Source: a virus
Length of the DNA: 62,877 nt
IMG/VR virus record: IMGVR_UViG_3300046167_000556
Location: 1 to 62,877 of that record
Strand: one strand, 5' to 3'
In this document: positions 1 through 62,877 of the stretch, one piece after another
How the letters are laid out: the number at the start of each line of letters is the position of its first letter
Position numbering within the stretch: the stretch's first letter is position 1
Notes under the pieces: generated by a model
What the model saw: the letters and a program-made list of their open reading frames with translations, nothing else
Databases searched by the model: none
Told to the model about the DNA's origin: nothing
Translations under genes and position numbers: made by a program

Positions 1-508
1 TACTAGAAACTCTAAGGTTTATAAAGAACTATCCGGCGGTGAAATGTGTTTGTTACAAAAAGAAGCAGATGAACTGCAATTGTTACGTGACAAGTTAATG
101 TCTAATAAAGTATGTCGAGATCTAATTCAAGATATTGATGTTGAATACGAAGTGCCTGGTGTTTTAGAACTAGGTGGAGAGTGGTGGAAATTAAAGGGTG
201 ATATTAAAAACAATACCCAACAATTAATAGTAGATTTGAAAACTACTTCTAATTTAGATAAGTTTTCTTATTCCGCAAAGGAATACAACTACGATAGCCA
301 AGCTTATATATATTCAAGTTACTTTGGTATGGATATGGTTTTTGTAGCTATAGATAAAACAAGTGGAAATATTGGTATATTCGATTGTTCCGCTCAGTTT
401 TTAGAAAGAGGTAAGGACAAAGTTGAACAAGCTATAGAACAATACAGATTGTTTTATAAAAACGAAGACTTTGATCCAGCTCAATACTTAGTAACAAAAA
501 CATTATAA
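1..508 (+). CDS. PD-(D/E)XK recombination exonuclease (C-terminal part; gene spans the window ends)
   Basis: The frame is open from base 1 and continues from the ATG at 62831 at the other end. Joined, they make 184 residues. The sequence shows VDLKTT (the D-x-K of a PD-(D/E)XK nuclease core) and a downstream YDSQAYIYS, like the Q/Y motif of RecB-type phage exonucleases. Its ATG overlaps the restored stop of the ERF annealing gene (ATGA), so the two are translationally coupled, a usual exonuclease plus single-strand annealing protein pair for phage recombination. An internal ATG at 44 exists but would remove the N-terminal helix. The family call is from motif and context; the nuclease superfamily is likely, the exact family uncertain. 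Confidence 0.75.
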   Translation, partial: TRNSKVYKELSGGEMCLLQKEADELQLLRDKLMSNKVCRDLIQDIDVEYEVPGVLELGGEWWKLKGDIKNNTQQLIVDLKTTSNLDKFSYSAKEYNYDSQAYIYSSYFGMDMVFVAIDKTSGNIGIFDCSAQFLERGKDKVEQAIEQYRLFYKNEDFDPAQYLVTKTL

Positions 509-511
509 TGA

Positions 512-549
512 TTTACAAACTGAATACGAACAACAATCGATAATATTAA
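512..549 (+). promoter_or_regulatory. Early-type promoter element P0
   Basis: TTTACAAACTGAATACGA, then GATAAT starting 27 nt after the first T. It lies just after the exonuclease stop and ahead of the 55-residue ORF, SSB and primase-helicase. It belongs to the 12-member family described under the 53-60 kb region. Confidence 0.7.
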
Positions 550-572
550 TAACAATTAAATTAAATCAAATT

Positions 573-740
573 ATGAGAAAATCAACAAAAAGAACGTGTA
601 GTGTAACAGGATTAAAAACAAACCCTGAAAATTTCTATACAAACCAGACGCATGTAAAAGCTGTAGACAATTTAAGAAGAACTACAGGAGCGACTAAGAA
701 ACAATTAACAAGAATGTTTAATCAATTAACAGCGTACTAA
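573..740 (+). CDS. Small basic protein of unknown function (55 aa)
   Basis: Begins MRKSTKRTCSVTGLKTNPEN. Many Lys, Arg and Thr residues and a single Cys. The start is the first ATG after promoter P0 and follows the A/T leader AATTAAATTAAATCAAATT seen before several genes here. It ends 2 nt before the SSB start, so it is the first gene of the SSB-primase operon. No family recognised. Confidence 0.7.
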   Translation: MRKSTKRTCSVTGLKTNPENFYTNQTHVKAVDNLRRTTGATKKQLTRMFNQLTAY

Positions 741-742
741 TT

Positions 743-1054
743 ATGGCAAGTATTATTAAAGCAAGTATTAATTTAAGTGAAATTCCAAAAGACAAAGTTA
801 TTGTTGGTAAAAAAGGTAAATACCTACCAATCACAATTACTATCAACGATGAAGTAGATCAATTTGGAAATCAAGGTCCAGTTATTGTAGATCAAACTAA
901 AGAAGAAAGAGAAGGTAAAGCGCCTAAAACTTATCTTGGTAATGTAAAAGTAGTATGGACAAACGGTGATAATGTAGCAGCAGCTCCTAGAACTGATCAA
1001 CCTCAGCAAGCAGCTCAATCAATAGCTCCTCAAGCCGATGATCTGCCATTCTAG
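743..1054 (+). CDS. ssb: Single-stranded DNA-binding protein
   Basis: 103 residues. It begins with an alternating polar/hydrophobic stretch compatible with an OB-like fold, then has a Gln/Ala/Pro-rich linker and ends in DDLPF, the acidic-hydrophobic tail through which bacterial and phage SSBs recruit partners. It sits directly before the primase-helicase and near the recombination pair, as expected for a replication SSB. The body does not clearly resemble a named SSB family; the call rests on tail, size and position. Confidence 0.65.
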   Translation: MASIIKASINLSEIPKDKVIVGKKGKYLPITITINDEVDQFGNQGPVIVDQTKEEREGKAPKTYLGNVKVVWTNGDNVAAAPRTDQPQQAAQSIAPQADDLPF

Positions 1055-1142
1055 CGATCAATGCGAAATGTGTGGAGAAGTCATGACTAAGTGTGACTTT
1101 GATTATTGCGATATATGTCCCGAGTGCTTAGACGGAGAATAA
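1038..1142 (+). CDS. Zinc-ribbon-like microprotein (34 aa), overlapping the end of ssb
   Basis: The ATG at 1038 lies in the last codons of ssb in another frame and opens a 34-residue ORF with seven Cys, including CEMC at residues 9-12 and YCDICPEC near the end, plus many acidic residues. The spacing suggests one bound zinc. It stops 19 nt before the primase-helicase start, across a leader made of repeated TAAAT. The 17-nt overlap fits translational coupling. It could be a chance ORF, but Cys density this high is unlikely by chance. Confidence 0.5.
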   Translation: MICHSSDQCEMCGEVMTKCDFDYCDICPECLDGE

Positions 1143-1161
1143 TTAAATTAAATTAAATTAA

Positions 1162-2871
1162 ATGCAGACAACAGAGATCAATGGATTTGCGATTGAAGAA
1201 TTCAATGTGCATAGCCTTGAAGAAGGGAAGAAGCAGGGTACATGCCCTGTTTGTTCTCATACAAGGAAACCTAAAAATCAAAAAGCAAAATGTGCTTCTT
1301 ATGATTGGGAACGGGGTCTCGGTACTTGTCACAATTGTAATACATCATTTCAACTACATACTTACAAGCGTAAAGGTAAAGCTGAAAAAGTATATGTTAA
1401 GCCTGAACCTTACAAGTTTGAAGAACCAGGTACGAAAGTTGAAGATTGGTTTAGTACAAGAGGTATTTCCAAACAGACTCTTAGTGATTTAAAAGTCACT
1501 GAGGGTCCTGAATGGATGCCACAAACACAAAAGACCGAGAATGTAATAAAGTTCAACTATTTTATGGGCGGTGAATTAACTAATGTTAAATACCGAGATG
1601 GAAGAAAGAACTTTAAATTATTTAAAGGTGCTGAGAAAGTATTCTACAATATAGATAGTATAGTTGGTTTTGAATATTGTGTTATCGTTGAAGGAGAAAT
1701 GGATGTGCTTGCACTACACGAAGCTGGAATAACAAATGCAATATCAGTACCAAATGGAGCGACGCTTAACTCTAACAATCTAGATTACTTAGATAGTTGT
1801 ATCGATTACTTTGAAGATAAAGAAAAGATTATACTAGCTGTTGATTCAGATGAAGCAGGACAAGCATTACAAACAGAGTTAATAAGAAGACTAGGGTCTG
1901 AAGTTTGTTTTATAACAACTTTTGAAGACTGTAAAGACGCAAACGAATACTTACAAAAATATGGATCAGATAAGCTTACAGCAAGAATTACAGGAGCAAA
2001 GCCGGTACCGCTCGAAAATGTTACTACTTTCAGAGACATCGAAGATGAAATTACGGATTTTGTTCGTAATGGCTTTAAGAAAGGATTTCAAGTCGGGCTT
2101 AGTAATTTTGATGAAATATTTTCAACTTATACCGGTCAATTTATTACTGTCACTGGTATACCTTCTTCCGGTAAGAGTGATTTTGTCGATCAAATGGTTG
2201 TCGGCTATAATGCGAACTATGGTTGGAAAACAGCTTTTGCTTCGCCAGAAAATGTACCAACGTATCTTCACGCTCATAAATTAATGCGTAAGACTTGGCA
2301 AGGTATGCCTTCTAAAGAAGATATTGGTGGTGATAGATGGAATCAAATAGCGGATCATTGTAATAGCAATTACTTTCACATTGATATGGAACGTTATACT
2401 TTAGAATCTGTGTTAAAGAAAGCAGCAGAGTTAGTTAAACGTAAAGGTATTAAATGCCTAGTTATTGATCCATTTAATAAAGTTAGAGACGTAGATTGTA
2501 AGACTGAAGACGTTAATAGATATACTATGGAGTACTTAAGCAAGATTGAAATCTTTGCTAAGAAGTATGATGTACTAGTATTTATTGTTGCTCACCCAAC
2601 TAAAATGTATAAAGACAAAGATGGTAAGATTGAAGAACCAACTATGTATAACATTAAAGGTGGTGGTGAATGGTACGATGCTTCTTATCACGGGTTATTA
2701 GTTCATAGAGATTATGAAAATAAAACTGTTAAGTGTAAAGTTCTTAAAGTTAAGTTTCAAAACTTAGGTGAAAATGGAGCTGAAGCTCATTTCAAATGGG
2801 AACCAAAGTCAGGTTGCTTTTTACCTCACGAACCTGTTAACTTAGATGGAGAACCAATGCCATGGGAGTAA
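1162..2871 (+). CDS. T7 gp4-like DNA primase-helicase
   Basis: 569 residues. N-terminal zinc-binding region with C28-P-V-C31 and C56-H-N-C59; TOPRIM core with VIVEGEMD (174-181) and AVDSDEAG (226-233); then a RecA-like hexameric helicase with Walker A GIPSSGKS (332-339) and Walker B CLVIDPF (D436). The order and length match phage T7 gp4, which unwinds the fork and primes lagging-strand synthesis. The neighbours are SSB and nucleotide-metabolism genes. No phage DNA polymerase is seen nearby, so it presumably works with the host replicase. Confidence 0.95.
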   Translation: MQTTEINGFAIEEFNVHSLEEGKKQGTCPVCSHTRKPKNQKAKCASYDWERGLGTCHNCNTSFQLHTYKRKGKAEKVYVKPEPYKFEEPGTKVEDWFSTRGISKQTLSDLKVTEGPEWMPQTQKTENVIKFNYFMGGELTNVKYRDGRKNFKLFKGAEKVFYNIDSIVGFEYCVIVEGEMDVLALHEAGITNAISVPNGATLNSNNLDYLDSCIDYFEDKEKIILAVDSDEAGQALQTELIRRLGSEVCFITTFEDCKDANEYLQKYGSDKLTARITGAKPVPLENVTTFRDIEDEITDFVRNGFKKGFQVGLSNFDEIFSTYTGQFITVTGIPSSGKSDFVDQMVVGYNANYGWKTAFASPENVPTYLHAHKLMRKTWQGMPSKEDIGGDRWNQIADHCNSNYFHIDMERYTLESVLKKAAELVKRKGIKCLVIDPFNKVRDVDCKTEDVNRYTMEYLSKIEIFAKKYDVLVFIVAHPTKMYKDKDGKIEEPTMYNIKGGGEWYDASYHGLLVHRDYENKTVKCKVLKVKFQNLGENGAEAHFKWEPKSGCFLPHEPVNLDGEPMPWE

Positions 2872-3110
2872 AAAAGAAACGTTGCGATATGGGTAAAGTT
2901 CCATTTGATGAAAATCTTTGGAAAGCTTATCGTTGGTGTATTAGAAACAATATAGCAATAGGGCCAAAATCACGTAACGATACAGCTTGGTATATAACTA
3001 TTGAAATCAATAATAAAGTTAATACTACACCTGTTACTTATGGCAAAACAGAAATATGGACAAAAATATTTGAATACGCAAAATACTATTATGATAAACA
3101 TAGAAAATGA
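2862..3110 (+). CDS. Unknown small protein between primase-helicase and thyA
   Basis: 82 residues, Lys- and Trp-rich, beginning MGVKKKRCDMGKVPFDENLW. It overlaps the primase-helicase end by 10 nt and the thyA start by 20 nt, so it sits in a tightly packed operon. No recognised family; the compact aromatic sequence suggests a small folded domain. Confidence 0.65.
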   Translation: MGVKKKRCDMGKVPFDENLWKAYRWCIRNNIAIGPKSRNDTAWYITIEINNKVNTTPVTYGKTEIWTKIFEYAKYYYDKHRK

Positions 3111-3927
3111 ATACAAAGAACTCATTGACGAGATTCTCAGAAGAGGATTGGATAAAGCAGATAGAACAGGAACTGGGACGAAGTCTGTCTTTGGCAGAAC
3201 GATTAGACACGATATGTCTTTGGGGTTCCCTATTCTTACAGGAAAAAAAATAAGCTTTAATGCCGCGAGAACTGAATTGCTTTGGATATTACAAGGTAGA
3301 ACTGATTTAAAATACTTAGAAGATAATGGTGTTAAGTATTGGCGACCAGACTATGAACGTTCAGGTAGAACTGATGAAACATTAGGTCCTGTGTATGGAA
3401 AACAATGGCGCGATTTTAACGGCGTAGATCAGCTTAAAAATCTTGTGTATAGCATCAATACTAATCCAGACTCTAGACGTCTTATGGTTAGCGCGTGGGC
3501 TCCTCATGAGATGAAAGATATGGCTTTGCCTCCTTGTCATTACGCTTTTCAAGTTTATATTAACAACGGCGTTATGGATTTGATGTGGCAACAACGTTCG
3601 GCTGATGTGTTTTTAGGTTTACCTTACGATATTACAATGTATGGTTTGTTATTGGAAATGCTAGCTAAAGGCGCTGGTTTAAAAGCTGGACAATTAGTAG
3701 GGCAACTCGGTGATTGTCATTTGTATAATAACCATTTAGATCAAGCTAAACTATATTTTGATAGACCAAAGCGAGCATTGCCTAATGTAACATTGGAAGA
3801 AGGTATTAGAGTATCTAAAAAGATGGATGCTTATGGTAAGTTAATAATTCCAGAAAAAAGTGAAATTAAATTAAATAACTACAATCCTTTACCTGCTATA
3901 AAAGCAGAACTAAGTGTTGGTAAATAA
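3091..3927 (+). CDS. thyA: Thymidylate synthase (ThyA)
   Basis: 278 residues from the ATG at 3091; an upstream in-frame ATG at 3001 adds residues unlike ThyA and lies deep inside the previous gene. Motifs: RTGTGTKSVFGR near the N-terminus (folate/phosphate binding), catalytic Cys149 in PPCHYAFQVY, QRSADVFLGLPYDI, and GDCHLYNNH. It methylates dUMP to dTMP with methylene-tetrahydrofolate. With NrdA, NrdB and the MazG-like genes it forms a dNTP-supply block. Full length and intact. Confidence 0.96.
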   Translation: MINIENEYKELIDEILRRGLDKADRTGTGTKSVFGRTIRHDMSLGFPILTGKKISFNAARTELLWILQGRTDLKYLEDNGVKYWRPDYERSGRTDETLGPVYGKQWRDFNGVDQLKNLVYSINTNPDSRRLMVSAWAPHEMKDMALPPCHYAFQVYINNGVMDLMWQQRSADVFLGLPYDITMYGLLLEMLAKGAGLKAGQLVGQLGDCHLYNNHLDQAKLYFDRPKRALPNVTLEEGIRVSKKMDAYGKLIIPEKSEIKLNNYNPLPAIKAELSVGK

Positions 3928-3935
3928 AAACAAAT

Positions 3936-4694
3936 ATGTATACAATCTACCACATTCCTGGTAAGAAAATTGGTGTTACACGTAATATTAATAAAAGAGT
4001 TACGGAGCAACAAGGCTATGCACCAGACGAATACGAGGTTCTACTTACTAGCGATGACATTAATTATGTGTCTGACATGGAAATAGAACTTCAAAAGTCT
4101 TACGGCTATAAAGTCGACAGACAATCTTATAAAAATTTAATTAATAAAAACAATAAAATGAAAATTAACGCTACAGAGCAGACCTCAACATTTCCGTGTC
4201 CATTAAATAAGCTGAAAGGCAGATTAATGGACAATTTAGACTTAAGCTGGGAAACATCACACGGTAATTTTAAAATTACTAAAAAAACTATACAGTGGAT
4301 ATTGTCTAACGCTAGAACGTCTATGTACGATGCTAACCGATGTTATGTATATAACAAAGCTTTTGCTAATTCATTTTCTGATTTACCAGCTGATGCAGCA
4401 TCTAGATTTGAATTAATAAGACAGTGGGCTCACGTTAGAGGTATATATGACAAAGGTGATTCTAATACTCAATATGTTAAACTAATGGAAGAAGCTGGAG
4501 AACTAGCTAAAGCATTACTTAATAAAGATAAACCAGAAGTTATCGATGCTATTGGTGATATGATAGTTGTATTAACAAACTTAGCTGCTTTAGAAAATCT
4601 TAATGTAGAAGACTGTATTGATTCAGCTTACAAAGTAATAGCACAGCGTAAAGGTAAAATGATTAACGGAACGTTTGTAAAACAAACATTATAA
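3936..4694 (+). CDS. Two-domain protein: GIY-YIG-like N-terminus fused to MazG-like pyrophosphohydrolase
   Basis: 252 residues. Residues 1-70 (YTIYHIPGKKIGVTRNINKR ... EIELQK) resemble a small GIY-YIG nuclease or its degenerate form. Residues ~165-250 contain KLMEEAGELAKALL and DAIGDMIVVL, the EExxE and ExxD-type metal motifs of MazG-family NTP pyrophosphohydrolases. The middle (~75-160) is unassigned. An internal ATG at 4158 could start a MazG-only product. MazG enzymes hydrolyse (d)NTPs or (p)ppGpp. The MazG part is fairly sure; the N-terminal call is weak. Confidence 0.65.
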   Translation: MYTIYHIPGKKIGVTRNINKRVTEQQGYAPDEYEVLLTSDDINYVSDMEIELQKSYGYKVDRQSYKNLINKNNKMKINATEQTSTFPCPLNKLKGRLMDNLDLSWETSHGNFKITKKTIQWILSNARTSMYDANRCYVYNKAFANSFSDLPADAASRFELIRQWAHVRGIYDKGDSNTQYVKLMEEAGELAKALLNKDKPEVIDAIGDMIVVLTNLAALENLNVEDCIDSAYKVIAQRKGKMINGTFVKQTL

Positions 4695-4791
4695 TGTGCA
4701 TAAAAACACACGTTAAATACAAAAACCGTGTATAACGCATATAAAAACGTACATAAACCTAATAAACGCATAAATTAATATACAAATCATA
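4695..4791 (+). promoter_or_regulatory. A/T-rich intergenic segment with short repeats
   Basis: 97 nt between two MazG-like genes, with recurring short words (CGTGTATAACGCATA, AACGTACATAAAC, AACGCATAAAT). It lacks the TTTACA/GATAAT promoter family. It may be a differently recognised promoter or protein-binding site; only the repeat pattern is seen. Confidence 0.3.
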
Positions 4792-5166
4792 ATGAATAAA
4801 AAACAAATAGAATTTAGAGACCCAGTTGTTGAACGCGTTGTTGACAAGTTTGTATCAAGATCTGATGTAGGCTTTGCTAAGTACGGCGTAACACTTCAAG
4901 ACGATCCATCAAGAATGTTTGAATGGCTTAATCATTTGCAAGAAGAGCTTATGGATGCTGTATTATATTTACAAAAAGCTAAAGAAACTTATACAGACGA
5001 CATGCAAGATAAAATGATAGAAGATATGGATCCTTATAAGATTTCAAACTATGTAAAAATGTCAGAAAGAGATATTGAAGTTATTGCAGAAGAAATTAAA
5101 AGCCCAGGTAATCCTGCTAAAGCTTTGGTAGATGCTACTGAAGAGTATAAAGAAATACTAAAGTAA
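4792..5166 (+). CDS. MazG-like all-alpha NTP pyrophosphohydrolase-type protein
   Basis: 124 residues, predicted helical. The segment WLNHLQEELMDAVLYLQKA (about residues 44-62) has the EExxD arrangement of MazG/dUTPase-like all-alpha hydrolases found in many phages. It starts at the first ATG after the repeat-bearing spacer and ends just before the next gene. Its position in the nucleotide-metabolism block supports a role in cleaning or shaping the nucleotide pool. Substrate unknown. Confidence 0.5.
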   Translation: MNKKQIEFRDPVVERVVDKFVSRSDVGFAKYGVTLQDDPSRMFEWLNHLQEELMDAVLYLQKAKETYTDDMQDKMIEDMDPYKISNYVKMSERDIEVIAEEIKSPGNPAKALVDATEEYKEILK

Positions 5167-5625
5167 ATGAAAAAACAATTTAAAAGAAGAAGCGGCAAGC
5201 GCGGACCAGTGAGAGCGAAGAAGGTATCATATGATGGTATCGACTTTGCTTCCGGGCTGGAAAAGTATATGTATATAGCTTTAAGAAAAGCTAAAATAAA
5301 AACCAAGTACGAAGGAGAAACTTTTGTTCTGCTATCTGGTTTCCATTTTGAAAACGAAGTTTATGAAAGACAAGCTAATGGTAAAGGTGATTACAAAAAT
5401 AGAGGTTGTAAAAGAATACTACCTATTAAATATACACCCGATTTTATTGGTGATGATTTCATAATTGAAACTAAAGGTAGAGCAAATGAATCATTCCCGA
5501 TGCGATGGAAAATGTTTAAGCTATTAGTATCTAAACAATTTCCTGGACACACATTATACAAACCTCAAAACCAAAAAGAATGCGACGAAACGGTACGGTT
5601 AATCCTAGAGAAGCAAAAAGGATAG
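5167..5625 (+). CDS. T7 endonuclease I-like Holliday-junction resolvase
   Basis: 152 residues. The pattern SGLEKYMYIAL (E32), then YTPDFIGDDFIIETKG (D92, E101, K103), is the PD-(D/E)XK core laid out as in T7 endonuclease I, with a basic N-terminus. Such enzymes cut branched DNA and resolve replication intermediates before packaging. It follows directly after the MazG-like gene, inside the replication operon. A related phage PD-(D/E)XK family (DUF1064 type) is the alternative. Confidence 0.75.
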   Translation: MKKQFKRRSGKRGPVRAKKVSYDGIDFASGLEKYMYIALRKAKIKTKYEGETFVLLSGFHFENEVYERQANGKGDYKNRGCKRILPIKYTPDFIGDDFIIETKGRANESFPMRWKMFKLLVSKQFPGHTLYKPQNQKECDETVRLILEKQKG

Positions 5626-5729
5626 CTAAACAAAAATACGCTGAGCGGCAAATTGATAAGTTTGTTAAATGGAGTTGGGAAATTAAAGGTAAAGTTAAAT
5701 ACAAAGATATAAAAGCAACTACAAACTAA
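5580..5729 (+). CDS. Small basic protein (49 aa), unknown
   Basis: The ATG lies inside the end of the resolvase gene (46-nt overlap). Begins MRRNGTVNPREAKRIAKQKY, strongly basic with a Trp pair. Its last codons coincide with ACAAACTAAATACGAT, a half copy of the early promoter element without the GATAATATA box. No family recognised. Confidence 0.5.
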   Translation: MRRNGTVNPREAKRIAKQKYAERQIDKFVKWSWEIKGKVKYKDIKATTN

Positions 5730-5746
5730 ATACGATATACAGTGTT

Positions 5747-5902
5747 ATGGACAAACAAGACGAGAATAAAAAAGCATGGGCAATAGAAATCGGTATGTAT
5801 CCCGGTGTATTGTTCGGTGTTAGGACCTATAAGCAAGAAGATAGAAATATCCATGTGCTTTACTTACCATTTATAGATATAGCTTTTTATATTTATGGAT
5901 GA
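5747..5902 (+). CDS. Unknown small protein (51 aa)
   Basis: Begins MDKQDENKKAWAIEIGMYPG and ends in a hydrophobic aromatic stretch (LPFIDIAFYIYG). It could be peripheral to a membrane or a small beta fold. Overlaps the next ATG by 8 nt. No family recognised. Confidence 0.6.
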   Translation: MDKQDENKKAWAIEIGMYPGVLFGVRTYKQEDRNIHVLYLPFIDIAFYIYG

Positions 5903-6059
5903 CGAAGTTAAAATGAAGTTTGAGGTCATAAATTTATTTTTAGATAATGTATTATCAGAAATAAAACAAGTGTCCTTAAAGACTTCTAAAAAAGATATGG
6001 TAGCTTATATAAGCGCCTGGGAAAATGAATTATCAACTATTAAATTTATGATACAGTAA
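5895..6059 (+). CDS. Unknown small protein (54 aa)
   Basis: Acidic N-terminus (MDDEVKMKFEVINLF), predicted helical. Its ATG overlaps the previous gene and it stops one base before nrdB, so it is part of the nrd operon. No family recognised. Confidence 0.6.
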   Translation: MDDEVKMKFEVINLFLDNVLSEIKQVSLKTSKKDMVAYISAWENELSTIKFMIQ

Positions 6060-6060
6060 T

Positions 6061-7029
6061 ATGGGATTATTCGATGAAAGAATAGCATATAAACCTTTTG
6101 AGTACCCTGAGTACTACACAGAAGGCTGGTTAAAACAAGCTCAAGCATTTTGGTTACACACAGAAATCTCAATGCAAGGCGATATTAAAGATTGGAAAGA
6201 AAAATTAGATGAAAAAGAAAAAAACCTTGTTGGGAACATACTTCTTGGATTCGCGCAAACCGAATGTGCCGTTTCAGATTACTGGACCCAGAACGTCGTA
6301 TCGTGGTTTCCTAAACACGAAATACAACAAATGGCAATGATGTTTGGTTCGCAAGAAACAATACATGCGGTTGCATATAGTTATTTAAATGAAACATTAA
6401 AACTAGAAGATTATGAAGCGTTTTTACATGAGCCTGCTACAGCGGAAAGATTTGATAATCTTGTATCTTATACTGGCAACAGTAGAACTGGTATCGCTAA
6501 GTCTCTTGCTGTTTTTTCTGCATTTGCCGAAGGGGTTTCTTTATATTCTGCTTTTGCGGTACTTTATTCTTTTCAGCTTAGAAACCTGCTTAAAGGTATT
6601 GGGCAACAAATGAAGTGGTCAGTAAGAGATGAATCTTTACACAGTAAAATGGGTTGTCAATTATTTCGTCATATGTGCGAAGAAGATGATCAACTACTGC
6701 ATTTATGTCGAGAAGATATAATAAAAGCTGCAGAAACAATGGTTTCCTTAGAAACAAATTATATTAACAAAATGTTTGAGATGGGTGATGTAGAAGGAAT
6801 ATCAGCCAATGATCTAAAGCATTTTATAAAAAAGAGAACAAATGAAAAACTTGTGGAACTCGGTTACGTCGACCTTGGAAATTATTTCGCTTATGACGAG
6901 AAGGCAGCAGCTAATCTTGATTGGTTCTATCATCTTACCGGCGGGGTCACTCATACTGATTTTTTTGCACTTAGGCCAACGGATTATTCGAAAGCTAGCG
7001 AGGGAGAGAACTTTGAAGATATTTGGTAA
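6061..7029 (+). CDS. nrdB: Ribonucleotide reductase class I, small (radical) subunit NrdB
   Basis: 322 residues, ferritin-like. Metal ligands are visible: E99 and H102 in ETIHAVAY, E157 in AEGVSLYS, and E191 and H194 in RDESLHSKMG. The radical tyrosine is Y106. The first ligand, usually Asp, appears to be Glu (E68 in AQTECAVS). NrdB generates the radical that NrdA uses to reduce ribonucleotides. Ends in the usual flexible tail (EGENFEDIW) that docks on NrdA. Intact; nrdA follows 980 nt downstream. Confidence 0.94.
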   Translation: MGLFDERIAYKPFEYPEYYTEGWLKQAQAFWLHTEISMQGDIKDWKEKLDEKEKNLVGNILLGFAQTECAVSDYWTQNVVSWFPKHEIQQMAMMFGSQETIHAVAYSYLNETLKLEDYEAFLHEPATAERFDNLVSYTGNSRTGIAKSLAVFSAFAEGVSLYSAFAVLYSFQLRNLLKGIGQQMKWSVRDESLHSKMGCQLFRHMCEEDDQLLHLCREDIIKAAETMVSLETNYINKMFEMGDVEGISANDLKHFIKKRTNEKLVELGYVDLGNYFAYDEKAAANLDWFYHLTGGVTHTDFFALRPTDYSKASEGENFEDIW

Positions 7030-7603
7030 ATGATTTATGTAAAAGATAATTTTTTACCATCTAATGTTTTTCAATCTTTATTAAGTTATAGCAATAATTT
7101 TAAAGAAGTTAAAACGCCGGGTAAATCTTTTTGGGTGAAAGAATTACCTGGTGATTTAACAAAACACATAACAGACAAGCTAGAGCTTATTGAAGGTAAA
7201 AAAATTAAAAATATATTGTCATTTTTAAGAGAAGCTAAAGAAACGCAAGACACTGATTGGCGTATACATAATGATTCTATAATAGAAGGCGAACAGCCTG
7301 ATAGAGCAATCGTTTTGTATGTAAAAAGCAATGAAGCTAAACTTAATGGAACTGCTTTTTGGGAAACATAAGGATTATAAATTTAATTATACAAAATCCA
7401 GTAACGAGGAGTTTAATCGTATGTTAACAGAAGATTCCAATGATGTAACAAAATGGAAGTTAAATTCAGTTATAGGGCACAGAGATAATAGGTTATTGTC
7501 ATACCCGTCAGAATACTTTCATAGTAAATACCCAAATAAGTTTAAAAATCAAAGAGTAGTATTAATAATGTTTTACAAATATGAACGGACAAAAACAGAG
7601 TAG
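7030..7603 (+). CDS. 2OG-Fe(II) oxygenase-like protein, frame broken near 7366
   Basis: Two overlapping ORFs (7030-7371 and one entering from 7331) make one 190-residue protein if one base of the short T/G/A runs around 7362-7369 is removed. It shows H80-N-D82 in WRIHNDSII, then a distal His in YFHSKYPNKF and an Arg in RVVLIMFYK, the HxD...H...R iron and 2-oxoglutarate ligand set of prolyl-hydroxylase-like phage oxygenases. Such proteins hydroxylate protein or nucleic acid targets; the substrate here is unknown. It starts directly at the nrdB stop. I take the break as an indel error. Confidence 0.65.
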
Positions 7604-7626
7604 AGTAGATAACTTAGAGAAAACGT

Positions 7627-7821
7627 ATGGCTGCAACAACTAACGTTATTCAGCAAGTGATAAATGAATTATCTTATTTAAAAGACCTATCAATAGGTAC
7701 ATTAGAAACAATTAAAAACATGGAAAGTTATGAGCAAGCTATCGAAAAACTTAAAGAAAAAGTGGTTGCAGAATCTGGTAAGGCAGAAGAGGCTGACGCC
7801 AGTGGAAAGACTTTCGAGTAG
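7627..7821 (+). CDS. Small helical protein (64 aa), unknown
   Basis: Predicted coiled helices (YEQAIEKLKEKVVAESGKAE) with an acidic Ala/Glu-rich C-terminus. It overlaps the start of the next membrane-protein ORF. No family recognised; possibly the partner of the small membrane protein that follows. Confidence 0.55.
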   Translation: MAATTNVIQQVINELSYLKDLSIGTLETIKNMESYEQAIEKLKEKVVAESGKAEEADASGKTFE

Positions 7822-8008
7822 ACTAGGATATATGGGGACTTCATTTATGATGATGAGTCCTCATTTACTACCCGATAAAACAGGTATGATTACTTACATA
7901 ATAGCAGGTGTAATATCAATACCCCAAGTGTTTGTGGCTAAACAATGGAATTTAGTCGCAGTTAATTTAAACGTAGCAATAGCTTACATAATACTATATT
8001 TAACATAA
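7802..8008 (+). CDS. Small membrane protein (about 68 aa)
   Basis: Start is GTG at 7802 or ATG at 7832. Two hydrophobic spans are visible: MITYIIAGVISIPQVFVA and LVAVNLNVAIAYIILYL. Stops one base before nrdA. Function unknown; the topology would fit an inner-membrane anchor or modulator. Confidence 0.55.
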   Translation: MERLSSRLGYMGTSFMMMSPHLLPDKTGMITYIIAGVISIPQVFVAKQWNLVAVNLNVAIAYIILYLT

Positions 8009-9730
8009 ATGAGTTGGAATGAAAATTGGATCAAAGGAGAAGATTACCCTACGTGGGGTGATACAGACGTATACAAGAAGACAATATCCGGGGGATATTT
8101 ATATAACGGAGAAACGCCTAAAGAAGCATACTATAGGGTCGCTAATGCAGTTGCTAGGCGATTGGATAAACCGGAAATGGCCGAAACGTTTTTTAATTAT
8201 ATTTGGAACGGTTGGCTATGTCTTGCTAGTCCGGTTCTTAGTAACACAGGGACCGATCGTGGCTTACCTATTAGCTGCTTCGGTATTGATGTCGCTGATA
8301 GCATACAAGATATCGGTCAAAAAAATCTAGAAATGATGCTACTCGCTAAGCACGGCGGTGGAGTTGGCGTTGGTATAAATCAAATTAGACCCGCTGGCAC
8401 TAAAATTACAGGTAATGGAACATCAGACGGAGTTGTCCCTTTTTGCAAAATCTATGATAGCACAATACTCGCGACTAATCAAGGATCAGTCAGACGAGGA
8501 GCTGCATCGGTTAACATCAACATTGAACACGATGACTTTGAAGAGTGGCTTGAAATTAGAGAACCTAAAGGAGATGTCAACAGACAATCGCTTAATTTAC
8601 ATCAGTGTGCAGTTGTGGGTGATAAGTTTATGCGACGCCTTGAACAAGGAGATAAGGATGCTCGATCTAGATGGAGTAAACTTCTTAGAAAACGAAAAGC
8701 AACTGGAGAACCGTATATTATGTTTAAAGGGAATGTTAACAAGGCAAATCCAAAAGCATATAAAGAAAACGGATTAAAAGTACATATGACTAATATATGT
8801 AGCGAAATAGCATTACACACCGATGAGACACACAGTTTTGTATGTTGTTTATCATCATTAAATTTAGCAAAGTATGAAGAATGGAAAGACACTAACCTTA
8901 TATATGACTCTATTTACTTTCTTGACGGAGTTATGGAAGAATTTATTCAGAGAGCAAAAGGTTTACGGGGATTTGAGAATAGTATTAGGTCCGCGCAAAA
9001 AGGACGGGCTTTGGGTCTGGGAGTCCTCGGATGGCATACATATCTCCAGGACAGAGGTATTCCTTTCGAAGGTTTACTTTCTCAGTTTGCGACTAGGAAA
9101 ATATTTTCGCAAATTAAAATCGAGAGTGAAAGGGCTTCTATGGCTCTTGCTGAAGATTACGGCGAGCCTCTTTGGTGTGCTGGTACTGGTATGCGTAATA
9201 CTCATTTGCGGGCTGTTGCTCCCACTGTATCTAATAGTAAGCTTAGTGGGAACGTCTCACCAGGAATAGAGCCTTGGGCTGCTAATGTTTTTACTGAGCA
9301 AGGAGCTAATGGTACTTTTATTAGGAAAAATCCTACGCTTGAAAGAGTTTTAGAAGAGCTAAACTTAAATAATTCTAAAGTCTGGAATAAAATATTAAGC
9401 GATGGAGGATCAGTGCAAGATGTTAAGGAACTAGATGGTTTATTAAATGGTGAAGATGTGCTTGTTAAAGACGTTTTTAAGACGTTTAAGGAGATCAATC
9501 AACTAGAGTTAGTTAATCAGGCTGGAATACGCCAACAGTACATAGATCAAGCTGTAAGCTTAAACTTAGCTTTCCCATCTGAAGCTACTCCAAAGTGGTT
9601 GAACAAAGTTCATTTCGATGCTTGGAAAAAAGGTGTTAAGACTTTATATTACACTAGAACTGAAAGTGTTTTACGTGGAGATATTGCAGCTAACGCTATG
9701 AATGAAGATTGTTTAGCGTGTGATGGATAA
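8009..9730 (+). CDS. nrdA: Ribonucleotide reductase class I, large subunit NrdA
   Basis: 573 residues, shorter than cellular NrdA because the N-terminal ATP-cone is absent, so dATP overall-activity control is probably lost. Active-site signatures: C90 in PISCFGID, N262-I-C264-S-E266, and C279/C280 in CCLSSLNLA. The C-terminal redox pair C568-L-A-C571 ends the protein. Together with NrdB it makes dNDPs from NDPs. It is the last rightward gene; a hairpin terminator follows 17 nt after the stop. Confidence 0.95.
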   Translation: MSWNENWIKGEDYPTWGDTDVYKKTISGGYLYNGETPKEAYYRVANAVARRLDKPEMAETFFNYIWNGWLCLASPVLSNTGTDRGLPISCFGIDVADSIQDIGQKNLEMMLLAKHGGGVGVGINQIRPAGTKITGNGTSDGVVPFCKIYDSTILATNQGSVRRGAASVNINIEHDDFEEWLEIREPKGDVNRQSLNLHQCAVVGDKFMRRLEQGDKDARSRWSKLLRKRKATGEPYIMFKGNVNKANPKAYKENGLKVHMTNICSEIALHTDETHSFVCCLSSLNLAKYEEWKDTNLIYDSIYFLDGVMEEFIQRAKGLRGFENSIRSAQKGRALGLGVLGWHTYLQDRGIPFEGLLSQFATRKIFSQIKIESERASMALAEDYGEPLWCAGTGMRNTHLRAVAPTVSNSKLSGNVSPGIEPWAANVFTEQGANGTFIRKNPTLERVLEELNLNNSKVWNKILSDGGSVQDVKELDGLLNGEDVLVKDVFKTFKEINQLELVNQAGIRQQYIDQAVSLNLAFPSEATPKWLNKVHFDAWKKGVKTLYYTRTESVLRGDIAANAMNEDCLACDG

Positions 9731-9746
9731 TATGCTATACATAATT

Positions 9747-9782
9747 AAAAAACGCCTCTAAATTAATTAGGGGCGTTTTTTT
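9747..9782. terminator. Bidirectional rho-independent terminator
   Basis: A-run, then AACGCCTCTAA, AT loop, TTAGGGGCGTT and a T-run. The stem is symmetrical, with A's on one side and T's on the other, so it can stop transcription from both converging operons (nrdA rightward and the late block leftward). Confidence 0.9.
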
Positions 9783-9814
9783 ATTTAAGGAAGTTTTGAG
9801 TATGGTGCTCATTT

Positions 9815-12800
9815 TTATTTTTCCTTTAATTGTTTTGCTATTTTATCTAAAAACTTTTTTCTAGCATTCTTGCTTAAATTAGCAACATATATTTGAGTTT
9901 TGTCATCTAAAGATTCATAAGCTTTTTTTCTGTTTACTATTTTTTGCTTAGCGGAATCTACTCTTTTAGCTTTAGCTTTTTCTTTTTGCTTTATTTTTTT
10001 AGTTTCTTTAAGCTGCGCTTTAATTAAATCATCTTCTTCATTTTTAACATTAACATCCCAAGTCCTAAATCCTAAAGACAATGCTAACCTTTGGTATATA
10101 GTATTACGATTATCTAGCATTTCTGCTACACTCTGTATTTCAGCGTACATACGATCCAATGGTATGTTAGCTGCACCAGCAGACAAACTACCTAAAACAG
10201 AATACGAAGGACTTAAATTTAATTTTCCATTAGCAGTTAAATCAAACCCTCGCTCTTTCATTAACTTTTCATTGTATTGATAACCTCTTATAGCTCCATA
10301 TATTTTTTTAAGCTTAGATCCAATTGGAGGCGATAGGTTGGCAACTTGTATTATAGTATAAGTTTGATCACCTGTAAAGCCTTTGTCTTTTTGCTTAAAG
10401 TACTCCATTATAGTGTTTTTAATTTGAGCTACAACAGCTCCCTCTAACACCTGTACCTCTTAAAATAGAATCTATACTACCATTAGTTATTCTTTTTAAC
10501 TTTTCAGCAGTGCTTTTATCTATTTCTTCTTCCTCCTCTTCTTCACCAAATCCAGGTATCAATGCAAATATAGCTGCGGACAAACTGTTGAATATAAGAT
10601 TTTGTATTGCTCCATAGTACATTATTTTACTAAAGTTAGAAAAATCACTTTGCAGCATAGAAGTAGTTCCAGGCATTTGACGTCTTTTAATAATGTCTAA
10701 TGCGCTTCTTTTCATTATTCTTGAATACTGCTGAGTCGTATTTTGAAAAGCTAATACTAATCTACCTAATACACTTGCTTGTTCCATAGATACTAATGAC
10801 GGGTCACTAGATTGCTGAGATTGATCAGACACTTCAATAAAATCTAAAAACGCTTTGTCTTCAGCTTGCTTTTCTGTGTACAGGTTGTTACCTTCAGCAT
10901 CTTTTTGATTTAAGTAAGTATTAATTCTATTTCTGTAAAAAGTAGCTCCACCTGATGCAATTGCAAAACTATCTGCTATTTGCGTAGGTGTAAAACCTTT
11001 TTTAAGTAACCAGCTTAACGCTGCAGTAGCTTTGTTTTTTGAATTTGCTGCTTCGTTTGCAATTTCTGCCTCATTAACATCTGCTCTCAATCCACCTCTA
11101 CGTTGTTTTAATTTGTCAGAATTAAATAATGTAGAAAAATCTTTCCAGTATTGTTTTTGATTTGCAAACGCCGCCGCTGCTTTAACAGGGTTGTTATCAC
11201 TCCAGTTTAAAAAGTTACTAGTTGAAAGTAATTGTAACAATGCTGATCTACGGTTAAAAAACATTATAGATCCTATAGAGTTGTTTAGCCAGTTATTCCA
11301 CTTGTTAACCTGAGCATTTGTTCCAGACGGTCTATTAGTACCGTTTTCCATTCTATACAAAGAATCTTTTAAAGCGGTTACATGTCTTTTACCGTATAAA
11401 GCTTCTATTTTATTTAGGTTTTCATCGCTAAATATTTCATTTACATTTTCAATCCACTCTGCTAAATATGCTTTTCTACCACCTTTTTCAGTTAAGTTAT
11501 TTATATCTGATAATATTGTACCAACATCCCAATGTTCACTAGGTTTTAACCATTCATTACTTTTTGATATTAAAACCAAGGACTCTGCATAGGCTAATAA
11601 TTCAGGATTACCTGCTACATAAGCAACTAAAGTTCCAACTTCTTTTTCATTTAAACCAGGAACAGCATAACCAGCTTTATTCCATAAATAAACCCTAACA
11701 GCTTGATCATTTGTATAATCTTTAGTAGGTATTAAATCACCTATAGTTTTAGCTATATTAGGCATTGCCTTGTTTAAAGCTTTGAAATCGTTTTTAGTTG
11801 TTTGTTTAGCAACATCAATAGCAGCTACACCTTCTGTATAAGGTCTTATTAGGTTTTTATCAAACCAAGCCATATCTTTAGTACCTTGCTTTCCTTTGCC
11901 TGAAAAAGTATAACCAGTAAGTAATCTAAAATCTTCAGCAGATGAAGGTATATAAAATTTATATTTACCTATACCCGCGCCCATTCTTTTAGCTACTATT
12001 TTAGAGTAAGTAACATCAGCAGCGACACCTTTATTTCTTTGAATTATATTGTTAAATTCTTTAGTTAAACTTAATTTGACGCCTGAATCTAAAGCTTGGC
12101 TTTCAAGTTCAGCCCTAGCTTGAGCATTTTTAACAATTACCTCAGGGTCTAAATTTGTTATAACTTTATTAATCGCATCAGCGGATTTTTTATATACATT
12201 AACACCGTCTGCAAAATATATACTGCTTTTATTTTTACTATCTAAAGCTGAAAGTCTTCCTTCTAAGAACGGGTTTGTTTCACCTAAAGCAACATCTTGA
12301 ATATCCGAAACATACTTAGCGTTAATAGTTTGATTAAAATCCAACAAAACTTCACTGTTTAACACATTCAATAAAGTAGATACATTATCAAGCGCTTTAG
12401 GATTATTTTTCAATAAAGAAAGCATGCTTAAAGTATTTTTAGCAAGAGCTATAGTAGCGCCTCCTACAGATTTTTGATGCTCTCCCTTGGGTTGTAAATA
12501 CTTATCTATACTTAAATTTGTATTTGCTCTTTTAGAAAAAAATCTTTGCTTAGTGGTTTTTTTCTTTTGGGTTTTAGATAATTTTTTCCAAGCTTTTTCA
12601 GAAGCTTCTTTTTGCGCCGCAACAGCTTCTTTATACTGTGGATGCTTTGTGTTTAGCTCTAGAGTTTTTAATTTGTTTTGTTTTGTATATCCTTTTCCGT
12701 CTTTATCTAAGTATACTGCTTGACTTCCTTCAAAAAGCTGTATTCCAACAGGAACAGCTAAAGCTTTTAAAGCATTACCAATATTAGTATTAGATTCTAG

Positions 12801-15800
12801 CCATCTTAAATATCCCGGTATTAGAGCTTCGTTTTTAGCTAATATCTTAAAAGCTTTAGAATTTAAGTATTCAAATAAAACTGTATTTGCTTTCCTTGCT
12901 GCTTTTATTTTTTCACTAAATAGTTCTTGAAACTCTTGCGCTTTTTGCTCAGCAGTTCCTTTGCTATTCGCTTGCCAACTTAAAATATCTTTGTAAAGTT
13001 TGTTACTACGTGATACTACAAATATATCGTTTTTAACAGCTTCAACCGCAGCAAAACCAGGATCAACAACTTTTATGTTTAAGGCTTTTTGTATAAACTT
13101 TCTTAAAGGGTTACTAGTATTTATGTACCTGCTGTGAAAACCTAAAAACGTTTTTGAAACACCTGGTATTTTAAATAATCCCGCAGGAACTATTTCTGCT
13201 AATTTTTCAGAAAATGCTGCTAATTCTTGTAACCCCTGTTCACTAGCGGTAGTATGCTCCGCGTATTGATTAAAATATTTTTGATACTCTTTAAAGTTTT
13301 CTATTTCCTTTTTAAACTTAGGGCTTGTAAAAACTGTTCTAACACCAGCTGAAATCTTATTAAAAGGTTTCGACCAGTAGTTATCCCATTCATCTTTTAC
13401 TTCATCAGATGAGTTTTCATACCATTCTATAAAAATCTTCAGAAGATTGATCAAACCTATTATCAACAAGTATGCTCGCGCCTACTAGAATGTCTTTACT
13501 AATTGAAAACTTAATATTACCTCTTTCAATTTGACGAGACATATCTTCTTCAAAGTTTTCTGTAATAACAACACCTAAAGCTTCTTGATTATTTTTTAAT
13601 GCTTCAGAAATAGGTCCATCTGTTTTTAAATCCTGATTAATAATATCAAAAGCAATTTCTTCACCCATAGCTTTAGCTAAAGATTCTTTTCTACCTCTAA
13701 TAGGTTTACCGTCAGGTCCCTATAATAGAACTTAAAAATAATTCGTCCGATATAGCTTGGCTTATATTAGGTACTCTTCTTATTATTTCATTACCTGATG
13801 TTTTACCTTTTGCTTCTGTCGATGTTTTTTCTCTATCTACTTTAGCTCCTTTCCATACGTCGCTATTTACAAAATTAGGAACAAATGTAGCGTCTCCAAA
13901 AGTGTTTATAACTCTTTTACCGTCTTTATCTAATAAATATTTTCCGCCTACAGATTTTTGTATAGCCTCAGGAAATGCTTTAGTTAAATAAAAGGTTGTC
14001 ATATTCTCCAGAATAGCCTTTTTATTAGCTTTAAGATAGTTTTGCAACTCGTTGTTCTTAATACCACCCATTTCTTTTTTAAGTACAATATCGGCTTGTT
14101 TTCCAATGTCCTTTTTTATCTCGGCAATAATTGGAGGTACGCTAACGTTTTTAGTTACGGAAGCATCGAACTTAGATTTTAATACTCTAACAGATGAAAT
14201 AACTTTATCTCTAACAGTTTTTAAACCATCTGTACTTAAAACTTTTTGTTGTACTAAATTTTTATATTTAGGTTTTTCGGAGTAACTGGAGCAGTTGGTT
14301 CGCTGGCTGTAATTCCTTTTGCTTCAGATACGTCAACATCAAAAGCAGAATCTGTTACTTTACCTGTATTTAAAGCACCTTTCATTCTATTGTTTAACTG
14401 AGCCATTAAATAACCGAACAAAGAATCGTTTTGCTTTGGATCAAATTTAGCGATGTAAGGAAGCATGTTAGCTATAGTTTCACTAACCATACTGTTCATA
14501 TCAAACCCAGGGAAGCGAGTTAAGGTTTACAATATTACCTTTTTTAGTTTTAAAAACTAATGATTTAGATTTTATAAGACCTTTTAATATGGTGTATATT
14601 TTAGGATTATTTTTATTAAAACCATCAGGATTGTTACCTATGTCGTCAAGCTCTTTTTTAGATTTAGCTGTTGACTCTTTTAATGCTTGGCTATCCGCTT
14701 TAACCGGTTTTGGCTTAGCTAATGCTTTGGCTTTTTGACTTACTGCGGATTTATCAAATACTACAATGTTTTCGGTGTCTCTACCAGTTATTAAATCTGT
14801 ATCTGTAAATCTAGTTGCTTTAATACCTTTTTCAGCAAGAGCTTCGTTTAGTTTGTTTAAATCCTCTTCAGTAAAAGCATTTTCAAATCTAGCATCTATT
14901 AATTCATATAAACGAGAATCGTCTACTGTCCAACCTTCAATTCTTGGCTGTATATTTAAGTCTCTTATTACTTCAAATACTTGAGCTTCAGTAGCAATTT
15001 CAGCTTCATTTATTTTAAAGCTTTGCACTTTACCGTTGCTGCCTTTAGCATATTCTTCCGCTTGCTTTTTGCTTTCTGAAAAGTAAATATTACCATCTAT
15101 ATCGTTTACGGTTTTAACCGCTCCTCCGTGAAATACTTCAATGTCTTTTTTAGGATCCTTAGCTACTACAGCTGCTTCTGCTTTCTCAGCTCTTTCAATT
15201 TTACTCTCTAAGTTGGCCTTTTGTTGTTCGTAAACATCAAAATCAATTTCACCATCTTCATACTCCGTTTCAAGTTGCTCTAGCTGTTGATTAAACTTAG
15301 TAATACTTAACTTGTCTTTTGTTAATTTTTCATCTTCTTTACTGACAGCGGTTTTAACTATAGGATCTTGTACTGTTTTTCCTCCGAAGTGACTAGCTTT
15401 ATTATAATCTTTTACAAAGTAATATGCACTTTCACCGTCTTTTAACTGGATTGTGCTTGGAAGAAATTTATTTGCAAAAAACCTAATTCTATCGATTGTG
15501 CTTTCTGTTACTTTTTGGCCATCAGCTAATACATCAGACATAGCGTTCATCGCTTCTTCGTAGTAGTCTTTTTGCTTTACAAGCTCTCCTTCAATGTTTT
15601 TATTAGCATAACTTTCGTCAATTCTAAACTTAACTTTAGCATATAGATCAGGTTGATTTTTTTGTAAATACGTTAGTAGACTTTCTCCTGCGGCATCAAT
15701 ATTGTCTTGATTCTTACCAAAGTTTTCTCTAGCGTATTTATGTAAAACTTCATGCGCAAATATTCCTGTTCTCCTATTTTTAATAGAAGATTCCATATTA

Positions 15801-18800
15801 ATTACAATTTGATTACTTCCTGATATTGCTCCTCCTTCGTAAGATCCATTATCTATAGCTTCTCTAAGCGTTGTTTTACTGCCACTTTGTGCAGGCTTGT
15901 CTAATTTCCCTGGGTCACTTTTTTCAAAAAAAGCAATAATATCCTTTTTAGTTTCTGCAACAACAAATTCAACGTTTAAACCTATATCGTCCGCAAACTT
16001 TTGAGCGTTTGTTTGCCCTTTTTGTATTCTTGCTTTATAAGTTTTATTAACGTAATTATTTAAAGCCTTATCGTTTATTTCTTTTGCAGTAGGTTCTTTT
16101 GCTCCTTCTTTTTGTTCTTCTTTTAATAATTCAATAGCTTCATCGACTTCAGCTTGTTTTGCTTCAGGTGATAAGTTAGCAAAATTGTTTGCTACATATT
16201 GAGAGCTTTCTGCAAGCATTTTTGTTTTGTAAAACTCATAACCTTGTGAGCTATCAAAAGAAACCCCTTGAGCTGCCGCGTTTTTTCTAGCAGCTTTTAT
16301 ATCTGTTTCGTTGGTTAAAATCTGCTCTCTTTCTCCAGCTAATTCATTAAACTCTCCTCTTAGTACTTTCTCTATATTTGATAGTTCACTAGCTTTTATA
16401 TTAGGATTAGCGTAAGCATCAATTAATCTTTTATTTAGTCTACGTATTTTTTTATTAACTTCACCTACTTTTTCTAAAGCTTCTGGAGATAGGTCTGTGC
16501 CTATTTTAAATAAAACACCGTCTTCTAAAGCTTCACCTTTTTTTACTAAATCATCTACAGTTTGTTGTGTTTCTGTAGGTAAGTTTAAGTTTTTTAAAGC
16601 AGGGTCAGATGGTCCTTGAATTTCTATATTTGTTAATTTTCTTAATTTAGAAGTTATATTGAATAACTCATCAACTTCTGCTCTATTTGCTAATTCGCTT
16701 ATTACAGCTTGCTTAACACCTTTAAATGCTGTAACGGCTCCAATTCCGCCACCCATTAAAGCTCCTTGAGCAAAACTTTCAAGACCTCCTTCAAAAACAC
16801 TTTTATCTTCATTTAAGAAATATACATCTCCTATGTTTTGAAATAATGTAGTTCCAAATTCAGAGCCTCCTTCAACTCTAAGGCCTTTTTCTAATTGCTT
16901 ACTAACAAACTCAAACCCCTCTTTTACTGTTTGAGGAGGCAGCATTTTAACACCGTCTTTTAATCCTTTTAAAAGTCGCATTGTACCTATTCTTTCGAAA
17001 GCTACTTCAGCTATACCCGCTAAGGCTTGGTTGCTTAGTATTTTCCAATCTTCTATTTTAAGAATGTCTGCGTCTTTATTCATTTGGGTTTCAATAGAAG
17101 CTTGCTCCAATGGATCCATATTTGGATTTTCTTTTAACAGCTTATTATTGTTTACCATTCTTTCAGAAGCTTCTTTTTGCTTAATAGCCATTTCCATCCC
17201 TTTACCACCAGCTCCAGATAAAAAGAATAAAGGCATAGCTACAGGTCCGGTCATAGCCATACCTAAAGAAGGTAGTAAATTGGGTATAGATCCAGCAACC
17301 CATCTGCCCGCATCTTTAACGCTGCTTATTTCATCGACAGTTATTGCTCTTTGAAAGTTTTCCATTTCTTTCTGCATACTGCTACCTAATGAAACTAAGC
17401 TTGTTTGTTCTTCTACTAAAGCAGATATTTTAGCTCCAGCTGCTACTTTCATTAAAGAATAAGGATCTCTAAGAATATTTAACTGAGCCATGCTATACAT
17501 AACATCTGTACCCATTGATTTAGTAGCTGAAACGAGCTGCTCTAGTCTATCGTAATTTCTATTAAAATCGTCAATAGCGTAAGGAATAGCTTTTTCTCTG
17601 TCCGCGACACCAGAGTCCTCTAGTGTTTTTTGAGCTTTTTGCAAATCATTTTGTTGCTTTAAATAAGATGATTGCAATGCAAAGGCTTGTAGGTAGTTTT
17701 CTTTAGATTGAGTCCTACTATAATTATCTAAAGCTACTTCTAATTCTTCTTTTGTGTTAAATAGAGCGGTAGCATTGTCTTTAAAGTTAGATATTTTTTC
17801 TTCGTCCTCAGAAGCTAATGCTAATATAGACGTTCTTTGCTCAGGGCTTAAGTTGCTAACGTACTCAGAAGACTTAGCTAGGGCATAGTTGTTTCTACGT
17901 TCTCTATCGTACAAAGCTATTTCATTGTCGCTAACGTCTTTTACAAAACCATTTTTTTGGTAGTCTTTATATGCTTTAAATTCTTCAGCACTATTAAAGT
18001 CTTCTTTGGTAGCTTGTTTTTTTATTTTTTTACTTCCACTTCCTTTGTAAAACCTTGCCTCTTCAGGTTTCATTAATCCAGACTCACGGTATTCTTTAAA
18101 GGACATAGTCGATGTACTATCGTCTACCTCTTGAAACTTTTTTAGCCTTTCCGCTTTTATGCTAGAATTTAATTCGTCTTTAGTTAAGTCAGGTGCTTGT
18201 ATTTGTTCAGCATAGTTTTCATATGCTACAGATTCCTTTCCGGCAGAAGTACTTAAATAGTCTAAATTACCACTTTGCTTTATGTATTGATTAATTGCTT
18301 TTGCAGAAGCTTGTAAATCTTCTTTACTTTGATTTTTTCCAACTTTAATAGCTTTAAGAAGATCAGCTAAAATACCTAAGTTAGGATCAGCTTTATCTAT
18401 ATTTGACAACGATACTGCATCAATGCTTCCTAAAGCAGTAGCTTGCTCAACAGTTATACCTAGTCTAGAAAGTTTTTTGTTTAAAAAAGGAGCTATGTCC
18501 TCTTCGCTTCCTTTACTTAATTCTTCCGGCGTAACGTAGTATTTGGATTTTGGATCAGGATCTTGTGATTCCGATGAACCATTTTCCAAGTCTAATACCG
18601 TATCGATTGGTGTTGTTTGATTGTTTGGCAGAGCATTTACACCTGCTGCACTGCCTGTTGTATTTCCCGAGTTTTCGGTTATCAACTTTAAATTGTTTTT
18701 TTGTATTAATTCTTCTACAGAAAAACCACTGTCTGCAGCAAGTGTTAATAGTTGTTGTTCAGTTATTACTTTCCCTGTTCCTTCTTGACGGTAATCGCTC

Positions 18801-18802
18801 AT
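9815..18802 (-). CDS. Giant internal virion (ejection) protein with HExxH and ADP-ribosyltransferase-like segments; frame broken five times
   Basis: Six ORFs join into one ~2994-residue protein if single-base errors in short runs are corrected at about 14520 (extra A), 14275 (missing A), 13719 (extra G), 13433 (extra T) and 10441 (extra G; coding strand). Residues 1017-1021 are HEVLH (zinc metallopeptidase motif, IFAHEVLHKYA). Residues ~1223-1350 (VFHGG H1225, IYFSES Y1240, EEYAKG, later ENIVVFDKSA) resemble the ART fold of phage polyvalent proteins. A hydrophobic Gly/Pro stretch lies around residues 490-520, and a poly-Glu stretch near the C-terminus. Last gene of the late operon, as for ejected internal proteins of podoviruses. 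Domain calls are by motif only. Confidence 0.8.
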
Positions 18803-18821
18803 AATTGTTGTTTAATTTAGT

Positions 18822-20186
18822 TTATTGTTTTCTTCCTGTACTTCCTGTTAGTGTTCTAAAAGCTCCGTAATTTAAAGAATACTTTTTTGTTTTTTCGTTG
18901 TAATTATATAGGGGAATTTGATTTTCTTTATCATACTTATAAGAAGGAAAGCTTATAGTCCCTTTTGTGTCTACTGACGAAGCTCCTGTGTCAACTCTTA
19001 ACGCTTGTATGTACAAAGTACCTTTATCATCTTTATTACCTACAATTTTATAATTTACACCCTTTACAGGCACTTCTTTTCCAATATTTCTTGATAAAGT
19101 TACAAGATCTTTATCTGATTCATATTTATCAGGTTTTCCAGGCTTAGGTAGCTGTACGGAAATACCGTGTTCTAGATTTGCTTTCTTTACAGCTGCATCT
19201 ACGTAGTAATTTCTTATTTGTTTTAAAACAGCGTCACGGTTTTTGTAATTTTCACCTAAAGCTTGCTTAAGTGTTCCTTGTCCGTTTATTTTATCTTGCC
19301 ATATACTGTTTGCGTAGGTGTAGCTACTTGGATCGTCAATTAAGCTTGTGCTTAAGTTAGATACAGCGGCCTCGACTTTATCTCTATTTATAGTGTATAT
19401 TTCATTACCTTTTTCACCAATCTTAGTAGATGGTATTAACTCTTTTTTAAAGATGCCGCTATTTGCTAAAGCGGGTAAGTCTAATGTTTTACCACTTAAA
19501 CCCATTGCTGATAAATAAGTATCTGTTGTCCCAGAGTCATCTGCCACAGTGTTAAATATCATTTGATTAGGATTAGTTTTTAATCCGTTTGTAATATTTG
19601 AAATATTAAGTTTATAAGTTTTATCTCCAACTGTCGTAACTAAAGTTCTTGCACCGGCAGCGTTGGTTTCCATTTTGGTATTTTTACCCCCACCTTTCAT
19701 ATCTTTAACAACTTCTAAAAGATCAAGATTGTTAGTGTTACTAATAGATCCGGTTTTACCAGGTGTTACCATTAATCCTTTATTGAATTGGTCTACTAAG
19801 TATTTACCTGTACTAAGATCAGCTACTAAACTTTCAGGGTATTTATTTAATTTATTTATTTCAGCTTTAGCTTCTGCTCTTTGCTTAGGACTAGAAAATG
19901 TTCTACTCATTACATCATACTGAGCAGCAATTTTTTGCTTAGCGGCTTGGGCTTCTTCAAATATTTGCCTTTCAAAGTTATTTTCACCTTCTTCAAGCGA
20001 CAAACCCATTTTATTAACATCGTCATCAATAGCTTGTTGAGCAGCTAGACTTTCCGCTATTAGCTCTCCTTTACGTTTTCTTTCTTCGTTAGCAAATGTG
20101 TAAACATCACCAGCAAGTTTTTGTATGCCTTGGTATACTGCAGCTCCTGTGTTTATCGGTGCTGCTTTTGGATTTCTATAACTCAT
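18822..20186 (-). CDS. Internal virion protein (454 aa)
   Basis: Begins MSYRNPKAAPINTGAAVYQG; Lys/Ala/Glu-rich helices, then mixed alpha/beta. It lies between the Ala-rich 291-residue protein and the giant ejection protein, the position of T7 gp15/gp16-like cargo proteins. The next gene starts 20 nt downstream. No catalytic motif seen. Confidence 0.65.
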   Translation of the reverse strand: MSYRNPKAAPINTGAAVYQGIQKLAGDVYTFANEERKRKGELIAESLAAQQAIDDDVNKMGLSLEEGENNFERQIFEEAQAAKQKIAAQYDVMSRTFSSPKQRAEAKAEINKLNKYPESLVADLSTGKYLVDQFNKGLMVTPGKTGSISNTNNLDLLEVVKDMKGGGKNTKMETNAAGARTLVTTVGDKTYKLNISNITNGLKTNPNQMIFNTVADDSGTTDTYLSAMGLSGKTLDLPALANSGIFKKELIPSTKIGEKGNEIYTINRDKVEAAVSNLSTSLIDDPSSYTYANSIWQDKINGQGTLKQALGENYKNRDAVLKQIRNYYVDAAVKKANLEHGISVQLPKPGKPDKYESDKDLVTLSRNIGKEVPVKGVNYKIVGNKDDKGTLYIQALRVDTGASSVDTKGTISFPSYKYDKENQIPLYNYNEKTKKYSLNYGAFRTLTGSTGRKQ

Positions 20187-20196
20187 ATATTATTTT

Positions 20197-21072
20197 TTAA
20201 TTTCCTCCTACTTTTTTAGGTATAATAATTTGACCAGTAATTTGAGGGTTTCCTGTAGTAACGCTTTGTACACCTGCCTGAGATTGAGAAGCTGTTGTAA
20301 ATAAGTCTTGCGCACTTGCTGTATTCGCAGTGTTTTTAGCTACTTGACTTGCCTCAGCTAATCCTCCTACGGATGAAGCTACTGCTCCTAAACCGCTAAT
20401 AGCGCTACCAATTGCACCATCTCTAGCTGCCTGATGTTGAGCTACTGCTGCTTGAGCATTTTCCACTTGAGCTTGAGCTCTATCTAATTGTTCACCTTCT
20501 CTTGCTTCAGTTGCTCTAAATACGTAGTCTTTACCAGAAACTTCTGCTTGTTGAATACGTCTAGCTTCAGACATTGATATACCTTGTAGTCTTAGTTGCT
20601 CGGACATTTTAGCTTGGTCTAATTGCATTTCTGCTTTAGCTGCATTTTGTTGGTTAGCTACTTCTTGTTGTTCAATGCTAGCAGATACACCTTTTTTACT
20701 CTGCATCGCAGCTTGAGCCAATGCAGTTGCACCTCCAGCACTTGCTCCTGTTGCAGCTAATGTATCTAATGTATTTGCTAAAGCTATATCAGCTTCTTCT
20801 ATTTGCATCTCCGCAGCTTGCGTTGCAACACCTATATTAGCCATACGATTTTTTAACATACCAGAAGCGTCAGTTGCCATACCAGCTACACTTTCAACGC
20901 CTTCATATGGATTTATAATCTCTTGCCTTGAAGCTTCTAATTCTGCAAGATTATTTTTTGCTCTGTGCGCTGCTCCTTTAGCTTTTTGTGCTCTTTGATT
21001 TGCACTAATAGCTTGTACTCCTGAACCAACTACCGCTGCACCTGCGGCTACTACTGCTGTTATTGCTGCCAT
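20197..21072 (-). CDS. Ala-rich coiled-coil internal virion protein (291 aa)
   Basis: The N-terminus is a hydrophobic Ala/Gly/Val stretch (AAITAVVAAGAAVVGSGVQA) that could insert in a membrane. A long Ala/Gln/Glu coiled coil follows, with a Gly/Ser/Ala stretch near the C-terminus. Composition and place match podovirus core proteins (T7 gp14-like) that form the first ring of the ejection channel. Inference from composition and order. Confidence 0.6.
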   Translation of the reverse strand: MAAITAVVAAGAAVVGSGVQAISANQRAQKAKGAAHRAKNNLAELEASRQEIINPYEGVESVAGMATDASGMLKNRMANIGVATQAAEMQIEEADIALANTLDTLAATGASAGGATALAQAAMQSKKGVSASIEQQEVANQQNAAKAEMQLDQAKMSEQLRLQGISMSEARRIQQAEVSGKDYVFRATEAREGEQLDRAQAQVENAQAAVAQHQAARDGAIGSAISGLGAVASSVGGLAEASQVAKNTANTASAQDLFTTASQSQAGVQSVTTGNPQITGQIIIPKKVGGN

Positions 21073-21074
21073 AC

Positions 21075-21476
21075 TTATATATTTTTTACTATTTCATAAC
21101 TAGGGTTGTTATCTACTGCATACCCTAGCTTTTTATGTTCGTTTATAAGATTTTTACTTCTTCCAATGCTTAATACAACTTTAAACCCAGCGTCTTTTCC
21201 CCACTTTTCTAAAGAAGATATTAATAAAGCGATAGCTTCCGATTTATTTCTTTGAGTAGGATCTGAAACAATCCATTCCATCCAACATATATCAGAGTTG
21301 GTTACGTATAAAAAACCAGCTATTAAAGGTTTACCTTCTCTTTCAATCATTATACCACCTGTTCCATTTTCAGGCAATAAGTTTCTGCCTAATGGCTCCC
21401 ATTCCGGCCAAGATTTCCACCATTCAACTATAGTGTCATAATCTTCGTGTATTAATTTTCTTGCTTTTAATTTCAT
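21075..21476 (-). CDS. GNAT-like N-acetyltransferase (133 aa)
   Basis: Compact GNAT-type layout: N-terminal ARKLIHEDYDTIVEWWKSW, core beta strands GGIMIEREGKPLIAGFLYV, ICWMEWIVSDP and a helix with KSEAIALLISSLEKW. C-terminal NLINEHKKLGYAVD is typical of GNATs. Single gene between tail and internal-protein genes, transcribed with them. Could modify a virion or host protein; substrate unknown. Confidence 0.65.
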   Translation of the reverse strand: MKLKARKLIHEDYDTIVEWWKSWPEWEPLGRNLLPENGTGGIMIEREGKPLIAGFLYVTNSDICWMEWIVSDPTQRNKSEAIALLISSLEKWGKDAGFKVVLSIGRSKNLINEHKKLGYAVDNNPSYEIVKNI

Positions 21477-21481
21477 TTAAT

Positions 21482-22927
21482 TTAATATGATGATTCTACA
21501 TAGTTTGTTGATACGGCGAATAATTCTTTTTTACCACCAACGTCTGTAATATTGTCAATAGAAAAAGTAGCGGTTACAAACATTCCTTTTATACCAGACA
21601 TCGATTGGCCGTATATTACTTCACCTGGTCGACCTAAACTATTGTTCTTTATATTACTTACGTATTTGTTTTCTTTTCTGTTAAAACCAGCTCTAGACTT
21701 AGTATAAGGAGGTCTAGTAACACCGAACACGGATTGGTAATTAGCTGGTAATACAGGTTGACCTGTAGCTGGGTTTAAAATATACTCTCCTTCATTGTAG
21801 CTTTTTATAGCTAAAGTTCTATCTGAAAAATTAGCTCCATTATCTACTCCTGTAGAGTCTGAGACAAAAGAATCTATTCTCCAACCATTACTTCCTTCAT
21901 ACCCTGCGGTTGAAAAGTTCTTAGATAAAGAAACTTTAGGATTAAAAACTGTTGTAACAGTTGACTCAACAGATGATCCATAAAATTTATTATACTCTTC
22001 GCCAAAGTAATGTTTCCAAAGCCCGTTTTTACCACTATTTGGTTCTCCGTAAGTTGAGTAAAAGTTATTTTTTAAACTAAAAATATTATCAGGCTTATAG
22101 CTATATCTACTTACCCATCCTTTAGATCCTTCGTCAAAAGCCAATGTATCGTAATCTATTCCATTATTGTTTTGTAAAGAAACAACGTAAGTTTTAGTGT
22201 GTACATCAAAACCGCCTATAACAGAACCTAAATTAGAAGAATTGAAATCTATCTTTATAAACTTATCTCTGAAAAAATCTTTCATACCATATGCTGATAT
22301 TTCAGTTATTCCATCAGAAGAAAGTCTTAGTACTGCATTTCTATTCCTGTCTGTAAAGTATTTTCTATATCCATAAACAGCGAAACTACCAGGGTCTTTA
22401 GATATTCCGTACTCTCCAGCATAAGGTACTACTTGCCCAATAACTTGAGAACCAGAAGTTGTAATAGCTCCACCTTCGGCCGAATAAATAGCATCTTTAT
22501 CTATCAATGCTTTGCTTACTTTGTTTTCTTGCAGTATAGTAAGGTTAGTATTTTCAGCATACAACTTTTGAATACTACCGTTTGATGGATCCAAGCTTCT
22601 AGTAATTTCTTCGCCAACCGGGAATTGGTTAGTGTTATTAACACCTGTTCTTGAATTAAATATGCCTGAGTATATTAAGCTATTAGATACTATAGATGCT
22701 TTATTAGTATCTGCTACTAAATAAGCTTTAGCTCCAAAATCTACAGAAGTATTATTATAACCGCCTCTAATTCTAGATTCTTCAATAATCCAGTTTTTAG
22801 CATCATTGGTTCCCAGCCCGGTTGTTTTGTACCACACAGGCACATTAGGTGGATTAGCATTATCTGCTGTTACGGTCTTACGTAGTAGAAAAGAGTTAAA
22901 ATATTTTACTTCTATAATAGCGCTCAT
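21482..22927 (-). CDS. Large tail/virion structural protein (481 aa)
   Basis: Begins MSAIIEVKYFNSFLLRKT, beta-rich with many Gly/Asn/Ser turns. It is in the tail cluster between the tail nozzle-like gene and the ejection proteins. The N-terminal phrase and size resemble tail or collar proteins of crAss-like phages, but this is memory-based and needs a profile search. Intact. Confidence 0.55.
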   Translation of the reverse strand: MSAIIEVKYFNSFLLRKTVTADNANPPNVPVWYKTTGLGTNDAKNWIIEESRIRGGYNNTSVDFGAKAYLVADTNKASIVSNSLIYSGIFNSRTGVNNTNQFPVGEEITRSLDPSNGSIQKLYAENTNLTILQENKVSKALIDKDAIYSAEGGAITTSGSQVIGQVVPYAGEYGISKDPGSFAVYGYRKYFTDRNRNAVLRLSSDGITEISAYGMKDFFRDKFIKIDFNSSNLGSVIGGFDVHTKTYVVSLQNNNGIDYDTLAFDEGSKGWVSRYSYKPDNIFSLKNNFYSTYGEPNSGKNGLWKHYFGEEYNKFYGSSVESTVTTVFNPKVSLSKNFSTAGYEGSNGWRIDSFVSDSTGVDNGANFSDRTLAIKSYNEGEYILNPATGQPVLPANYQSVFGVTRPPYTKSRAGFNRKENKYVSNIKNNSLGRPGEVIYGQSMSGIKGMFVTATFSIDNITDVGGKKELFAVSTNYVESSY

Positions 22928-22964
22928 ATATCTATAATTACTTGTTTACAATGTTATTTAGGTA

Positions 22965-23853
22965 TTAAGAAGGCATCCTCCACAGCGTCACTGTATTTGC
23001 AACCTCATTTCCTGCGCTTTCTATACCATGAGATGATAATTGATTTGGGTAATACGGAGGGTTGAAAGATTGTCCAGATGATGGACCAACCCACCAACCA
23101 GGTGTACCGGTATTGTTATTTTTAAATTGAGTCTGAGAATGTTGAACTATTGTATTAAGCAGAGTGTGATCAGCGTTGTAAGAACTTCCCTGCCCCGGTA
23201 TACTAGCAGTAGGAGAATTTGTATTTTTAGACATAGCCCAAGCTGGAGAAGTTTTTGAAGTATCAAGGGGAGTAAGAGGACCGTTAAATGTAACCTCCAC
23301 GTTTGCAGAAACACCTGTTATGTTAGAGGACCCGGTTTGTCCAGGCTTAGACCACACTCCGTTGTTTGTAGTGCCTGTAAAAGTACCTGCTGGCCCAAAC
23401 CAACCTTGTCCACCGGTTACTACATCATAAGATTCCACTGCACCTGATGAGTCAGTGTAAAGATTGAAAACAGCTGGTTGGGTTGGATATTGATTTGCAT
23501 ATAATTGCTCATCCCCATACCAAGCGTCAGGGGAAATCTGAACGTTTGTATAATGTAGTGTTTGCGGCTAAGTTTCCTCTGTTTGTAAACTGCCATACTT
23601 GTTGAGCGTGCCCAAGACTAGCTCCGGTTGCACGTGGTTGAAAAAAATCTGGGTTATAGTAATTTGTTCGTGGATACCAAAAACCACCACCATCGGCGCT
23701 TAGGTCCCTAATGAAAATACCTGACCATATTATTACTGGTTGAAAGTTGCTTTTTACAATGTTTGACACATCTGTAGCTGTTATTGATTTAGCATTATTG
23801 TCAGCTAGCCCTGAAAGAAGCTCGAATTGAGTTGATAATGTTCCTGTTGCCAT
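22965..23853 (-). CDS. Virion protein, Gly/Thr/Pro-rich (about 295 aa), frame broken near 23562
   Basis: Two ORFs (23853-23527 and 23438-22965) become one 295-residue protein after removing one A from a run of three (+ strand TTT at 23561-23563). The bridge then reads HYTNVQISPDAWYGDEQ. Gly/Trp/Asn-rich C-terminal half suggests a beta-rich receptor-side tail part. The flanking genes are tail proteins. No named family recognised. Confidence 0.6.
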
Positions 23854-23878
23854 TTTTATTTATTTATTTTTTATTTAT

Positions 23879-26800
23879 TTATATATCAAAAGCCGTGCTA
23901 AAAGCATTAGTAAAAGCTCCTGGTATTACGTCGTTAAAATTTATTGTTATAGGTGTAGATTCTGCTCCAGCGTCTGTAACATTAGCTTTAAGGCTAAATG
24001 TATAAAGAAAATCAAAGGAGCCACTATGTACACTTACAACTCCATTTTCAGAAAGCGATAAAGTTACACTACCTCCGTTTGGATTGTTGAGAGTTATACG
24101 CTTATCTGTACCAACGTTTGCAAAAGAAACATTACTATTGCCTCCAGGAAACAAAGACTGATCTGTATCCCAACTATAAGATAAGTCAAGGTGGTTTTTG
24201 GTAGTGTCAAAAGTACCGTTAACAGCGTTAATTGTAGCGTAAACGCCTTCCATTGTAGAATACGAAGGCTGTGTGTATACGATAGAAGAAATACTTGGAG
24301 CAATATTACTTAAAGAAACATTGCGTTTAGTAATTGTTCTAATAATAGCTTTAAAGGTTAGTGTTAAATTATCAGCTAAGGTAACAGCGGTATCTAAGGT
24401 AACAATAAGTCCGGTCGCATCAACATTAACCACGGTTCCTAGCAAAGTGTTTCCATTATATACAGTTTGACCTACTAAAATAGGAGTAGTGCCTACATTG
24501 TCTACTGTAAATAATGTAGAAGGTGTAGTTATAGCTCCGTTTACATCTGCTGTTGTATCGTCTTCATTATTTCTAAAACCCATTTCAAAAGTATAGCTTT
24601 CTTTAGAAGAAGCGTTTATACCGTAGTAAAAAGAATTTAATATTTTTAATCTGTAAACATCGTTACCCGAGTCTATTAATGAAACTATTTCAAAATTATC
24701 AGATCTATCACTTCCTAAACCATCTATAACTCTAAGCGACCCAACAAATTCAGTGTTTGTTAAAACATTATTTAAATTATTTATAGGCGAAAATTTACTT
24801 GTAATAAAAGGAGACTCAGAAGCGCCTGTAACTGTGCTTGAGCCACTAGGGTTTTGATTTTCTTTATGGTTATAATCAAATAAATTAATACCAGAAACAG
24901 GTGTACCCAGATTTTCGTCAACACTTGTGTTTAAGTCTGAAATTAAACCAGATGCCGATGTCTCATAATAAATATCAAGGTTAGATACAAACGGTGAAGT
25001 TTCTGCTATTGACAACGTAGGCTCCATATGTTGAGAAGTAGCTCCAAGGCCTCCTTCATTATTCCCTATCCTCATTATTAAAGGATCTTCTGTATTCTCA
25101 AAAATAGCCCCGTGAGCCGTTCCACCCAAGTCGTTTAAATCTTCAAAAGAAGCGATGGTTGTTACCTCATACTTTTTAATACCAGGATAAAAAGCTTGAT
25201 TCCAGTTTGAATTATTGGTGTGGTAGTTTTCTACAACAGGGAAAATAACTTCGTCACTACTGTATTTATTCTGCAAAGGGCCTACTTCTTGTAAGTCTCT
25301 AGGCACTTTATTTATATTGTCGCTTATTAAAACAGAATGAGTTATAGAACTGGGAGCATTGTTTAAATCCCCTTCTAAAAACCCAGGTAAATAAACGTTA
25401 TAATATTCTTGTTGATTTTGTTTTACAACAACTTTATAAGAGTACCAGCCTGTAGGGTTTGTTGCCGCATCATAAAGTCCCGGTTCGCCTGTTGCACTTA
25501 AACTACTGCTAGTTAAAGAACTTTTTATACTTTCTATTTTTTCGTTTAACTGAATTTTTATAGAGTTACCAACGTCTGCTAAAACTGTTGTTGGGTCAGT
25601 AGCGCTGGCTCTATATGGAACATAAAAACTAGAATCTCCAAAGCCACCTCCTGGGCTATCGTTTCCAGTAACATTAGAAAGTATTACATCAGACTGTCTA
25701 CCGTATCTATCGCTTAAAACAAAGCCAACCTTGATAGTTTCTATTTCTTTTAATAGTATGCTCTGGGTATTCAATGTAAGACCAGTTATTATCGCTACCA
25801 CCATCGCTAAACTTTTGAGTAACGGTTACTTCGTAATTTAAGTGATCCGGTGCCGTATGCTTGTTTATATAGTTGCCATATATTACTCTATTACCTGAAA
25901 CTTCTTGAGCTAAAGCTCTTACAGGTGTTTTGTCATAAACTCTTGTTGATTGTGACTGAGGTAATGTTTTAATAGGCTTTCTGGACTGGTAGCTATACTC
26001 ATAAACATCAGAGCTTGCTGCTTTGTTTTTTATTTCGTTTACAGATACAGTGTCTAAAACACTAATGGATATACCGTCGGATTTTTTGTATAATATATCT
26101 AGTTCTTTTATTTTATAATTATTTTCTAAATCGTTTCCGTTATCGGGTAAATTTATTACTAAAGATATTTGGTCTACTTTATTTTCCATAAAGCTAACAA
26201 CCGTACTTTGGTAAGCTCTAGTTTCATCTCCGGCTAAAAAGCTTCCGTCTTGTTTTGGTATAAAAGCTATTTGGGTAAAAGGAGCCATAATAGAATACTC
26301 TCCATCGTCGTATTTAAATCTGTAACTAAACCTAACAAACTTATCTTCTAAAAAATTTTTATCCCCGGCGTAACTTGCATTGTAATCTGGATTAGTAGTT
26401 CCATCAGGTAAAAGCGCGCTAGAAACATCCTTCATGGTTGTTTTATAAGTACCGGAATAGTCCTTGTATAAATCTATAGGTTTATATGGAGCGTATTTAG
26501 CTACAGAAATATCGTCTTCAGTTCTATAATAATCACTAGTACTTAGTACTTTTAAAATACCTTGGACTCCTGAGCCAGGACCGGACACGTTAACTAAGTC
26601 ACCTATTTTATACCCTGCTCCCGGGTTTACTGTTTGAGCGGACGTTATAAATCCATATGAATTAACTGATATTGAAACGGTTAATCCTGATCCGCCAACT
26701 CCAGTTTGATTAGTAGTATTGTAAATACCCTGCAGAGTAACCGCTGCCTATGCCAACTAATCCAAGGTTACCCACTGCTCCCGCTGGGTTAATTGCTGCT

Positions 26801-27297
26801 GTTCTTACATTTATTTTTCTAGGTTGGTTTCTATTATCTGTAAAAAACAGTAAGTCTTCTACTATGTTAGCCCCATAAATAGGATGGGTAGTTGAAAAGT
26901 TTAAAAAAGTACCAAAAACCAGTAGTTTGGTAAATGAACTATTAATAGCATTATATTTTATTATAGCAGAATTAAAACCCGTTCGTTCTGATTGATGGTA
27001 GTCTAGCTTATTTGCAGATGTATCCGTGTAGTTTGTCCAAAATAAATAAACACTATCAGAAGAAGAGTCAGTAGCATAACCTATTATTTTACCAGTATCA
27101 TAACCTACGTTAGTTCCCGACGATATAGGAAAAACATTTGTATTTTGCAAAATATTTTCTAACGCTCCTACATCGCTGTCTTCAGAATTAGATACAGCTA
27201 TGTTTAAAGCATCTTTATACTCGTTACTAGGTATAAGCCTATCGTCTAAATCTTTGTTCATTTTAGACGCTAAAAAACTATTCTTTACTTCTGCCAT
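23879..27297 (-). CDS. Tail tube/nozzle-type protein (about 1138 aa), frame broken near 25750 and 26729
   Basis: Three ORFs join after correcting one extra A (25748-25751) and one extra G (26728-26730, coding strand). The N-terminus NKDLDDRLIPSNEYKDALNI and the long beta-rich body resemble large tail stabilisation/tubular proteins of crAss-like and T7-like podoviruses (T7 gp12 role): forming the tail tube below the connector. Order portal-scaffold-MCP-connector-this gene supports it. Confidence 0.7.
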
Positions 27298-27301
27298 TTA
27301 A

Positions 27302-28393
27302 TTAGTGTTTAATTAACTTAGATTGGTTTCTCATTACTTGAATAATCTCGCTAAGCTTTATGTTTGATAGTCTTAATTTAGCTTTTCGTAGCTGTGATGT
27401 TTTTTCTCTTTTTAATCTGTTAACAACATACTCAGGTTGGTTTGATCTACTTGCTAAAACAGAATAACTAATATGCGCATACATAGCTCCTTCTGCCATT
27501 TTAGGAACTTTAGTATCAAGATCATAAGCTAAGCCGTCTGATAAGTATTCTAATACTACTATTTTATCAGCTAAGTCGCTTGAAAAAGAAAACTTACCTT
27601 CTCTTTTATTAATCATAAAAAGCCCATTACGATTAGTGCTTGATGGATTTAATCCATATCTTTGACCTACTTGATTGTTTTGACCTGATACTTTATTCAT
27701 ATCAAGATCACTAAACCTCTCTTCAGTCAGGGAGCTGCCTGCATCTATATTATTACCAAAACTATCTTGCAGCTGAATACCTTCATCATCTTGTAAAGGC
27801 AGTGAAGTAGGAGCTTTACTTATAGTGTTAGGATAAATAGGTCTAACTAAACCGTTATCATCAACGCTAGATATACTAACATAGTTGACATAGTCTTGGG
27901 GTATAGGTACGCTTAAGTTTAAAGGCACTGTTAATTCTTGAGATTTTATGCTATTTATAGTATCATAAGAAAATTCTTGCAGTCCTCTTTTTGCATGAAA
28001 TATAATATCACTTCTTTTAACTCTTGGTATAAGCTTGTCTTCACCTACATAAGCAACTATAAAGTTGTTTACAACATCATTTAAAGAAACGTAAGCATAT
28101 CCACCGTAATTTTCTTGTCTTGCAGATTGCTTTAGTTGAATAATTATTTCATCATTAATAGAAAGACTACCAATAACAACTGATTCGTTATTAATCAAGT
28201 TATAATCGGTAGATTCTGTTAAAAGCGCGTTGTTTTTAAAAACTTCGTAATTAGAGTTTTGAACCCCGTCTATTGTGGGTTTTAGCACAACATCTCCAAC
28301 CCATTGTATAGATATATTAGAACCTCCAGTTTCTTCAATATAAGCTTGCTGTCCAGAGTAATAGTGTGCGTTGTTTTCTGTTATTAAACCCAT
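27302..28393 (-). CDS. Head-tail adaptor/tail tubular A-like protein (363 aa)
   Basis: Begins MGLITENNAHYYSGQQAYIE. The N-terminal half is beta-rich and Ig-like; the second half has SDIIFHAKRGLQEFSYD, typical of phage adaptor (gp11-like) helices, and a basic C-terminal helix. Sits directly before the tail nozzle gene. Family by position and the adaptor-like segment. Confidence 0.6.
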   Translation of the reverse strand: MGLITENNAHYYSGQQAYIEETGGSNISIQWVGDVVLKPTIDGVQNSNYEVFKNNALLTESTDYNLINNESVVIGSLSINDEIIIQLKQSARQENYGGYAYVSLNDVVNNFIVAYVGEDKLIPRVKRSDIIFHAKRGLQEFSYDTINSIKSQELTVPLNLSVPIPQDYVNYVSISSVDDNGLVRPIYPNTISKAPTSLPLQDDEGIQLQDSFGNNIDAGSSLTEERFSDLDMNKVSGQNNQVGQRYGLNPSSTNRNGLFMINKREGKFSFSSDLADKIVVLEYLSDGLAYDLDTKVPKMAEGAMYAHISYSVLASRSNQPEYVVNRLKREKTSQLRKAKLRLSNIKLSEIIQVMRNQSKLIKH

Positions 28394-28396
28394 TTA

Positions 28397-29080
28397 TTAT
28401 CTTTTTTCGTTTATATTTTGTTGTTGTACTTGAGCCGAGGCGGCTTGGATTATTTGAGGATCTCTTATAACTATACCTGCATAAGCTAAAATTCTTAATA
28501 TAACTTCTGTTTGCTCTGAAGAATGTAATTCAAAATCAATAGTACCATTGCTAGTGTAAACAAAAATACCTAACCCTTCATCAGCAACAAAATTCCAATT
28601 TATGTTTAGTGGTTTTTTTATAAAAGAAATATCAATAAGACTTATACTTGTAGGCTCTATTTTTAAAGAATTACCTTCTTGTAGATATATAGGATATAAT
28701 TCTGTAGGTTTTGTTAAAGGTGATTTTATTATGTTGTAGTATTCTTTTCTACCTACTTTTTGTAGCTCTATGTTATTATAAGTAACTGTGTTTAATCTAT
28801 GTACATCTGAAAGATTAGCTACTCCATTTGTTACAACGTAGGTACTATTATTTTCAAATATTGATATTTTTTCTTCTAAATAAGATAAGCGATCTGCATA
28901 GTCTGCATCTGTTTGAGGAGCCCTAACTATTTGATTTAAGTCTTCAAAATACTTTTCAAATATTTCAAGTTGCACTTGCTGTCCAATTTTATTAAACTCA
29001 TCAGGTGTCATATATCCACGCTGTTCTTTGTTAAGTATTAATAAAACTGTTTTATATACAGTATCTACGCTTATTGCCAT
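28397..29080 (-). CDS. Virion structural/connector protein (227 aa)
   Basis: Begins MAISVDTVYKTVLLILNKEQ; helical N-terminus (YMTPDEFNKIGQQVQLEIFE) followed by beta strands. This kind of protein follows the capsid gene in crAss-like and flavobacterial phages and is thought to be a head-tail component. Overlap-free 3-nt spacing to the adaptor gene. Confidence 0.55.
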   Translation of the reverse strand: MAISVDTVYKTVLLILNKEQRGYMTPDEFNKIGQQVQLEIFEKYFEDLNQIVRAPQTDADYADRLSYLEEKISIFENNSTYVVTNGVANLSDVHRLNTVTYNNIELQKVGRKEYYNIIKSPLTKPTELYPIYLQEGNSLKIEPTSISLIDISFIKKPLNINWNFVADEGLGIFVYTSNGTIDFELHSSEQTEVILRILAYAGIVIRDPQIIQAASAQVQQQNINEKR

Positions 29081-29106
29081 TTATTTATTTTTTTTATGTA
29101 ATATAA

Positions 29107-29128
29107 GGGGACAGAGTTAACTATCCCC
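29107..29128 (-). terminator. GGGGA...TCCCC hairpin between structural genes
   Basis: A 5-bp G/C stem with a 12-nt loop, followed on the leftward strand by TTATATT. It lies between the 276- and 227-residue genes. It may be a weak terminator or attenuator that lowers expression downstream of the capsid genes. Confidence 0.4.
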
Positions 29129-29148
29129 TATATATTGATTATTACACG

Positions 29149-29979
29149 TTAGTTTAGTTTTTTCTCTATTGACTTCAAAACTTCAATACCTTCATCGGTT
29201 TTAAAATAAGCAGCCATAGCAGAATAAGGGTTTTCATCGAAAGGTACAGTCATTAGCTTTCTGTTATTACTAGCCCAGTTAAATGTTCTATTGTCTCCGC
29301 TTAAAGTTATAATACCAGTTTCTGTTGCTTTAATAGCTACGTTACGTAAATGAACATTATCGTCATTAGCTAATTCTATGAACAAACCTGGATTACTTTT
29401 AGCAAAGATATATAAATCTCTTTTTATTTCTTTAGAACTCATAGAAGATACTTCAGAGCCTTTTTCAACTCGTAATATTGCTTCCGCTTGATCGATATCT
29501 ATTGTTCTTGCAGCTGAAATTGCTTCGAACTCAAGTTCTAAATCTTCTAAATCATCTTTAGCCACTTCCTGTGCATCAAACTCATAATACTTTTTGTTTA
29601 AGTCAGGGTGATATAATGATAGTAATTTTTGTAAATTTTGCTTTTGTTTAGGTACAGTTAATATACCGTTTTCAAAAACAATTTGTCCCAACGTAGCTTC
29701 TCCGTTTTGGTCTTGCACAAATATGGATTGCTGGTTAGTTGCATATCTAATTTCTTTTTGAATACCTTTTTCTTCGTCAAAGTAAAGCAAAGGTTTTAGC
29801 CTTGAGTGTTTAGATTTAAGCCTAAATGTCAAAGGTTCTTTATTTCCAGCTAAGTAATAGCTTCTGTTTTTTATTTCCCACTTTGGTTTAGCAGGTTGTG
29901 TTGGTGTAGTTGCTTTTTTAGTTTCTACTACTGGTTGAGGTGCAACCTCTACTTTTTTTGCTGTAGCTTGTTTAGCCAT
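29149..29979 (-). CDS. Capsid-associated protein (276 aa)
   Basis: The Pro/Lys/Thr/Ala-rich N-terminus (residues 1-35) is probably disordered. The rest is alpha/beta with no motif I recognise. First gene after the major capsid protein, past a hairpin; likely a head decoration, head-completion or connector component. Not identified further. Confidence 0.5.
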   Translation of the reverse strand: MAKQATAKKVEVAPQPVVETKKATTPTQPAKPKWEIKNRSYYLAGNKEPLTFRLKSKHSRLKPLLYFDEEKGIQKEIRYATNQQSIFVQDQNGEATLGQIVFENGILTVPKQKQNLQKLLSLYHPDLNKKYYEFDAQEVAKDDLEDLELEFEAISAARTIDIDQAEAILRVEKGSEVSSMSSKEIKRDLYIFAKSNPGLFIELANDDNVHLRNVAIKATETGIITLSGDNRTFNWASNNRKLMTVPFDENPYSAMAAYFKTDEGIEVLKSIEKKLN

Positions 29980-30015
29980 AATATAATAAGATTTAATAAT
30001 TTAACAAAGGTAATA

Positions 30016-30044
30016 ATTACCCCCGTAGATTATACGAGGGCAAA
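30016..30044 (-). terminator. Terminator hairpin after the major capsid gene
   Basis: On the leftward strand CCCTCGTA, 5-nt loop, TACGGGGG, then TAATTATTA. 8-bp stem with one G-T pair, 20 nt downstream of the capsid stop. It likely ends or reduces transcripts after the capsid gene, a common way to make capsid protein most abundant. Confidence 0.6.
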
Positions 30045-30066
30045 AATTACAATAATATACTTCTGT

Positions 30067-31442
30067 TTATGCGAATAATACAAAGTTGTTAGCGCCTTGT
30101 ACACATAAACATCTTTCAGATAAGAAGTGAACTTCCATTGCATCTAAAGAAGATGTAGCAGCTCCACCAACTGATCCAGTTAACCAAGACTTCATTCTTC
30201 TGTCGTCAGCTTCAGAAGCTCTATAACGTACGTGTAAGAATGGACGTCTGATGTTTTGTCCAAGTGATTGATCATATACAGTTGAAGTTCCAGCAGGTAC
30301 AAGAATACCGTTGATGCTTGCATCAGCAGCAATTCCTCTTGTGGAAGCATCGTTTAAGTATTTCCAGTCAGTTTTGTAGAAGTCATAAGAACCTCTTCTG
30401 AATCCAGAGAAACCTAAGTTTAATGCCATTTGCTCAGAGTTGTTGAATACTCCAAAAGAAGTACCTCCATCGTAATTAGCATTTATAGCTCCTAGCATAT
30501 CGTCAAAAGCTAAAGCAGTTTTTCTGTTTAAGAAAAGCATGTTTTCTTCAATTGCTCCTTCTTTATCTAATCCTTTAAGAATATCATCAAAAGAAACTAA
30601 ATCTCCATTAAACGCGTCATCAACATTACCTCTATCAGATACAGCAGCGAATAAACCTTCAGTACCTTCAATTCCAGTTGGAACATCTCCGTTACCTGAT
30701 TTTTTCTCTCCTTCGATTACAGCCATTTCTAAATAGTCTTCAAAACGTAAACGAGTTTCTCCTTCACCTTTTAAATACCATAAGTATCCAGAGTCTCCTC
30801 CTTCAGTAGTTACTTCTACCCATCCAATTTGAGATGCGTCAGATCCACTTACTTCATACTTGTCTTTAATGATAATTGGCTTGTTAGAAATTGAAGTGAA
30901 AGAAGGCTCTACAGATACAGCAGTAGTATCAGTTCCTTTTTTGTATTCAGATCCATAAACAAATACCTTTACTCCAGTTCCTCCAATAAAGCGTGAATTT
31001 CAGAGTCACTCAAAGAATAACCGTGAATTGTAGCAGTCGATGAAGTAGGTGTTGCTGAAATATAAGCTTTTGCAGAAGCGCTTCCGTCAGATTTAATAAC
31101 CAAAATAGTTTGACCTTCAGCTAAAACGTTAGTAGTAGGTAACCCTCCTAAAGCTCCACCAGCGGTAAGAGTCAATCCTTCGTAAGAAACGTGTAATCTG
31201 TTTTGTTCAGACCAAACAACTTGGTCAGAAGTCATAGGAATTTCAGCTCCTACCATTTTTAAAAATCCTCCAATAGTACGGTTTCCGTATCTTTCAACTT
31301 CTGCCTCGTATACTTCTGGAATGTATTGCTGTGCCCAGTTTGCACTGTTTGCGTCAGCACTTGTAAAGTCGATATAGTTATCTGATAATACCGATTTTTT
31401 TGCGTAAGGCGTTAGCCCTGGCGTGTTTGAATTAAATCCCAT
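30067..31442 (-). CDS. Major capsid protein (about 458 aa), frame broken near 30999
   Basis: Two ORFs (31442-30969 and 30726-30067) plus the open frame between them make a 458-residue protein if one A is added to a run of three (+ strand TTT at 30998-31000). The bridge then reads SRFIGGTGVKVFVYGSE. N-terminus has NYIDFTSADANSANWAQQYI; the C-terminal half has FRRGSYDFYKTDWKYLND, typical of Bacteroidota and marine phage capsid proteins. Preceded by the scaffold and followed by a terminator. Essential, so a real frameshift is implausible. Confidence 0.82.
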
Positions 31443-31460
31443 AATTTAGTTTTTTAATGT

Positions 31461-32571
31461 TTAATTGTTAAATGTTTTTTTAATCTTTAATTTTGAAGAA
31501 TCAACACCGCTTATTGCTCGTACTTTAAATCCGCCAACAGTAACTTCAGAAGGCGCCGTCGACCTCGCTTCTAAGCTTGTGTTTTTAGATTTTGCAACTA
31601 CGTCTTTTACTGCATCAGCCTTGCCTTGCTCATAAAAGTGTTTTGCAATAGTATCTACATTTTCAGCAGCATAAATAGCTTTGTGATAACCTTTCGTATC
31701 CGTTACTTCACCTTTGTCATTTAGGAACTTCCCAATAAGGTTATTAATGTTTGATTGGTTTTCTGCAACTTTACTTACATTTTGAATACCATATCTAAAT
31801 GTTTTTTCACCTAATTTGAAATCAAAACCTTTGAAATCTTGGTTAAACATTTGTTTAGTACTTTCTTTAAATGCAGAGTGCTGTTGCTCAGCTACTTTCT
31901 GATTCTCATTGTATCGGTTAAAAAACTCCGAAGCTTCTTTCTGTTCTGGCGACATACCTGGTCTCAACTTGATTTCCGAGTAATATTTGTCTTTCAGACC
32001 TTCTAAAAACTTTTTTGCTTTTGCAACCTCTTCTTTTTTTGCGAGTTTCTTTTTGCGGATGTCTCGCTCCTCATCTATTTCTTCGTCAAACTCAAAACTG
32101 TCTTCCATTAAGAAATCAATTTCAGCAGCATTTAAATGTGACTTTGTTTGTTTGTAATATTCTGTTAACAATGTGTCTGAATCAACATTACTATAATCAG
32201 CGTTTAACCTAACGTAATCTTGTAATGTTCCACCAGTTTCTTTCATAAAGTCAACTAGCTTTTCTACGTTTTCAGGCAAATCAGCCTTAGGTGTAGACTC
32301 TATGACTTGTTGTATTTCTTTTTCTTTAACTGTTTCTTCAGTAACTTCACCTATTGTAATTACTTCTTCAGTGTCTTCTTGTTTGTTTTCTTCAACCACT
32401 TCTTGCAATCCCACTTCGGGTTTTTCATCTTGAAGCACAGTTTCATCTGTTGTTTGCTCTTGAACGGCATCTGTTTCTGTTTTTTCTGTTTCAGATAAAT
32501 CTACTTTAGTAACGTTATCTTCAACTGTTTTTTGGACCTTCTCTAAGATCTACTTTAATTGTGTCTGACAT
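31461..32571 (-). CDS. Capsid scaffold protein (about 369 aa), frame broken near 32530
   Basis: The ATG at 32571 opens an N-terminus (MSDTIKVDLREGPK) that runs into the main ORF if one A is removed from a run of six (+ strand T's 32528-32533). Highly acidic first ~150 residues (EEVITIGEVTEETVKEKE), then long charged helices: a typical scaffold composition. Sits between portal and capsid, the usual place. Function from composition and order. Confidence 0.7.
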
Positions 32572-32602
32572 GATATGATATTATAAAATTAGTAAATAGT
32601 TA

Positions 32603-35010
32603 TCACCTAGGTTCAAACTGCTCTAGGCCAAATCCACCGAGGTTGTCAAACCCAGCTGATTCAAAATTCTTTGGTAAAGAATCATTTTTTCTTTGATCAA
32701 TTAACTCGCTTTGTTGAGTTGCTTGTATTTTTGTTCTATCGTCTTTACGATCTTCTTTATATTTTTCTTCTTCTCTTTTTACACCAGATTGAGCCTCTGC
32801 TAAACGCATATTGTATTGGAATTCTACCTCCATTAATTGCTTTTTAATCTCAGCCTCTTGTTGTAGCTTTTGAATATCAAATTGAGATTTTGATTGCTCT
32901 ATTTGTATTTTAGTTTGAGCTAAAGCTTGTTGCTTTTGAACTTCTGCCATAGCTGCTGCTTCTGACGCTTGGGCGTTTGCTTGTGCTTGCGCTTGTATAT
33001 TAGCTTGCTGAGCTGCTCTATCTGCTTCTTCTTTTTTCTTTCTTCTAAATTTGATAGACTCGTTAGCTAGTTTAATATTTTTTATTTGTCTAATATCGAT
33101 AGCGTCTTCTAAGTTAATTCCACCAGCTTGTAATGCAACCTGTATGTTTTGTTCTAACTGTTGTTTTTCTTCTTCGTCCGGTTCTAATTCTAAAAATATT
33201 CCAAAGTCGTGAAGGTTTAAATCTACAATTTCTTTTAGTATTTCAGCGTTGTAAACGGAAATACTTGATTCTATCGATTGTCTAGTTAAAGGAAACTCTA
33301 TTACATCAGCTACTTTTAAAGATATGTTTTCACAAGTTTTAAGAGTTAAATACAAACTAGCTTGTAATATATGTCTTGTAGCTACGTTTGATTGATTAGC
33401 AGCTATCTTTTGCAACCCTACTAAAGCGTTTTTATCTGGAGTGCTTCCATCTCTCGCTTCATTTAAACCGGTTACATCTCTAATCATCTGTAAGTAATAC
33501 TGGTACGTATTAATTAAAGACGCTATTTTACCTTGACCTGAAGAAGATGTTAATTGCTGAACTGGTATTTTACCCCTGTTCATATCTCCATCTTGTGTAA
33601 GTGATCTACCTACAACACTACCGGTTTGAAAATACATATTCAAAGCCTCCGCTGGACTATACGACGTTCCATTACCTAAGTCAACTTCTGCTAAACCGTC
33701 CATATCTAAGAATACTCCGTCTGGAACTATCTTAGCCATTACTTGTTGTAACTTTAAATGAGTTAATTGAATCATATCCGCAAAACCCGTAATACGCCCT
33801 ACTAAAGACTCAATTTTACCTTTGTACATTCTAGGTGCACAAATAGAGTAATTCATAGAAACTTTAGTCGTATCAGCAAATGGTCTTGTCATATTTTCAG
33901 CAAGCTCCCATTTAAGCATTTTATTATAACCTAAAACCTTTACGCCTGAATATATAACCTCTATAGTTCTTGATACTTTTTTAAACGTATCATTTTCTGG
34001 CGGGTTAAACTCATCTGTTTTTTCAATAGCTTTTTCTAAACCTTGATCTGTTTTTTTAATTTTAAAAACTTGGTTTTTGTAAGTTTTATATTCAAAGTAT
34101 ACTAAACTTACTTTATTGTCGTCATGGCTACTATATCCCTGTGGTATAATCACGTGAACCTGCCATTTTTTCTATTTCTTTCATTTCCTCATTACCAAGA
34201 TGAGGGAATTCTTTTTTAAGTTCAGCAAGAGTAACTTCTTTTGACTCACCTACGTAGTAAAGATCTCCAAAGTTAGGATCTTCAGTGTATGAATAAACTA
34301 AGTTAGCAGGATCTACATAATCAATAGTTATACCTTCCGCCTTATTAAAATTAGTTTTAGTCGCTGCAATACCTATAGTAGTTAAATCGTAATTTAATCT
34401 ACGCTTTGTTAAAGTATACTTATTAGTATCTAACACGGTATTTATTACTTCCTCTTGAGCTATTTCTATATTTTGCTTATAGTCAAGCTGCATATATAAT
34501 GAAAGTTGATTTTCATTTTCAGGTAACATAGAAGGGTCTTCTACATTATAAGTATCCATACCTAATTGAGACATCATACTTTCGTTGAATTCTCTAGTAT
34601 TCATATCTGCAACAATAGCAGACACGTATTCTGTTCTTTGTCTATTAGATTCAGGATCTTGAGCAAATGCTTTTATATCGTAATTTTTTTGTGATATACC
34701 GTTAACTACTATATCTACAAACTTAGGTATTACGGGTACAGGTTTCCAATCTAAATTCAAGTAAGACAAATCGCCGTTTATAGACAATTCATCTTTATAT
34801 TTTTGAATAGATTGCTCACCTCTAGCGTATAATCTAAGTTGATGAAATCTAGCATAGTTCGACGAAAACCTGTTATTTGAAGATCTAGAACCCTCCGAAC
34901 CATTCGTGCTCTATTGCTCTAGCTACTCTTAACCCATACTCTAAACTAGCTTTTTCTTCATCGCTAACAGTTTGTGTAGGAAACGAGCTATTGTAATTAG
35001 TTTCTATCAT
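32603..35010 (-). CDS. Portal protein (about 801 aa), frame broken near 34138 and 34892
   Basis: Three ORF pieces join from the ATG at 35010 after removing an extra G at 34891-34893 and at 34137-34139 (+ strand CCC). The protein has RDYTTGYSSHDDN across one join, VEDPSMLP, the stem-like NTYQYYLQMIRDVTGLNEAR and a long C-terminal Gln/Ala/Glu coiled coil (barrel-like) around residues 660-780. Size and place after TerL fit a podoviral portal, the dodecameric DNA gate. Family by order, size and coiled-coil end. Confidence 0.8.
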
Positions 35011-37260
35011 TTATTTTATTATTTTCGAAATAGATCCGTTATTGTCGTATCTTTTAAAAGGTAAAGATATTTTACTTTTTTGCCTAGTAGCTACTGGTGT
35101 ATACCTGTTTTTATTACAAGCCATAATAGCTAAACCCGAGCTTATAGAAGCATCGTGTTTTGTTCTGTTATTTATATTAAATTTTGCCCAGTCTTCTAAG
35201 GTTCTTTGCATGTACATATTACCATAGCCTTCTCCTAAATAACCAACGTGGGTTTCTATATAAGATTCAATAGCAGCTGCGTGAGCTTGTTTTATATCTT
35301 CACTTGAATTTGGTATACCTCCAATTTCTCTTTCTGTTACAGATAGTTTATTCCAAACTTTATCTGGCCTGTTCATGCTATACCCTCTATAGCCTCTTCT
35401 TTTAAAATGATACAGTAGTCTAGGTTTATTGTTTTCCGCTAATAAAGGCATACCGTAAAAAACGCAAGCCATAAGTACATCTTCAAAAAACATTTCAGCT
35501 GTTTGAGGTCTTGCTATATACTCTAAGAAAAAACAGTTAGGTGGAGCATCTTCCATACTAAACTTAGTTAATCCATGTAAAGCTCCATTAGAACCTCTTT
35601 TATCTACTGTACCGGATATATCATAACTATCACATCCAAACGCACCCATATGTTCGTTTCCTGGATATTTAGTACCATTCTTTATTATCACCTGATTTTG
35701 AAGATTATTCGGAGGAACCCAAGATATTTTAAACCTACCATCTTTATTAGGATAGAATACTACTCTAGTATCTTTCATTCCATTCTCCCAAGCAAAGCTA
35801 CCAGTTGTAACTACCGCTGTATTTTTTAAATCTTCATTATAGTCTACTTGCTCGTATATCTTGGTAAGATTAAATATAGACTCTTTGGCTTCATCTCTGA
35901 AAGCGTGTTTCTCTGTTCTTGGAAACTGACGGTAATATTCATTCAAACCGTCTTGATCGTTTTTTAAACCTTCAACTTCATTTTCCCAATGCTCTATTAC
36001 CCCGTAATCTATTAGTTCTCCGTCGACTCCTTTGACTGGTTTTTCGGGAGTGTCGAATACAGGTAATCCAAAAGTATCAATGAATCCTTCGTAGTTCCAT
36101 TCCATAGGTATGAACAAAGAATATAATCCTGAGCTAGTCTGCCCGTTGCGGTTCCTTTTCTTGACATCTGAGGCATTGTATAAACTTTTAAAATTATTAC
36201 CACCTTTTTCTAAAGCATTTGATGTTGATCCCATCATACACTTACCAATAACTTTTCTACCTAATCTTAAACAAGTTTTTGTAACTCTCCAGTTATTTAA
36301 TATGTTATCAGGCTTTTCCCATTTACCACTTTCATCGTGAACTAGTAGTTTTAGTTTTTCACCATCATAAGAGTTATCTCCTGTATTTTTCCAGTCAATC
36401 GTAGTATCTAATCCTACAATTTCTTCTAGCTTATCTTTAGAACCTAGTTTTTTTCTAGTTAACTTACTAGCAGGTACTCTATATGCTAATTCTGTTTTAG
36501 GACGATCCATACCGTCTTGTATTGGTTTAAAGAAAAACGGATAGTTAATAGAAATAGGTACTACCTTATCTGTAAACATTTTTTTCGCATCACTACCTGA
36601 CTTAGAAAGTATACCAAACCTTGAGTCACTAGACATAGTTGCTTGGTGAACTGTTTCGGATGATGACATAAAAGAAAAACCAGAACGTCTATTTTTAAGG
36701 TAACACATTCCATAGCTTCTACTATCTGCTTTGCAAGCTTCCCAAAATATAAAAAATAATCTATTTGATTCTCTAAAGTCAGGGTGTCCTACATCAATCT
36801 TAGTCCATTGCAAGTACATATAATGAGTACCTGTAATATATGTTGGTTTACCATTATTATAAAACCAAAAACCTTCTTCTCTGTATGTAAATTGCTGATC
36901 TATGTAATCAAACCATTTTTCTTTAAAATCAAGAGGATACTCTTCCCAATCAAAAACGCTTTTTATTTTCGTTAATTCTTTCGGATATTCTGAAGCCTCC
37001 CAGAATTGTTCTTCTTTCTTAGCAGAACGTTTTTGTACATTTTTTGTTGCTTCTGGTAAAGCGATTCTAAGATTTTGGATATTATATATTTCTCCAATCT
37101 TTCCAGTTTTGCTAATAACCACGACGTCATAATCAGCATTGTAACCATATTCCCACTTTTTATAGCGATTCATTCGCTTTATTACCTGAGGCTTAATGTA
37201 GTTTTCTTCTACACTATATAAAGTTTGCTTGTACATCTTATTTAGATCTACGTTCTGCAA
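35011..37260 (-). CDS. terL: Terminase large subunit (TerL)
   Basis: 749 residues, intact. ATPase: Walker-A-like KNRRSGFSFM (189-198) and Walker B LKLLVHDESG (D309, E310). Nuclease: GCDSYDISG (D544, D547) and later acidic positions. The long N-terminal region and the RRSGFS form of the P-loop resemble TerL of crAss-like and related Bacteroidota phages. It packages DNA through the portal, whose gene abuts directly. The small upstream helical gene may be the small subunit. Confidence 0.9.
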   Translation of the reverse strand: MQNVDLNKMYKQTLYSVEENYIKPQVIKRMNRYKKWEYGYNADYDVVVISKTGKIGEIYNIQNLRIALPEATKNVQKRSAKKEEQFWEASEYPKELTKIKSVFDWEEYPLDFKEKWFDYIDQQFTYREEGFWFYNNGKPTYITGTHYMYLQWTKIDVGHPDFRESNRLFFIFWEACKADSRSYGMCYLKNRRSGFSFMSSSETVHQATMSSDSRFGILSKSGSDAKKMFTDKVVPISINYPFFFKPIQDGMDRPKTELAYRVPASKLTRKKLGSKDKLEEIVGLDTTIDWKNTGDNSYDGEKLKLLVHDESGKWEKPDNILNNWRVTKTCLRLGRKVIGKCMMGSTSNALEKGGNNFKSLYNASDVKKRNRNGQTSSGLYSLFIPMEWNYEGFIDTFGLPVFDTPEKPVKGVDGELIDYGVIEHWENEVEGLKNDQDGLNEYYRQFPRTEKHAFRDEAKESIFNLTKIYEQVDYNEDLKNTAVVTTGSFAWENGMKDTRVVFYPNKDGRFKISWVPPNNLQNQVIIKNGTKYPGNEHMGAFGCDSYDISGTVDKRGSNGALHGLTKFSMEDAPPNCFFLEYIARPQTAEMFFEDVLMACVFYGMPLLAENNKPRLLYHFKRRGYRGYSMNRPDKVWNKLSVTEREIGGIPNSSEDIKQAHAAAIESYIETHVGYLGEGYGNMYMQRTLEDWAKFNINNRTKHDASISSGLAIMACNKNRYTPVATRQKSKISLPFKRYDNNGSISKIIK

Positions 37261-37513
37261 AACCCTTAAAAGCTTTTTCTTCTTTTTCTTCTTTAGGTTT
37301 TTCGTTTATTTTATCCTCTTCTTCTTGAATTCTTTGTAAAATTTCAAAAGCATCAAATATAGCTAACTTTTTTGTTGCTGCAGCATTTTTTAATCTGTCT
37401 GCAGAAATATCATCATCAGAATCAACAATAGCCTCTTTAGCTACTTTAATCAATTCTTCAACGGCTATTTGACCAGCTAGGATAATATTCTTTTTCGTTT
37501 CCTTTATTTTCAT
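37238..37513 (-). CDS. Small acidic helical protein upstream of TerL; possible small terminase
   Basis: 91 residues, helical: VEELIKVAKEAIVDSDDD and FEILQRIQEEEDKINEKPKE, ending in a charged Lys/Glu tail. Overlaps the TerL start by 23 nt and the preceding gene by 56 nt. Small terminase subunits sit here and are short helical proteins, but I see no DNA-binding motif. Position-based guess. Confidence 0.45.
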   Translation of the reverse strand: MKIKETKKNIILAGQIAVEELIKVAKEAIVDSDDDISADRLKNAAATKKLAIFDAFEILQRIQEEEDKINEKPKEEKEEKAFKGFAERRSK

Positions 37514-38064
37514 ACTTAATTACAATATCATTAGATTTCATACAATATAAACGCTTGTTATCAAAAACAAACTCAAACTCAGACTTAGGCGTAAACCCTA
37601 TTAAGTCCCCTGGGGTTATTTTAAGCGCTTCTAAGGACTTGTTGCTGTATTTTAGTATACCAACAAGCTCTTTTTCTTTTTGATTCTTTAAAACATCTGT
37701 TTCTACAACAGGTGCAACAAAGCAGTAATCCATATTAGTGTACCATTGTTTGTTTTTTTGGTACATATATATTTGATCAGGACTAGCAAAGTACATATTG
37801 TCTTTAAAAAATGTAGAACCGTTTTTTTCTACGCCTCTAACGTCGTACCATCTTCTAAATATGTTGTGATGTACTATTACTTTATCACCTGGTTTTATAT
37901 CTGTTTTTAAGCGCTTTAGGTGTTGCAACAACAACAGCTTCCTTGCTAACAGATCTCCAATCTTCTACTTTTGTATTAGTAATAAGATTTTTATCGCCTA
38001 CCTTTACTTGATTGTTGTATCTATCATTTAAAGGTTTTATAATAAATTGACCTAAGCTATTCAT
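37458..38064 (-). CDS. Possible GroES-fold (gp31-like) co-chaperonin, about 201 aa; frame broken near 37906
   Basis: The ATG at 38064 overlaps the stop of the gene before it; one extra A at 37904-37908 (+ strand T run) splits the frame. Restored, the centre reads IKPGDKVIVHHNIFRRW and the end DNKRLYCMKSNDIVIKYE, like the beta-barrel start and C-terminal strand of GroES/gp31-type co-chaperonins. It has an insert (FFKDNMYFASPDQIYMY) where gp31-like proteins carry extra loops. If right, this phage has two co-chaperonins. Recalled pattern, unverified. Confidence 0.45.
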
Positions 38065-38519
38065 TAATACTCTAAATCGTATTCAACAGATATAGCCATG
38101 TTACAATTAAACTTTTTCCAAGGTAGTACTTCATCATTCTTTTTAATGTGAATACTGTATGAACCGTCAGCTTCGTCGTGCAATATAGCTTTTATGATAT
38201 GACCACCATACACAGACTGATTAACAGCGTAGTGCATGGCGTCATTTTTATAATCTGAGCCAATACTTATTTTTCTAATTATCTTGCTCATCTTTCTTTG
38301 AATCTCTGTGTACTCGCCAGTTTGTAAATCAATATTTACATTACCGTAAGTAGCTTCTAAGTCTTTCTTAATATCTTCTATCTGTGCATTAACTTGAGCG
38401 AACGTATGTAACAGCTCATGTTTTTTAGCTTCCAATAAACCTAAGTTTGTTATAACACTGTTTGCTTCGTTTTGTTTAGATACGATTGATTCTAACTCTT
38501 CTTTTTTAATTTTTGACAT
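38064..38519 (-). CDS. Unknown protein with coiled-coil N-terminus (151 aa)
   Basis: Residues ~1-65 are a charged heptad-like helix (MSKIKKEELESIVSKQNEAN ... EDIKKDLEA); the rest is beta-rich (GGHIIKAILHDEADGSYSI). The leader AATTAAATTAAATTAAATT precedes its ATG. Between holin and terminase genes. Family unknown. Confidence 0.55.
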   Translation of the reverse strand: MSKIKKEELESIVSKQNEANSVITNLGLLEAKKHELLHTFAQVNAQIEDIKKDLEATYGNVNIDLQTGEYTEIQRKMSKIIRKISIGSDYKNDAMHYAVNQSVYGGHIIKAILHDEADGSYSIHIKKNDEVLPWKKFNCNMAISVEYDLEY

Positions 38520-38579
38520 AATTTAATTTAATTTAATTGTTATTTGTTTATAATTACCTAAAATTCAAGCAATTTAGGT

Positions 38580-38978
38580 TTACTTTGTTAAATTGTTTTT
38601 CTTTTCGTATGATCTCGCTCCTACTAATCCTAACATTCCGAATAGTACTTGCATTGTAATAGTTGTATCTATATGTGGGAACTCAATTTCCCAGCCGTTT
38701 ACTGTAAACACAAACCTTAATAAAGGTTCTATAAAAACAGCATATAATAAACCTAATCCACACACCCAACCTATAAAAGGTCTCCATCCTGCAACAAATA
38801 CGGTTCTATGTGTAGCTTCAGCTTCATTTATTTTTGTTTGAACTTCTGCAAGTTTACCCGCTATTTCTAATTTTTTATTAGGATCAAGTTCTTTACCTTT
38901 TATAGCTTCTCTTATATCTTTAGCTAATGAACCAATACCTTTAGTTCCGCTACCTAATAATCTACTTAACCAACTCAT
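38580..38978 (-). CDS. Holin, 3TM gene-transfer-agent type
   Basis: 132 residues. Amphipathic N-terminal half with charged helix (KLEIAGKLAEVQTKINEAEA), then WRPFIGWVCGLGLLYAVFIE, a second hydrophobic stretch at LLRFVFTV and a third at TMQVLFGMLGLVGARSYE. The WRPFIGW motif is typical of the 3TM GTA-type holins. It makes the inner-membrane lesion that releases the nearby M15 endolysin. Confidence 0.8.
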   Translation of the reverse strand: MSWLSRLLGSGTKGIGSLAKDIREAIKGKELDPNKKLEIAGKLAEVQTKINEAEATHRTVFVAGWRPFIGWVCGLGLLYAVFIEPLLRFVFTVNGWEIEFPHIDTTITMQVLFGMLGLVGARSYEKKNNLTK

Positions 38979-38981
38979 AAC

Positions 38982-39266
38982 TTAGCACCTCCATCTTTTA
39001 AGAGCAGCCGCTTTTCTAGTGGGTCTACCTTTTTTATCTTTCATTGGACCAGGCATACCGCTCATGCGTGCGCAAAATGATTTCCTTCTTTTAGCATCTT
39101 TGCTACCAGCTTTAACTTTACCTGTTACGGCAGTTTTTAATTTACTACCAGGATTTTTCTTTCGGTAAGCAGCAACACCTTTTTTAGTCATTCCAGCACC
39201 TTCCTTTGTTGATAAAAAGTTTCTATCTTTGCCTTTAGTTGTTTTCTTTATTTGTTTCTTAGCCAT
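38982..39266 (-). CDS. Small Lys/Arg-rich protein (94 aa; DUF6321-like)
   Basis: Begins MAKKQIKKTTKGKDRNFL and has CARMSGMPGPMKDKKGRPTR followed by KAAALKRWRC, a signature I associate with a small basic phage/marine-bacterial family (DUF6321). Very basic, two Cys. First of four small basic genes next to the lysis genes. Function unknown; DNA binding in the capsid is possible. Confidence 0.65.
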   Translation of the reverse strand: MAKKQIKKTTKGKDRNFLSTKEGAGMTKKGVAAYRKKNPGSKLKTAVTGKVKAGSKDAKRRKSFCARMSGMPGPMKDKKGRPTRKAAALKRWRC

Positions 39267-39271
39267 ATCTA

Positions 39272-39413
39272 TTAATGTTTACAACCACAAGGTTTTTTAG
39301 TATTTACTTTTTTTTTTAACAGCTACTTTTTTACCTGTTTTCTTTGCATAAGCTTTAGCTGCTGCTTTCCCTTTTGTTGTGTACGCAAATTTTTTACTTC
39401 CTACTTTTGGCAT
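39272..39413 (-). CDS. Very small basic protein (46 aa), frame probably broken in a 10-base run
   Basis: ATG at 39413: MPKVGSKKFAYTTKGKAAAK. A run of 10 A's (+ strand T's 39308-39317) puts it out of frame; with nine it ends VKKKVNTKKPCGCKH, a sensible CGC end. As written it stops a few residues after the run. Neighbour of other basic genes. Confidence 0.55.
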
Positions 39414-39418
39414 AATAT

Positions 39419-39673
39419 TTATTTTTTACGTTTTAATGATGATGTTCTTTTACCCATTCCTACTCTTTTCTTTTCAGCTACTGCTTTTTTCTTTTCAGCA
39501 GGTGACATTTCTTTCCAAGTTTTAGGCGTTTTACCACTTACTCTTTTGCTTGGTCTACACTTTTTAGTTTTTTTGTTTTTAGTAGAACCGCATACATTAC
39601 CTTTTTCATCTGTCCACTTTTCTTTAAACCAACGTTGAAGGCTTGCTCCTTTTTTAGTTTTTCTAACAGCCAT
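39419..39673 (-). CDS. Small Lys-rich protein (84 aa; DUF5872-like)
   Basis: Has LQRWFKEKWTDEKGNVCGST and KTKKCRPSKRVSGKTPKTWK, followed by EMSPAEKKKAV. This combination is that of a small basic phage family (DUF5872). Strongly cationic with two Cys (possible metal or disulphide). Overlaps the start/stop of its upstream neighbour (TAATG). Confidence 0.7.
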   Translation of the reverse strand: MAVRKTKKGASLQRWFKEKWTDEKGNVCGSTKNKKTKKCRPSKRVSGKTPKTWKEMSPAEKKKAVAEKKRVGMGKRTSSLKRKK

Positions 39674-39801
39674 TACTTTCGTTTTTTACCTTTAGCTTTT
39701 CTGCATTTAGCAATAGCGCCACTAGCGTATGCTGATGGAAATACTTTATATGATTTTTTTACTTTGTGGTAACAAGAGTCTTTTTTAGTTTTTGATTTCA
39801 T
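39673..39801 (-). CDS. Very small basic Cys protein (42 aa)
   Basis: MKSKTKKDSCYHKVKKSYKV, then FPSAYASGAIAKCRKAKGKK. The CYHKVK...YKVFPSAYASGA.AKCRK pattern recurs in many marine phages as a short basic protein. Its stop overlaps the next ATG. Function unknown. Confidence 0.65.
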   Translation of the reverse strand: MKSKTKKDSCYHKVKKSYKVFPSAYASGAIAKCRKAKGKKRK

Positions 39802-40253
39802 ATTATTTTGTATTTAGTTTTGCCGTTTTCTTTATAAGCCTTTAAGCATCTGCTTCTATTTGATTCTTCTGAAACATAAGATACATGCAACCAATCAGGA
39901 TTTTCATCGTCTCCGAACTCCCATATCATTTGATCAAAATCTAAATTGTCTTTAATGTAGTTATACATTTCAGCATTAGTTTTGTGCCCGAAAGTATCAT
40001 CTATATCTATAGCTCTTCCTTCACAATGCTGCGACTTGGAACTCCCTCCTATAGCTTCGTTTAAATTAACACTTCTAAAAAACGAATTTATTCTTATCGG
40101 TCCGCCAACCCATTTTCTAAGCGGTTCAAATATATTTTCTGCTATAACTTGCATATTAGACATGTGGTAATCACTAGGCGTGTTATCTATATCTAACCTT
40201 GTAGCCGTCGAACTGCGAACACTTTCTTTATAAGATATATGCTTACTTATCAT
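39798..40253 (-). CDS. Endolysin, peptidase M15 family
   Basis: 151 residues. Zinc-site motifs SKSQHCEGRAIDID (H, D) and the distal DWLHVSY (H) define an M15A-type D-Ala peptidase that cuts peptidoglycan cross-bridges. No signal peptide is visible, so the holin must let it out. Overlaps the upstream membrane-protein gene by 11 nt. Confidence 0.85.
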   Translation of the reverse strand: MISKHISYKESVRSSTATRLDIDNTPSDYHMSNMQVIAENIFEPLRKWVGGPIRINSFFRSVNLNEAIGGSSKSQHCEGRAIDIDDTFGHKTNAEMYNYIKDNLDFDQMIWEFGDDENPDWLHVSYVSEESNRSRCLKAYKENGKTKYKII

Positions 40254-40404
40254 TTTTATCTTTGTTCATTAAGTACCATCTTTGCATAGTATATCCTATT
40301 GAAACACTTAAAAGTACTATTTTTAAAGCTGCATCTATATTTGTAAAGCTTAACATGAAACTACTTCCATTTAGGGCATATATTTTTATATCGGTAAAAC
40401 TCAT
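40243..40404 (-). CDS. Small single-span membrane protein (53 aa), lysis cluster
   Basis: MSFTDIKIYALNGSSFMLSF, then a hydrophobic helix (ALKIVLLSVSIGYTMQRW) and a charged tail. Such proteins precede the endolysin in many flavobacterial phages; possible pinholin or spanin-like. Overlaps the endolysin start. Confidence 0.6.
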   Translation of the reverse strand: MSFTDIKIYALNGSSFMLSFTNIDAALKIVLLSVSIGYTMQRWYLMNKDKNDK

Positions 40405-40416
40405 TGGGTGTATATT

Positions 40417-40800
40417 TTATAAAGAACTTATATCGGATATAATTCTTTCTTTAATTTCCTGCTTAAACCCGTTAGTGGAAGCTTGTCTTTGATCGTTAGT
40501 TCCAAATACAGCGGCCGCTTTTTCTTGAGTAGCTGGAGGGAAAACAGGTGAAGATGCTGCGTCGTTGTATGAACTAGACATAGATATATTAGGCTCCAGA
40601 TTAGTTGCGTAACTCTGCGAAACTCGTCCACCGGCTGTATTCGCTTGTTGATACCTAGCGTCGGCTTCAAGTTGGAGCTGATTATCCCTATGCTCCCTAA
40701 ATTGCTTTGCTATCCCACTAAAACCTCCTGTAAGATCCGGTATGAGTCCGCTATCCCCTGCCGCTCTTCCTCCGAAAACACCCATTGCTGCTCCAAACAT
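40417..40800 (-). CDS. Unknown Gly/Ala/Gln-rich protein (127 aa)
   Basis: Begins MFGAAMGVFGGRAAGDSGLI; low-complexity Ala/Ser/Gln-rich, likely disordered or helical, ending in EIKERIISDISSL. Located between basic virion-type genes and the lysis genes; could be a minor virion protein. Not recognised. Confidence 0.45.
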   Translation of the reverse strand: MFGAAMGVFGGRAAGDSGLIPDLTGGFSGIAKQFREHRDNQLQLEADARYQQANTAGGRVSQSYATNLEPNISMSSSYNDAASSPVFPPATQEKAAAVFGTNDQRQASTNGFKQEIKERIISDISSL

Positions 40801-40833
40801 AATTTTTTATTTTATTATTAATTGTTTAATTAC

Positions 40834-41428
40834 TTAATTAAAGCAGCCTCCTTTTTGAGGTCTAGCTGTTTTTCTTGAAAAAGGACTAGGCGCAAATATG
40901 TTTTTAATGTTTTTAATGGTTTTCTTAATTTTTGCTTTTTTATTCCTTTTTTTCTGCAAATCTACTTGTCTTTGGTACTGCTGTGGGGTTAATGGATTCT
41001 GTTTTCGATACTCGCGACCAACCTTCATTTTTATGTGTCGAGGTACATCCGATTCAAAAACACTCTTCAATGTTTCTCCAGTAAGTTTCGCGCGAGGAGG
41101 TGTTCTTTTAGCTAGCTTAGTTGAAGGGGGGGGTACTTACGTTTGCAATACCTTTGGTTTTAGTAACTCTGGTTTCCTTCTCTATCAGCCCACTGTTTTT
41201 TCTTCGAATAGGAGTTTTTTTAGCCACTTTAATGTATTCAGCTTTAGTCATATTACCGTATGTCTTCTGGTCTCTGTTTTTATAAGCGGTATCGTATGAA
41301 GCTTTTTTGCCTTTAAACTTTTTAACAGTAGTAGTTGTAGTAGTCAATGATCCTCTACTGCCTTTTACAGTTGTTGATTTGCTTTTGATACTACTAGGTA
41401 TTCTTTTTTTCTTTTTTGGATCTGGCAT
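40834..41428 (-). CDS. Basic Lys/Thr-rich protein (about 197 aa), frame broken in a C8 run
   Basis: Two ORFs (41428-41117 and 41070-40834) join to 197 residues if one base is removed from an eight-G run (+ strand 41126-41133). The bridge reads VSTPPSTKLAKRTPPRAKL. Very Lys/Arg/Thr-rich with a C-terminal KKRNKKAKIKKTIKNIKN. Unknown function; virion DNA binding is possible. Confidence 0.5.
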
Positions 41429-41430
41429 AA

Positions 41431-41874
41431 TTATCTGTTTTTATCTTTATTAACGTTATTTATTGCTGTTTGTAAAACTTTATCTGTATACGTTTTACCT
41501 TTCATTATACTGTTTCGTTTTTCGCTAGTTGGAATATCTTCTTCACCTAACATTATTCGATACATTCGGCTTATTAGCTGTTTACACTTAAAGGATACTT
41601 TGTATATATGATATTTTTGAGTGGTTCTATTGCGTTTTCTCCACACAACAATCCAACCTTCTTTTAGTAACCTATTCCATCGTCTATTATCCCAGCTATA
41701 AGCGTATGTACCTATTTCAAAATCGTGTTTAGTAAAATAATCCATACAATCAAAATAAATAAGTAGTTCAAGATCTGCATCATTCAACCCATTATTTCTA
41801 CATGCCCATTTACGTATTACACGGTAATGTTTTAATAAATTTAATTCTTTTATGTCTTTAGCGTTAACTCGCAT
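41431..41874 (-). CDS. Putative winged-helix-like protein (147 aa)
   Basis: Helical, with NDADLELLIYFDCMDYFTKH and RLLKEGWIVVWRKRNR, then TTQKYHIYKVSFKCK, an arrangement like MarR/winged-helix proteins (helices, recognition helix, beta wing). Directly downstream of GroES (shared TAATG-like junction). May be a late regulator. Fold guess only. Confidence 0.45.
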   Translation of the reverse strand: MRVNAKDIKELNLLKHYRVIRKWACRNNGLNDADLELLIYFDCMDYFTKHDFEIGTYAYSWDNRRWNRLLKEGWIVVWRKRNRTTQKYHIYKVSFKCKQLISRMYRIMLGEEDIPTSEKRNSIMKGKTYTDKVLQTAINNVNKDKNR

Positions 41875-42134
41875 TACAATACAACAACTACGTCTTGATT
41901 TTTTATAACGTGTAGCTTTTCGTTTTCTATTTCTATTCCATGTCCAGCATTCCTGTCGAAATAGATTGTATCGTTTTTATCAACACCTACAACTTCTTCA
42001 CCGATCGATACAATAGTAGCTTTGCGGTATCTTATATCCTCTCTACTTTTTTCATTAAGAATCAAACCACCTTTTGTTTTAGTGGTTGACTCTTTAATGA
42101 TTTTTATTATTAAGTTTCTACCTATTGCTTTCAT
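41874..42134 (-). CDS. groES: GroES co-chaperonin
   Basis: 86 residues: MKAIGRNLIIKIIKES, mobile-loop region TKTKGGLIL, DTIYFDRNAGHGIEIENEKL, ending QDVVVVL. This is the GroES beta-barrel with mobile loop that caps GroEL. Overlaps groEL by 17 nt, downstream of it. Its mobile loop has the Gly-Gly-Leu/Ile hinge that contacts GroEL. Confidence 0.85.
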   Translation of the reverse strand: MKAIGRNLIIKIIKESTTKTKGGLILNEKSREDIRYRKATIVSIGEEVVGVDKNDTIYFDRNAGHGIEIENEKLHVIKNQDVVVVL

Positions 42135-43672
42135 CTTCTACTCTTAAGTTATTGATTACACAATCGGTTGATAATATTGTAGTAGCAACTGACGCTGCGT
42201 TTTTTAAAGCACTTTTAGTAACTAATAAAGGATCTATAATACCTTTTTTAATCATACTTACATTTTTACCAGTTACAACATCTATTCCTTTACCTTTGCC
42301 TTGCGGATATACTTCATCCAAACCAGCATTTTTTAATATAGTTAAGTAAGGCGCTTTAATAGCTTCTAGTAACACTTTTTCATTTTCGTTAGATGCTTTT
42401 ACTAGTGTAGCCGCATTTAATAAAGCAATTCCTCCACCTGGTACAATACCTTCTTTTATAGCTGCTTTTGTGGCACACATTGCATCTTCTACTCTATCTT
42501 GTTTTTCTTTAAGCTCAACTTCAGAACTTGCACCTACTTTTATAACTGCTACTTTACAAGAAAGTAAACCTAATCTTTTTTCTAATCTATTTATGTGACC
42601 TGGTAAAACTTCGTTTTCTAGTTCGACCTTGATTTCATTTATTACTTCTTGAACTTCTTTAGATGTATTTTCTACTTGTATAATAGTCTCCTCGCTGTTC
42701 GTAATGGACTTTAAACAAGTTCCAAGCAATTCTACCTCTATCATATCTAAGTCGTCTCCAAGGTCTTCATTTACGACCGTAGCACCTGTTAGCAACGCTA
42801 AGTCTTGAAGCTTCTGCTTTCTATATATTCCGAAATCAGGTGTATCTATGATATTAACCTTAATATTACCTTTCATTTTATTCATAGCTAATGCAGATAC
42901 AACTTGTTCATCTGCTTCACCTATAATTAGTAAAGGTTTGTTGTTTTTTATAACGTATTCTAATACACTTTGTATTTTACGTATGTTTTCTATTTTGTTT
43001 TCAACTAGTAGTACTAACGGGTTTTCAAGTACAGCTTCTTTTTTGCTTTCGTTTGTTATAAAGTGAAAGTTTTTTAAAGGTTTATCAATAGATGCTCCGT
43101 TTATTACTTCGTAGCTTGTATTGCTGTCATTTGATACTTCCATTGTTACAACTCCGTTTTTACCAACTTCCTTAAAAGCTTCGGCAATAACATTACCTAA
43201 ATCTTTATCGTTGTTAGCTGAAATTGTAGCTACATTGTTGATCATATCGCCTTCTACAGGTACCTGCTAACTTTTCTAAGTATTTAATCACTTTCTTAGT
43301 AGCTTGTTCAATACCTTTTTTCATTTCTCGCGATCCGCTGTTATTTGTAGCGTACGCCTTTGAAAGAATTGAGTGTGCTAAGACTGTAGCTGTTGTTGTT
43401 CCATCTCCAGCTTCTTTAACAGTTTGCCTAGCAGCTTCTTTTAGAAGTGTTGCACCCATATTTTCAATAGGATCTCTCAGTGTTATTGAATTTGCTACAG
43501 TTACACCATCTTTAGTAATAACTGGTTTACCAAACTCGTTTTCTAGCATAACACACTTTCCGCTTGCTCCTAATGTAGAACTTACAGCTTTCGTTAGTTT
43601 GTCAATGCCCTTAAACACATTATTTTTTGCCTCATCGCCGAAGCTGAGGTTTTTTACAATTGCGTTACTCAT
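42118..43672 (-). CDS. groEL: GroEL chaperonin (about 517 aa), frame broken near 43263
   Basis: Two ORFs (43672-43214 and 43245-42118) join to 517 residues on removing one G (+ strand CC at 43263-43264); the bridge becomes LEKLAVPVEGDMINNVAT. Equatorial motif GDGTTT (89-94), apical domain with NIIDTPDFGIYRKQKLQDLA, and VEDAMCATKAAIKEGIVPGG before the C-terminal equatorial part. No GGM tail. Phage GroEL with GroES folds large virion proteins; here beside fibre and capsid genes. A broken chaperonin would be useless, so the break is an indel error. Confidence 0.87.
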
Positions 43673-43748
43673 TTTATTTAATTATATTTAATTTTAGTAT
43701 TATAGTTGTATTATTACATGTTTCCCCTATAAATTACTATTTGTTTAG

Positions 43749-46700
43749 CTATTGCTTCAAGCTTTCTATTTCTTTTTCTAATTCGTTTATTTTGGTAATT
43801 AACTCTTTTATAGCCGCGGTATTGATAGCGATTATATTATTGTACTCCACGCTAAGAGGATTTTCTATACCATGAATTTTATTTTTATTTTGTAGTATAG
43901 CTGTTGGTATAACTTCTTTAACTTCCTGAGCCAAGAAGCCGTACTTATCCTCCAATTTAACACTTAAATCCTTTCTGCTTGATAAATTTGATTTCCAATC
44001 ATACTTAACTGGAGCCAGCTGATTTACTATATTAATTGGGTCTTCAATTTCTTTTATATTTTCTTTAAGTCTTTTGTCTGAAAAACTGCTAGCCGCTAAG
44101 ACGCTTGTTGTGTAAGAAGATGTATCCCCGGCTACCTGTATATCTCCCCAAAATTCTGCTACATTTGTTCCTGCTGTAACATCCCCAATCGCGGCATAAC
44201 CATCATTACTTCTAACTTGTAAACCGTTTTCGGCTAATACAACTCGTTTATTAGTTCCTGAGTTTTCTCTAAATACAACTGGTTGCAGACCACTATTTTC
44301 ACGCACACTAGCATAGGCTGTAACTGTTTTAGGTCCAGTATACGATGAACTTTGTATAGTTTTTACAGTAAGGTTTTTCCACTCGTGCTTTAGCTTAAAC
44401 TGTGTAACTTTTATCTCACTGTTTATTTCTAGGTCATTAAGTGTCCCTCCTATTTGGTCCGCAGGGCCCGCAAACGTACTACCAGCAATATCATCGTAGT
44501 AAAAATTCCATGGCCCACATCCGTTTGGTTCCCCGGTGTTTTCGTTGTATGTACCACCGTAATCAACCGATATGCCACCATAACGCGAAAGCGTATTTCC
44601 AACATCTCTTTGGACATTTCTATCAGCTAGTACTTGTTTAACTTCTTTTTCAGATGTAGAACCATCTTCATTGGTGATTGTAAATGTTATTTCAGCAGTT
44701 AGTTTGTAGTCGTAAGAAACAGGTGCACTAACCCAAACGTCAGGATGCTCAGGTTCGCACGTTTGTGGATTAGTGTACCCCAGTCGATAGCCACTCGCGA
44801 CCAGGTCTAAAGGTATATCTAAACCCAACCCCCCTCTTTTTTCTGGTATAAAGCCTGTAAATTTAAATACTATAGAGCTTCCAGTTGCAGTATAAGTGGT
44901 ATTATCCTCTACACTGGCATTCGCGTATTCTACAATATCACTAAATACAATATTACCGCTGCTATTAATAGTGCTAGCAGTAGCCATACCTCCTTGATTT
45001 CCCGTAAAATTCGTATCTACATAACTGACCGGAGTTATAGACGGCAAGTTTGTAGCGGCTATAGTAATTTCGCCATAGCCAGTAGACGGGAAGCGACCGG
45101 TGGGGTCTAATACTATAGAAGGGTTACTATGTCCTGATTTTAAAGCGTTATTTGTTACAACCCAATTACCTAATTTACCAGCTTCATGTATACCGTTAAA
45201 CTTAGCAGTGCCATCCGCGTTTATAAAAAACTTCTCAGCATGTATAGATCCGTTGTCTAGGTTTACAGCCATACCTTTGTCTGAGAAACCTTCGGTAGGA
45301 GTGGTAGTATGCTGATAATTCTTACTAGATATGATACCTGTTTTAATATTGCCACCGTTTATTTCCGTGCTACCGCTTTCTTCTAAAGCGCTGAATGTTA
45401 CAACTTGGTTAAAAGCAAAAGATCTTACAGGGGGTTGAAAAACAACTCTACCAACTCCACTGTTATCCGCTATTAGCAACGGGTTGTAAATATCTACTTC
45501 ATCACCTTCTAATAAAGTTAATGTTATTTGCGGGTTGTTTCCATCATTCACGTTAACACCTGTTAAGGAGTATTTAACGAAAGTGTTTGTTAATGTAACC
45601 TCTAAGTTTTCGTAAGGAGTGTAGTCAGAACCATGCTCTTGCAGTCTTAATCTAAGTCTACCACTACCTCTTGCCCAAACCGAAACAGTACCTGAATCTT
45701 TCCAGTAAGTAGCGCTGCTTGCTTGGACTCCGTGTGTCGCAATATACGGATCTTGAGCAGCTATTGTTCTACTTATTGTATAAACCCCAGGTTCCCCTGA
45801 AGCATAGCTAACTGATGCTCCATTGCCTCTGTACCAGTCTATAGGGTCTGATAGATGATGCACCTCATTTTCTGTTACATAATAGCTAGATGACCAGTAT
45901 TGATTTGAAGCGGTACCAGCTGCCATTTCGGGAGTTTCTGTACCCCAGTACGAAGGTAAATTAATAAACGACCCTTCGTTAAAATCGAAAGCATAACTAG
46001 AGCTAGATAATTGGGTTGGAGCTGTCGCTTTACCTGATTGATAAAAAACCACTCCTTTAGCAGTTCTTCCACCGTTTGCTCCATCAAGCCCAGGTAAACC
46101 ATTTGTACCCTCTGCTCCTCTTTGGTAATATATAGCCGGAGTTGACCACTCGCCTTTACTCCATGTGTTAGTCAATAGATCTCCGTTTGAATCAAATGTT
46201 TTTGTATTATAATACCTAACACTTGATACCCATTCCGTATCATCTACACTTGCAGTTGGATCATCTGTCCACCCTGCGGGTATTGTTTCTGTCGTTCCAT
46301 TGTATGAACCAGTTTCCGGAGCCTCCGGTTGAGTGTCTGAGACTTTATATATAAAACTTACATATGCTCCATCCGTACCGTCAATACCATCAGCCCCTGA
46401 AGGCCCTTTCGGCCCATCTGCACCTGCTATAGATTTTGAAATACTATATTCGGCAGTTAATATAACATCGGACGCAGCATTAGCTGTGGCTGCTGGAATA
46501 GTGGCTTTAAATACGGCAAATCCATTATTAGCTTGCAAATCAGATATTGTATATACGCCTGAAGAATCTATAGATGCTGTGATTTCGTTTTGAGAATCAA
46601 CTTCAAAAGCACAACTTGTTGTTACGTCTGCATTGCCAACAAATACTTTAAAAGTACCTCCTGAGCCTGTATAACTTGAAACAGTCCCATCTGCGGCTGC

Positions 46701-49700
46701 TGATACAACGTGAGCTGCGTTTGTCAAAAATGCTGTTGGAGCATCACTTCCATCTTGAACTCCATATATAGTAACTTCATCTGTTGCCACAAGTGTACCA
46801 TCATCATATAGCTCTACTTCTACAACAACACTGTCCCCGCTCGCTGGTTCACTTGCATCAAGCAATGTAAAAGTTGAAGTTGATGACGCAGCATCTCCCT
46901 GAGCCTCATCATTAATATAATATCTATATGTAGCCGTGCCCTCAACGTTTTGACCTACGGCATTAAATATTATCGTATCTGTTTCGGCTCCAGCGGTAGA
47001 GTAATTTATAACGTGTTTAGATGGGTTTAACTTGACCACTTTAGCATCTGCTCCGTTTGTACCGGCTTTTGATTTAGATATACTATAAGTTTGTGTTAGT
47101 ATTACATCCTCATCTGTATTAGCGAGGCTATTTGGTACCGTAGCTTGGAATATTGCAGTACCGCTGTCGGCTGTCATTTGTGAAATAATATAAACACCCT
47201 TAGGAGTGTCATTATCACTATTATTGTCTATTGTAACACCAACACCATTTTCTTCAATTTTGGCAAATTCACATTGCGAAGTTATATCGGTAGTTCCTAG
47301 AAGTACCTTAAATGCACCTCCTGCTTCAGAATACTCTCCAGTTACATTTCCATCACTATCTGCCGAGATAGTATGTGTTGCATTGGTTAAAAAACTAGTT
47401 AAAGCACTTTCTCCTAGTATTTTTTTCCACGTGTAATCACTAAAAGTAGTAGAATCAGCTTCTGTACTATCAACATAAGTACCAATATAATCACCTACAT
47501 CTTCACCATCAGGAAGAGTAAAATTTGCACCATCATTAGAGTATTTTATATGTAAATAACTAGAAACTCCAGGGTCACCGTTATCATAATCAACTCCTTT
47601 TTCTGGAACAAACTTAGTAGCAGGTCCATATACAAAATCTCCTTCTCCATTAGTTTGTACACCGGTTCTTATATAGTAATAAGTTTCACCTGCTGCTTGA
47701 GTAGTAACCCATGTGCCCCCATCTATAGAATATTCTACTATAACATTGTTACCAGCAATTCCGTCATCATAATCCCTTCCTTTTACAGGGCTATAACCAT
47801 CTTTGACACCGTATATAGATATAGAATCTTCAGCTACTAAAGTATCATCATCATATAGTTTTACTTTAACAACAACATTTTCTCCACTAGATGGTTCATC
47901 CTCTTCTGGTAGCGTAAATGTTGATAAAAGACCTAGCTCTTGCTTTTTATTATCACCAACATAAAATTCATACCCTGCTGTACCTTCTATATTTTGAGGA
48001 GTAGTAGTAAATGTTATAGCGTCAGTTTCTACATCAATTAATTTATCGTCTACCTCATCATATACAGTGGAATAACTTATAAAGTGTTTTGAAGGACTTA
48101 GTTTAACTGTCTTTGCATTTGCTCCTGGTATTCCTTGAGGTCCTTGAATATTTCCAGCATTAACCCAAGCCGACCCATCCCATACGTACAAATTCCCATC
48201 TACTAAGTATCCATCTCCATTTGTAACCCCAGATGTTGGTAAGTCATTGACTGTGTCTACAGAGCCTATTATATTAACAGAAGTTCCATCTGTACCTGCT
48301 ATTTTATCAAAAGTAATACCCGAAACGCTGTCACCGTCTGTCCATTCTCCATTATAAAAAGCTATATGAGTAAGCGTTCCTTTCGTAGTTGACGCGTTTG
48401 TTCCAACTGTATCTTCTGCATATATAACAGTGGTTGTAAAACTAGCTGGTACATCAGACAAGTCGCCAAATGTTATTGTACCAATAGCCCCTTGTTTTAT
48501 TTTCACGACTCCATCTACAACTTCAAATGGTGCTGTACTGCTGCTATCGTTATATATTTTAAAGCTATCTGCTAAAAAGCTAACCTCTGATCCTTCGTTG
48601 TTGGCTAATAGTTTCATACCGGCAACATTGCCATTGGCATCAACTTGTAACCCATACGTGCTCTCTAAAGCGCCATCTACCCTGGCTACTACGTTCGCTG
48701 TTTCTTTTACGGCAGCATAAATACCTAAAAACTCTAATTCCGTATCATCCGCTAAATTTTCAGCTAGCGATAGTGTTATATTATTTCCATCAACAACGGA
48801 CACAAAAGTACCAGGTGTTATACCAGCTCCTTTAATCTGAAACCCCTCACGTATTGTTCCTGAAACATTATCTACCGTTATAGATGTGTTACCTGTAAAC
48901 GATACTGTTGTCTCGTTTTCTAAATATATTTCATTATCTAAAAATATGTTTTCTTGCTCTATAGCCTCAACACGCCATCTAAGATCCCTGTTTATTGTGG
49001 AATCTTGAGCAGAGTACGTGACATATTGCCCAACTTCAATATCAGAATTAGCAGCAGTGAGCACAAGTTGTTTTGTTCCTGAAACAGCTCCATCCAATGT
49101 TGCAGTGACAGGAGCGCCAGCGCTTCCGTTAACAAGAGCTGTTGCTTGAGATTGTGGCGTACCGTCTAATTTATCAATACCAACCGCAGCACTCAAGTTA
49201 TTTACATATCCTGCTGTAGCAGAATTTGCATCAACCTCGTTATTAACAGCTGTTTTAAAGTCCGCGGATAAAGATGTATTAAAATTATTATCACTATCAA
49301 AAGCACCAAGCTCAGCACCAAGATTTGAAACCTTAGAAGCAGTCGCGGAATCAGTATCGACTGTTGTTATTACAGTATCTAAATAATCAGATGATCCGCT
49401 TATTGAAAAATTATTGTTGGTATCAAACGACCCAAACTTAGCGGACATAGACGTAATTTTGCTTGCAGTAGCGCCTATTCTGCTATCGTCTGTTAGTGTC
49501 CAAATGCGAACACCAACGTTGCTAGGATCTTCGTCTACTATATATACTTTATTATTGTCATTTGTATCATACCATATTGAAGCATCCGGAATAACTTGCT
49601 CGGATGTACTATCGGAATAAATAGAAGGAGTATCATCCTGTCTATAAACATTGGGCTTAGTGCTTACTATAGCACCAAGTTCTGTTAATTTTTGAGCATC

Positions 49701-50759
49701 AGCATAATTTGTTGCTGATTCCCTTTCCATGACACTATTAGCGAAAGATTCACTAAGGTTAGTTATATTACCTTCAGCGTCATATTCCCCAAAACTACCC
49801 GCTAAGTTTGTAGCAAAAGTAGAATTATTACCAATGTCAGTCGTATGCGTTTGTAATGTCTGTGTAGCAGTCGCACTAGAATCCACCAATGACCCAATAC
49901 GAGAATCATCGGTTTCTTGCCATTCCTTCGGAGGCCCCTCTACTAACATGTATAATTTATTCCCCTCTGATGTATTATACCACAATGATCCAGCAGGCTC
50001 GTCAGTGGCAGGTATATCATTTTGCCTAAATATATTTGGTTTAGTAGAAACAGTTGAAGAGAGATTTGTTACGCTTTGCGATGTAGCGTAGTCAGTTGTG
50101 TTTTCTGTAGACATTACGCTATTTGCAAATGACTCAGACAATAACCCTGTTTCAGTATCAAAAATCCGTGAGGTAAGATTTGTTACATCAGACGTTCTTG
50201 CTAAGTTTTCTGTGTTTGAAGTGCTAAGTACATTATTAGCAAATGACTCAGAAAGAGATACTAAGTTACCGTTTTCGTCAAACGTACCTAATTCGCTTTG
50301 CAGTATGGTAAAAGATTCAGCGCTTGCCAAATCAGCTGTAGATTCGCTCATTAAACCTTGCACAGCTACTGTATCAGAATATGAAGCCAGCCTTCCGTTT
50401 ACATAGCTTTGGTAATCTGTTTGTACCTGCATCTCTATCCGACTAATAGCTCCGTTTAAATTAGCTTGTGTTTCAATTTTTAATTCGGCTAAGCCGGAAG
50501 ATATAGTATCTACGGATCCTGCGGTCGCATATCCCCCTATAGTTAAAACGTTATCTTCAATACTCATATAATCCTGAAGTTCTGAAACGAAGTCTATAGC
50601 AGATGGGTTATTACCTAATTGAATAAAGCCAGATACATAGTCCGCTACCTGACCTATCGATACAGAAAGAGTACGTTGCTCTTCTGTGGAATCTGATAAA
50701 AGCAACACATCATCTCCAGTTAAGTTTTCTACTCTAGGATAACTGTATATTGTAGCCAT
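43749..50759 (-). CDS. Tail fibre (2336 aa) with C-terminal S74 intramolecular chaperone
   Basis: N-terminus MATIYSYPRVENLTGDDVLL is shared with the 430-residue protein upstream, so it is probably the virion anchor. The first ~500 residues contain repeats (NLSESFANSVM, FGSFD/LGAFDSDNNF). Then collagen-like runs (GPQGIPGANAK, GADGPKGPSGADGIDGTD, GTNGLPGLDGANGG) alternate with repeated modules starting VKLNPSKH. A Trp/Gly-rich beta region (about 1590-1720) looks carbohydrate-binding. Residues ~2225-2336 are a peptidase S74 chaperone (FSDKRLKENIKEIEDP ... KYGFLAQEVKEVIPTAI) that cleaves itself after trimer folding. Intact over 7 kb. Confidence 0.9.
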   Translation of the reverse strand: MATIYSYPRVENLTGDDVLLLSDSTEEQRTLSVSIGQVADYVSGFIQLGNNPSAIDFVSELQDYMSIEDNVLTIGGYATAGSVDTISSGLAELKIETQANLNGAISRIEMQVQTDYQSYVNGRLASYSDTVAVQGLMSESTADLASAESFTILQSELGTFDENGNLVSLSESFANNVLSTSNTENLARTSDVTNLTSRIFDTETGLLSESFANSVMSTENTTDYATSQSVTNLSSTVSTKPNIFRQNDIPATDEPAGSLWYNTSEGNKLYMLVEGPPKEWQETDDSRIGSLVDSSATATQTLQTHTTDIGNNSTFATNLAGSFGEYDAEGNITNLSESFANSVMERESATNYADAQKLTELGAIVSTKPNVYRQDDTPSIYSDSTSEQVIPDASIWYDTNDNNKVYIVDEDPSNVGVRIWTLTDDSRIGATASKITSMSAKFGSFDTNNNFSISGSSDYLDTVITTVDTDSATASKVSNLGAELGAFDSDNNFNTSLSADFKTAVNNEVDANSATAGYVNNLSAAVGIDKLDGTPQSQATALVNGSAGAPVTATLDGAVSGTKQLVLTAANSDIEVGQYVTYSAQDSTINRDLRWRVEAIEQENIFLDNEIYLENETTVSFTGNTSITVDNVSGTIREGFQIKGAGITPGTFVSVVDGNNITLSLAENLADDTELEFLGIYAAVKETANVVARVDGALESTYGLQVDANGNVAGMKLLANNEGSEVSFLADSFKIYNDSSSTAPFEVVDGVVKIKQGAIGTITFGDLSDVPASFTTTVIYAEDTVGTNASTTKGTLTHIAFYNGEWTDGDSVSGITFDKIAGTDGTSVNIIGSVDTVNDLPTSGVTNGDGYLVDGNLYVWDGSAWVNAGNIQGPQGIPGANAKTVKLSPSKHFISYSTVYDEVDDKLIDVETDAITFTTTPQNIEGTAGYEFYVGDNKKQELGLLSTFTLPEEDEPSSGENVVVKVKLYDDDTLVAEDSISIYGVKDGYSPVKGRDYDDGIAGNNVIVEYSIDGGTWVTTQAAGETYYYIRTGVQTNGEGDFVYGPATKFVPEKGVDYDNGDPGVSSYLHIKYSNDGANFTLPDGEDVGDYIGTYVDSTEADSTTFSDYTWKKILGESALTSFLTNATHTISADSDGNVTGEYSEAGGAFKVLLGTTDITSQCEFAKIEENGVGVTIDNNSDNDTPKGVYIISQMTADSGTAIFQATVPNSLANTDEDVILTQTYSISKSKAGTNGADAKVVKLNPSKHVINYSTAGAETDTIIFNAVGQNVEGTATYRYYINDEAQGDAASSTSTFTLLDASEPASGDSVVVEVELYDDGTLVATDEVTIYGVQDGSDAPTAFLTNAAHVVSAAADGTVSSYTGSGGTFKVFVGNADVTTSCAFEVDSQNEITASIDSSGVYTISDLQANNGFAVFKATIPAATANAASDVILTAEYSISKSIAGADGPKGPSGADGIDGTDGAYVSFIYKVSDTQPEAPETGSYNGTTETIPAGWTDDPTASVDDTEWVSSVRYYNTKTFDSNGDLLTNTWSKGEWSTPAIYYQRGAEGTNGLPGLDGANGGRTAKGVVFYQSGKATAPTQLSSSSYAFDFNEGSFINLPSYWGTETPEMAAGTASNQYWSSSYYVTENEVHHLSDPIDWYRGNGASVSYASGEPGVYTISRTIAAQDPYIATHGVQASSATYWKDSGTVSVWARGSGRLRLRLQEHGSDYTPYENLEVTLTNTFVKYSLTGVNVNDGNNPQITLTLLEGDEVDIYNPLLIADNSGVGRVVFQPPVRSFAFNQVVTFSALEESGSTEINGGNIKTGIISSKNYQHTTTPTEGFSDKGMAVNLDNGSIHAEKFFINADGTAKFNGIHEAGKLGNWVVTNNALKSGHSNPSIVLDPTGRFPSTGYGEITIAATNLPSITPVSYVDTNFTGNQGGMATASTINSSGNIVFSDIVEYANASVEDNTTYTATGSSIVFKFTGFIPEKRGGLGLDIPLDLVASGYRLGYTNPQTCEPEHPDVWVSAPVSYDYKLTAEITFTITNEDGSTSEKEVKQVLADRNVQRDVGNTLSRYGGISVDYGGTYNENTGEPNGCGPWNFYYDDIAGSTFAGPADQIGGTLNDLEINSEIKVTQFKLKHEWKNLTVKTIQSSSYTGPKTVTAYASVRENSGLQPVVFRENSGTNKRVVLAENGLQVRSNDGYAAIGDVTAGTNVAEFWGDIQVAGDTSSYTTSVLAASSFSDKRLKENIKEIEDPINIVNQLAPVKYDWKSNLSSRKDLSVKLEDKYGFLAQEVKEVIPTAILQNKNKIHGIENPLSVEYNNIIAINTAAIKELITKINELEKEIESLKQ

Positions 50760-50788
50760 ATATTACTTTTTGTTTGTTTTTTTCTTTT

Positions 50789-51105
50789 TTACACCCATGG
50801 TATCCCCTTTTTAAGCGGAGGATTCACAATAGCTTCCTTGTTAGCTAAAGCTGCTGCGTCTATATTTGTTTCTGTTTGTAAAACAACCTATTGCCCCCAG
50901 ATCATCTTTAACCCAGCCCAATACTACTTCTTCAGTAAGATCTTCATAGGGAATATAGTCAGTCCCCCGGTACACCCTTGTATTCACTAATAAACACTTC
51001 ACGAGCATAACCAGGACCGTCTGTTTTTTCGCATACCGTAGTAACTTCCGCTACATACCCATCTGATACTCGATGATTCATTTCTAATACTTTCCAATTT
51101 GCCAT
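50789..51105 (-). CDS. DUF7936-like small tail protein (104 aa), frame broken twice
   Basis: ATG at 51105: MANWKVLEMNHRVSDGYVAE. Removing one C from 50964-50968 and one from 50887-50888 restores YIPYEDLTEEVVLGWVKDDL, then NPPLKKGIPWV. This is the pattern of a small phage protein (IPYEDLTE..V.GWVK ... G.PW) found beside tail fibres and thought to be a tail-assembly factor. It sits between the two fibre genes. Reads as two short unrelated ORFs unless corrected. Confidence 0.65.
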
Positions 51106-51115
51106 TTGTTTTATT

Positions 51116-52408
51116 TTATGTCATTCTTATTTTAACTGTACTTCCAGTTCTATATAATTGTCCTACTTCAACTCCGCCTGCCGCTGCTGCCGTGTCATCC
51201 GTATAAGAAGAGCTATAGAGCAAAGCCCACGCCATAATCTGCATAGAGTCACCCGCACTTGTATCGCCCGCGGATGTTGGTTTGCCCCTGAACTCCCAAG
51301 CTGTTCGTCTTGTTTCATTGTTTACCCCAACCCCGAAAGCTACGGTTGACCTGCCGTTTGGGTTATCAGACCTAAGAACAGTAGGGTCAGAAAATTGCCC
51401 TAGAATAATAGTATTGTCCGTAGCGGGTTTATTTTCTCTACCGATTAAATAAGTTCTTTTTTTGTCTAAAACATCGTTGTGATCTCCTATTGCAAATGAT
51501 TTAAAATTAATATTATAATTTCCAAAACCAAATGCATATGCTTTTTCAGAGGCATTGAGGCTATTGTTAGTACCAACGGCCGCAGATGCAGAACCTACAA
51601 CTGTATTAGACTTTCCAAAAGCATATGACTCATCACCAGTAATTGCATTTTGTTGACCAACTGAATATGTTCTATCAGCAGTAGAACTATTACCAGCACC
51701 AATAGTATAAGCCCCTTGATTGTCGCTGTTTACAATATTATTCGTACCTAAACAAACTATACGATCACCTAAAACATTGTTTAAGTGCCCAAATACCAGT
51801 ATAGACCCAAAACCATCACCTGTTTCCGCAACTATATTTCTATCACCTAAAACAATAGTGTCAATAGAATCTACGGTGTTATCTCTACCAATTACAAATT
51901 GTCTTGGAACGCCTGAAGAAGTAACATTATCAACACCAGCCACAAAGCTAGTTCCGCTATTTGTTTGGTTCCTTTGCCCAACGGTTAATGAATAACTACT
52001 GTTAGCTCGATTATCTATACCTATAACAGCTGAGTCTGAAACATCTGTCGATGTTACTTGGTTATCAACCCCTACAGCCAAGAGTTTTGTTGTGCTCGCT
52101 ATAAAGACATTGCCGTTACCCACAGATAAAGTATAGTTAGCTCCCAATTCAGGATCATTAACTCTTATCGGTATCCCTATAGTAATATTGTTACCATTAT
52201 GTTGTTTAATAGCAGAGTCACCTATGGCCCTGGCATCTGTAAATACAGGTATTGTGTTAACTGTACCGTTTACATTATCAGGTTTTTCTGCCAAGTCAAT
52301 TATTGATCCTACTGTAAAGTTTTTTGTTACTTTACCTGTAATATCAGTACCTACTATTAAATCCCCCGACTCAGGAGTTACCGTCGGGTATGAATAAATT
52401 ATTGCCAT
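51116..52408 (-). CDS. YadA-head-like tail spike/fibre protein (430 aa)
   Basis: N-terminus MAIIYSYPTVTPESGDLIVG matches that of the 2336-residue fibre. Residues ~85-340 are degenerate repeats of about 14-28 residues built on (V/I)G..N with S.A.G (VGNGNV, VGQRNQT, IGRDNTV, VGTNNSL, IGDHND), the left-handed beta-roll of trimeric autotransporter heads. Such heads bind host surfaces. It ends EVGQLYRTGSTVKIRMT, a short trimer cap. Second gene of the late operon. Confidence 0.75.
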   Translation of the reverse strand: MAIIYSYPTVTPESGDLIVGTDITGKVTKNFTVGSIIDLAEKPDNVNGTVNTIPVFTDARAIGDSAIKQHNGNNITIGIPIRVNDPELGANYTLSVGNGNVFIASTTKLLAVGVDNQVTSTDVSDSAVIGIDNRANSSYSLTVGQRNQTNSGTSFVAGVDNVTSSGVPRQFVIGRDNTVDSIDTIVLGDRNIVAETGDGFGSILVFGHLNNVLGDRIVCLGTNNIVNSDNQGAYTIGAGNSSTADRTYSVGQQNAITGDESYAFGKSNTVVGSASAAVGTNNSLNASEKAYAFGFGNYNINFKSFAIGDHNDVLDKKRTYLIGRENKPATDNTIILGQFSDPTVLRSDNPNGRSTVAFGVGVNNETRRTAWEFRGKPTSAGDTSAGDSMQIMAWALLYSSSYTDDTAAAAGGVEVGQLYRTGSTVKIRMT

Positions 52409-52411
52409 GTG

Positions 52412-52720
52412 TTATTTTTTAGTTGTTTTCTTCTTTCTCTTACGATCACCGTTTTTAAATGTATCTCTATTGCTAGATATAGAAACTCTTTTAGTATTAC
52501 CTACTTTACCATTAACATGATGTATGTCCGATGTACTATTTTGCCCTATCCTCTGGTTTTCTGCCTTTTTCTCTTTTCTCTTGTGTTGAGATGTTGATCT
52601 TCCACTGCCAGATTTAGAGCATGTACCTGTTTCTGGGTTCCACACCCAGCCTTTGGCATAACATAAGTCTCTTTCTGCTTTTCTAGCTCTTGCGCCGGGT
52701 GATAGTTTTTGTTTTCCCAT
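52412..52720 (-). CDS. Basic protein (102 aa), first gene of the late operon
   Basis: MGKQKLSPGARARKAERDLC, then YAKGWVWNPETGTCSKSGSG and long Lys/Arg/Ser-rich tail. Two Cys around a Trp pair suggest a small zinc or disulphide finger. Overall like the other basic proteins near 39-41 kb. Starts 44 nt downstream of the palindrome at 52764. Function unknown. Confidence 0.55.
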   Translation of the reverse strand: MGKQKLSPGARARKAERDLCYAKGWVWNPETGTCSKSGSGRSTSQHKRKEKKAENQRIGQNSTSDIHHVNGKVGNTKRVSISSNRDTFKNGDRKRKKKTTKK

Positions 52721-52763
52721 ACCTTATATACTCACACGCGATACCGTATATTTACATGCTCTC

Positions 52764-52815
52764 ATAATGCGACGTTAGCCTCTTACTATTATATATAACT
52801 ACCTATTGTCGCACT
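52764..52815. promoter_or_regulatory. 52-bp palindromic element, copy A
   Basis: Left arm ATAATGCGAC(GT)TAGCCT, A/T spacer with TACTATTATATATAACTA, right arm with AGGTA in the complementary orientation ending GTCGCACT. Matches copies B (54247) and C (60730). It lies 44 nt upstream of the late operon's first ATG. Confidence 0.65.
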
Positions 52816-53083
52816 GCGGATCTTTAGAATTTTTAATAAAAAATTTTTTGTTAGATACAGGGAACTATGGGGTTATATACTATATTCTACTGACATAAAA
52901 AAATAATAAACCCGTTTTGTTTTGACCCAGTCCCCGTGTGTTTTTACGCTTTCGGGATAGGCTTTTGCCTTTCGTATGGTTTTCCTGCAATATGTTGAGG
53001 TATTCGGGACTTGTACTGCTGCGGCGTGCGCTTGATCCTGTGCTGGTCTGATCTGGTCCTGGTCTCTGATGCTTGTGCTTGAC

Positions 53084-53100
53084 AACCTCCCTTGATGGAA
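53084..53100 (+). repeat. 17-nt direct repeat, copy 1
   Basis: AACCTCCCTTGATGGAA. An identical copy is at 53783-53799 and a variant (AACCTCCCCTCGAGGAG) at 53348. Each is 26 to 37 nt upstream of a copy of the early promoter and two follow gene stops, so it may be a terminator or processing site. Confidence 0.5.
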
Positions 53101-53125
53101 GCGGAGCGTAGCAAAGCGTATAGCA

Positions 53126-53165
53126 TTTACAAAGTAGATACGAAGTATATTTGATAATATAAGTG
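53126..53165 (+). promoter_or_regulatory. Early promoter element P1
   Basis: TTTACAAAGTAGATACGA, GATAAT 27 nt downstream of the first T. It drives the 47-residue protein at 53205. Confidence 0.75.
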
Positions 53166-53204
53166 AATAAAGAAATTAATAATAATAATTTAAAAATAAT
53201 AAAA

Positions 53205-53348
53205 ATGTCTTTAACAAAATCAATTAACATTACTTCAAAAGATTTCAACAACATTGAAAAAGTATTTCATACTTATCTTCAAAATAATCCAAAAGATCAA
53301 TCAACATTAAAAACAATACAATCTATAATTAATCAATCCATAGATTAA
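53205..53348 (+). CDS. Small early protein (47 aa), unknown
   Basis: MSLTKSINITSKDFNNIEKV, helical, Asn/Ser/Lys-rich. The upstream in-frame GTG at 53163 lies in the promoter's -10 zone, so ATG 53205 is preferred. First rightward gene. Confidence 0.6.
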   Translation: MSLTKSINITSKDFNNIEKVFHTYLQNNPKDQSTLKTIQSIINQSID

Positions 53349-53383
53349 ACCTCCCCTCGAGGAGCCATCGAAATCAAAGTATA

Positions 53384-53425
53384 ATTACAAAGTAGATACG
53401 AAGTACTACTGATAATATAAATGTA
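53384..53425 (+). promoter_or_regulatory. Early promoter element P2
   Basis: ATTACAAAGTAGATACGA with GATAATATA at 27-nt distance, before the 106-residue gene. Confidence 0.72.
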
Positions 53426-53463
53426 ACTAAGTAAATAATAATAATAACTAAATAAATTAAATT

Positions 53464-53784
53464 ATGACTAATCAAGAATTAATGACTCAAGCGATCGCAA
53501 ACATGACTAACGAAGAGAAAGCAAAGATCTTTCCACCAATCGAACGTAAGAACTTCGTAGTAAGAAAATCATGGCTCGGACGAAACCAAGTAATCAAATT
53601 CGTCAACAACAAAAATCAAGTTGTAACGTACAACCACGATACCATACTTGAAGCGATGTTACCTAAACTAAGTATAATGCCATGTTGGATCAAACGAGGA
53701 TACTGGTCTCAATCAACTAACTTACCAACCAATGTTAGGCATCTAGCCGAGATCATTGATCAAGAAGTCGAGGTAACTAAATAA
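53464..53784 (+). CDS. Early protein (106 aa), unknown
   Basis: MTNQELMTQAIANMTNEEKA; beta-rich middle (VIKFVNNKNQVVTYN), a Trp/Cys patch (MPCWIKRGYWSQ) and an acidic end. Single-copy, clearly coding. Promoter P2 upstream; the 17-nt repeat follows its stop. Not recognised. Confidence 0.65.
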   Translation: MTNQELMTQAIANMTNEEKAKIFPPIERKNFVVRKSWLGRNQVIKFVNNKNQVVTYNHDTILEAMLPKLSIMPCWIKRGYWSQSTNLPTNVRHLAEIIDQEVEVTK

Positions 53785-53799
53785 CCTCCCTTGATGGAA
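53783..53799 (+). repeat. 17-nt direct repeat, copy 2, with hairpin
   Basis: Starts at the last base of the stop codon of the 106-residue gene. Its GATGGA pairs with TCCATC 15 nt downstream, giving a stem-loop between gene end and promoter P3: a possible terminator. Confidence 0.5.
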
Positions 53800-53817
53800 A
53801 CCCCTAATCCATCTTCC

Positions 53818-53859
53818 TTTACAAACTGAATACGAATAGTAACTGATAATATATACGAA
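53818..53859 (+). promoter_or_regulatory. Early promoter element P3
   Basis: TTTACAAACTGAATACGA and GATAATATA at 27 nt, before the 49-residue gene at 53873. Confidence 0.75.
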
Positions 53860-53872
53860 TAACAAATAAATT

Positions 53873-54022
53873 ATGAATACACGATCAAAACAAACCGAAT
53901 ACTTAAAAAATATTATAACCGATCTGGAAAATAAAAACGATAGAATCGCATTACTATGGACTTTAGCAAATAGTAAGAAAATAAACAGAAGACAGTTCAA
54001 AGAATTAATTAACAAACTATAA
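53873..54022 (+). CDS. Small early protein (49 aa), unknown
   Basis: MNTRSKQTEYLKNIITDLEN, helical and basic-acidic mixed. ATG 13 nt after the end of P3. An ORF on the other strand over this place is a shadow. Confidence 0.55.
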   Translation: MNTRSKQTEYLKNIITDLENKNDRIALLWTLANSKKINRRQFKELINKL

Positions 54023-54026
54023 TAAC

Positions 54027-54077
54027 ATGAAAAAAGTAATCACGAAAGTAATAAACGAATTAAAACTAATGCGCTAA
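54027..54077 (+). CDS. Micro-ORF (16 aa)
   Basis: MKKVITKVINELKLMR: amphipathic basic peptide directly after the previous gene. Could be a leader or a chance ORF. Confidence 0.25.
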   Translation: MKKVITKVINELKLMR

Positions 54078-54106
54078 AGCAATTCATTCAATAAAACAAT
54101 AATACT

Positions 54107-54247
54107 ATGTACGAAAAAAAGATTATAACAAGACAAGACGGATCAACATACGAATCATACTTTTGGAAAACAGTTGCTGATCTGCAATGGACCGAAGCTC
54201 AAGAGCAGATGCAAAAAGCTATCGATCAGTTCGGAACCTCATCTTAA
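54107..54247 (+). CDS. Small early protein (46 aa), unknown
   Basis: MYEKKIITRQDGSTYESYFW, then KTVADLQWTEAQEQMQKAID. Last gene of this transcript; palindrome copy B starts at its stop codon. Confidence 0.55.
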   Translation: MYEKKIITRQDGSTYESYFWKTVADLQWTEAQEQMQKAIDQFGTSS

Positions 54248-54298
54248 TAATGCGACAGTAGCCTACTATTATAATATATAACAGGCTATTGTCACACT
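54247..54298. promoter_or_regulatory. 52-bp palindromic element, copy B
   Basis: ATAATGCGACAGTAGCCT, A/T spacer, AGGCTATTGTCACACT. The arms AGCCT/AGGCT and GCGAC/GTCAC pair, and the arrangement matches copies A and C. It lies right at the stop of the 46-residue gene, so here it may act as a terminator or as a protein site. Confidence 0.65.
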
Positions 54299-54467
54299 GT
54301 TTAATTTTCCCAGCCGTTACCTAAATAAAGTAACGAATATGGAGCCTGATCTTGAAATATGATCGGAAGAGTAGACTCCGTCCTACACCAAAGTGTATAG
54401 CATCACCTAACTTTCAGCGATCTATTAGATTTTCTAGTGAAAATTACCGTTTATTTGATGTATAGCA
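54299..54467 (+). other. Structured non-coding stretch (169 nt), possible small RNA
   Basis: No ORF on either strand looks coding. Inverted repeats include CGTTAC/GTAACG (54315-54336), GATC/GATC within GGAG...CTCC (54342-54379), and ACAC/GTGT around 54385. It lies between palindrome B and promoter P4. Function unknown; may be an RNA or part of the regulatory region. Confidence 0.3.
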
Positions 54468-54509
54468 TTTACAAAGTCGACACGAACACCTTTTGATAAT
54501 ATATATGAA
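54468..54509 (+). promoter_or_regulatory. Early promoter element P4
   Basis: TTTACAAAGTCGACACGA, GATAATATA at 27 nt, before the 54546 gene. It follows the words GTATAGCAT, as P1 does. Confidence 0.72.
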
Positions 54510-54545
54510 TTAAAATACTAACAATAACTACTAAAAACTAACTAA

Positions 54546-54681
54546 ATGATCGTTTTAAACCGAATAACCTAGGAGAGATATTACTACCGACTACTTAAAG
54601 TTGATGAAAGGTGAAATAACTAACGCTGAATTCGAAGAAATTGCAGGTATACCAAGGGATTTGGACCTAGAGAAGAGGTGA
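54546..54681 (+). CDS. Small early protein (about 44 aa), possibly frame-broken
   Basis: The ATG at 54546 closes quickly, but removing one A of ATAACC (54563-54568) gives RRDITTDYLKLMKGEITNAE. Without a correction a 25-residue ORF starts at 54604 (MKGEITNAEFEEIAGIPRDL). A further G added to GGG at 54656-54658 would instead lead to an end YNYNTIRSMK at 54716, which is also plausible. Uncertain. Confidence 0.35.
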
Positions 54682-54733
54682 GTTACAACTACAACACTAT
54701 TCGATCGATGAAATAAAAGTACACCTATTTGAA

Positions 54734-54774
54734 TTTACAAACTAAATACGATAGAGTATTGATAATAATAGTGT
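54734..54774 (+). promoter_or_regulatory. Early promoter element P5
   Basis: TTTACAAACTAAATACGA and GATAATAATA at 27 nt. Followed by a 60-nt A/T leader before the 54838 gene. Confidence 0.75.
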
Positions 54775-54837
54775 AACAAACAATAATTAATAACTAAGTT
54801 GACTATATACTATGTCCACTGTAAAATACCAATAAAT

Positions 54838-54978
54838 ATGGAGCAATACGAAGAATTACACCAAAAGTTGCAAGAAGGAACTATAACACCTAACGAACTT
54901 AAATTACTAAATCACTTAGCTTTCGGAACTCCCTTCATGAACTCTAACAACAAAGGAACTAAAGTAAAATACTATTAA
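54838..54978 (+). CDS. Small early protein (46 aa), unknown
   Basis: MEQYEELHQKLQEGTITPNE, helix then turn, ending Lys/Tyr-rich. First gene after P5; the next ATG follows 2 nt later. Confidence 0.6.
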   Translation: MEQYEELHQKLQEGTITPNELKLLNHLAFGTPFMNSNNKGTKVKYY

Positions 54979-54980
54979 AA

Positions 54981-55133
54981 ATGGAAAATAACCTACTAAA
55001 CTATATTGATTTTACATCAATAACCGAAGATTTCGATCTAAAACACGGAGATATATCACCTTATCAAACCGTAAAACTAGAAGAATTGTTAAAACAATTT
55101 ATTGACCAAAATAGTGAAGGATTTATAAAATAA
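54981..55133 (+). CDS. Small early protein (50 aa), conserved-type
   Basis: MENNLLNYIDFTSITEDFDL, then KHGDISPYQTVKLEELLKQF. I recall similar short acidic proteins in other Bacteroidota and marine phages, without known function. Confidence 0.6.
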   Translation: MENNLLNYIDFTSITEDFDLKHGDISPYQTVKLEELLKQFIDQNSEGFIK

Positions 55134-55139
55134 CTATAT

Positions 55140-55226
55140 ATGAAAGAATTTTACGAATTTTCAAGTGAATTAGAGTATGAAGAGTATGCACAATTAATGT
55201 GGTTAATCAATAATAATAAAGTATAA
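55140..55226 (+). CDS. Micro-ORF (28 aa), acidic
   Basis: MKEFYEFSSELEYEEYAQLM: acidic and aromatic. In the same transcript as its neighbours; small but with sensible spacing. Confidence 0.35.
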   Translation: MKEFYEFSSELEYEEYAQLMWLINNNKV

Positions 55227-55227
55227 T

Positions 55228-55389
55228 ATGGAACTATCAAACACGGAAACAAATGTACTATTGGTCGCGTTAGACCATATGGAAGAAGAAATACAAGACC
55301 TAATGCAAGAACGTGAACTACGCGGTGATATGTGGCAAGAACGGTTAAATGCGTGTGAATCTATAAGAACTAAAATTAAACAACTATGA
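55228..55389 (+). CDS. Small early protein (53 aa)
   Basis: MELSNTETNVLLVALDHMEE, helical, with charged EIQDLMQERELRGDMWQERL. Overlaps the next ATG by 4 nt (ATGA). An antisense ORF of 117 codons covers it but has atypical composition and is judged a shadow. Confidence 0.55.
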   Translation: MELSNTETNVLLVALDHMEEEIQDLMQERELRGDMWQERLNACESIRTKIKQL

Positions 55390-55613
55390 TGACAATGAAA
55401 GAAGCGTGCGAATACGTTAAAAACCAAAAAGTAGCGAATGCTATACGTCGTAACAATGTCGTTGCGATCAACGGATCTTGTAGTGGAGTAACGGAAAAAC
55501 AGTACAAAAGTATTAAGACCAAAGCAAAAGGTGCGGGGAGTCGCGGTAGAAAGCACTCACACACCGCTCTATGGAATCACTACAACGAACCAGTAAAACA
55601 ATTTACAAACTAA
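55386..55613 (+). CDS. Basic early protein (75 aa), unknown
   Basis: N-terminal MTMKEACEYVKNQKVANAIR resembles a helix-turn-helix start; the rest (KTKAKGAGSRGRKHSHTALW) is basic, a possible nucleic-acid binder. Its last codons (QFTN, stop) are the promoter element P6 read in frame. Confidence 0.5.
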   Translation: MMTMKEACEYVKNQKVANAIRRNNVVAINGSCSGVTEKQYKSIKTKAKGAGSRGRKHSHTALWNHYNEPVKQFTN

Positions 55614-55642
55614 ATACGATTACCGATCGATAATATATATGA
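55602..55642 (+). promoter_or_regulatory. Early promoter element P6, overlapping coding
   Basis: TTTACAAACTAAATACGA with GATAATATA 27 nt on; the first bases are the coding end of the preceding gene. It drives 55662 onward. Confidence 0.75.
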
Positions 55643-55661
55643 ACTTAAAATAATAAAAGAT

Positions 55662-55862
55662 ATGAAAGTATACTCAAATGACATCCCGACCATCAAGTAC
55701 CTAAAATCAAACGAAATTAAATTAGACGGTAGAAAATACAAAGGTTATAACGTCGGTGAATTACCATCTCGCTTCGCTTTTATCTACGACGACAACGAAG
55801 AACAAGACGGAATTACAGAGTGGTTCAACCACAAAGGATTAACTTATGTACCTAAAAACTAA
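55662..55862 (+). CDS. Early protein (66 aa), unknown
   Basis: MKVYSNDIPTIKYLKSNEIK; beta-rich, with FAFIYDDNEEQDGITEW. Its stop overlaps the next ATG (TAATG). No family recognised. Confidence 0.55.
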   Translation: MKVYSNDIPTIKYLKSNEIKLDGRKYKGYNVGELPSRFAFIYDDNEEQDGITEWFNHKGLTYVPKN

Positions 55863-56167
55863 TGAATACTATGAAAACAAATGATAAATTAAATGCGGTA
55901 GAACATATATGGTATGCCGAATCCGATCGGTGGATCTACATCGAACGATATGCAAGTGGTTACTTAGGTTTAAACTTCATGCAAGGTGACGAGTACGAAC
56001 ACTTTAAAATTAAGTGGTGCGAGATCGATAGAGGTATGAGTGAATTCTATGACACTATGAAAAACGATCTTTTGAAATTAAGAGTTGAAATGAGTGAGTT
56101 AGAGTTTATCGACAAAGTAATGTGGATCTACTTCGAAGCTAAAGTAAAATATGACGAAAATAAATAA
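55862..56167 (+). CDS. Early protein (101 aa), unknown
   Basis: Trp/Tyr-rich: EHIWYAESDRWIYIERYASG, then YLGLNFMQGDEYEHFKIKWC. Compact alpha/beta. Translationally coupled to the previous gene. No family recognised. Confidence 0.55.
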   Translation: MNTMKTNDKLNAVEHIWYAESDRWIYIERYASGYLGLNFMQGDEYEHFKIKWCEIDRGMSEFYDTMKNDLLKLRVEMSELEFIDKVMWIYFEAKVKYDENK

Positions 56168-56192
56168 TGAGATATATATACACTAAACGTAA

Positions 56193-56402
56193 ATGGAAAA
56201 CAACATGGAAAATAAATTAGAAGAAATAGCACAAGGAGTGGCCGATGTCACACTAGAATTAATGGAAGATAGTGTTGATTGGCAACTAGCGGATTTCCCT
56301 CAAGACGGCGACGAATACGGTGCTATACACTCTAAAGTAATGCACCTTGCAATCAAGCAAATGTATTTACAAACTAAACACGATAGCGGATCGATAATAT
56401 AA
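56193..56402 (+). CDS. Acidic early protein (69 aa)
   Basis: Begins MENNMENKLEEIAQGVADVT, acidic, with DWQLADFPQDGDEYGAIHSK. Its last 12 codons overlay promoter P7 (MYLQTKHDSGSII). The start could also be the second Met at 56205. Confidence 0.5.
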   Translation: MENNMENKLEEIAQGVADVTLELMEDSVDWQLADFPQDGDEYGAIHSKVMHLAIKQMYLQTKHDSGSII

Positions 56403-56406
56403 TTGA
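56366..56406 (+). promoter_or_regulatory. Early promoter element P7, inside a gene's 3' end
   Basis: TTTACAAACTAAACACGA and GATAATAT at 27 nt. Downstream lies about 245 nt without a convincing gene but with the tRNA-like segment, so it may make an RNA or the transcript of the 56652 gene. Confidence 0.72.
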
Positions 56407-56522
56407 ATAACGATAAGACTCAACAAGTTATAATCTACGAACCCAGCGGCACAGCGGTGGTAGTTAGTTATAAATGTGAGTAATAGGCGACAGATACGAT
56501 TAACGATCACGTAATAGCCGGC

Positions 56523-56631
56523 AACTAGGTATGGAGCGCTAGTGGTACAAGCACCTTTGAATACTCTTCAAAGCCAGAGACCCGAAGCAACACTACTGAC
56601 GAGTATGAGGGTTCGATTCCCTCGCTAGTTA
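56523..56631 (+). ncRNA. tRNA-like element, non-canonical
   Basis: The 3' part is a textbook T arm (GAGGG-TTCGATT-CCCTC at 56607-56623), followed by GCTAGTT that pairs over 6 bp with AACTAGG at 56523-56529 and is followed by TA. CTTTGA/TCAAAG forms a strong hairpin (56555-56573) with an ATACTCT loop in between. The length of 109 nt, with ~34 nt between hairpin and T arm, fits no normal tRNA. It may be a pseudo-tRNA, an unusual tRNA, or another structured RNA. Confidence 0.35.
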
Positions 56632-56651
56632 CTAATTTAAAATTAAATATT

Positions 56652-56960
56652 ATGAGTAAAATTAAAAAAGTAGATGAAGTTGTAGATTTTAGTGTGTTCA
56701 CTAAATTTACTAAAGACTTAGGATTGTTTCAAGTCAATGCAAGTGTATGGAGTATGGTGTCTCAAGATTGCACCAATAGTCACGACATATCCGACATTGA
56801 ATTAGATTTTTCAATAGACAATAAAAGATGCAAATACAACGGCTTTAAAGAGATCTATGAAAAACTATACGGTATAAACACTTTCAACCAATTTACAGCC
56901 GAATTAATGGCGGAATTTGAAAAAGCATATTTTAAACAAACAACCTATAAAACTAAATAA
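56652..56960 (+). CDS. Early protein (102 aa), unknown
   Basis: MSKIKKVDEVVDFSVFTKFT, alpha/beta with Cys in VSQDCTNSHD and DNKRCKY. No family recognised. First gene after the tRNA-like segment. Confidence 0.6.
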   Translation: MSKIKKVDEVVDFSVFTKFTKDLGLFQVNASVWSMVSQDCTNSHDISDIELDFSIDNKRCKYNGFKEIYEKLYGINTFNQFTAELMAEFEKAYFKQTTYKTK

Positions 56961-56961
56961 T

Positions 56962-57165
56962 ATGAGTAAGACTAAATTTAACGGATTCGAAAAGTATTTT
57001 ATCCAAACAGCGTTGAGACACGCTATTGAAGAAGCAGAAAAAGATGTGTTAGCTGCCGAAGCTGACGGTAAAAGATCTATATATGCACCGGGTTATTTTA
57101 CTATGGTGGGTAATGAGATCATTGACAAAGTAAATAGTATGACACTTAAAAAATACCAAGACTAA
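56962..57165 (+). CDS. Early protein (67 aa), unknown
   Basis: MSKTKFNGFEKYFIQTALRH. The ATG at 56962 is preferred over an in-frame ATG inside the previous gene because it follows that stop. Helical, acidic middle (EEAEKDVLAAEADGK). Stop overlaps the next ATG. Confidence 0.55.
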   Translation: MSKTKFNGFEKYFIQTALRHAIEEAEKDVLAAEADGKRSIYAPGYFTMVGNEIIDKVNSMTLKKYQD

Positions 57166-57335
57166 TGAGAAACGAACTTAAACAAGTGTTAATGGAACGC
57201 GACGGTATGACCGGTATTGAGGCAGATCTAGAGATCAAAGATATACGATCTAGAGTGTATAAAGGCGAAGACGCTGAAACAATATTATTCGAAGAGTACC
57301 GATTAGAACCTGATTACTTATGGGATTTAATATAA
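57165..57335 (+). CDS. Small early protein (56 aa)
   Basis: MRNELKQVLMERDGMTGIEA, then DLEIKDIRSRVYKGEDAETI. Similar short proteins occur in marine phages (recalled, unverified). Overlap TAATG with previous gene; promoter P8 starts right after its stop. Confidence 0.55.
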   Translation: MRNELKQVLMERDGMTGIEADLEIKDIRSRVYKGEDAETILFEEYRLEPDYLWDLI

Positions 57336-57376
57336 TTTACAAACTAAATACGAACAACTATTGATAATATAATTGT
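57336..57376 (+). promoter_or_regulatory. Early promoter element P8
   Basis: TTTACAAACTAAATACGA and GATAATATA at 27 nt, immediately after a stop codon, ahead of the 57397 operon. Confidence 0.75.
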
Positions 57377-57396
57377 AACAAACTAAATATAATAAT

Positions 57397-57639
57397 ATGA
57401 AAACATTACTAGAACGCCTTAAACCTGAAATTAAACTAAGATTAGAAGCAAACACCTCTCAGTACACTAGTACTGTTGATAATATCTTTAAAAACCTTTC
57501 ATCAAAAGTTTTTTATCAAGATCTAACTATGAGTGAAATAAGTACGCTATACACATTCTCTGACATAACGTTATTGAAAACGTCTATATGGGATCTAAAA
57601 CACGGCGATAACCTATTTATAACAGAGTATGATGACTAA
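57397..57639 (+). CDS. Early protein (80 aa), unknown
   Basis: MKTLLERLKPEIKLRLEANT; helical N-terminal half, then mixed. Overlaps the next ATG by 11 nt. No family recognised. Confidence 0.55.
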   Translation: MKTLLERLKPEIKLRLEANTSQYTSTVDNIFKNLSSKVFYQDLTMSEISTLYTFSDITLLKTSIWDLKHGDNLFITEYDD

Positions 57640-57847
57640 ACAAGATATACATAACCGAGCAAGTGATAAAGCTTTCGCTAAAATGTCTATGCTTACATTC
57701 GAAATAACTGACAACAAAACATCGTTAATGACCGGCAACTACGGCGGCGATATAACTGAAGAAGAAATGAGAATGATCTTAGATAGTAATAAAGTAGAGT
57801 TAAAAGTGTGGAATTACATTGCTGAATTAATAGAAAAAAATGAATAA
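57629..57847 (+). CDS. Early protein (72 aa), unknown
   Basis: MMTKQDIHNRASDKAFAKMS, helical; C-terminal Asn/Glu-rich. Overlaps both neighbours by about 10 nt (operon). Confidence 0.55.
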   Translation: MMTKQDIHNRASDKAFAKMSMLTFEITDNKTSLMTGNYGGDITEEEMRMILDSNKVELKVWNYIAELIEKNE

Positions 57848-58301
57848 AACTAAATATATAACAGACGAATTGATCAACGAACGTTTAGAAGCTAAAGGTT
57901 TCGGTGATAAACAAACAGAAGACGACGAGGTTGCTAGAACAAACGTATTAAACCATTATGGCGTTGAGCTAACTAGCGACTGGACTAGTAGAGCATCATA
58001 TTATATATATGAAGAAACTACTAAAGACGGTTACTCTGTGTATGTAGCTACCGACGACACTGACAACATAAGTGTATGTGAAGATATATACTACTATGAT
58101 AGTGATCTCGCTGATGTACTTGAAGAACAAATCAAGTATTCCAACGGTGATGAAGATTACCCTGAGATAATATATGTAGACGATCTTTACCAAGACTTTA
58201 TTGACGGAGCTATTGAGAATTTATTTATATATTTATCAGAAAAGTTTGAAGAAGAAATTATTGACGAATTAATAGATGAAGGTTATGAGCAACAAGACTA
58301 A
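57840..58301 (+). CDS. Acidic early protein (153 aa), unknown
   Basis: Very acidic from residue 70: VCEDIYYYDSDLADVLEEQI, GDEDYPEIIYVDDLYQDFID and EEEIIDELIDEGYEQQD at the end. It could mimic nucleic acid or chelate partners. No family recognised. Confidence 0.5.
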   Translation: MNKTKYITDELINERLEAKGFGDKQTEDDEVARTNVLNHYGVELTSDWTSRASYYIYEETTKDGYSVYVATDDTDNISVCEDIYYYDSDLADVLEEQIKYSNGDEDYPEIIYVDDLYQDFIDGAIENLFIYLSEKFEEEIIDELIDEGYEQQD

Positions 58302-58554
58302 AGAACAAACAGTACCTAAATGGTTTAAAGGTATGATCTACGATCAAGGTGAAGAAGTTACAAACCCTTTTAGCGGTCAATGCTATACACTTACCGGTAT
58401 CGAGTTGTCTATGTACGACTTTATTCTCGGATGCCAATACATAATGGAGGTCGCACCTAAAACAGTGACACCCAAGCAAGTAAACGACTTTAACAAAGCG
58501 TTAAGCTGGTTTCGTAAAAATAATACCGAAGCATATATGGTGCTACTCGATTAA
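58285..58554 (+). CDS. Early protein (89 aa), conserved-type
   Basis: Begins MSNKTKEQTVPKWFKGMIYD (in-frame ATG 9 nt upstream also possible), then LTGIELSMYDFILGCQYIME and NKALSWFRKNNTEAYMVLLD. I recall similar short proteins in many marine phages; no function known. Promoter P9 starts right at its stop. Confidence 0.6.
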   Translation: MSNKTKEQTVPKWFKGMIYDQGEEVTNPFSGQCYTLTGIELSMYDFILGCQYIMEVAPKTVTPKQVNDFNKALSWFRKNNTEAYMVLLD

Positions 58555-58595
58555 TTTACAAACTAGACACGATCAATAACTGATAATATATTTGT
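58555..58595 (+). promoter_or_regulatory. Early promoter element P9
   Basis: TTTACAAACTAGACACGA with GATAATATA at 27 nt, ending TATATTTG, a match to the Bacteroidota -7 box. The next ATG is only 6 nt after GATAATATA, so its mRNA may be leaderless. Confidence 0.75.
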
Positions 58596-58697
58596 ATGAA
58601 CCCAATAAATTTAATGCTACTGGCTGTATTTGCTCTAACTTTTATAGGTCCTATATACCTAGACTGGCAAATGCGAAAAAAAGATAACGAAGAATAA
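58596..58697 (+). CDS. Single-span membrane microprotein (33 aa)
   Basis: MNPINLMLLAVFALTFIGPI is a hydrophobic span followed by YLDWQMRKKDNEE. The ATG lies 6 nt after the -10 box. Clear transmembrane composition argues for a real gene. Confidence 0.55.
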   Translation: MNPINLMLLAVFALTFIGPIYLDWQMRKKDNEE

Positions 58698-58699
58698 TT

Positions 58700-59305
58700 A
58701 TGAATTTACTAACACAAAACTCTAAACTTAAAAAAACATCAAAAGTACTCGGGCTTCGGGTCTTTAACTTTGGTATTCCTGCCTACAAATCGTCAAGTGG
58801 GAAACTAACGTGCCCAATGGCTGACGGATGCATAAAATTCTGTTATGCCAAGAAAGGAGCCTACATCTGGAGTAATGTAAAACCGGCGTTTGAAAACCGT
58901 TATGAACTTAGCAAGACAGATGACTTTGTCGATGCGATGAATAACGAAATACGTAAGAAGAAACCTGATTACGTGAGAGTCCACGATAGCGGAGATTATT
59001 ACTCTACTGCGTATCTAAAAAAGTGGATCAAGATTGCAAACGACAATCCCGACGTGCGGTTTTACAGTTACACCAATATGATCGATATGATGCTAAAAGC
59101 TTCATTGCCAAGTAATTATGATATAATATTTTCTGATTCAGGAAAGCAAAAACATTTAATAGATGAAAGAAAACACAGACACACCAAAATATTTTCTAGT
59201 CATAGCGATCTTATTTCTGCTGGCTATACTGACGCTTCATCTACTGATCTAATGGCTACTAGATGGTTTAATGATACAAATAAAGTAGGGTTAGTATTTC
59301 ACTAA
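58700..59305 (+). CDS. Gene product 88-like protein (201 aa)
   Basis: The pattern TCPMADGCIKFCYAKKGAYI with VRVHDSGDYYS and later FSDSGKQKHL matches the phage gp88 family (three Cys in the C-P-M..C..C motif). Function is undefined, probably metal-binding. Starts 2 nt after the membrane microprotein. Confidence 0.8.
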   Translation: MNLLTQNSKLKKTSKVLGLRVFNFGIPAYKSSSGKLTCPMADGCIKFCYAKKGAYIWSNVKPAFENRYELSKTDDFVDAMNNEIRKKKPDYVRVHDSGDYYSTAYLKKWIKIANDNPDVRFYSYTNMIDMMLKASLPSNYDIIFSDSGKQKHLIDERKHRHTKIFSSHSDLISAGYTDASSTDLMATRWFNDTNKVGLVFH

Positions 59306-59316
59306 AATAATAAATT

Positions 59317-59481
59317 ATGCACAAAGAACCTTTAAAAATTACATTAGAGTTTTATAATAAAGAAATCTCTACACAAATAGATCATTCAGATTTAACTCTT
59401 GAAGAGCTCCATGAGTTATGGCTAGAAATAGTTAAAGCTATGGGTTACCACCATAAAACAATAAAAGAATTTTATGAGTAA
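59317..59481 (+). CDS. Small acidic early protein (54 aa)
   Basis: MHKEPLKITLEFYNKEISTQ, then DLTLEELHELWLEIVKAMGY; predicted helical. Overlaps next ATG by 8 nt. No family recognised. Confidence 0.6.
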   Translation: MHKEPLKITLEFYNKEISTQIDHSDLTLEELHELWLEIVKAMGYHHKTIKEFYE

Positions 59482-59647
59482 TAATTTAGTATTAAAACAA
59501 ATTAACAATAACGTAAATGATAAACGCAGTATGGAGAGAGAAGAATTAATAAAATTAATAATGGAACGTATCTACACTAGACGCATATACGCTGAGAAAT
59601 TAGCTGACGACATATTGCGTTTATCTAGTTTTAAGCACAGTAAATAA
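59474..59647 (+). CDS. Small early protein (57 aa)
   Basis: MSNNLVLKQINNNVNDKRSM, then EREELIKLIMERIYTRRIYA; helical. Promoter P10 abuts the stop. Confidence 0.55.
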   Translation: MSNNLVLKQINNNVNDKRSMEREELIKLIMERIYTRRIYAEKLADDILRLSSFKHSK

Positions 59648-59680
59648 TTTACAAACACGAACAATAAACGATAATATAAT
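59648..59680 (+). promoter_or_regulatory. Early promoter element P10, shortened
   Basis: TTTACAAACACGAAC with GATAATATA at only 22 nt: five bases are missing between the boxes compared with the other 11 copies. It may be weaker or read differently. Confidence 0.6.
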
Positions 59681-59698
59681 AAACAAAAACAAAAACTT

Positions 59699-59917
59699 AT
59701 GAACAACAATTTTAAAGCGATCTACCAATTCGACTCAAGTGCTATAGTTAACGCTGTGTACAATTACGAAACTCAAAAGTTAACAATTACTTTACCATCA
59801 GGTATATACAACTACGTAAGCGTACCCTATCATACGTTTAGCGGTTTGATTGAAGCTAGATCTAAAGGTAAATTCTTTAACAAATTTATTAAAAACAAAT
59901 TTAACTTCACAAACTAA
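59699..59917 (+). CDS. KTSC-domain protein (72 aa)
   Basis: FDSSAIVNAVYNYETQKLTI, then LPSGIYNYVSVPYHTFSGLI and EARSKGKFFNKFIKNKFNF: the S..I..V.Y......L...SG..Y.Y..VP...F..L..A.S.G..FN.. pattern of KTSC domains, a small beta/alpha fold in phage and bacterial proteins thought to bind nucleic acid or ribosome-linked targets. The first ~10 residues differ from typical members. Confidence 0.75.
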   Translation: MNNNFKAIYQFDSSAIVNAVYNYETQKLTITLPSGIYNYVSVPYHTFSGLIEARSKGKFFNKFIKNKFNFTN

Positions 59918-59918
59918 T

Positions 59919-60383
59919 ATGAATATATTTTATCTATCACACTGTCCTAAAAAAGCCGCACAAGTACAGTATAACAAGCATGTAGTCAAAATGATTCTTG
60001 AAACTGCACAATTGTTATGTACTGCGCATCACGAACTCGGTACGTCAATCGATATACCTTATAAAGCTACACATAAAAATCATCCGTCAGCTATATGGGT
60101 TAGATCATCTGCCGAAGCATATATGTGGGCATACGAACATATGTTAGCTCTAGGAGCTGAGTATACTAAACGTTATGGCAAAGAACATTTGACTATCGCT
60201 AAATGCCGTGAAGTGCTATACACTTTACCTAATGGTATATCTGACGATGCATTTGCTCAACCTCCTCAGTGTATGCCTGACGAATATAAAGCTGAATGTA
60301 GTGTTGATGCCTACTGGAATTATTATGAAAATGAAAAGCACACGGTGCGAAATAGTAACGAACAACTAATAACAAGATCATAA
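59919..60383 (+). CDS. Conserved phage protein (154 aa), unknown function
   Basis: Start ATG 59919; an in-frame upstream start at 59850 lies inside the KTSC gene. Has NKHVVKMILETAQLLCTAHH, HPSAIWVRSSAEAYMWAYEH and PPQCMPDEYK, a conserved His/Cys-bearing phage family seen in many marine phages. Several His/Cys/Asp could bind a metal. Often annotated as unknown; I do not assign an enzyme. Confidence 0.7.
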   Translation: MNIFYLSHCPKKAAQVQYNKHVVKMILETAQLLCTAHHELGTSIDIPYKATHKNHPSAIWVRSSAEAYMWAYEHMLALGAEYTKRYGKEHLTIAKCREVLYTLPNGISDDAFAQPPQCMPDEYKAECSVDAYWNYYENEKHTVRNSNEQLITRS

Positions 60384-60662
60384 ATGACTGAAGATCAAAT
60401 AAATAAGTTAGCTGAGATCATAGCTGTAAAAGTTATGGATAAACTAGTAGCTAAGCAACAAGAGTGGGATAAACAATTCTACGAAGAATTTGAAGAGGTT
60501 AGAAATATTAAACCTAAGTTAAGCGATAAAGCAAAACTAGAAATGAAAATAAAAGAACTAAAAGCGTTACGAAATTCATATATAATGAATGAGAAGTATG
60601 AATTATTGTCTGACGTGGAAGCAGATCTAATTAAACTAGAAAAAGAATTATATAACCTGTAA
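60384..60662 (+). CDS. Small coiled-coil protein (92 aa)
   Basis: MTEDQINKLAEIIAVKVMDK, then a charged helix throughout (NEKYELLSDVEADLIKLEKE). Starts at the previous stop. No family recognised. Confidence 0.55.
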   Translation: MTEDQINKLAEIIAVKVMDKLVAKQQEWDKQFYEEFEEVRNIKPKLSDKAKLEMKIKELKALRNSYIMNEKYELLSDVEADLIKLEKELYNL

Positions 60663-60729
60663 AAAAAATATTTATTAAAAATAAATATATAGAAACCCGA
60701 AAACAAACAACTGAAGCATCGATTACGAA

Positions 60730-60783
60730 AGTGTGACGATAGCTTGTTAATTATTTAATAGTAAGAAGCTAATGTCGCATTAT
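60730..60783. promoter_or_regulatory. Palindromic element, copy C, over the HTH gene start
   Basis: AGTGTGACGATAGCTTGTTA, A/T spacer with AATAGTA, AAGCTAATGTCGCATTAT. It is the reverse orientation of A and B. Its right arm includes the ATG of the HTH gene, so binding there could block both transcription and translation of that gene. Confidence 0.65.
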
Positions 60784-61392
60784 ACAAGAGATACATCTTA
60801 TTTAGAACGTCACAAAATAATATATAGACGAGATCCTACGACTGATAAACCCACAGATATATTTGAATGGGGTTATTATTACGAAGAGGGTACTCGACAA
60901 TGTTATGCATTGTTTAATTCTAAAGCTAAAATAAACACATATAGAGGACTTAAATGGCATTTGTATGTATTATGGTACTTGAATCCTCAAATGGATCAAG
61001 AAGGCTTTGAAGCACTGTCTAAATATATATGTAATAAGAAATGTGGTTTTGTTACTTTTAAAGTTTCAGAACAGTTATTACAGAGCATGATATACGACGT
61101 ATCTTTAATGGATTTGGAAACTCCACCTCCTAATAAGTTGCGTAAAGTAATATTCAAAGACTTTACCGGTCTTGAAATGCGACAAAAGCTTGCTATAGTA
61201 GGTACGTTAGTAGGAAGATCTAAAATATCTAATAGTGAAATTTACGATGCAATGATTTTGATTAATCACGCTGACGAAAAAATAACTATGACAAAGCTAT
61301 CAAACGTTTTAGGTTGTTCTACTAGAACTATATATAGAAATATGAGTAATGAACTTAAAAAAGAAAAAGAACTACTAAACCAACAATTATGA
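60772..61392 (+). CDS. HTH-containing protein, candidate transcription regulator (206 aa)
   Basis: The ATG is in palindrome C. The C-terminal ~40 residues contain TMTKLSNVLGCSTRTIYRNM, a helix-turn-helix with a typical recognition helix (CSTRTIYRNM). The N-terminal 150 residues are alpha/beta with Cys (YICNKKCGF) and no clear family. Placed just before the sigma gene, it could regulate itself and the late operon, both of which carry the palindrome. Confidence 0.6.
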   Translation: MSHYTRDTSYLERHKIIYRRDPTTDKPTDIFEWGYYYEEGTRQCYALFNSKAKINTYRGLKWHLYVLWYLNPQMDQEGFEALSKYICNKKCGFVTFKVSEQLLQSMIYDVSLMDLETPPPNKLRKVIFKDFTGLEMRQKLAIVGTLVGRSKISNSEIYDAMILINHADEKITMTKLSNVLGCSTRTIYRNMSNELKKEKELLNQQL

Positions 61393-61499
61393 CACAAGAA
61401 TTCAACGAATGGATGGCGAAGATAGGTAATATACACTATGCTAATGACAATTTAATGGCAAAAGCATTTAATAGGATAGAAGAACATGAAAAAATATAA
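61389..61499 (+). CDS. Micro-protein (36 aa)
   Basis: MTQEFNEWMAKIGNIHYAND: helical, Trp/Phe-rich. Overlaps the HTH gene stop and the sigma gene start, so it is in the same message. Confidence 0.5.
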   Translation: MTQEFNEWMAKIGNIHYANDNLMAKAFNRIEEHEKI

Positions 61500-62247
61500 C
61501 ATACAAAACTATGTAAGATACAAAGCTGATGTTAAACAATCTATTGCTCGGCTTGAAGGTAAATTTTGGGACGAGTATACTAAAGAAGAACTAATTATAA
61601 AGTTTTTACCTTTAACAGAGAACATAGCTAGAAAGTTTTCAACTTCTGATCAAGCATCAGGAGTTTTAAGTATTAATGACTTAATACAAGAAGGTTCTAT
61701 AGGTTTAGTTAAAGCTATAGGTAAACTAGATATGAACAGAGTAATTGAATCTAACGATCCTGAGAAGACATTAAAATCATTCTTAGCTAAACGTATTAAA
61801 GGATCAATTAGACGCGCTATAGACATTAATAGAGGTAATATTCGTATACCCGAGTACAAGTTAAATGAGATAAGAAAAGACTTTGGTAAAGATAAAGCTT
61901 TAGTAGCTATGTTTTTTAATAGTATATTTTTGAGTATTGATATACCAGCTAATGAAGATGACGATAACTTTGCGTTTCAAATACCAGATGAATCTGAACC
62001 TTATAATATAGCGTTGATGAATGTTTACTTAACTAGCTTATGTAAAAAGTATTTAAGCGATAATGAATATGAAGTACTAAGGCTTAGCTATGGGCTTGAC
62101 TGCGAAAAACTACCAGGCAAAGAAATAGCTGAGGTATTAAATATGACTGGCCCTAGTGGTTATGTAAGAGTTTCAGAGCTTAAAAAGCAAGCTGTGAATA
62201 AATTAATCGACTCTGTTGACCACACGCAAGTGCTTGACTTCCTTTAG
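61486..62247 (+). CDS. Sigma-70 family RNA polymerase sigma factor (253 aa)
   Basis: Region 2: FLPLTENIARKFSTSDQASG, INDLIQEGSIGLVKAIGKLD and FLAKRIKGSIRRAIDINRGN-IRIP. Region 4: YLSDNEYEVLRLSYGLDCEK followed by GKEIAEVLN and YVRVSELKKQAV. It redirects host RNA polymerase. The C-terminal region 4 would read the -35-like TTTACA box of the 12 early promoters; this is an inference. No anti-sigma gene seen. Confidence 0.85.
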   Translation: MKKYNIQNYVRYKADVKQSIARLEGKFWDEYTKEELIIKFLPLTENIARKFSTSDQASGVLSINDLIQEGSIGLVKAIGKLDMNRVIESNDPEKTLKSFLAKRIKGSIRRAIDINRGNIRIPEYKLNEIRKDFGKDKALVAMFFNSIFLSIDIPANEDDDNFAFQIPDESEPYNIALMNVYLTSLCKKYLSDNEYEVLRLSYGLDCEKLPGKEIAEVLNMTGPSGYVRVSELKKQAVNKLIDSVDHTQVLDFL

Positions 62248-62320
62248 ATTAAAGTAAAAATAATTGTAAAACCCTGTTTGTATATGTAATTATATATATA
62301 AGCGATTTAATTAAGAACGA
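62248..62320 (+). promoter_or_regulatory. A/T-rich leader before the ERF gene
   Basis: 73 nt with no copy of the early promoter; contains GTTTGTATATG and TATATATATAAG, possibly a promoter read by the host factor. Nothing decisive. Confidence 0.25.
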
Positions 62321-62834
62321 ATGAACATAAACGAAAAATTAGCGACCATCCAAACGGAGTTCAAATCGAAAAAAAGTAGATTTAACTCATTCGGCAAGTA
62401 CAACTTCAGATCCGCCGAAGACATTCTTGAAGCAACAAAACCCTTTCTATTAAGGTTAGGAGTATCAGTAACAGTCAGTGAAGAATTAATTGACACAAGT
62501 GACTTTCCAATTATTAAGTCAACAGCTACAGTAACCGATGGCAAAGATGCTATACATGCTACAGCTATTGTCGGTGTAGACTTATTACAAAAAGGAATGC
62601 AAATGCCGCAAAAGTTCGGTAGTGCTTCTAGTTATGGAAAAAAGTATGCACTTGGAAATTTATTTCTAATAGATGACACTCAAGATGCCGATCACGGTAA
62701 AGCTGAAAAAGCTAAACCTAAATTAGAGGGTCAAGCGTCTAGACAAAGCTAAAGCTTTCCTAAAAGCAGGGGGAAGTTTAGATGCTATTAAAGGTAAATA
62801 TGAAATACCTGCTGCAACTTTAAAAACCTTATGA
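62321..62834 (+). CDS. ERF-family single-strand annealing protein (about 170 aa), frame broken near 62729
   Basis: N-terminal ERF core: MNINEKLATIQTEFKSKKSR, YNFRSAEDILEATKPFLLRL, ending PQKFGSASSYGKKYALGNLF, the classic ERF signature. One G too many in GGG at 62728-62730 stops it at 62752. Without it, the end reads RLDKAKAFLKAGGSLDAIKG, then KYEIPAATLKTL, a standard C-terminal helix, and its stop overlaps the exonuclease ATG as ATGA. ERF anneals single strands in phage recombination. Confidence 0.87.
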
Positions 62835-62877
62835 CAAGTAAAGAAAAAAAAGAAATCTTAAAAAGATTAGAAAGTGA
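62831..62877 (+). CDS. Exonuclease N-terminus (continues at base 1)
   Basis: MTSKEKKEILKRLES plus two bases; the codon is completed by base 1 and the reading continues through DTRNSKVYKELSGGE into the CDS at 1-508. It shows that the window ends are contiguous. Confidence 0.75.
   Translation, partial: MTSKEKKEILKRLES

What the first reader, a model, noticed from the sequence alone, without database searches (positions are those of the whole stretch)
9815..18802. ~2994-residue ejected giant with HExxH and ADP-ribosyltransferase-like segments
After repair, one virion protein has HEVLH at residues 1017-1021 and an ART-like segment around 1223-1350 (H1225, Y1240). Ejected effectors of this type could modify host targets at infection, as the polyvalent proteins of other phages are thought to do.
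Basis: inference. Interest (0 to 1): 0.7.

Follow-up and report, generated by a model that had tools for sequence, protein, structure and literature searches.

The report
Phage-ejected giant with protease core
A marine bacterial virus probably carries in its particle a roughly 3,000-residue protein that combines a zinc-protease-like domain, a probable ADP-ribosyl-transferring domain and a segment resembling the part of bacterial sigma factors that grips RNA polymerase; this fits the known idea of multi-tool proteins injected at infection, but the sigma-like part appears to be new.

Summary
The giant gene on the minus strand (18802 down to about 9815) is real. HEVLH sits at residues 1017-1021 and an ART-like segment at 1219-1350, both inside one uninterrupted 1,433-residue frame, so neither depends on 'repair'. 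Downstream the gene is split by five frame changes; relatives are open there, and portal and GroEL are split too in this record, so indel errors are likely.

Peptidase: strong. 84 of 85 relatives of 2,200 residues or more carry HExxH (0.46 expected in total by shuffling). Across 53 aligned domains the only invariant residues are H, E, H and a downstream E (window E1083); the model is confident (pLDDT mostly 90-97). Gluzincin-like, not a metzincin.

ART: moderate. Pfam ART-PolyVal matches (E 8e-4, below the curated cut-off); only two close relatives share it; the fold model is poor.

Virion: supported by homology. Residues ~496-736 match phi40:1 gp101 (E 7e-27), found in virions by MS/MS.

Beyond the finding, the next domain resembles sigma-70 region 2 in profile, structure and hhalign tests, and the phage also encodes its own sigma factor.

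Verdict: polyvalent-protein type, a new marine variant with a possible ejected sigma-like module.

The parts
9815..18802 (-). gene of the giant virion protein; frame 1 open for 1433 aa (18802-14501), then five frame changes down to its stop
   Evidence: relatives uninterrupted
16595..17317 (-). virion module, residues about 496-736, shared with cultured flavophage virion proteins
   Evidence: profile matches phi40:1 gp101 (i-E 7e-27, MS/MS virion protein), elemo giant (5e-27), Gundel_74 (9e-20), phi19:3 gp129 (3e-12), Panino CDS0069 (7e-11)
15368..16015 (-). zincin-like metallopeptidase domain, residues about 930-1145
   Evidence: 53-member alignment with invariant H, E, H, E; model pLDDT mostly 90-97 for residues 930-1100; profile finds 70 of 90 giants
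15740..15754 (-). HEVLH, residues 1017-1021
15554..15556 (-). E1083, probable third zinc ligand
   Evidence: invariant in 53 sequences; lies near the start of a later helix in the model
14753..15148 (-). ART-PolyVal-like segment, residues 1219-1350 (H1225, Y1240)
   Evidence: PF18760, E 8e-4, 20.6 bits, cut-off 31.2; E 3.6e-5 per genome
14287..14662 (-). sigma-70 region 2-like domain; in the window it spans a frame change
   Evidence: mostly on the L004 and other relatives' copies
10004..12071 (-). conserved C-terminal region of the family (split by one frame change)

Best explanation
This is a polyvalent-type virion protein of a marine flavophage-like podovirus. An N-terminal virion module and a conserved C-terminal region (shown by homology) frame a changeable central payload. 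The payload begins with a zincin-like metallopeptidase (conservation of the catalytic residues shown; activity inferred). In this lineage an ART-PolyVal-like domain follows (weakly shown), then a sigma-region-2-like domain (fold similarity moderately shown; function inferred). The protein is packaged and most likely ejected with the DNA (inferred). The peptidase most likely cuts the polypeptide in cis to free modules, the ART modifies a host protein, and the sigma-like part engages host RNA polymerase during takeover (all inferred).
For: HExxH in 84 of 85 large relatives, 0.46 expected; only H, E, H and E1083 invariant in 53 domains; confident model with the motif in one helix and E1083 in a later one. 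ART-PolyVal match at the stated place. Virion module homologous to MS/MS-detected phi40:1 gp101. Payload is modular: the ART is in 3 of 90 giants, L107 matches the window closely after the ART boundary but has a different upstream module, other members carry Zeta_toxin/AAA_33 kinase, HAD-like and LPD14 segments. RPP1's virion RNA polymerase, a prototype polyvalent protein, also combines ART-PolyVal and a metallopeptidase.
Against: No peptidase family in Pfam matches, MPTase-PolyVal PF18818 included. Foldseek of the peptidase-ART model gave no zincin or ART. The ART match is below the curated cut-off and its model is poor. Virion location is by homology of one module, not measured for this protein. 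Sigma similarity is not significant in any single test.
Confidence: 0.7

Rival explanations
1. The giant is mainly a structural or ejectosome protein, and the HExxH domain serves only virion maturation, cutting itself or its neighbours before packaging; the ART-like segment is inactive.
For: Last gene of the virion module; phage P1 DdrB is cut before packaging (PMC5512222); the ART is rare in the family and its third catalytic residue is unclear.
Against: The payload varies widely between relatives and includes other enzyme-like modules, which fits effectors better than fixed structural parts; N4 virion RNA polymerase carries an HExxH domain (PMC12633501) and is packaged uncut (PMC5512222).
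Confidence: 0.17
2. The HExxH and ART-like segments are chance motifs in a large protein without enzymatic function.
For: Few significant Pfam matches; poor ART model.
Against: 84 of 85 large relatives keep HExxH, and the four zincin residues are the only invariant ones.
Confidence: 0.05
3. The gene is a decaying pseudogene in this phage, so the domains are relics.
For: Five frame changes in one gene.
Against: Portal and GroEL are split too; protein-level similarity to relatives continues through every piece; relatives are open.
Confidence: 0.07

Closest known systems
Polyvalent proteins (Iyer et al. 2017, PMC5512222)
   Same: Large multidomain phage protein joining a zincin with HExxH and a later glutamate to an ART and other unrelated domains, predicted to enter with the DNA
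   Different: Peptidase not matched by PF18818; ART below cut-off; a sigma-like domain is not mentioned in that paper
Virion RNA polymerase of Roseovarius Plymouth podovirus 1 (CBX87992) and N4 gp50
   Same: Giant of 3,500 residues or more at the end of the virion module; RPP1 has ART-PolyVal and a metallopeptidase, N4 has an HExxH domain
   Different: No RNA polymerase domain was detected here; a sigma-like domain stands in its place; the order of peptidase and ART is reversed relative to RPP1
Cellulophaga phage phi40:1 gp101
   Same: Same place in the virion gene order and a homologous module of about 200 residues
   Different: Shorter (about 1,690 aa), no HExxH, no C-terminal region of this family detected
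Flavobacterium phage elemo giant (QLF85284) and Tenacibaculum phage Gundel_74
   Same: elemo: virion module and peptidase profile match; Gundel_74: virion module and C-terminal region match and HExxH present
   Different: No sigma-like domain and no match to this ART detected
T4 Alt
   Same: Packaged and injected ADP-ribosyltransferase acting on host proteins (from PMC5512222)
   Different: Different ART clade (R-S-E) and a different kind of protein; no homology claimed

Membership tests
Polyvalent proteins | Several domains of unrelated activity in one phage polypeptide | tested here: met
   Peptidase, ART-like and sigma-like in one protein; kinase, HAD-like and LPD14 in relatives
Polyvalent proteins | Packaged in the virion and injected | tested here: inconclusive
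   Module homologous to an MS/MS virion protein; injection not testable here
Zincin-like metallopeptidase | HExxH plus a later conserved glutamate, the two in separate helices | tested here: met
Zincin-like metallopeptidase | Zincin fold by structure comparison | tested here: inconclusive
   Confident local model, but Foldseek on the two-domain construct was uninformative
MPTase-PolyVal (PF18818) | Match to the Pfam model | tested here: not met
   0 of 21 records at E 1
Metzincins | HExxHxxGxxH/D signature | tested here: not met
   Window reads HEVLHKYAREN; invariant residues are HExxH and a glutamate 62 residues further on
ART-PolyVal (PF18760) | Match to the Pfam model over its cut-off | tested here: not met
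   20.6 bits against 31.2, although E is 8e-4 over most of the model
ART-PolyVal (PF18760) | H-Y-D catalytic triad | tested here: inconclusive
   H1225 and Y1240 conserved in three sequences; third residue ambiguous
ART-PolyVal (PF18760) | NAD-dependent ADP-ribosylation | not testable with these tools
   Needs an assay
Sigma-70 region 2 | Profile and fold similarity to region 2 | tested here: inconclusive
   Top hits are sigma factors and hhalign is above decoys, but no single hit is significant and Pfam is silent
Sigma-70 region 2 | Binding to RNA polymerase core | not testable with these tools
   Needs a binding assay

The most novel reading that the evidence does not exclude
The ejected giants of an abundant, mostly uncultured marine flavophage group carry a sigma-region-2-like module that enters the cell with the DNA and docks on host RNA polymerase before any phage gene is expressed, with the peptidase releasing it and, in this lineage, an ART helping to modify the host machinery: a virion-delivered sigma-like hijack without a phage RNA polymerase.
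Probability: 0.3. Interest if true: 0.8.

Novelty: new variant of a known kind. Interest (0 to 1): 0.55.

Why it matters
This is therefore a widespread and apparently undescribed class of probably injected multi-enzyme proteins in marine phages. It offers a near-invariant peptidase core to test, cultured proxies (elemo, Gundel, phi40:1), and a checkable idea of how such phages might capture host transcription at entry.

Tried and rejected
Single-sequence Pfam and PHROG scans of the large pieces found no peptidase or ART; the ART match appeared only when the segment was scanned alone. Foldseek of the peptidase-ART construct against PDB was noise. PDB profile searches with the ART and peptidase alignments gave unrelated chains; the C-terminal region likewise. 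ART relatives beyond L003 and L004 were not found in viral contigs or phages. hhalign of the ART against the RPP1 prototype was weak, as was the sigma-like profile against the phage's own single sigma sequence. A pseudogene was set aside because portal and GroEL are split too. The metzincin reading was rejected. A PDB search with the kinase-HAD region of L095 gave nothing.

Full report
Where it is. The window is a 62,877-base virus record of a phage whose terminase is 65% identical to MW202828 and 31-44% identical to flavobacterial phages elemo, Panino, phi40:1, phi19:3 and Gundel. The gene in question is the last of the virion module on the minus strand. The rest is read in other frames. Portal and GroEL are split in the same record, L004 (86% identical) is open for 2,788 residues and still open at the contig end, and distant relatives have single frames of about 2,200-3,600 residues. 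I therefore treat the breaks as probable indel errors.

Family. A C-terminal region of about 520 residues is 42-49% identical between otherwise dissimilar giants. tblastn found none in the phage records.

Peptidase. Of 85 family members with at least 2,200 residues, 84 have HExxH and 83 have exactly one; shuffling predicts 0.46 in total. Many are related, so they are not independent, but the giants fall into 24 groups by aligned coverage. In 53 aligned domains only four columns are invariant: the H, E and H of HExxH and a glutamate 62 residues after the second histidine, E1083. The AlphaFold model of residues 930-1100 is mostly at pLDDT 90-97, with the motif in one helix and E1083 near the start of a later one. 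This matches the published description of polyvalent-protein zincins (PMC5512222). No Pfam peptidase model matches, and Foldseek on the composite model was uninformative, so the fold is inferred from residues and secondary structure. Twenty of the 90 giants are not reached by the profile, although nearly all of those also carry HExxH.

ART. Scanned alone, residues 1198-1375 match PF18760 ART-PolyVal at E 8e-4, 20.6 bits against a cut-off of 31.2, over profile positions 15-127 of 140. Per genome the E-value is 3.6e-5, with similar matches in L003 and L004 and none in the giants of the other relatives searched. Only these three of 90 giants carry the segment. In L107, sequence after the ART boundary is mostly 82-97% identical to the window down to about 13430, but the upstream module differs and has no ART, so the ART looks like an exchangeable insert. 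H1225 and Y1240 are conserved in the three; the third catalytic residue is not clear. The model there is poor. I could not see whether the Pfam alignment pairs H1225 with the model's histidine.

Virion. A profile of residues about 496-736 matches phi40:1 gp101 (i-E 7e-27), the elemo giant (5e-27), Gundel_74 (9e-20), phi19:3 gp129 (3e-12) and Panino CDS0069 (7e-11). gp101 is annotated as structural on the basis of MS/MS. The peptidase profile also finds the elemo giant (E 9e-12) and MW202828 (1.4e-5), and the C-terminal profile finds Gundel_74 (8e-10).

Sigma-like domain. After the peptidase (after the ART here), 49 of 90 giants have a domain (i-E below 0.01) with a motif like sigma-70 region 2. 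PDB profile searches return sigma factors first (E 0.02 and 0.011). The model of the L004 copy has its core near pLDDT 90, and all 50 listed Foldseek hits appear to be sigma factors, with the SigE N-terminal domain at TM 0.70 on the target, although the best E-value is 0.25. hhalign to cellular sigma region 2 scores 17.3 in full register, against at most 7.9 for unrelated family profiles and at most 3.4 for reversed or shuffled ones. No single test is significant by itself, and Pfam is silent. The phage separately encodes a true sigma factor at 61486-62247, so sigma-based transcription control is part of its biology. No phage RNA polymerase was recognised among the proteins scanned, but not every gene was scanned.

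Mechanism. Shown: conserved catalytic-type residues, homology to a virion protein, a modular payload. Inferred: packaging of this very protein, ejection, self-cleavage, ADP-ribosylation, RNA polymerase binding. The nearest described systems are polyvalent proteins and the N4-type giants, where RPP1 combines ART-PolyVal with a metallopeptidase and N4 has an HExxH domain (PMC12633501). The type is known; this peptidase clade, the C-terminal region and the sigma-like module are what differ. My literature searches were few and limited to open papers, so novelty of the sigma-like module is provisional.

Noticed in passing
L095 aa 2412-2745; HAD-like motif also in L112, L116, L120 and others: Relatives carry a Zeta_toxin/AAA_33-type kinase (L095) followed by a HAD-like phosphatase motif (FDFDDTL...TARP...FADD) just before the C-terminal region, an order recalling polynucleotide kinase-phosphatase repair enzymes. 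Not present in L004; not seen in the window.
   Followed up: partly
L113 near aa 2219: The HAD-like domain seems interrupted by an inserted ART-like sequence (YYHGTSA...); by eye only, not matched by PF18760.
   Followed up: no
window 61486-62247 (+): A phage-encoded sigma factor with Sigma70_r2 over its cut-off and a weak region 4 match.
   Followed up: yes
window 32603-34787 and 42118-43672 (-): Portal and GroEL genes are each split between two frames, suggesting indel errors across the record.
   Followed up: yes
window 37458-37934 and 42118-43672 (-): The phage encodes GroES- and GroEL-like chaperonins.
   Followed up: no
L102 741-12320 (-): The MW202828 giant (3,859 aa) has two separate HExxH motifs, at frame residues 1621 and 2506.
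   Followed up: no
window 43749-50759 (-): A 2,336-residue protein with tail-fibre matches at its C-terminus.
   Followed up: no

What the first reader, a model, noticed from the sequence alone, without database searches (positions are those of the whole stretch)
61486..62247. A phage sigma factor matched to a phage-specific promoter family
The genome has one sigma-70-like protein and no phage RNA polymerase, and one dominant early motif. A dedicated sigma reading TTTACA...GATAAT is the simplest link. The sigma gene itself is not preceded by the element, so it may be made first by the host factor.
Basis: inference. Interest (0 to 1): 0.65.

Follow-up and report, generated by a model that had tools for sequence, protein, structure and literature searches.

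The report
Phage sigma factor and its promoters
A large group of uncultured marine phages, apparently of flavobacteria, carries its own sigma factor, and wherever that gene occurs the phage's early genes are preceded by the same unusual three-part promoter, so the phage very probably redirects its host's RNA polymerase with it.

Summary
The 253-aa ORF at 61486-62247 is a sigma-70-family factor (regions 2 and 4). The window has ten good copies of a + strand element plus one degenerate copy (chance expectation 0.01). It is not TTTACA/GATAAT with sigma-70 spacing: those hexamers lie 21 bp apart. Across 203 unique sigma loci from uncultured phages it resolves into three boxes: TTACAAAC (-38 to -31), AAyACGA (-28 to -22) and GATAATATAAAT (from -12). 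There are 1076 sites on the sigma-gene strand against 3 on the other. All 162 sigma loci with at least 3 kb upstream carry it; 24 terminase relatives without a detected sigma have at most one stray match. Start codons pile up 12 bp after the G of GATAAT, which fits GATAAT as the -10 box. In 13 relatives the sigma gene itself follows the element, but not in this window. A co-transcribed helix-turn-helix protein, nearly always next to sigma, is absent from some genomes that keep the element, so sigma is the common factor. Unresolved: what reads the -25 box, and what makes the first sigma. Not biochemically proven. A known kind (SPO1-like phage sigma), but a new, clade-wide variant.

The parts
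61486..62247 (+). phage sigma-70-family factor, 253 aa (regions 2 and 4 recognisable)
60772..61392 (+). 206-aa protein with C-terminal helix-turn-helix, co-directional and immediately upstream of sigma; found with sigma in 189 of 203 unique loci, often overlapping it by 4 or 14 bp; possible co-factor, role unknown
62321..62752 (+). Erf-like single-strand annealing protein downstream of sigma (conserved neighbour)
512..544 (+). promoter element upstream of the replication genes (next ATG at motif position 62)
53126..53158 (+). promoter element (next ATG at position 80)
53384..53416 (+). promoter element (next ATG at position 81)
53818..53850 (+). promoter element (next ATG at position 56)
54468..54500 (+). 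promoter element
54734..54766 (+). promoter element (ORF of at least 40 aa at position 105)
55602..55634 (+). promoter element (next ATG at position 61)
56366..56398 (+). promoter element
57336..57368 (+). promoter element (next ATG at position 62)
58555..58587 (+). promoter element (next ORF at position 146)
59643..59675 (+). degenerate element (17.5 bits; box 1 lost, ACGA-N9-GATAATATA kept), at the head of the gene run that ends in the helix-turn-helix gene and sigma; next ATG at position 57

Best explanation
The phage makes a dedicated sigma-70-family factor. It joins the host core RNA polymerase and directs it to a phage-only promoter family: GATAATATAAAT as the -10 region, start about 6 nt after GATAAT, and TTACAAAC at the -35 position. 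A further AAyACGA box at -28 to -22 is read by a part not yet identified. These promoters drive the many small early genes and the replication module, all on the sigma-gene strand; the late genes on the other strand have none. Shown here: the sigma homology and fold, the promoter family, its strand and position, and its co-occurrence with the gene. Inferred: physical recognition, which box is read by which domain, and timing. The element stands before sigma itself in some relatives, so positive autoregulation is likely there.
For: Sigma identity: SigA 1.5e-10; FliA over residues 25-241, 9e-10; all top PDB folds are sigma factors. Element: 1076 sites on the sigma strand against 3 on the reverse in 203 unique loci; 1029 upstream of sigma (0.69 per kb) against 47 downstream (0.03 per kb), and 162 of 162 loci with at least 3 kb upstream have at least one, 138 of 141 with at least 5 kb have at least three. 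Presence/absence: five of seven sigma-bearing records have 5-22 matches, while none of 24 records without sigma has more than one (Fisher p about 1e-4). Of the other two sigma-bearing records, G001 uses a variant box (CACGGACTTA then GATAATATA, 7 copies) and G002 is cut about 1.4 kb upstream of sigma. Three sigma-less full-length genomes show no promoter-like dyad at all, only palindromes or AT runs. Twelve sigma-less records have no region-2 match (controls rang). The helix-turn-helix neighbour is missing from the whole record in five sigma-bearing genomes that keep the element. Start codons peak at position 40 and are rare before 38. The -10 is near-invariant and so are residues around region 2.3-2.4 (K102, R103, G106, R109, R110). 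Sigma gene led by the element in 13 loci, nine with the ATG at position 40-43. Published flavobacterial sigma-A motif is TAnnTTTG and the listed alternative sigmas are sigma-54 and ECF types (PMC9723704), none like GATAAT.
Against: No transcription data. The phages without sigma form their own lineages, so co-occurrence is not fully independent of descent. Residue-level covariation did not single out sigma region 4: an apparent link of residue 225 with position -23 in 43 genomes did not stay on top in 118, and phylogenetically corrected and partial Mantel tests gave no clear assignment. Closely similar region 4 helices go with different -35 boxes in some pairs. Two conserved upstream boxes are one more than a sigma factor normally needs.
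Confidence: 0.85

Rival explanations
1. Composite promoter: phage sigma reads -10 (and perhaps one upstream box), and the co-transcribed helix-turn-helix protein binds the other upstream box as an activator, in the manner of T4 MotA.
For: The helix-turn-helix gene is found with sigma in 189 of 203 loci, often overlapping it, and is not found without sigma in 32 records tested, apart from one weak fragmentary hit of 64 residues. Two upstream boxes in register 11 bp apart.
Against: Five whole records lack the protein and keep the element; four of them have a changed box 1 with box 2 kept, and L157 has box 1 kept with box 2 lost, so its absence maps to neither box. Covariation tests did not favour it.
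Confidence: 0.25
2. The elements are read by the host's own sigma factor, helped or not by a phage activator, and the phage sigma serves another set (late or host genes).
For: They sit on early-type small genes, which must start from something present at infection.
Against: Flavobacterial sigma-A box is TAnnTTTG (PMC9723704). Sigma-less relatives, with the same kind of hosts as far as known, lack the element. 13 sigma genes carry it. No other promoter family was found in the window's non-coding DNA.
Confidence: 0.07
3. The repeats are not promoters but binding sites for a repressor, replication or packaging protein.
For: Strict repeat family, one orientation.
Against: Almost always upstream of genes on the coding strand, fixed GATAATA with start codons peaking 12 nt after its G and again about 10 and 20 nt further on, strong depletion downstream of sigma and on the other strand.
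Confidence: 0.04
4. Sigma is carried in the virion and acts immediately, so the element family is truly the earliest class and no host-type promoter is needed.
For: The small early genes all carry the element and no TTG-N-TAnnTTTG host-type promoter was found on the + strand in 51-62.9 kb.
Against: Sigma lies with replication genes, not with the structural genes; no proteome.
Confidence: 0.1

Closest known systems
Bacillus phage SPO1 gp28 and gp34 (phage-encoded sigma factors for middle and late genes; PMC4496689)
   Same: Phage sigma replaces the host sigma on host core enzyme and reads a phage-only promoter family.
   Different: Not compared by sequence here; different host phylum; one sigma found here, tied to early/replication genes; promoter sequence and the third box differ.
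FliA (sigma-28) and other group 3 sigma factors
   Same: Full-length sequence match to FliA 1rp3 (E 9e-10), similar size, and a -10 with GATAA resembling the FliA -10 (the latter from general knowledge).
   Different: Scores far below the FliA/WhiG family cut-off (43 against 189.6 bits).
T4 MotA/AsiA middle promoters
   Same: An activator box near -30 combined with a -10 would resemble the third box here (general knowledge).
   Different: Here the phage encodes a full sigma; the linked helix-turn-helix protein is absent from some genomes with the element.
Sigma factors found in cultured phages (Synechococcus, Klebsiella, Enterococcus, Microcystis phages)
   Same: Phage-borne sigma-70-family genes.
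   Different: At most about 32% identity; no close relative among 50,697 phage records.

Membership tests
sigma-70 family | region 2 (core binding, -10 recognition) | tested here: met
   PF04542 above cut-off; 34 of 37 relatives
sigma-70 family | region 4 (helix-turn-helix) | tested here: met
   PF04545 E=5e-4 in the window, below cut-off on its own; 29 of 37 relatives match; AF2 helices 175-243
sigma-70 family | sigma fold | tested here: met
   Foldseek probability 1.00 to many sigma factors; TM-scores are low (about 0.3) as the model is compared over several loosely placed domains
sigma-70 family | binds core RNA polymerase and directs initiation | not testable with these tools
   needs biochemistry
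FliA/WhiG group 3 | family profile above curated cut-off | tested here: not met
   TIGR02479 43 bits against 189.6
SPO1-gp28-like phage sigma regulation | phage sigma with a cognate phage-only promoter family | tested here: met
   co-occurrence, strand and position; recognition itself inferred
SPO1-gp28-like phage sigma regulation | sigma made from host-type promoters, switches later genes on | not testable with these tools
   no host-type TTG-N-TAnnTTTG promoter seen upstream of sigma; timing unknown
T4 MotA-type composite promoter | activator bound at the upstream box | tested here: inconclusive
   linked helix-turn-helix gene, but absent from some genomes with the element; covariation unclear
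T7-like phage with its own RNA polymerase | phage RNA polymerase gene | tested here: inconclusive
   no hit, but the control for PF00940 did not ring

The most novel reading that the evidence does not exclude
A promoter class with three conserved boxes (-35 TTACAAAC, -25 AAyACGA, -10 GATAATA) in which the -25 box is read by a component not known from other sigma-70-type promoters: either the co-transcribed helix-turn-helix protein working as a sigma partner, or the phage sigma itself placed unusually.
Probability: 0.3. Interest if true: 0.7.

Novelty: new variant of a known kind. Interest (0 to 1): 0.55.

Why it matters
It gives a defined sigma-promoter pair for a very common but uncultured marine phage group, probably infecting Flavobacteriia, whose own promoters (TAnnTTTG) differ from the textbook. 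More than a thousand sites with natural variants in box 1 and at -13 make the recognition code testable, and the element lets one map the regulon and operons of hundreds of uncultured phages by sequence alone.

Tried and rejected
TTTACA and GATAAT as a normal sigma-70 pair: spacing is 21 bp. Similarity of AATACGA to the T7 promoter: no single-subunit RNAP found, though the control was silent. 2336-aa protein as a phage RNA polymerase: it is a tail fibre with an S74 peptidase domain. TATAAAT rather than GATAAT as -10: start codons at position 40 would lie upstream of the start. Sigma residue 225 reads position -23: strong in 43 genomes (adjusted R2 0.90), not sustained in 118. Helix-turn-helix protein reads box 1: its loss maps to neither box. 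Phylogenetic regression and partial Mantel tests: no clear assignment. Host-type TAnnTTTG promoters: not enriched on the sigma strand. PDB fold search for the helix-turn-helix protein: only its C-terminal helix-turn-helix resembles known folds, weakly; one significant hit to an unnamed viral protein. Papers on this sigma or promoter family: none found in the searches made.

Full report
What was checked. The ORF at 61486-62247 (253 aa, + strand) is real and is a sigma-70-family protein: Sigma70_r2 above its Pfam cut-off, Sigma70_r4 just below, PHROG 351 'RNA polymerase sigma factor' at 4e-22, the general NCBIfam sigma model above its cut-off. A profile of 37 relatives matches solved sigma factors (SigA 1.5e-10; FliA over nearly the full length, 9e-10) and the AF2 model (mean pLDDT 78) retrieves only sigma factors at the top of a PDB fold search. 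It is not a member of the FliA/WhiG family by its curated cut-off.

The genome. The window is the whole record. Its two ends join in frame across an exonuclease gene that 65 matches in loci of relatives span intact, so it appears to be a complete, circularly permuted genome of 62,877 bp. Terminase relatives infect Flavobacterium, Cellulophaga, Tenacibaculum and Maribacter, so a flavobacterial host is likely, though inferred. No phage RNA polymerase was recognised among the large ORFs; the single-subunit RNAP search was negative but its control did not ring.

The motif in the window. Ten + strand copies fit TTTACAAACTnnnTACGA-N9-GATAAT with up to three mismatches; 0.01 are expected in shuffles. 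TTTACA and GATAAT are 21 bp apart, so they are not an ordinary -35/-10 pair. A count of spaced dyads in non-coding DNA, made without using the motif, returns it as the top signal. Nine copies precede small genes at 53-59 kb, one (512) precedes the replication genes, and a degenerate one (59643) heads the run of genes that ends in the helix-turn-helix gene and sigma. None lies on the late strand.

The family. Five searches of viral contigs gave 203 unique sigma loci. A profile trained on the first 81 loci, adapted to each genome, finds 1076 sites on the sigma-gene strand and 3 on the opposite strand. Pooled, the element is TTACAAAC (-38 to -31), AAyACGA (-28 to -22) and GATAATATAAAT from -12. 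The first box sits where a -35 element belongs if GATAAT is the -10. All 162 loci with at least 3 kb upstream of sigma hold at least one site and 138 of 141 with at least 5 kb hold three or more; density is 0.69 per kb upstream of sigma and 0.03 downstream.

GATAAT is the -10. The nearest start codons peak at motif position 40 (12 bp after the G of GATAAT), with further peaks at 50-52 and 57-64, and few before 38. That suits starts about 6 nt after GATAAT, some of them leaderless. In 13 loci the sigma gene itself is the gene served, nine of them with the ATG at position 40-43; the strongly conserved N-terminus MKKYNIQN leaves little room for another start. In this window it is not so.

Presence and absence. 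Among 26 records of the terminase family, seven carry sigma and 19 do not; the element pattern is found 5-22 times in five of the seven and not more than once in any of the 19. The other two sigma-bearing records are explained: G001 has its own variant, CACGGACTTA with the same GATAATATA, seven times, and G002 ends about 1.4 kb upstream of sigma. The single good match in a sigma-less record, G005, is near the end of a 48-kb fragment. Five further isolates (Elemovirus, Callevirus phi38:1 and Calle_1, Baltivirus phi13:2, Gundelvirus) have no match and no sigma region 2 (controls positive). Three full-length sigma-less genomes show only palindromes or AT runs as their top dyads. Lineage is a confounder, but the association is complete in the data at hand.

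The neighbour. A 206-aa protein with a C-terminal helix-turn-helix (AF2 pLDDT 90; HTH_11 weakly) is found with sigma in 189 of 203 loci, overlapping it by 14 bp in 84 and by 4 bp in 28. It was not found without sigma apart from one weak fragmentary hit. Yet five whole records (G004, G026-G029) lack it and keep sigma and the element. In L027, L035, L037, L103 and L154 box 1 is TTCGAAA-like and box 2 is intact; in L157 (and in L152, with only two sites) box 1 is intact and box 2 is degraded. So the protein's absence maps to neither box.

Which part reads what. This was tried and not settled. Mutual information with average-product correction in 41 genomes put sigma residue 225 (start of the region 4.2 helix) against position -23 on top among upstream-box positions, and regression in 43 genomes gave adjusted R2 0.90. 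With 118 genomes the link weakened, and neither phylogenetic regression nor partial Mantel tests assigned box 1, box 2 or -13 to one protein. Some pairs with nearly the same region 4.2 helix have different first boxes.

Host comparison. In Flavobacterium psychrophilum the main sigma reads TAnnTTTG, and the other sigma factors listed are one sigma-54 and seven ECF types (PMC9723704). None of the motifs described in the passages read resembles GATAAT. No TTG-N-TAnnTTTG host-type promoter was found on the + strand between about 51 and 62.9 kb, so how the first sigma is made is open: a divergent host promoter, leaky read-through, or sigma carried in the virion.

Novelty. Phage sigma factors with their own promoters are known (SPO1 gp28, gp34; PMC4496689), and sigma genes occur in fewer than 15% of the phage genomes of one survey (PMC9429907). 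This sigma has no relative above about 32% identity among 50,697 phage records, and no paper on this pair was found in the open-access library searched. It is a new variant of a known kind: clade-wide and with an extra conserved box.

Noticed in passing
window 62831-62877 joined to 1-508: The two ends of the record join in frame through an exonuclease gene, so the 62,877-bp record appears to be a complete circularly permuted phage genome although it is classed as linear.
   Followed up: yes
L010 and L013 (IMGVR_UViG_3300047157_000162, 129,537 bp): One contig holds two different copies of sigma and of the helix-turn-helix gene about 62 kb apart: two related phage genomes joined in one contig, by assembly or in nature.
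   Followed up: no
window 52764-52816 and 54247-54299: Two 81% identical copies of a stem-loop (GCGACAGTAGCC...GGCTATTGTCAC) near the start of the early region; possibly terminators.
   Followed up: no
window 42118-43245 (-): Gene for a Cpn60-like chaperonin (Pfam E 5e-28); the related MW202828 also has GroEL and GroES-like genes.
   Followed up: no
window 21482-22927 (-): C-terminal domain of the crAss-phage muzzle protein above its Pfam cut-off, linking these podophages to crassvirus-like tails.
   Followed up: no
window 58555-58594: This element is followed at once by TATATTTG, a match to the flavobacterial host -7 box TAnnTTTG; a dual promoter is possible.
   Followed up: no
all sigma loci: The base just before GATAAT (-13) tends to be the same within a genome and to differ between genomes, a possible sign of co-evolving recognition.
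   Followed up: partly
L090 (JAAGZR010000268.1): A contig binned as an Aliivibrio MAG is a phage of this group, probably mis-binned.
   Followed up: no
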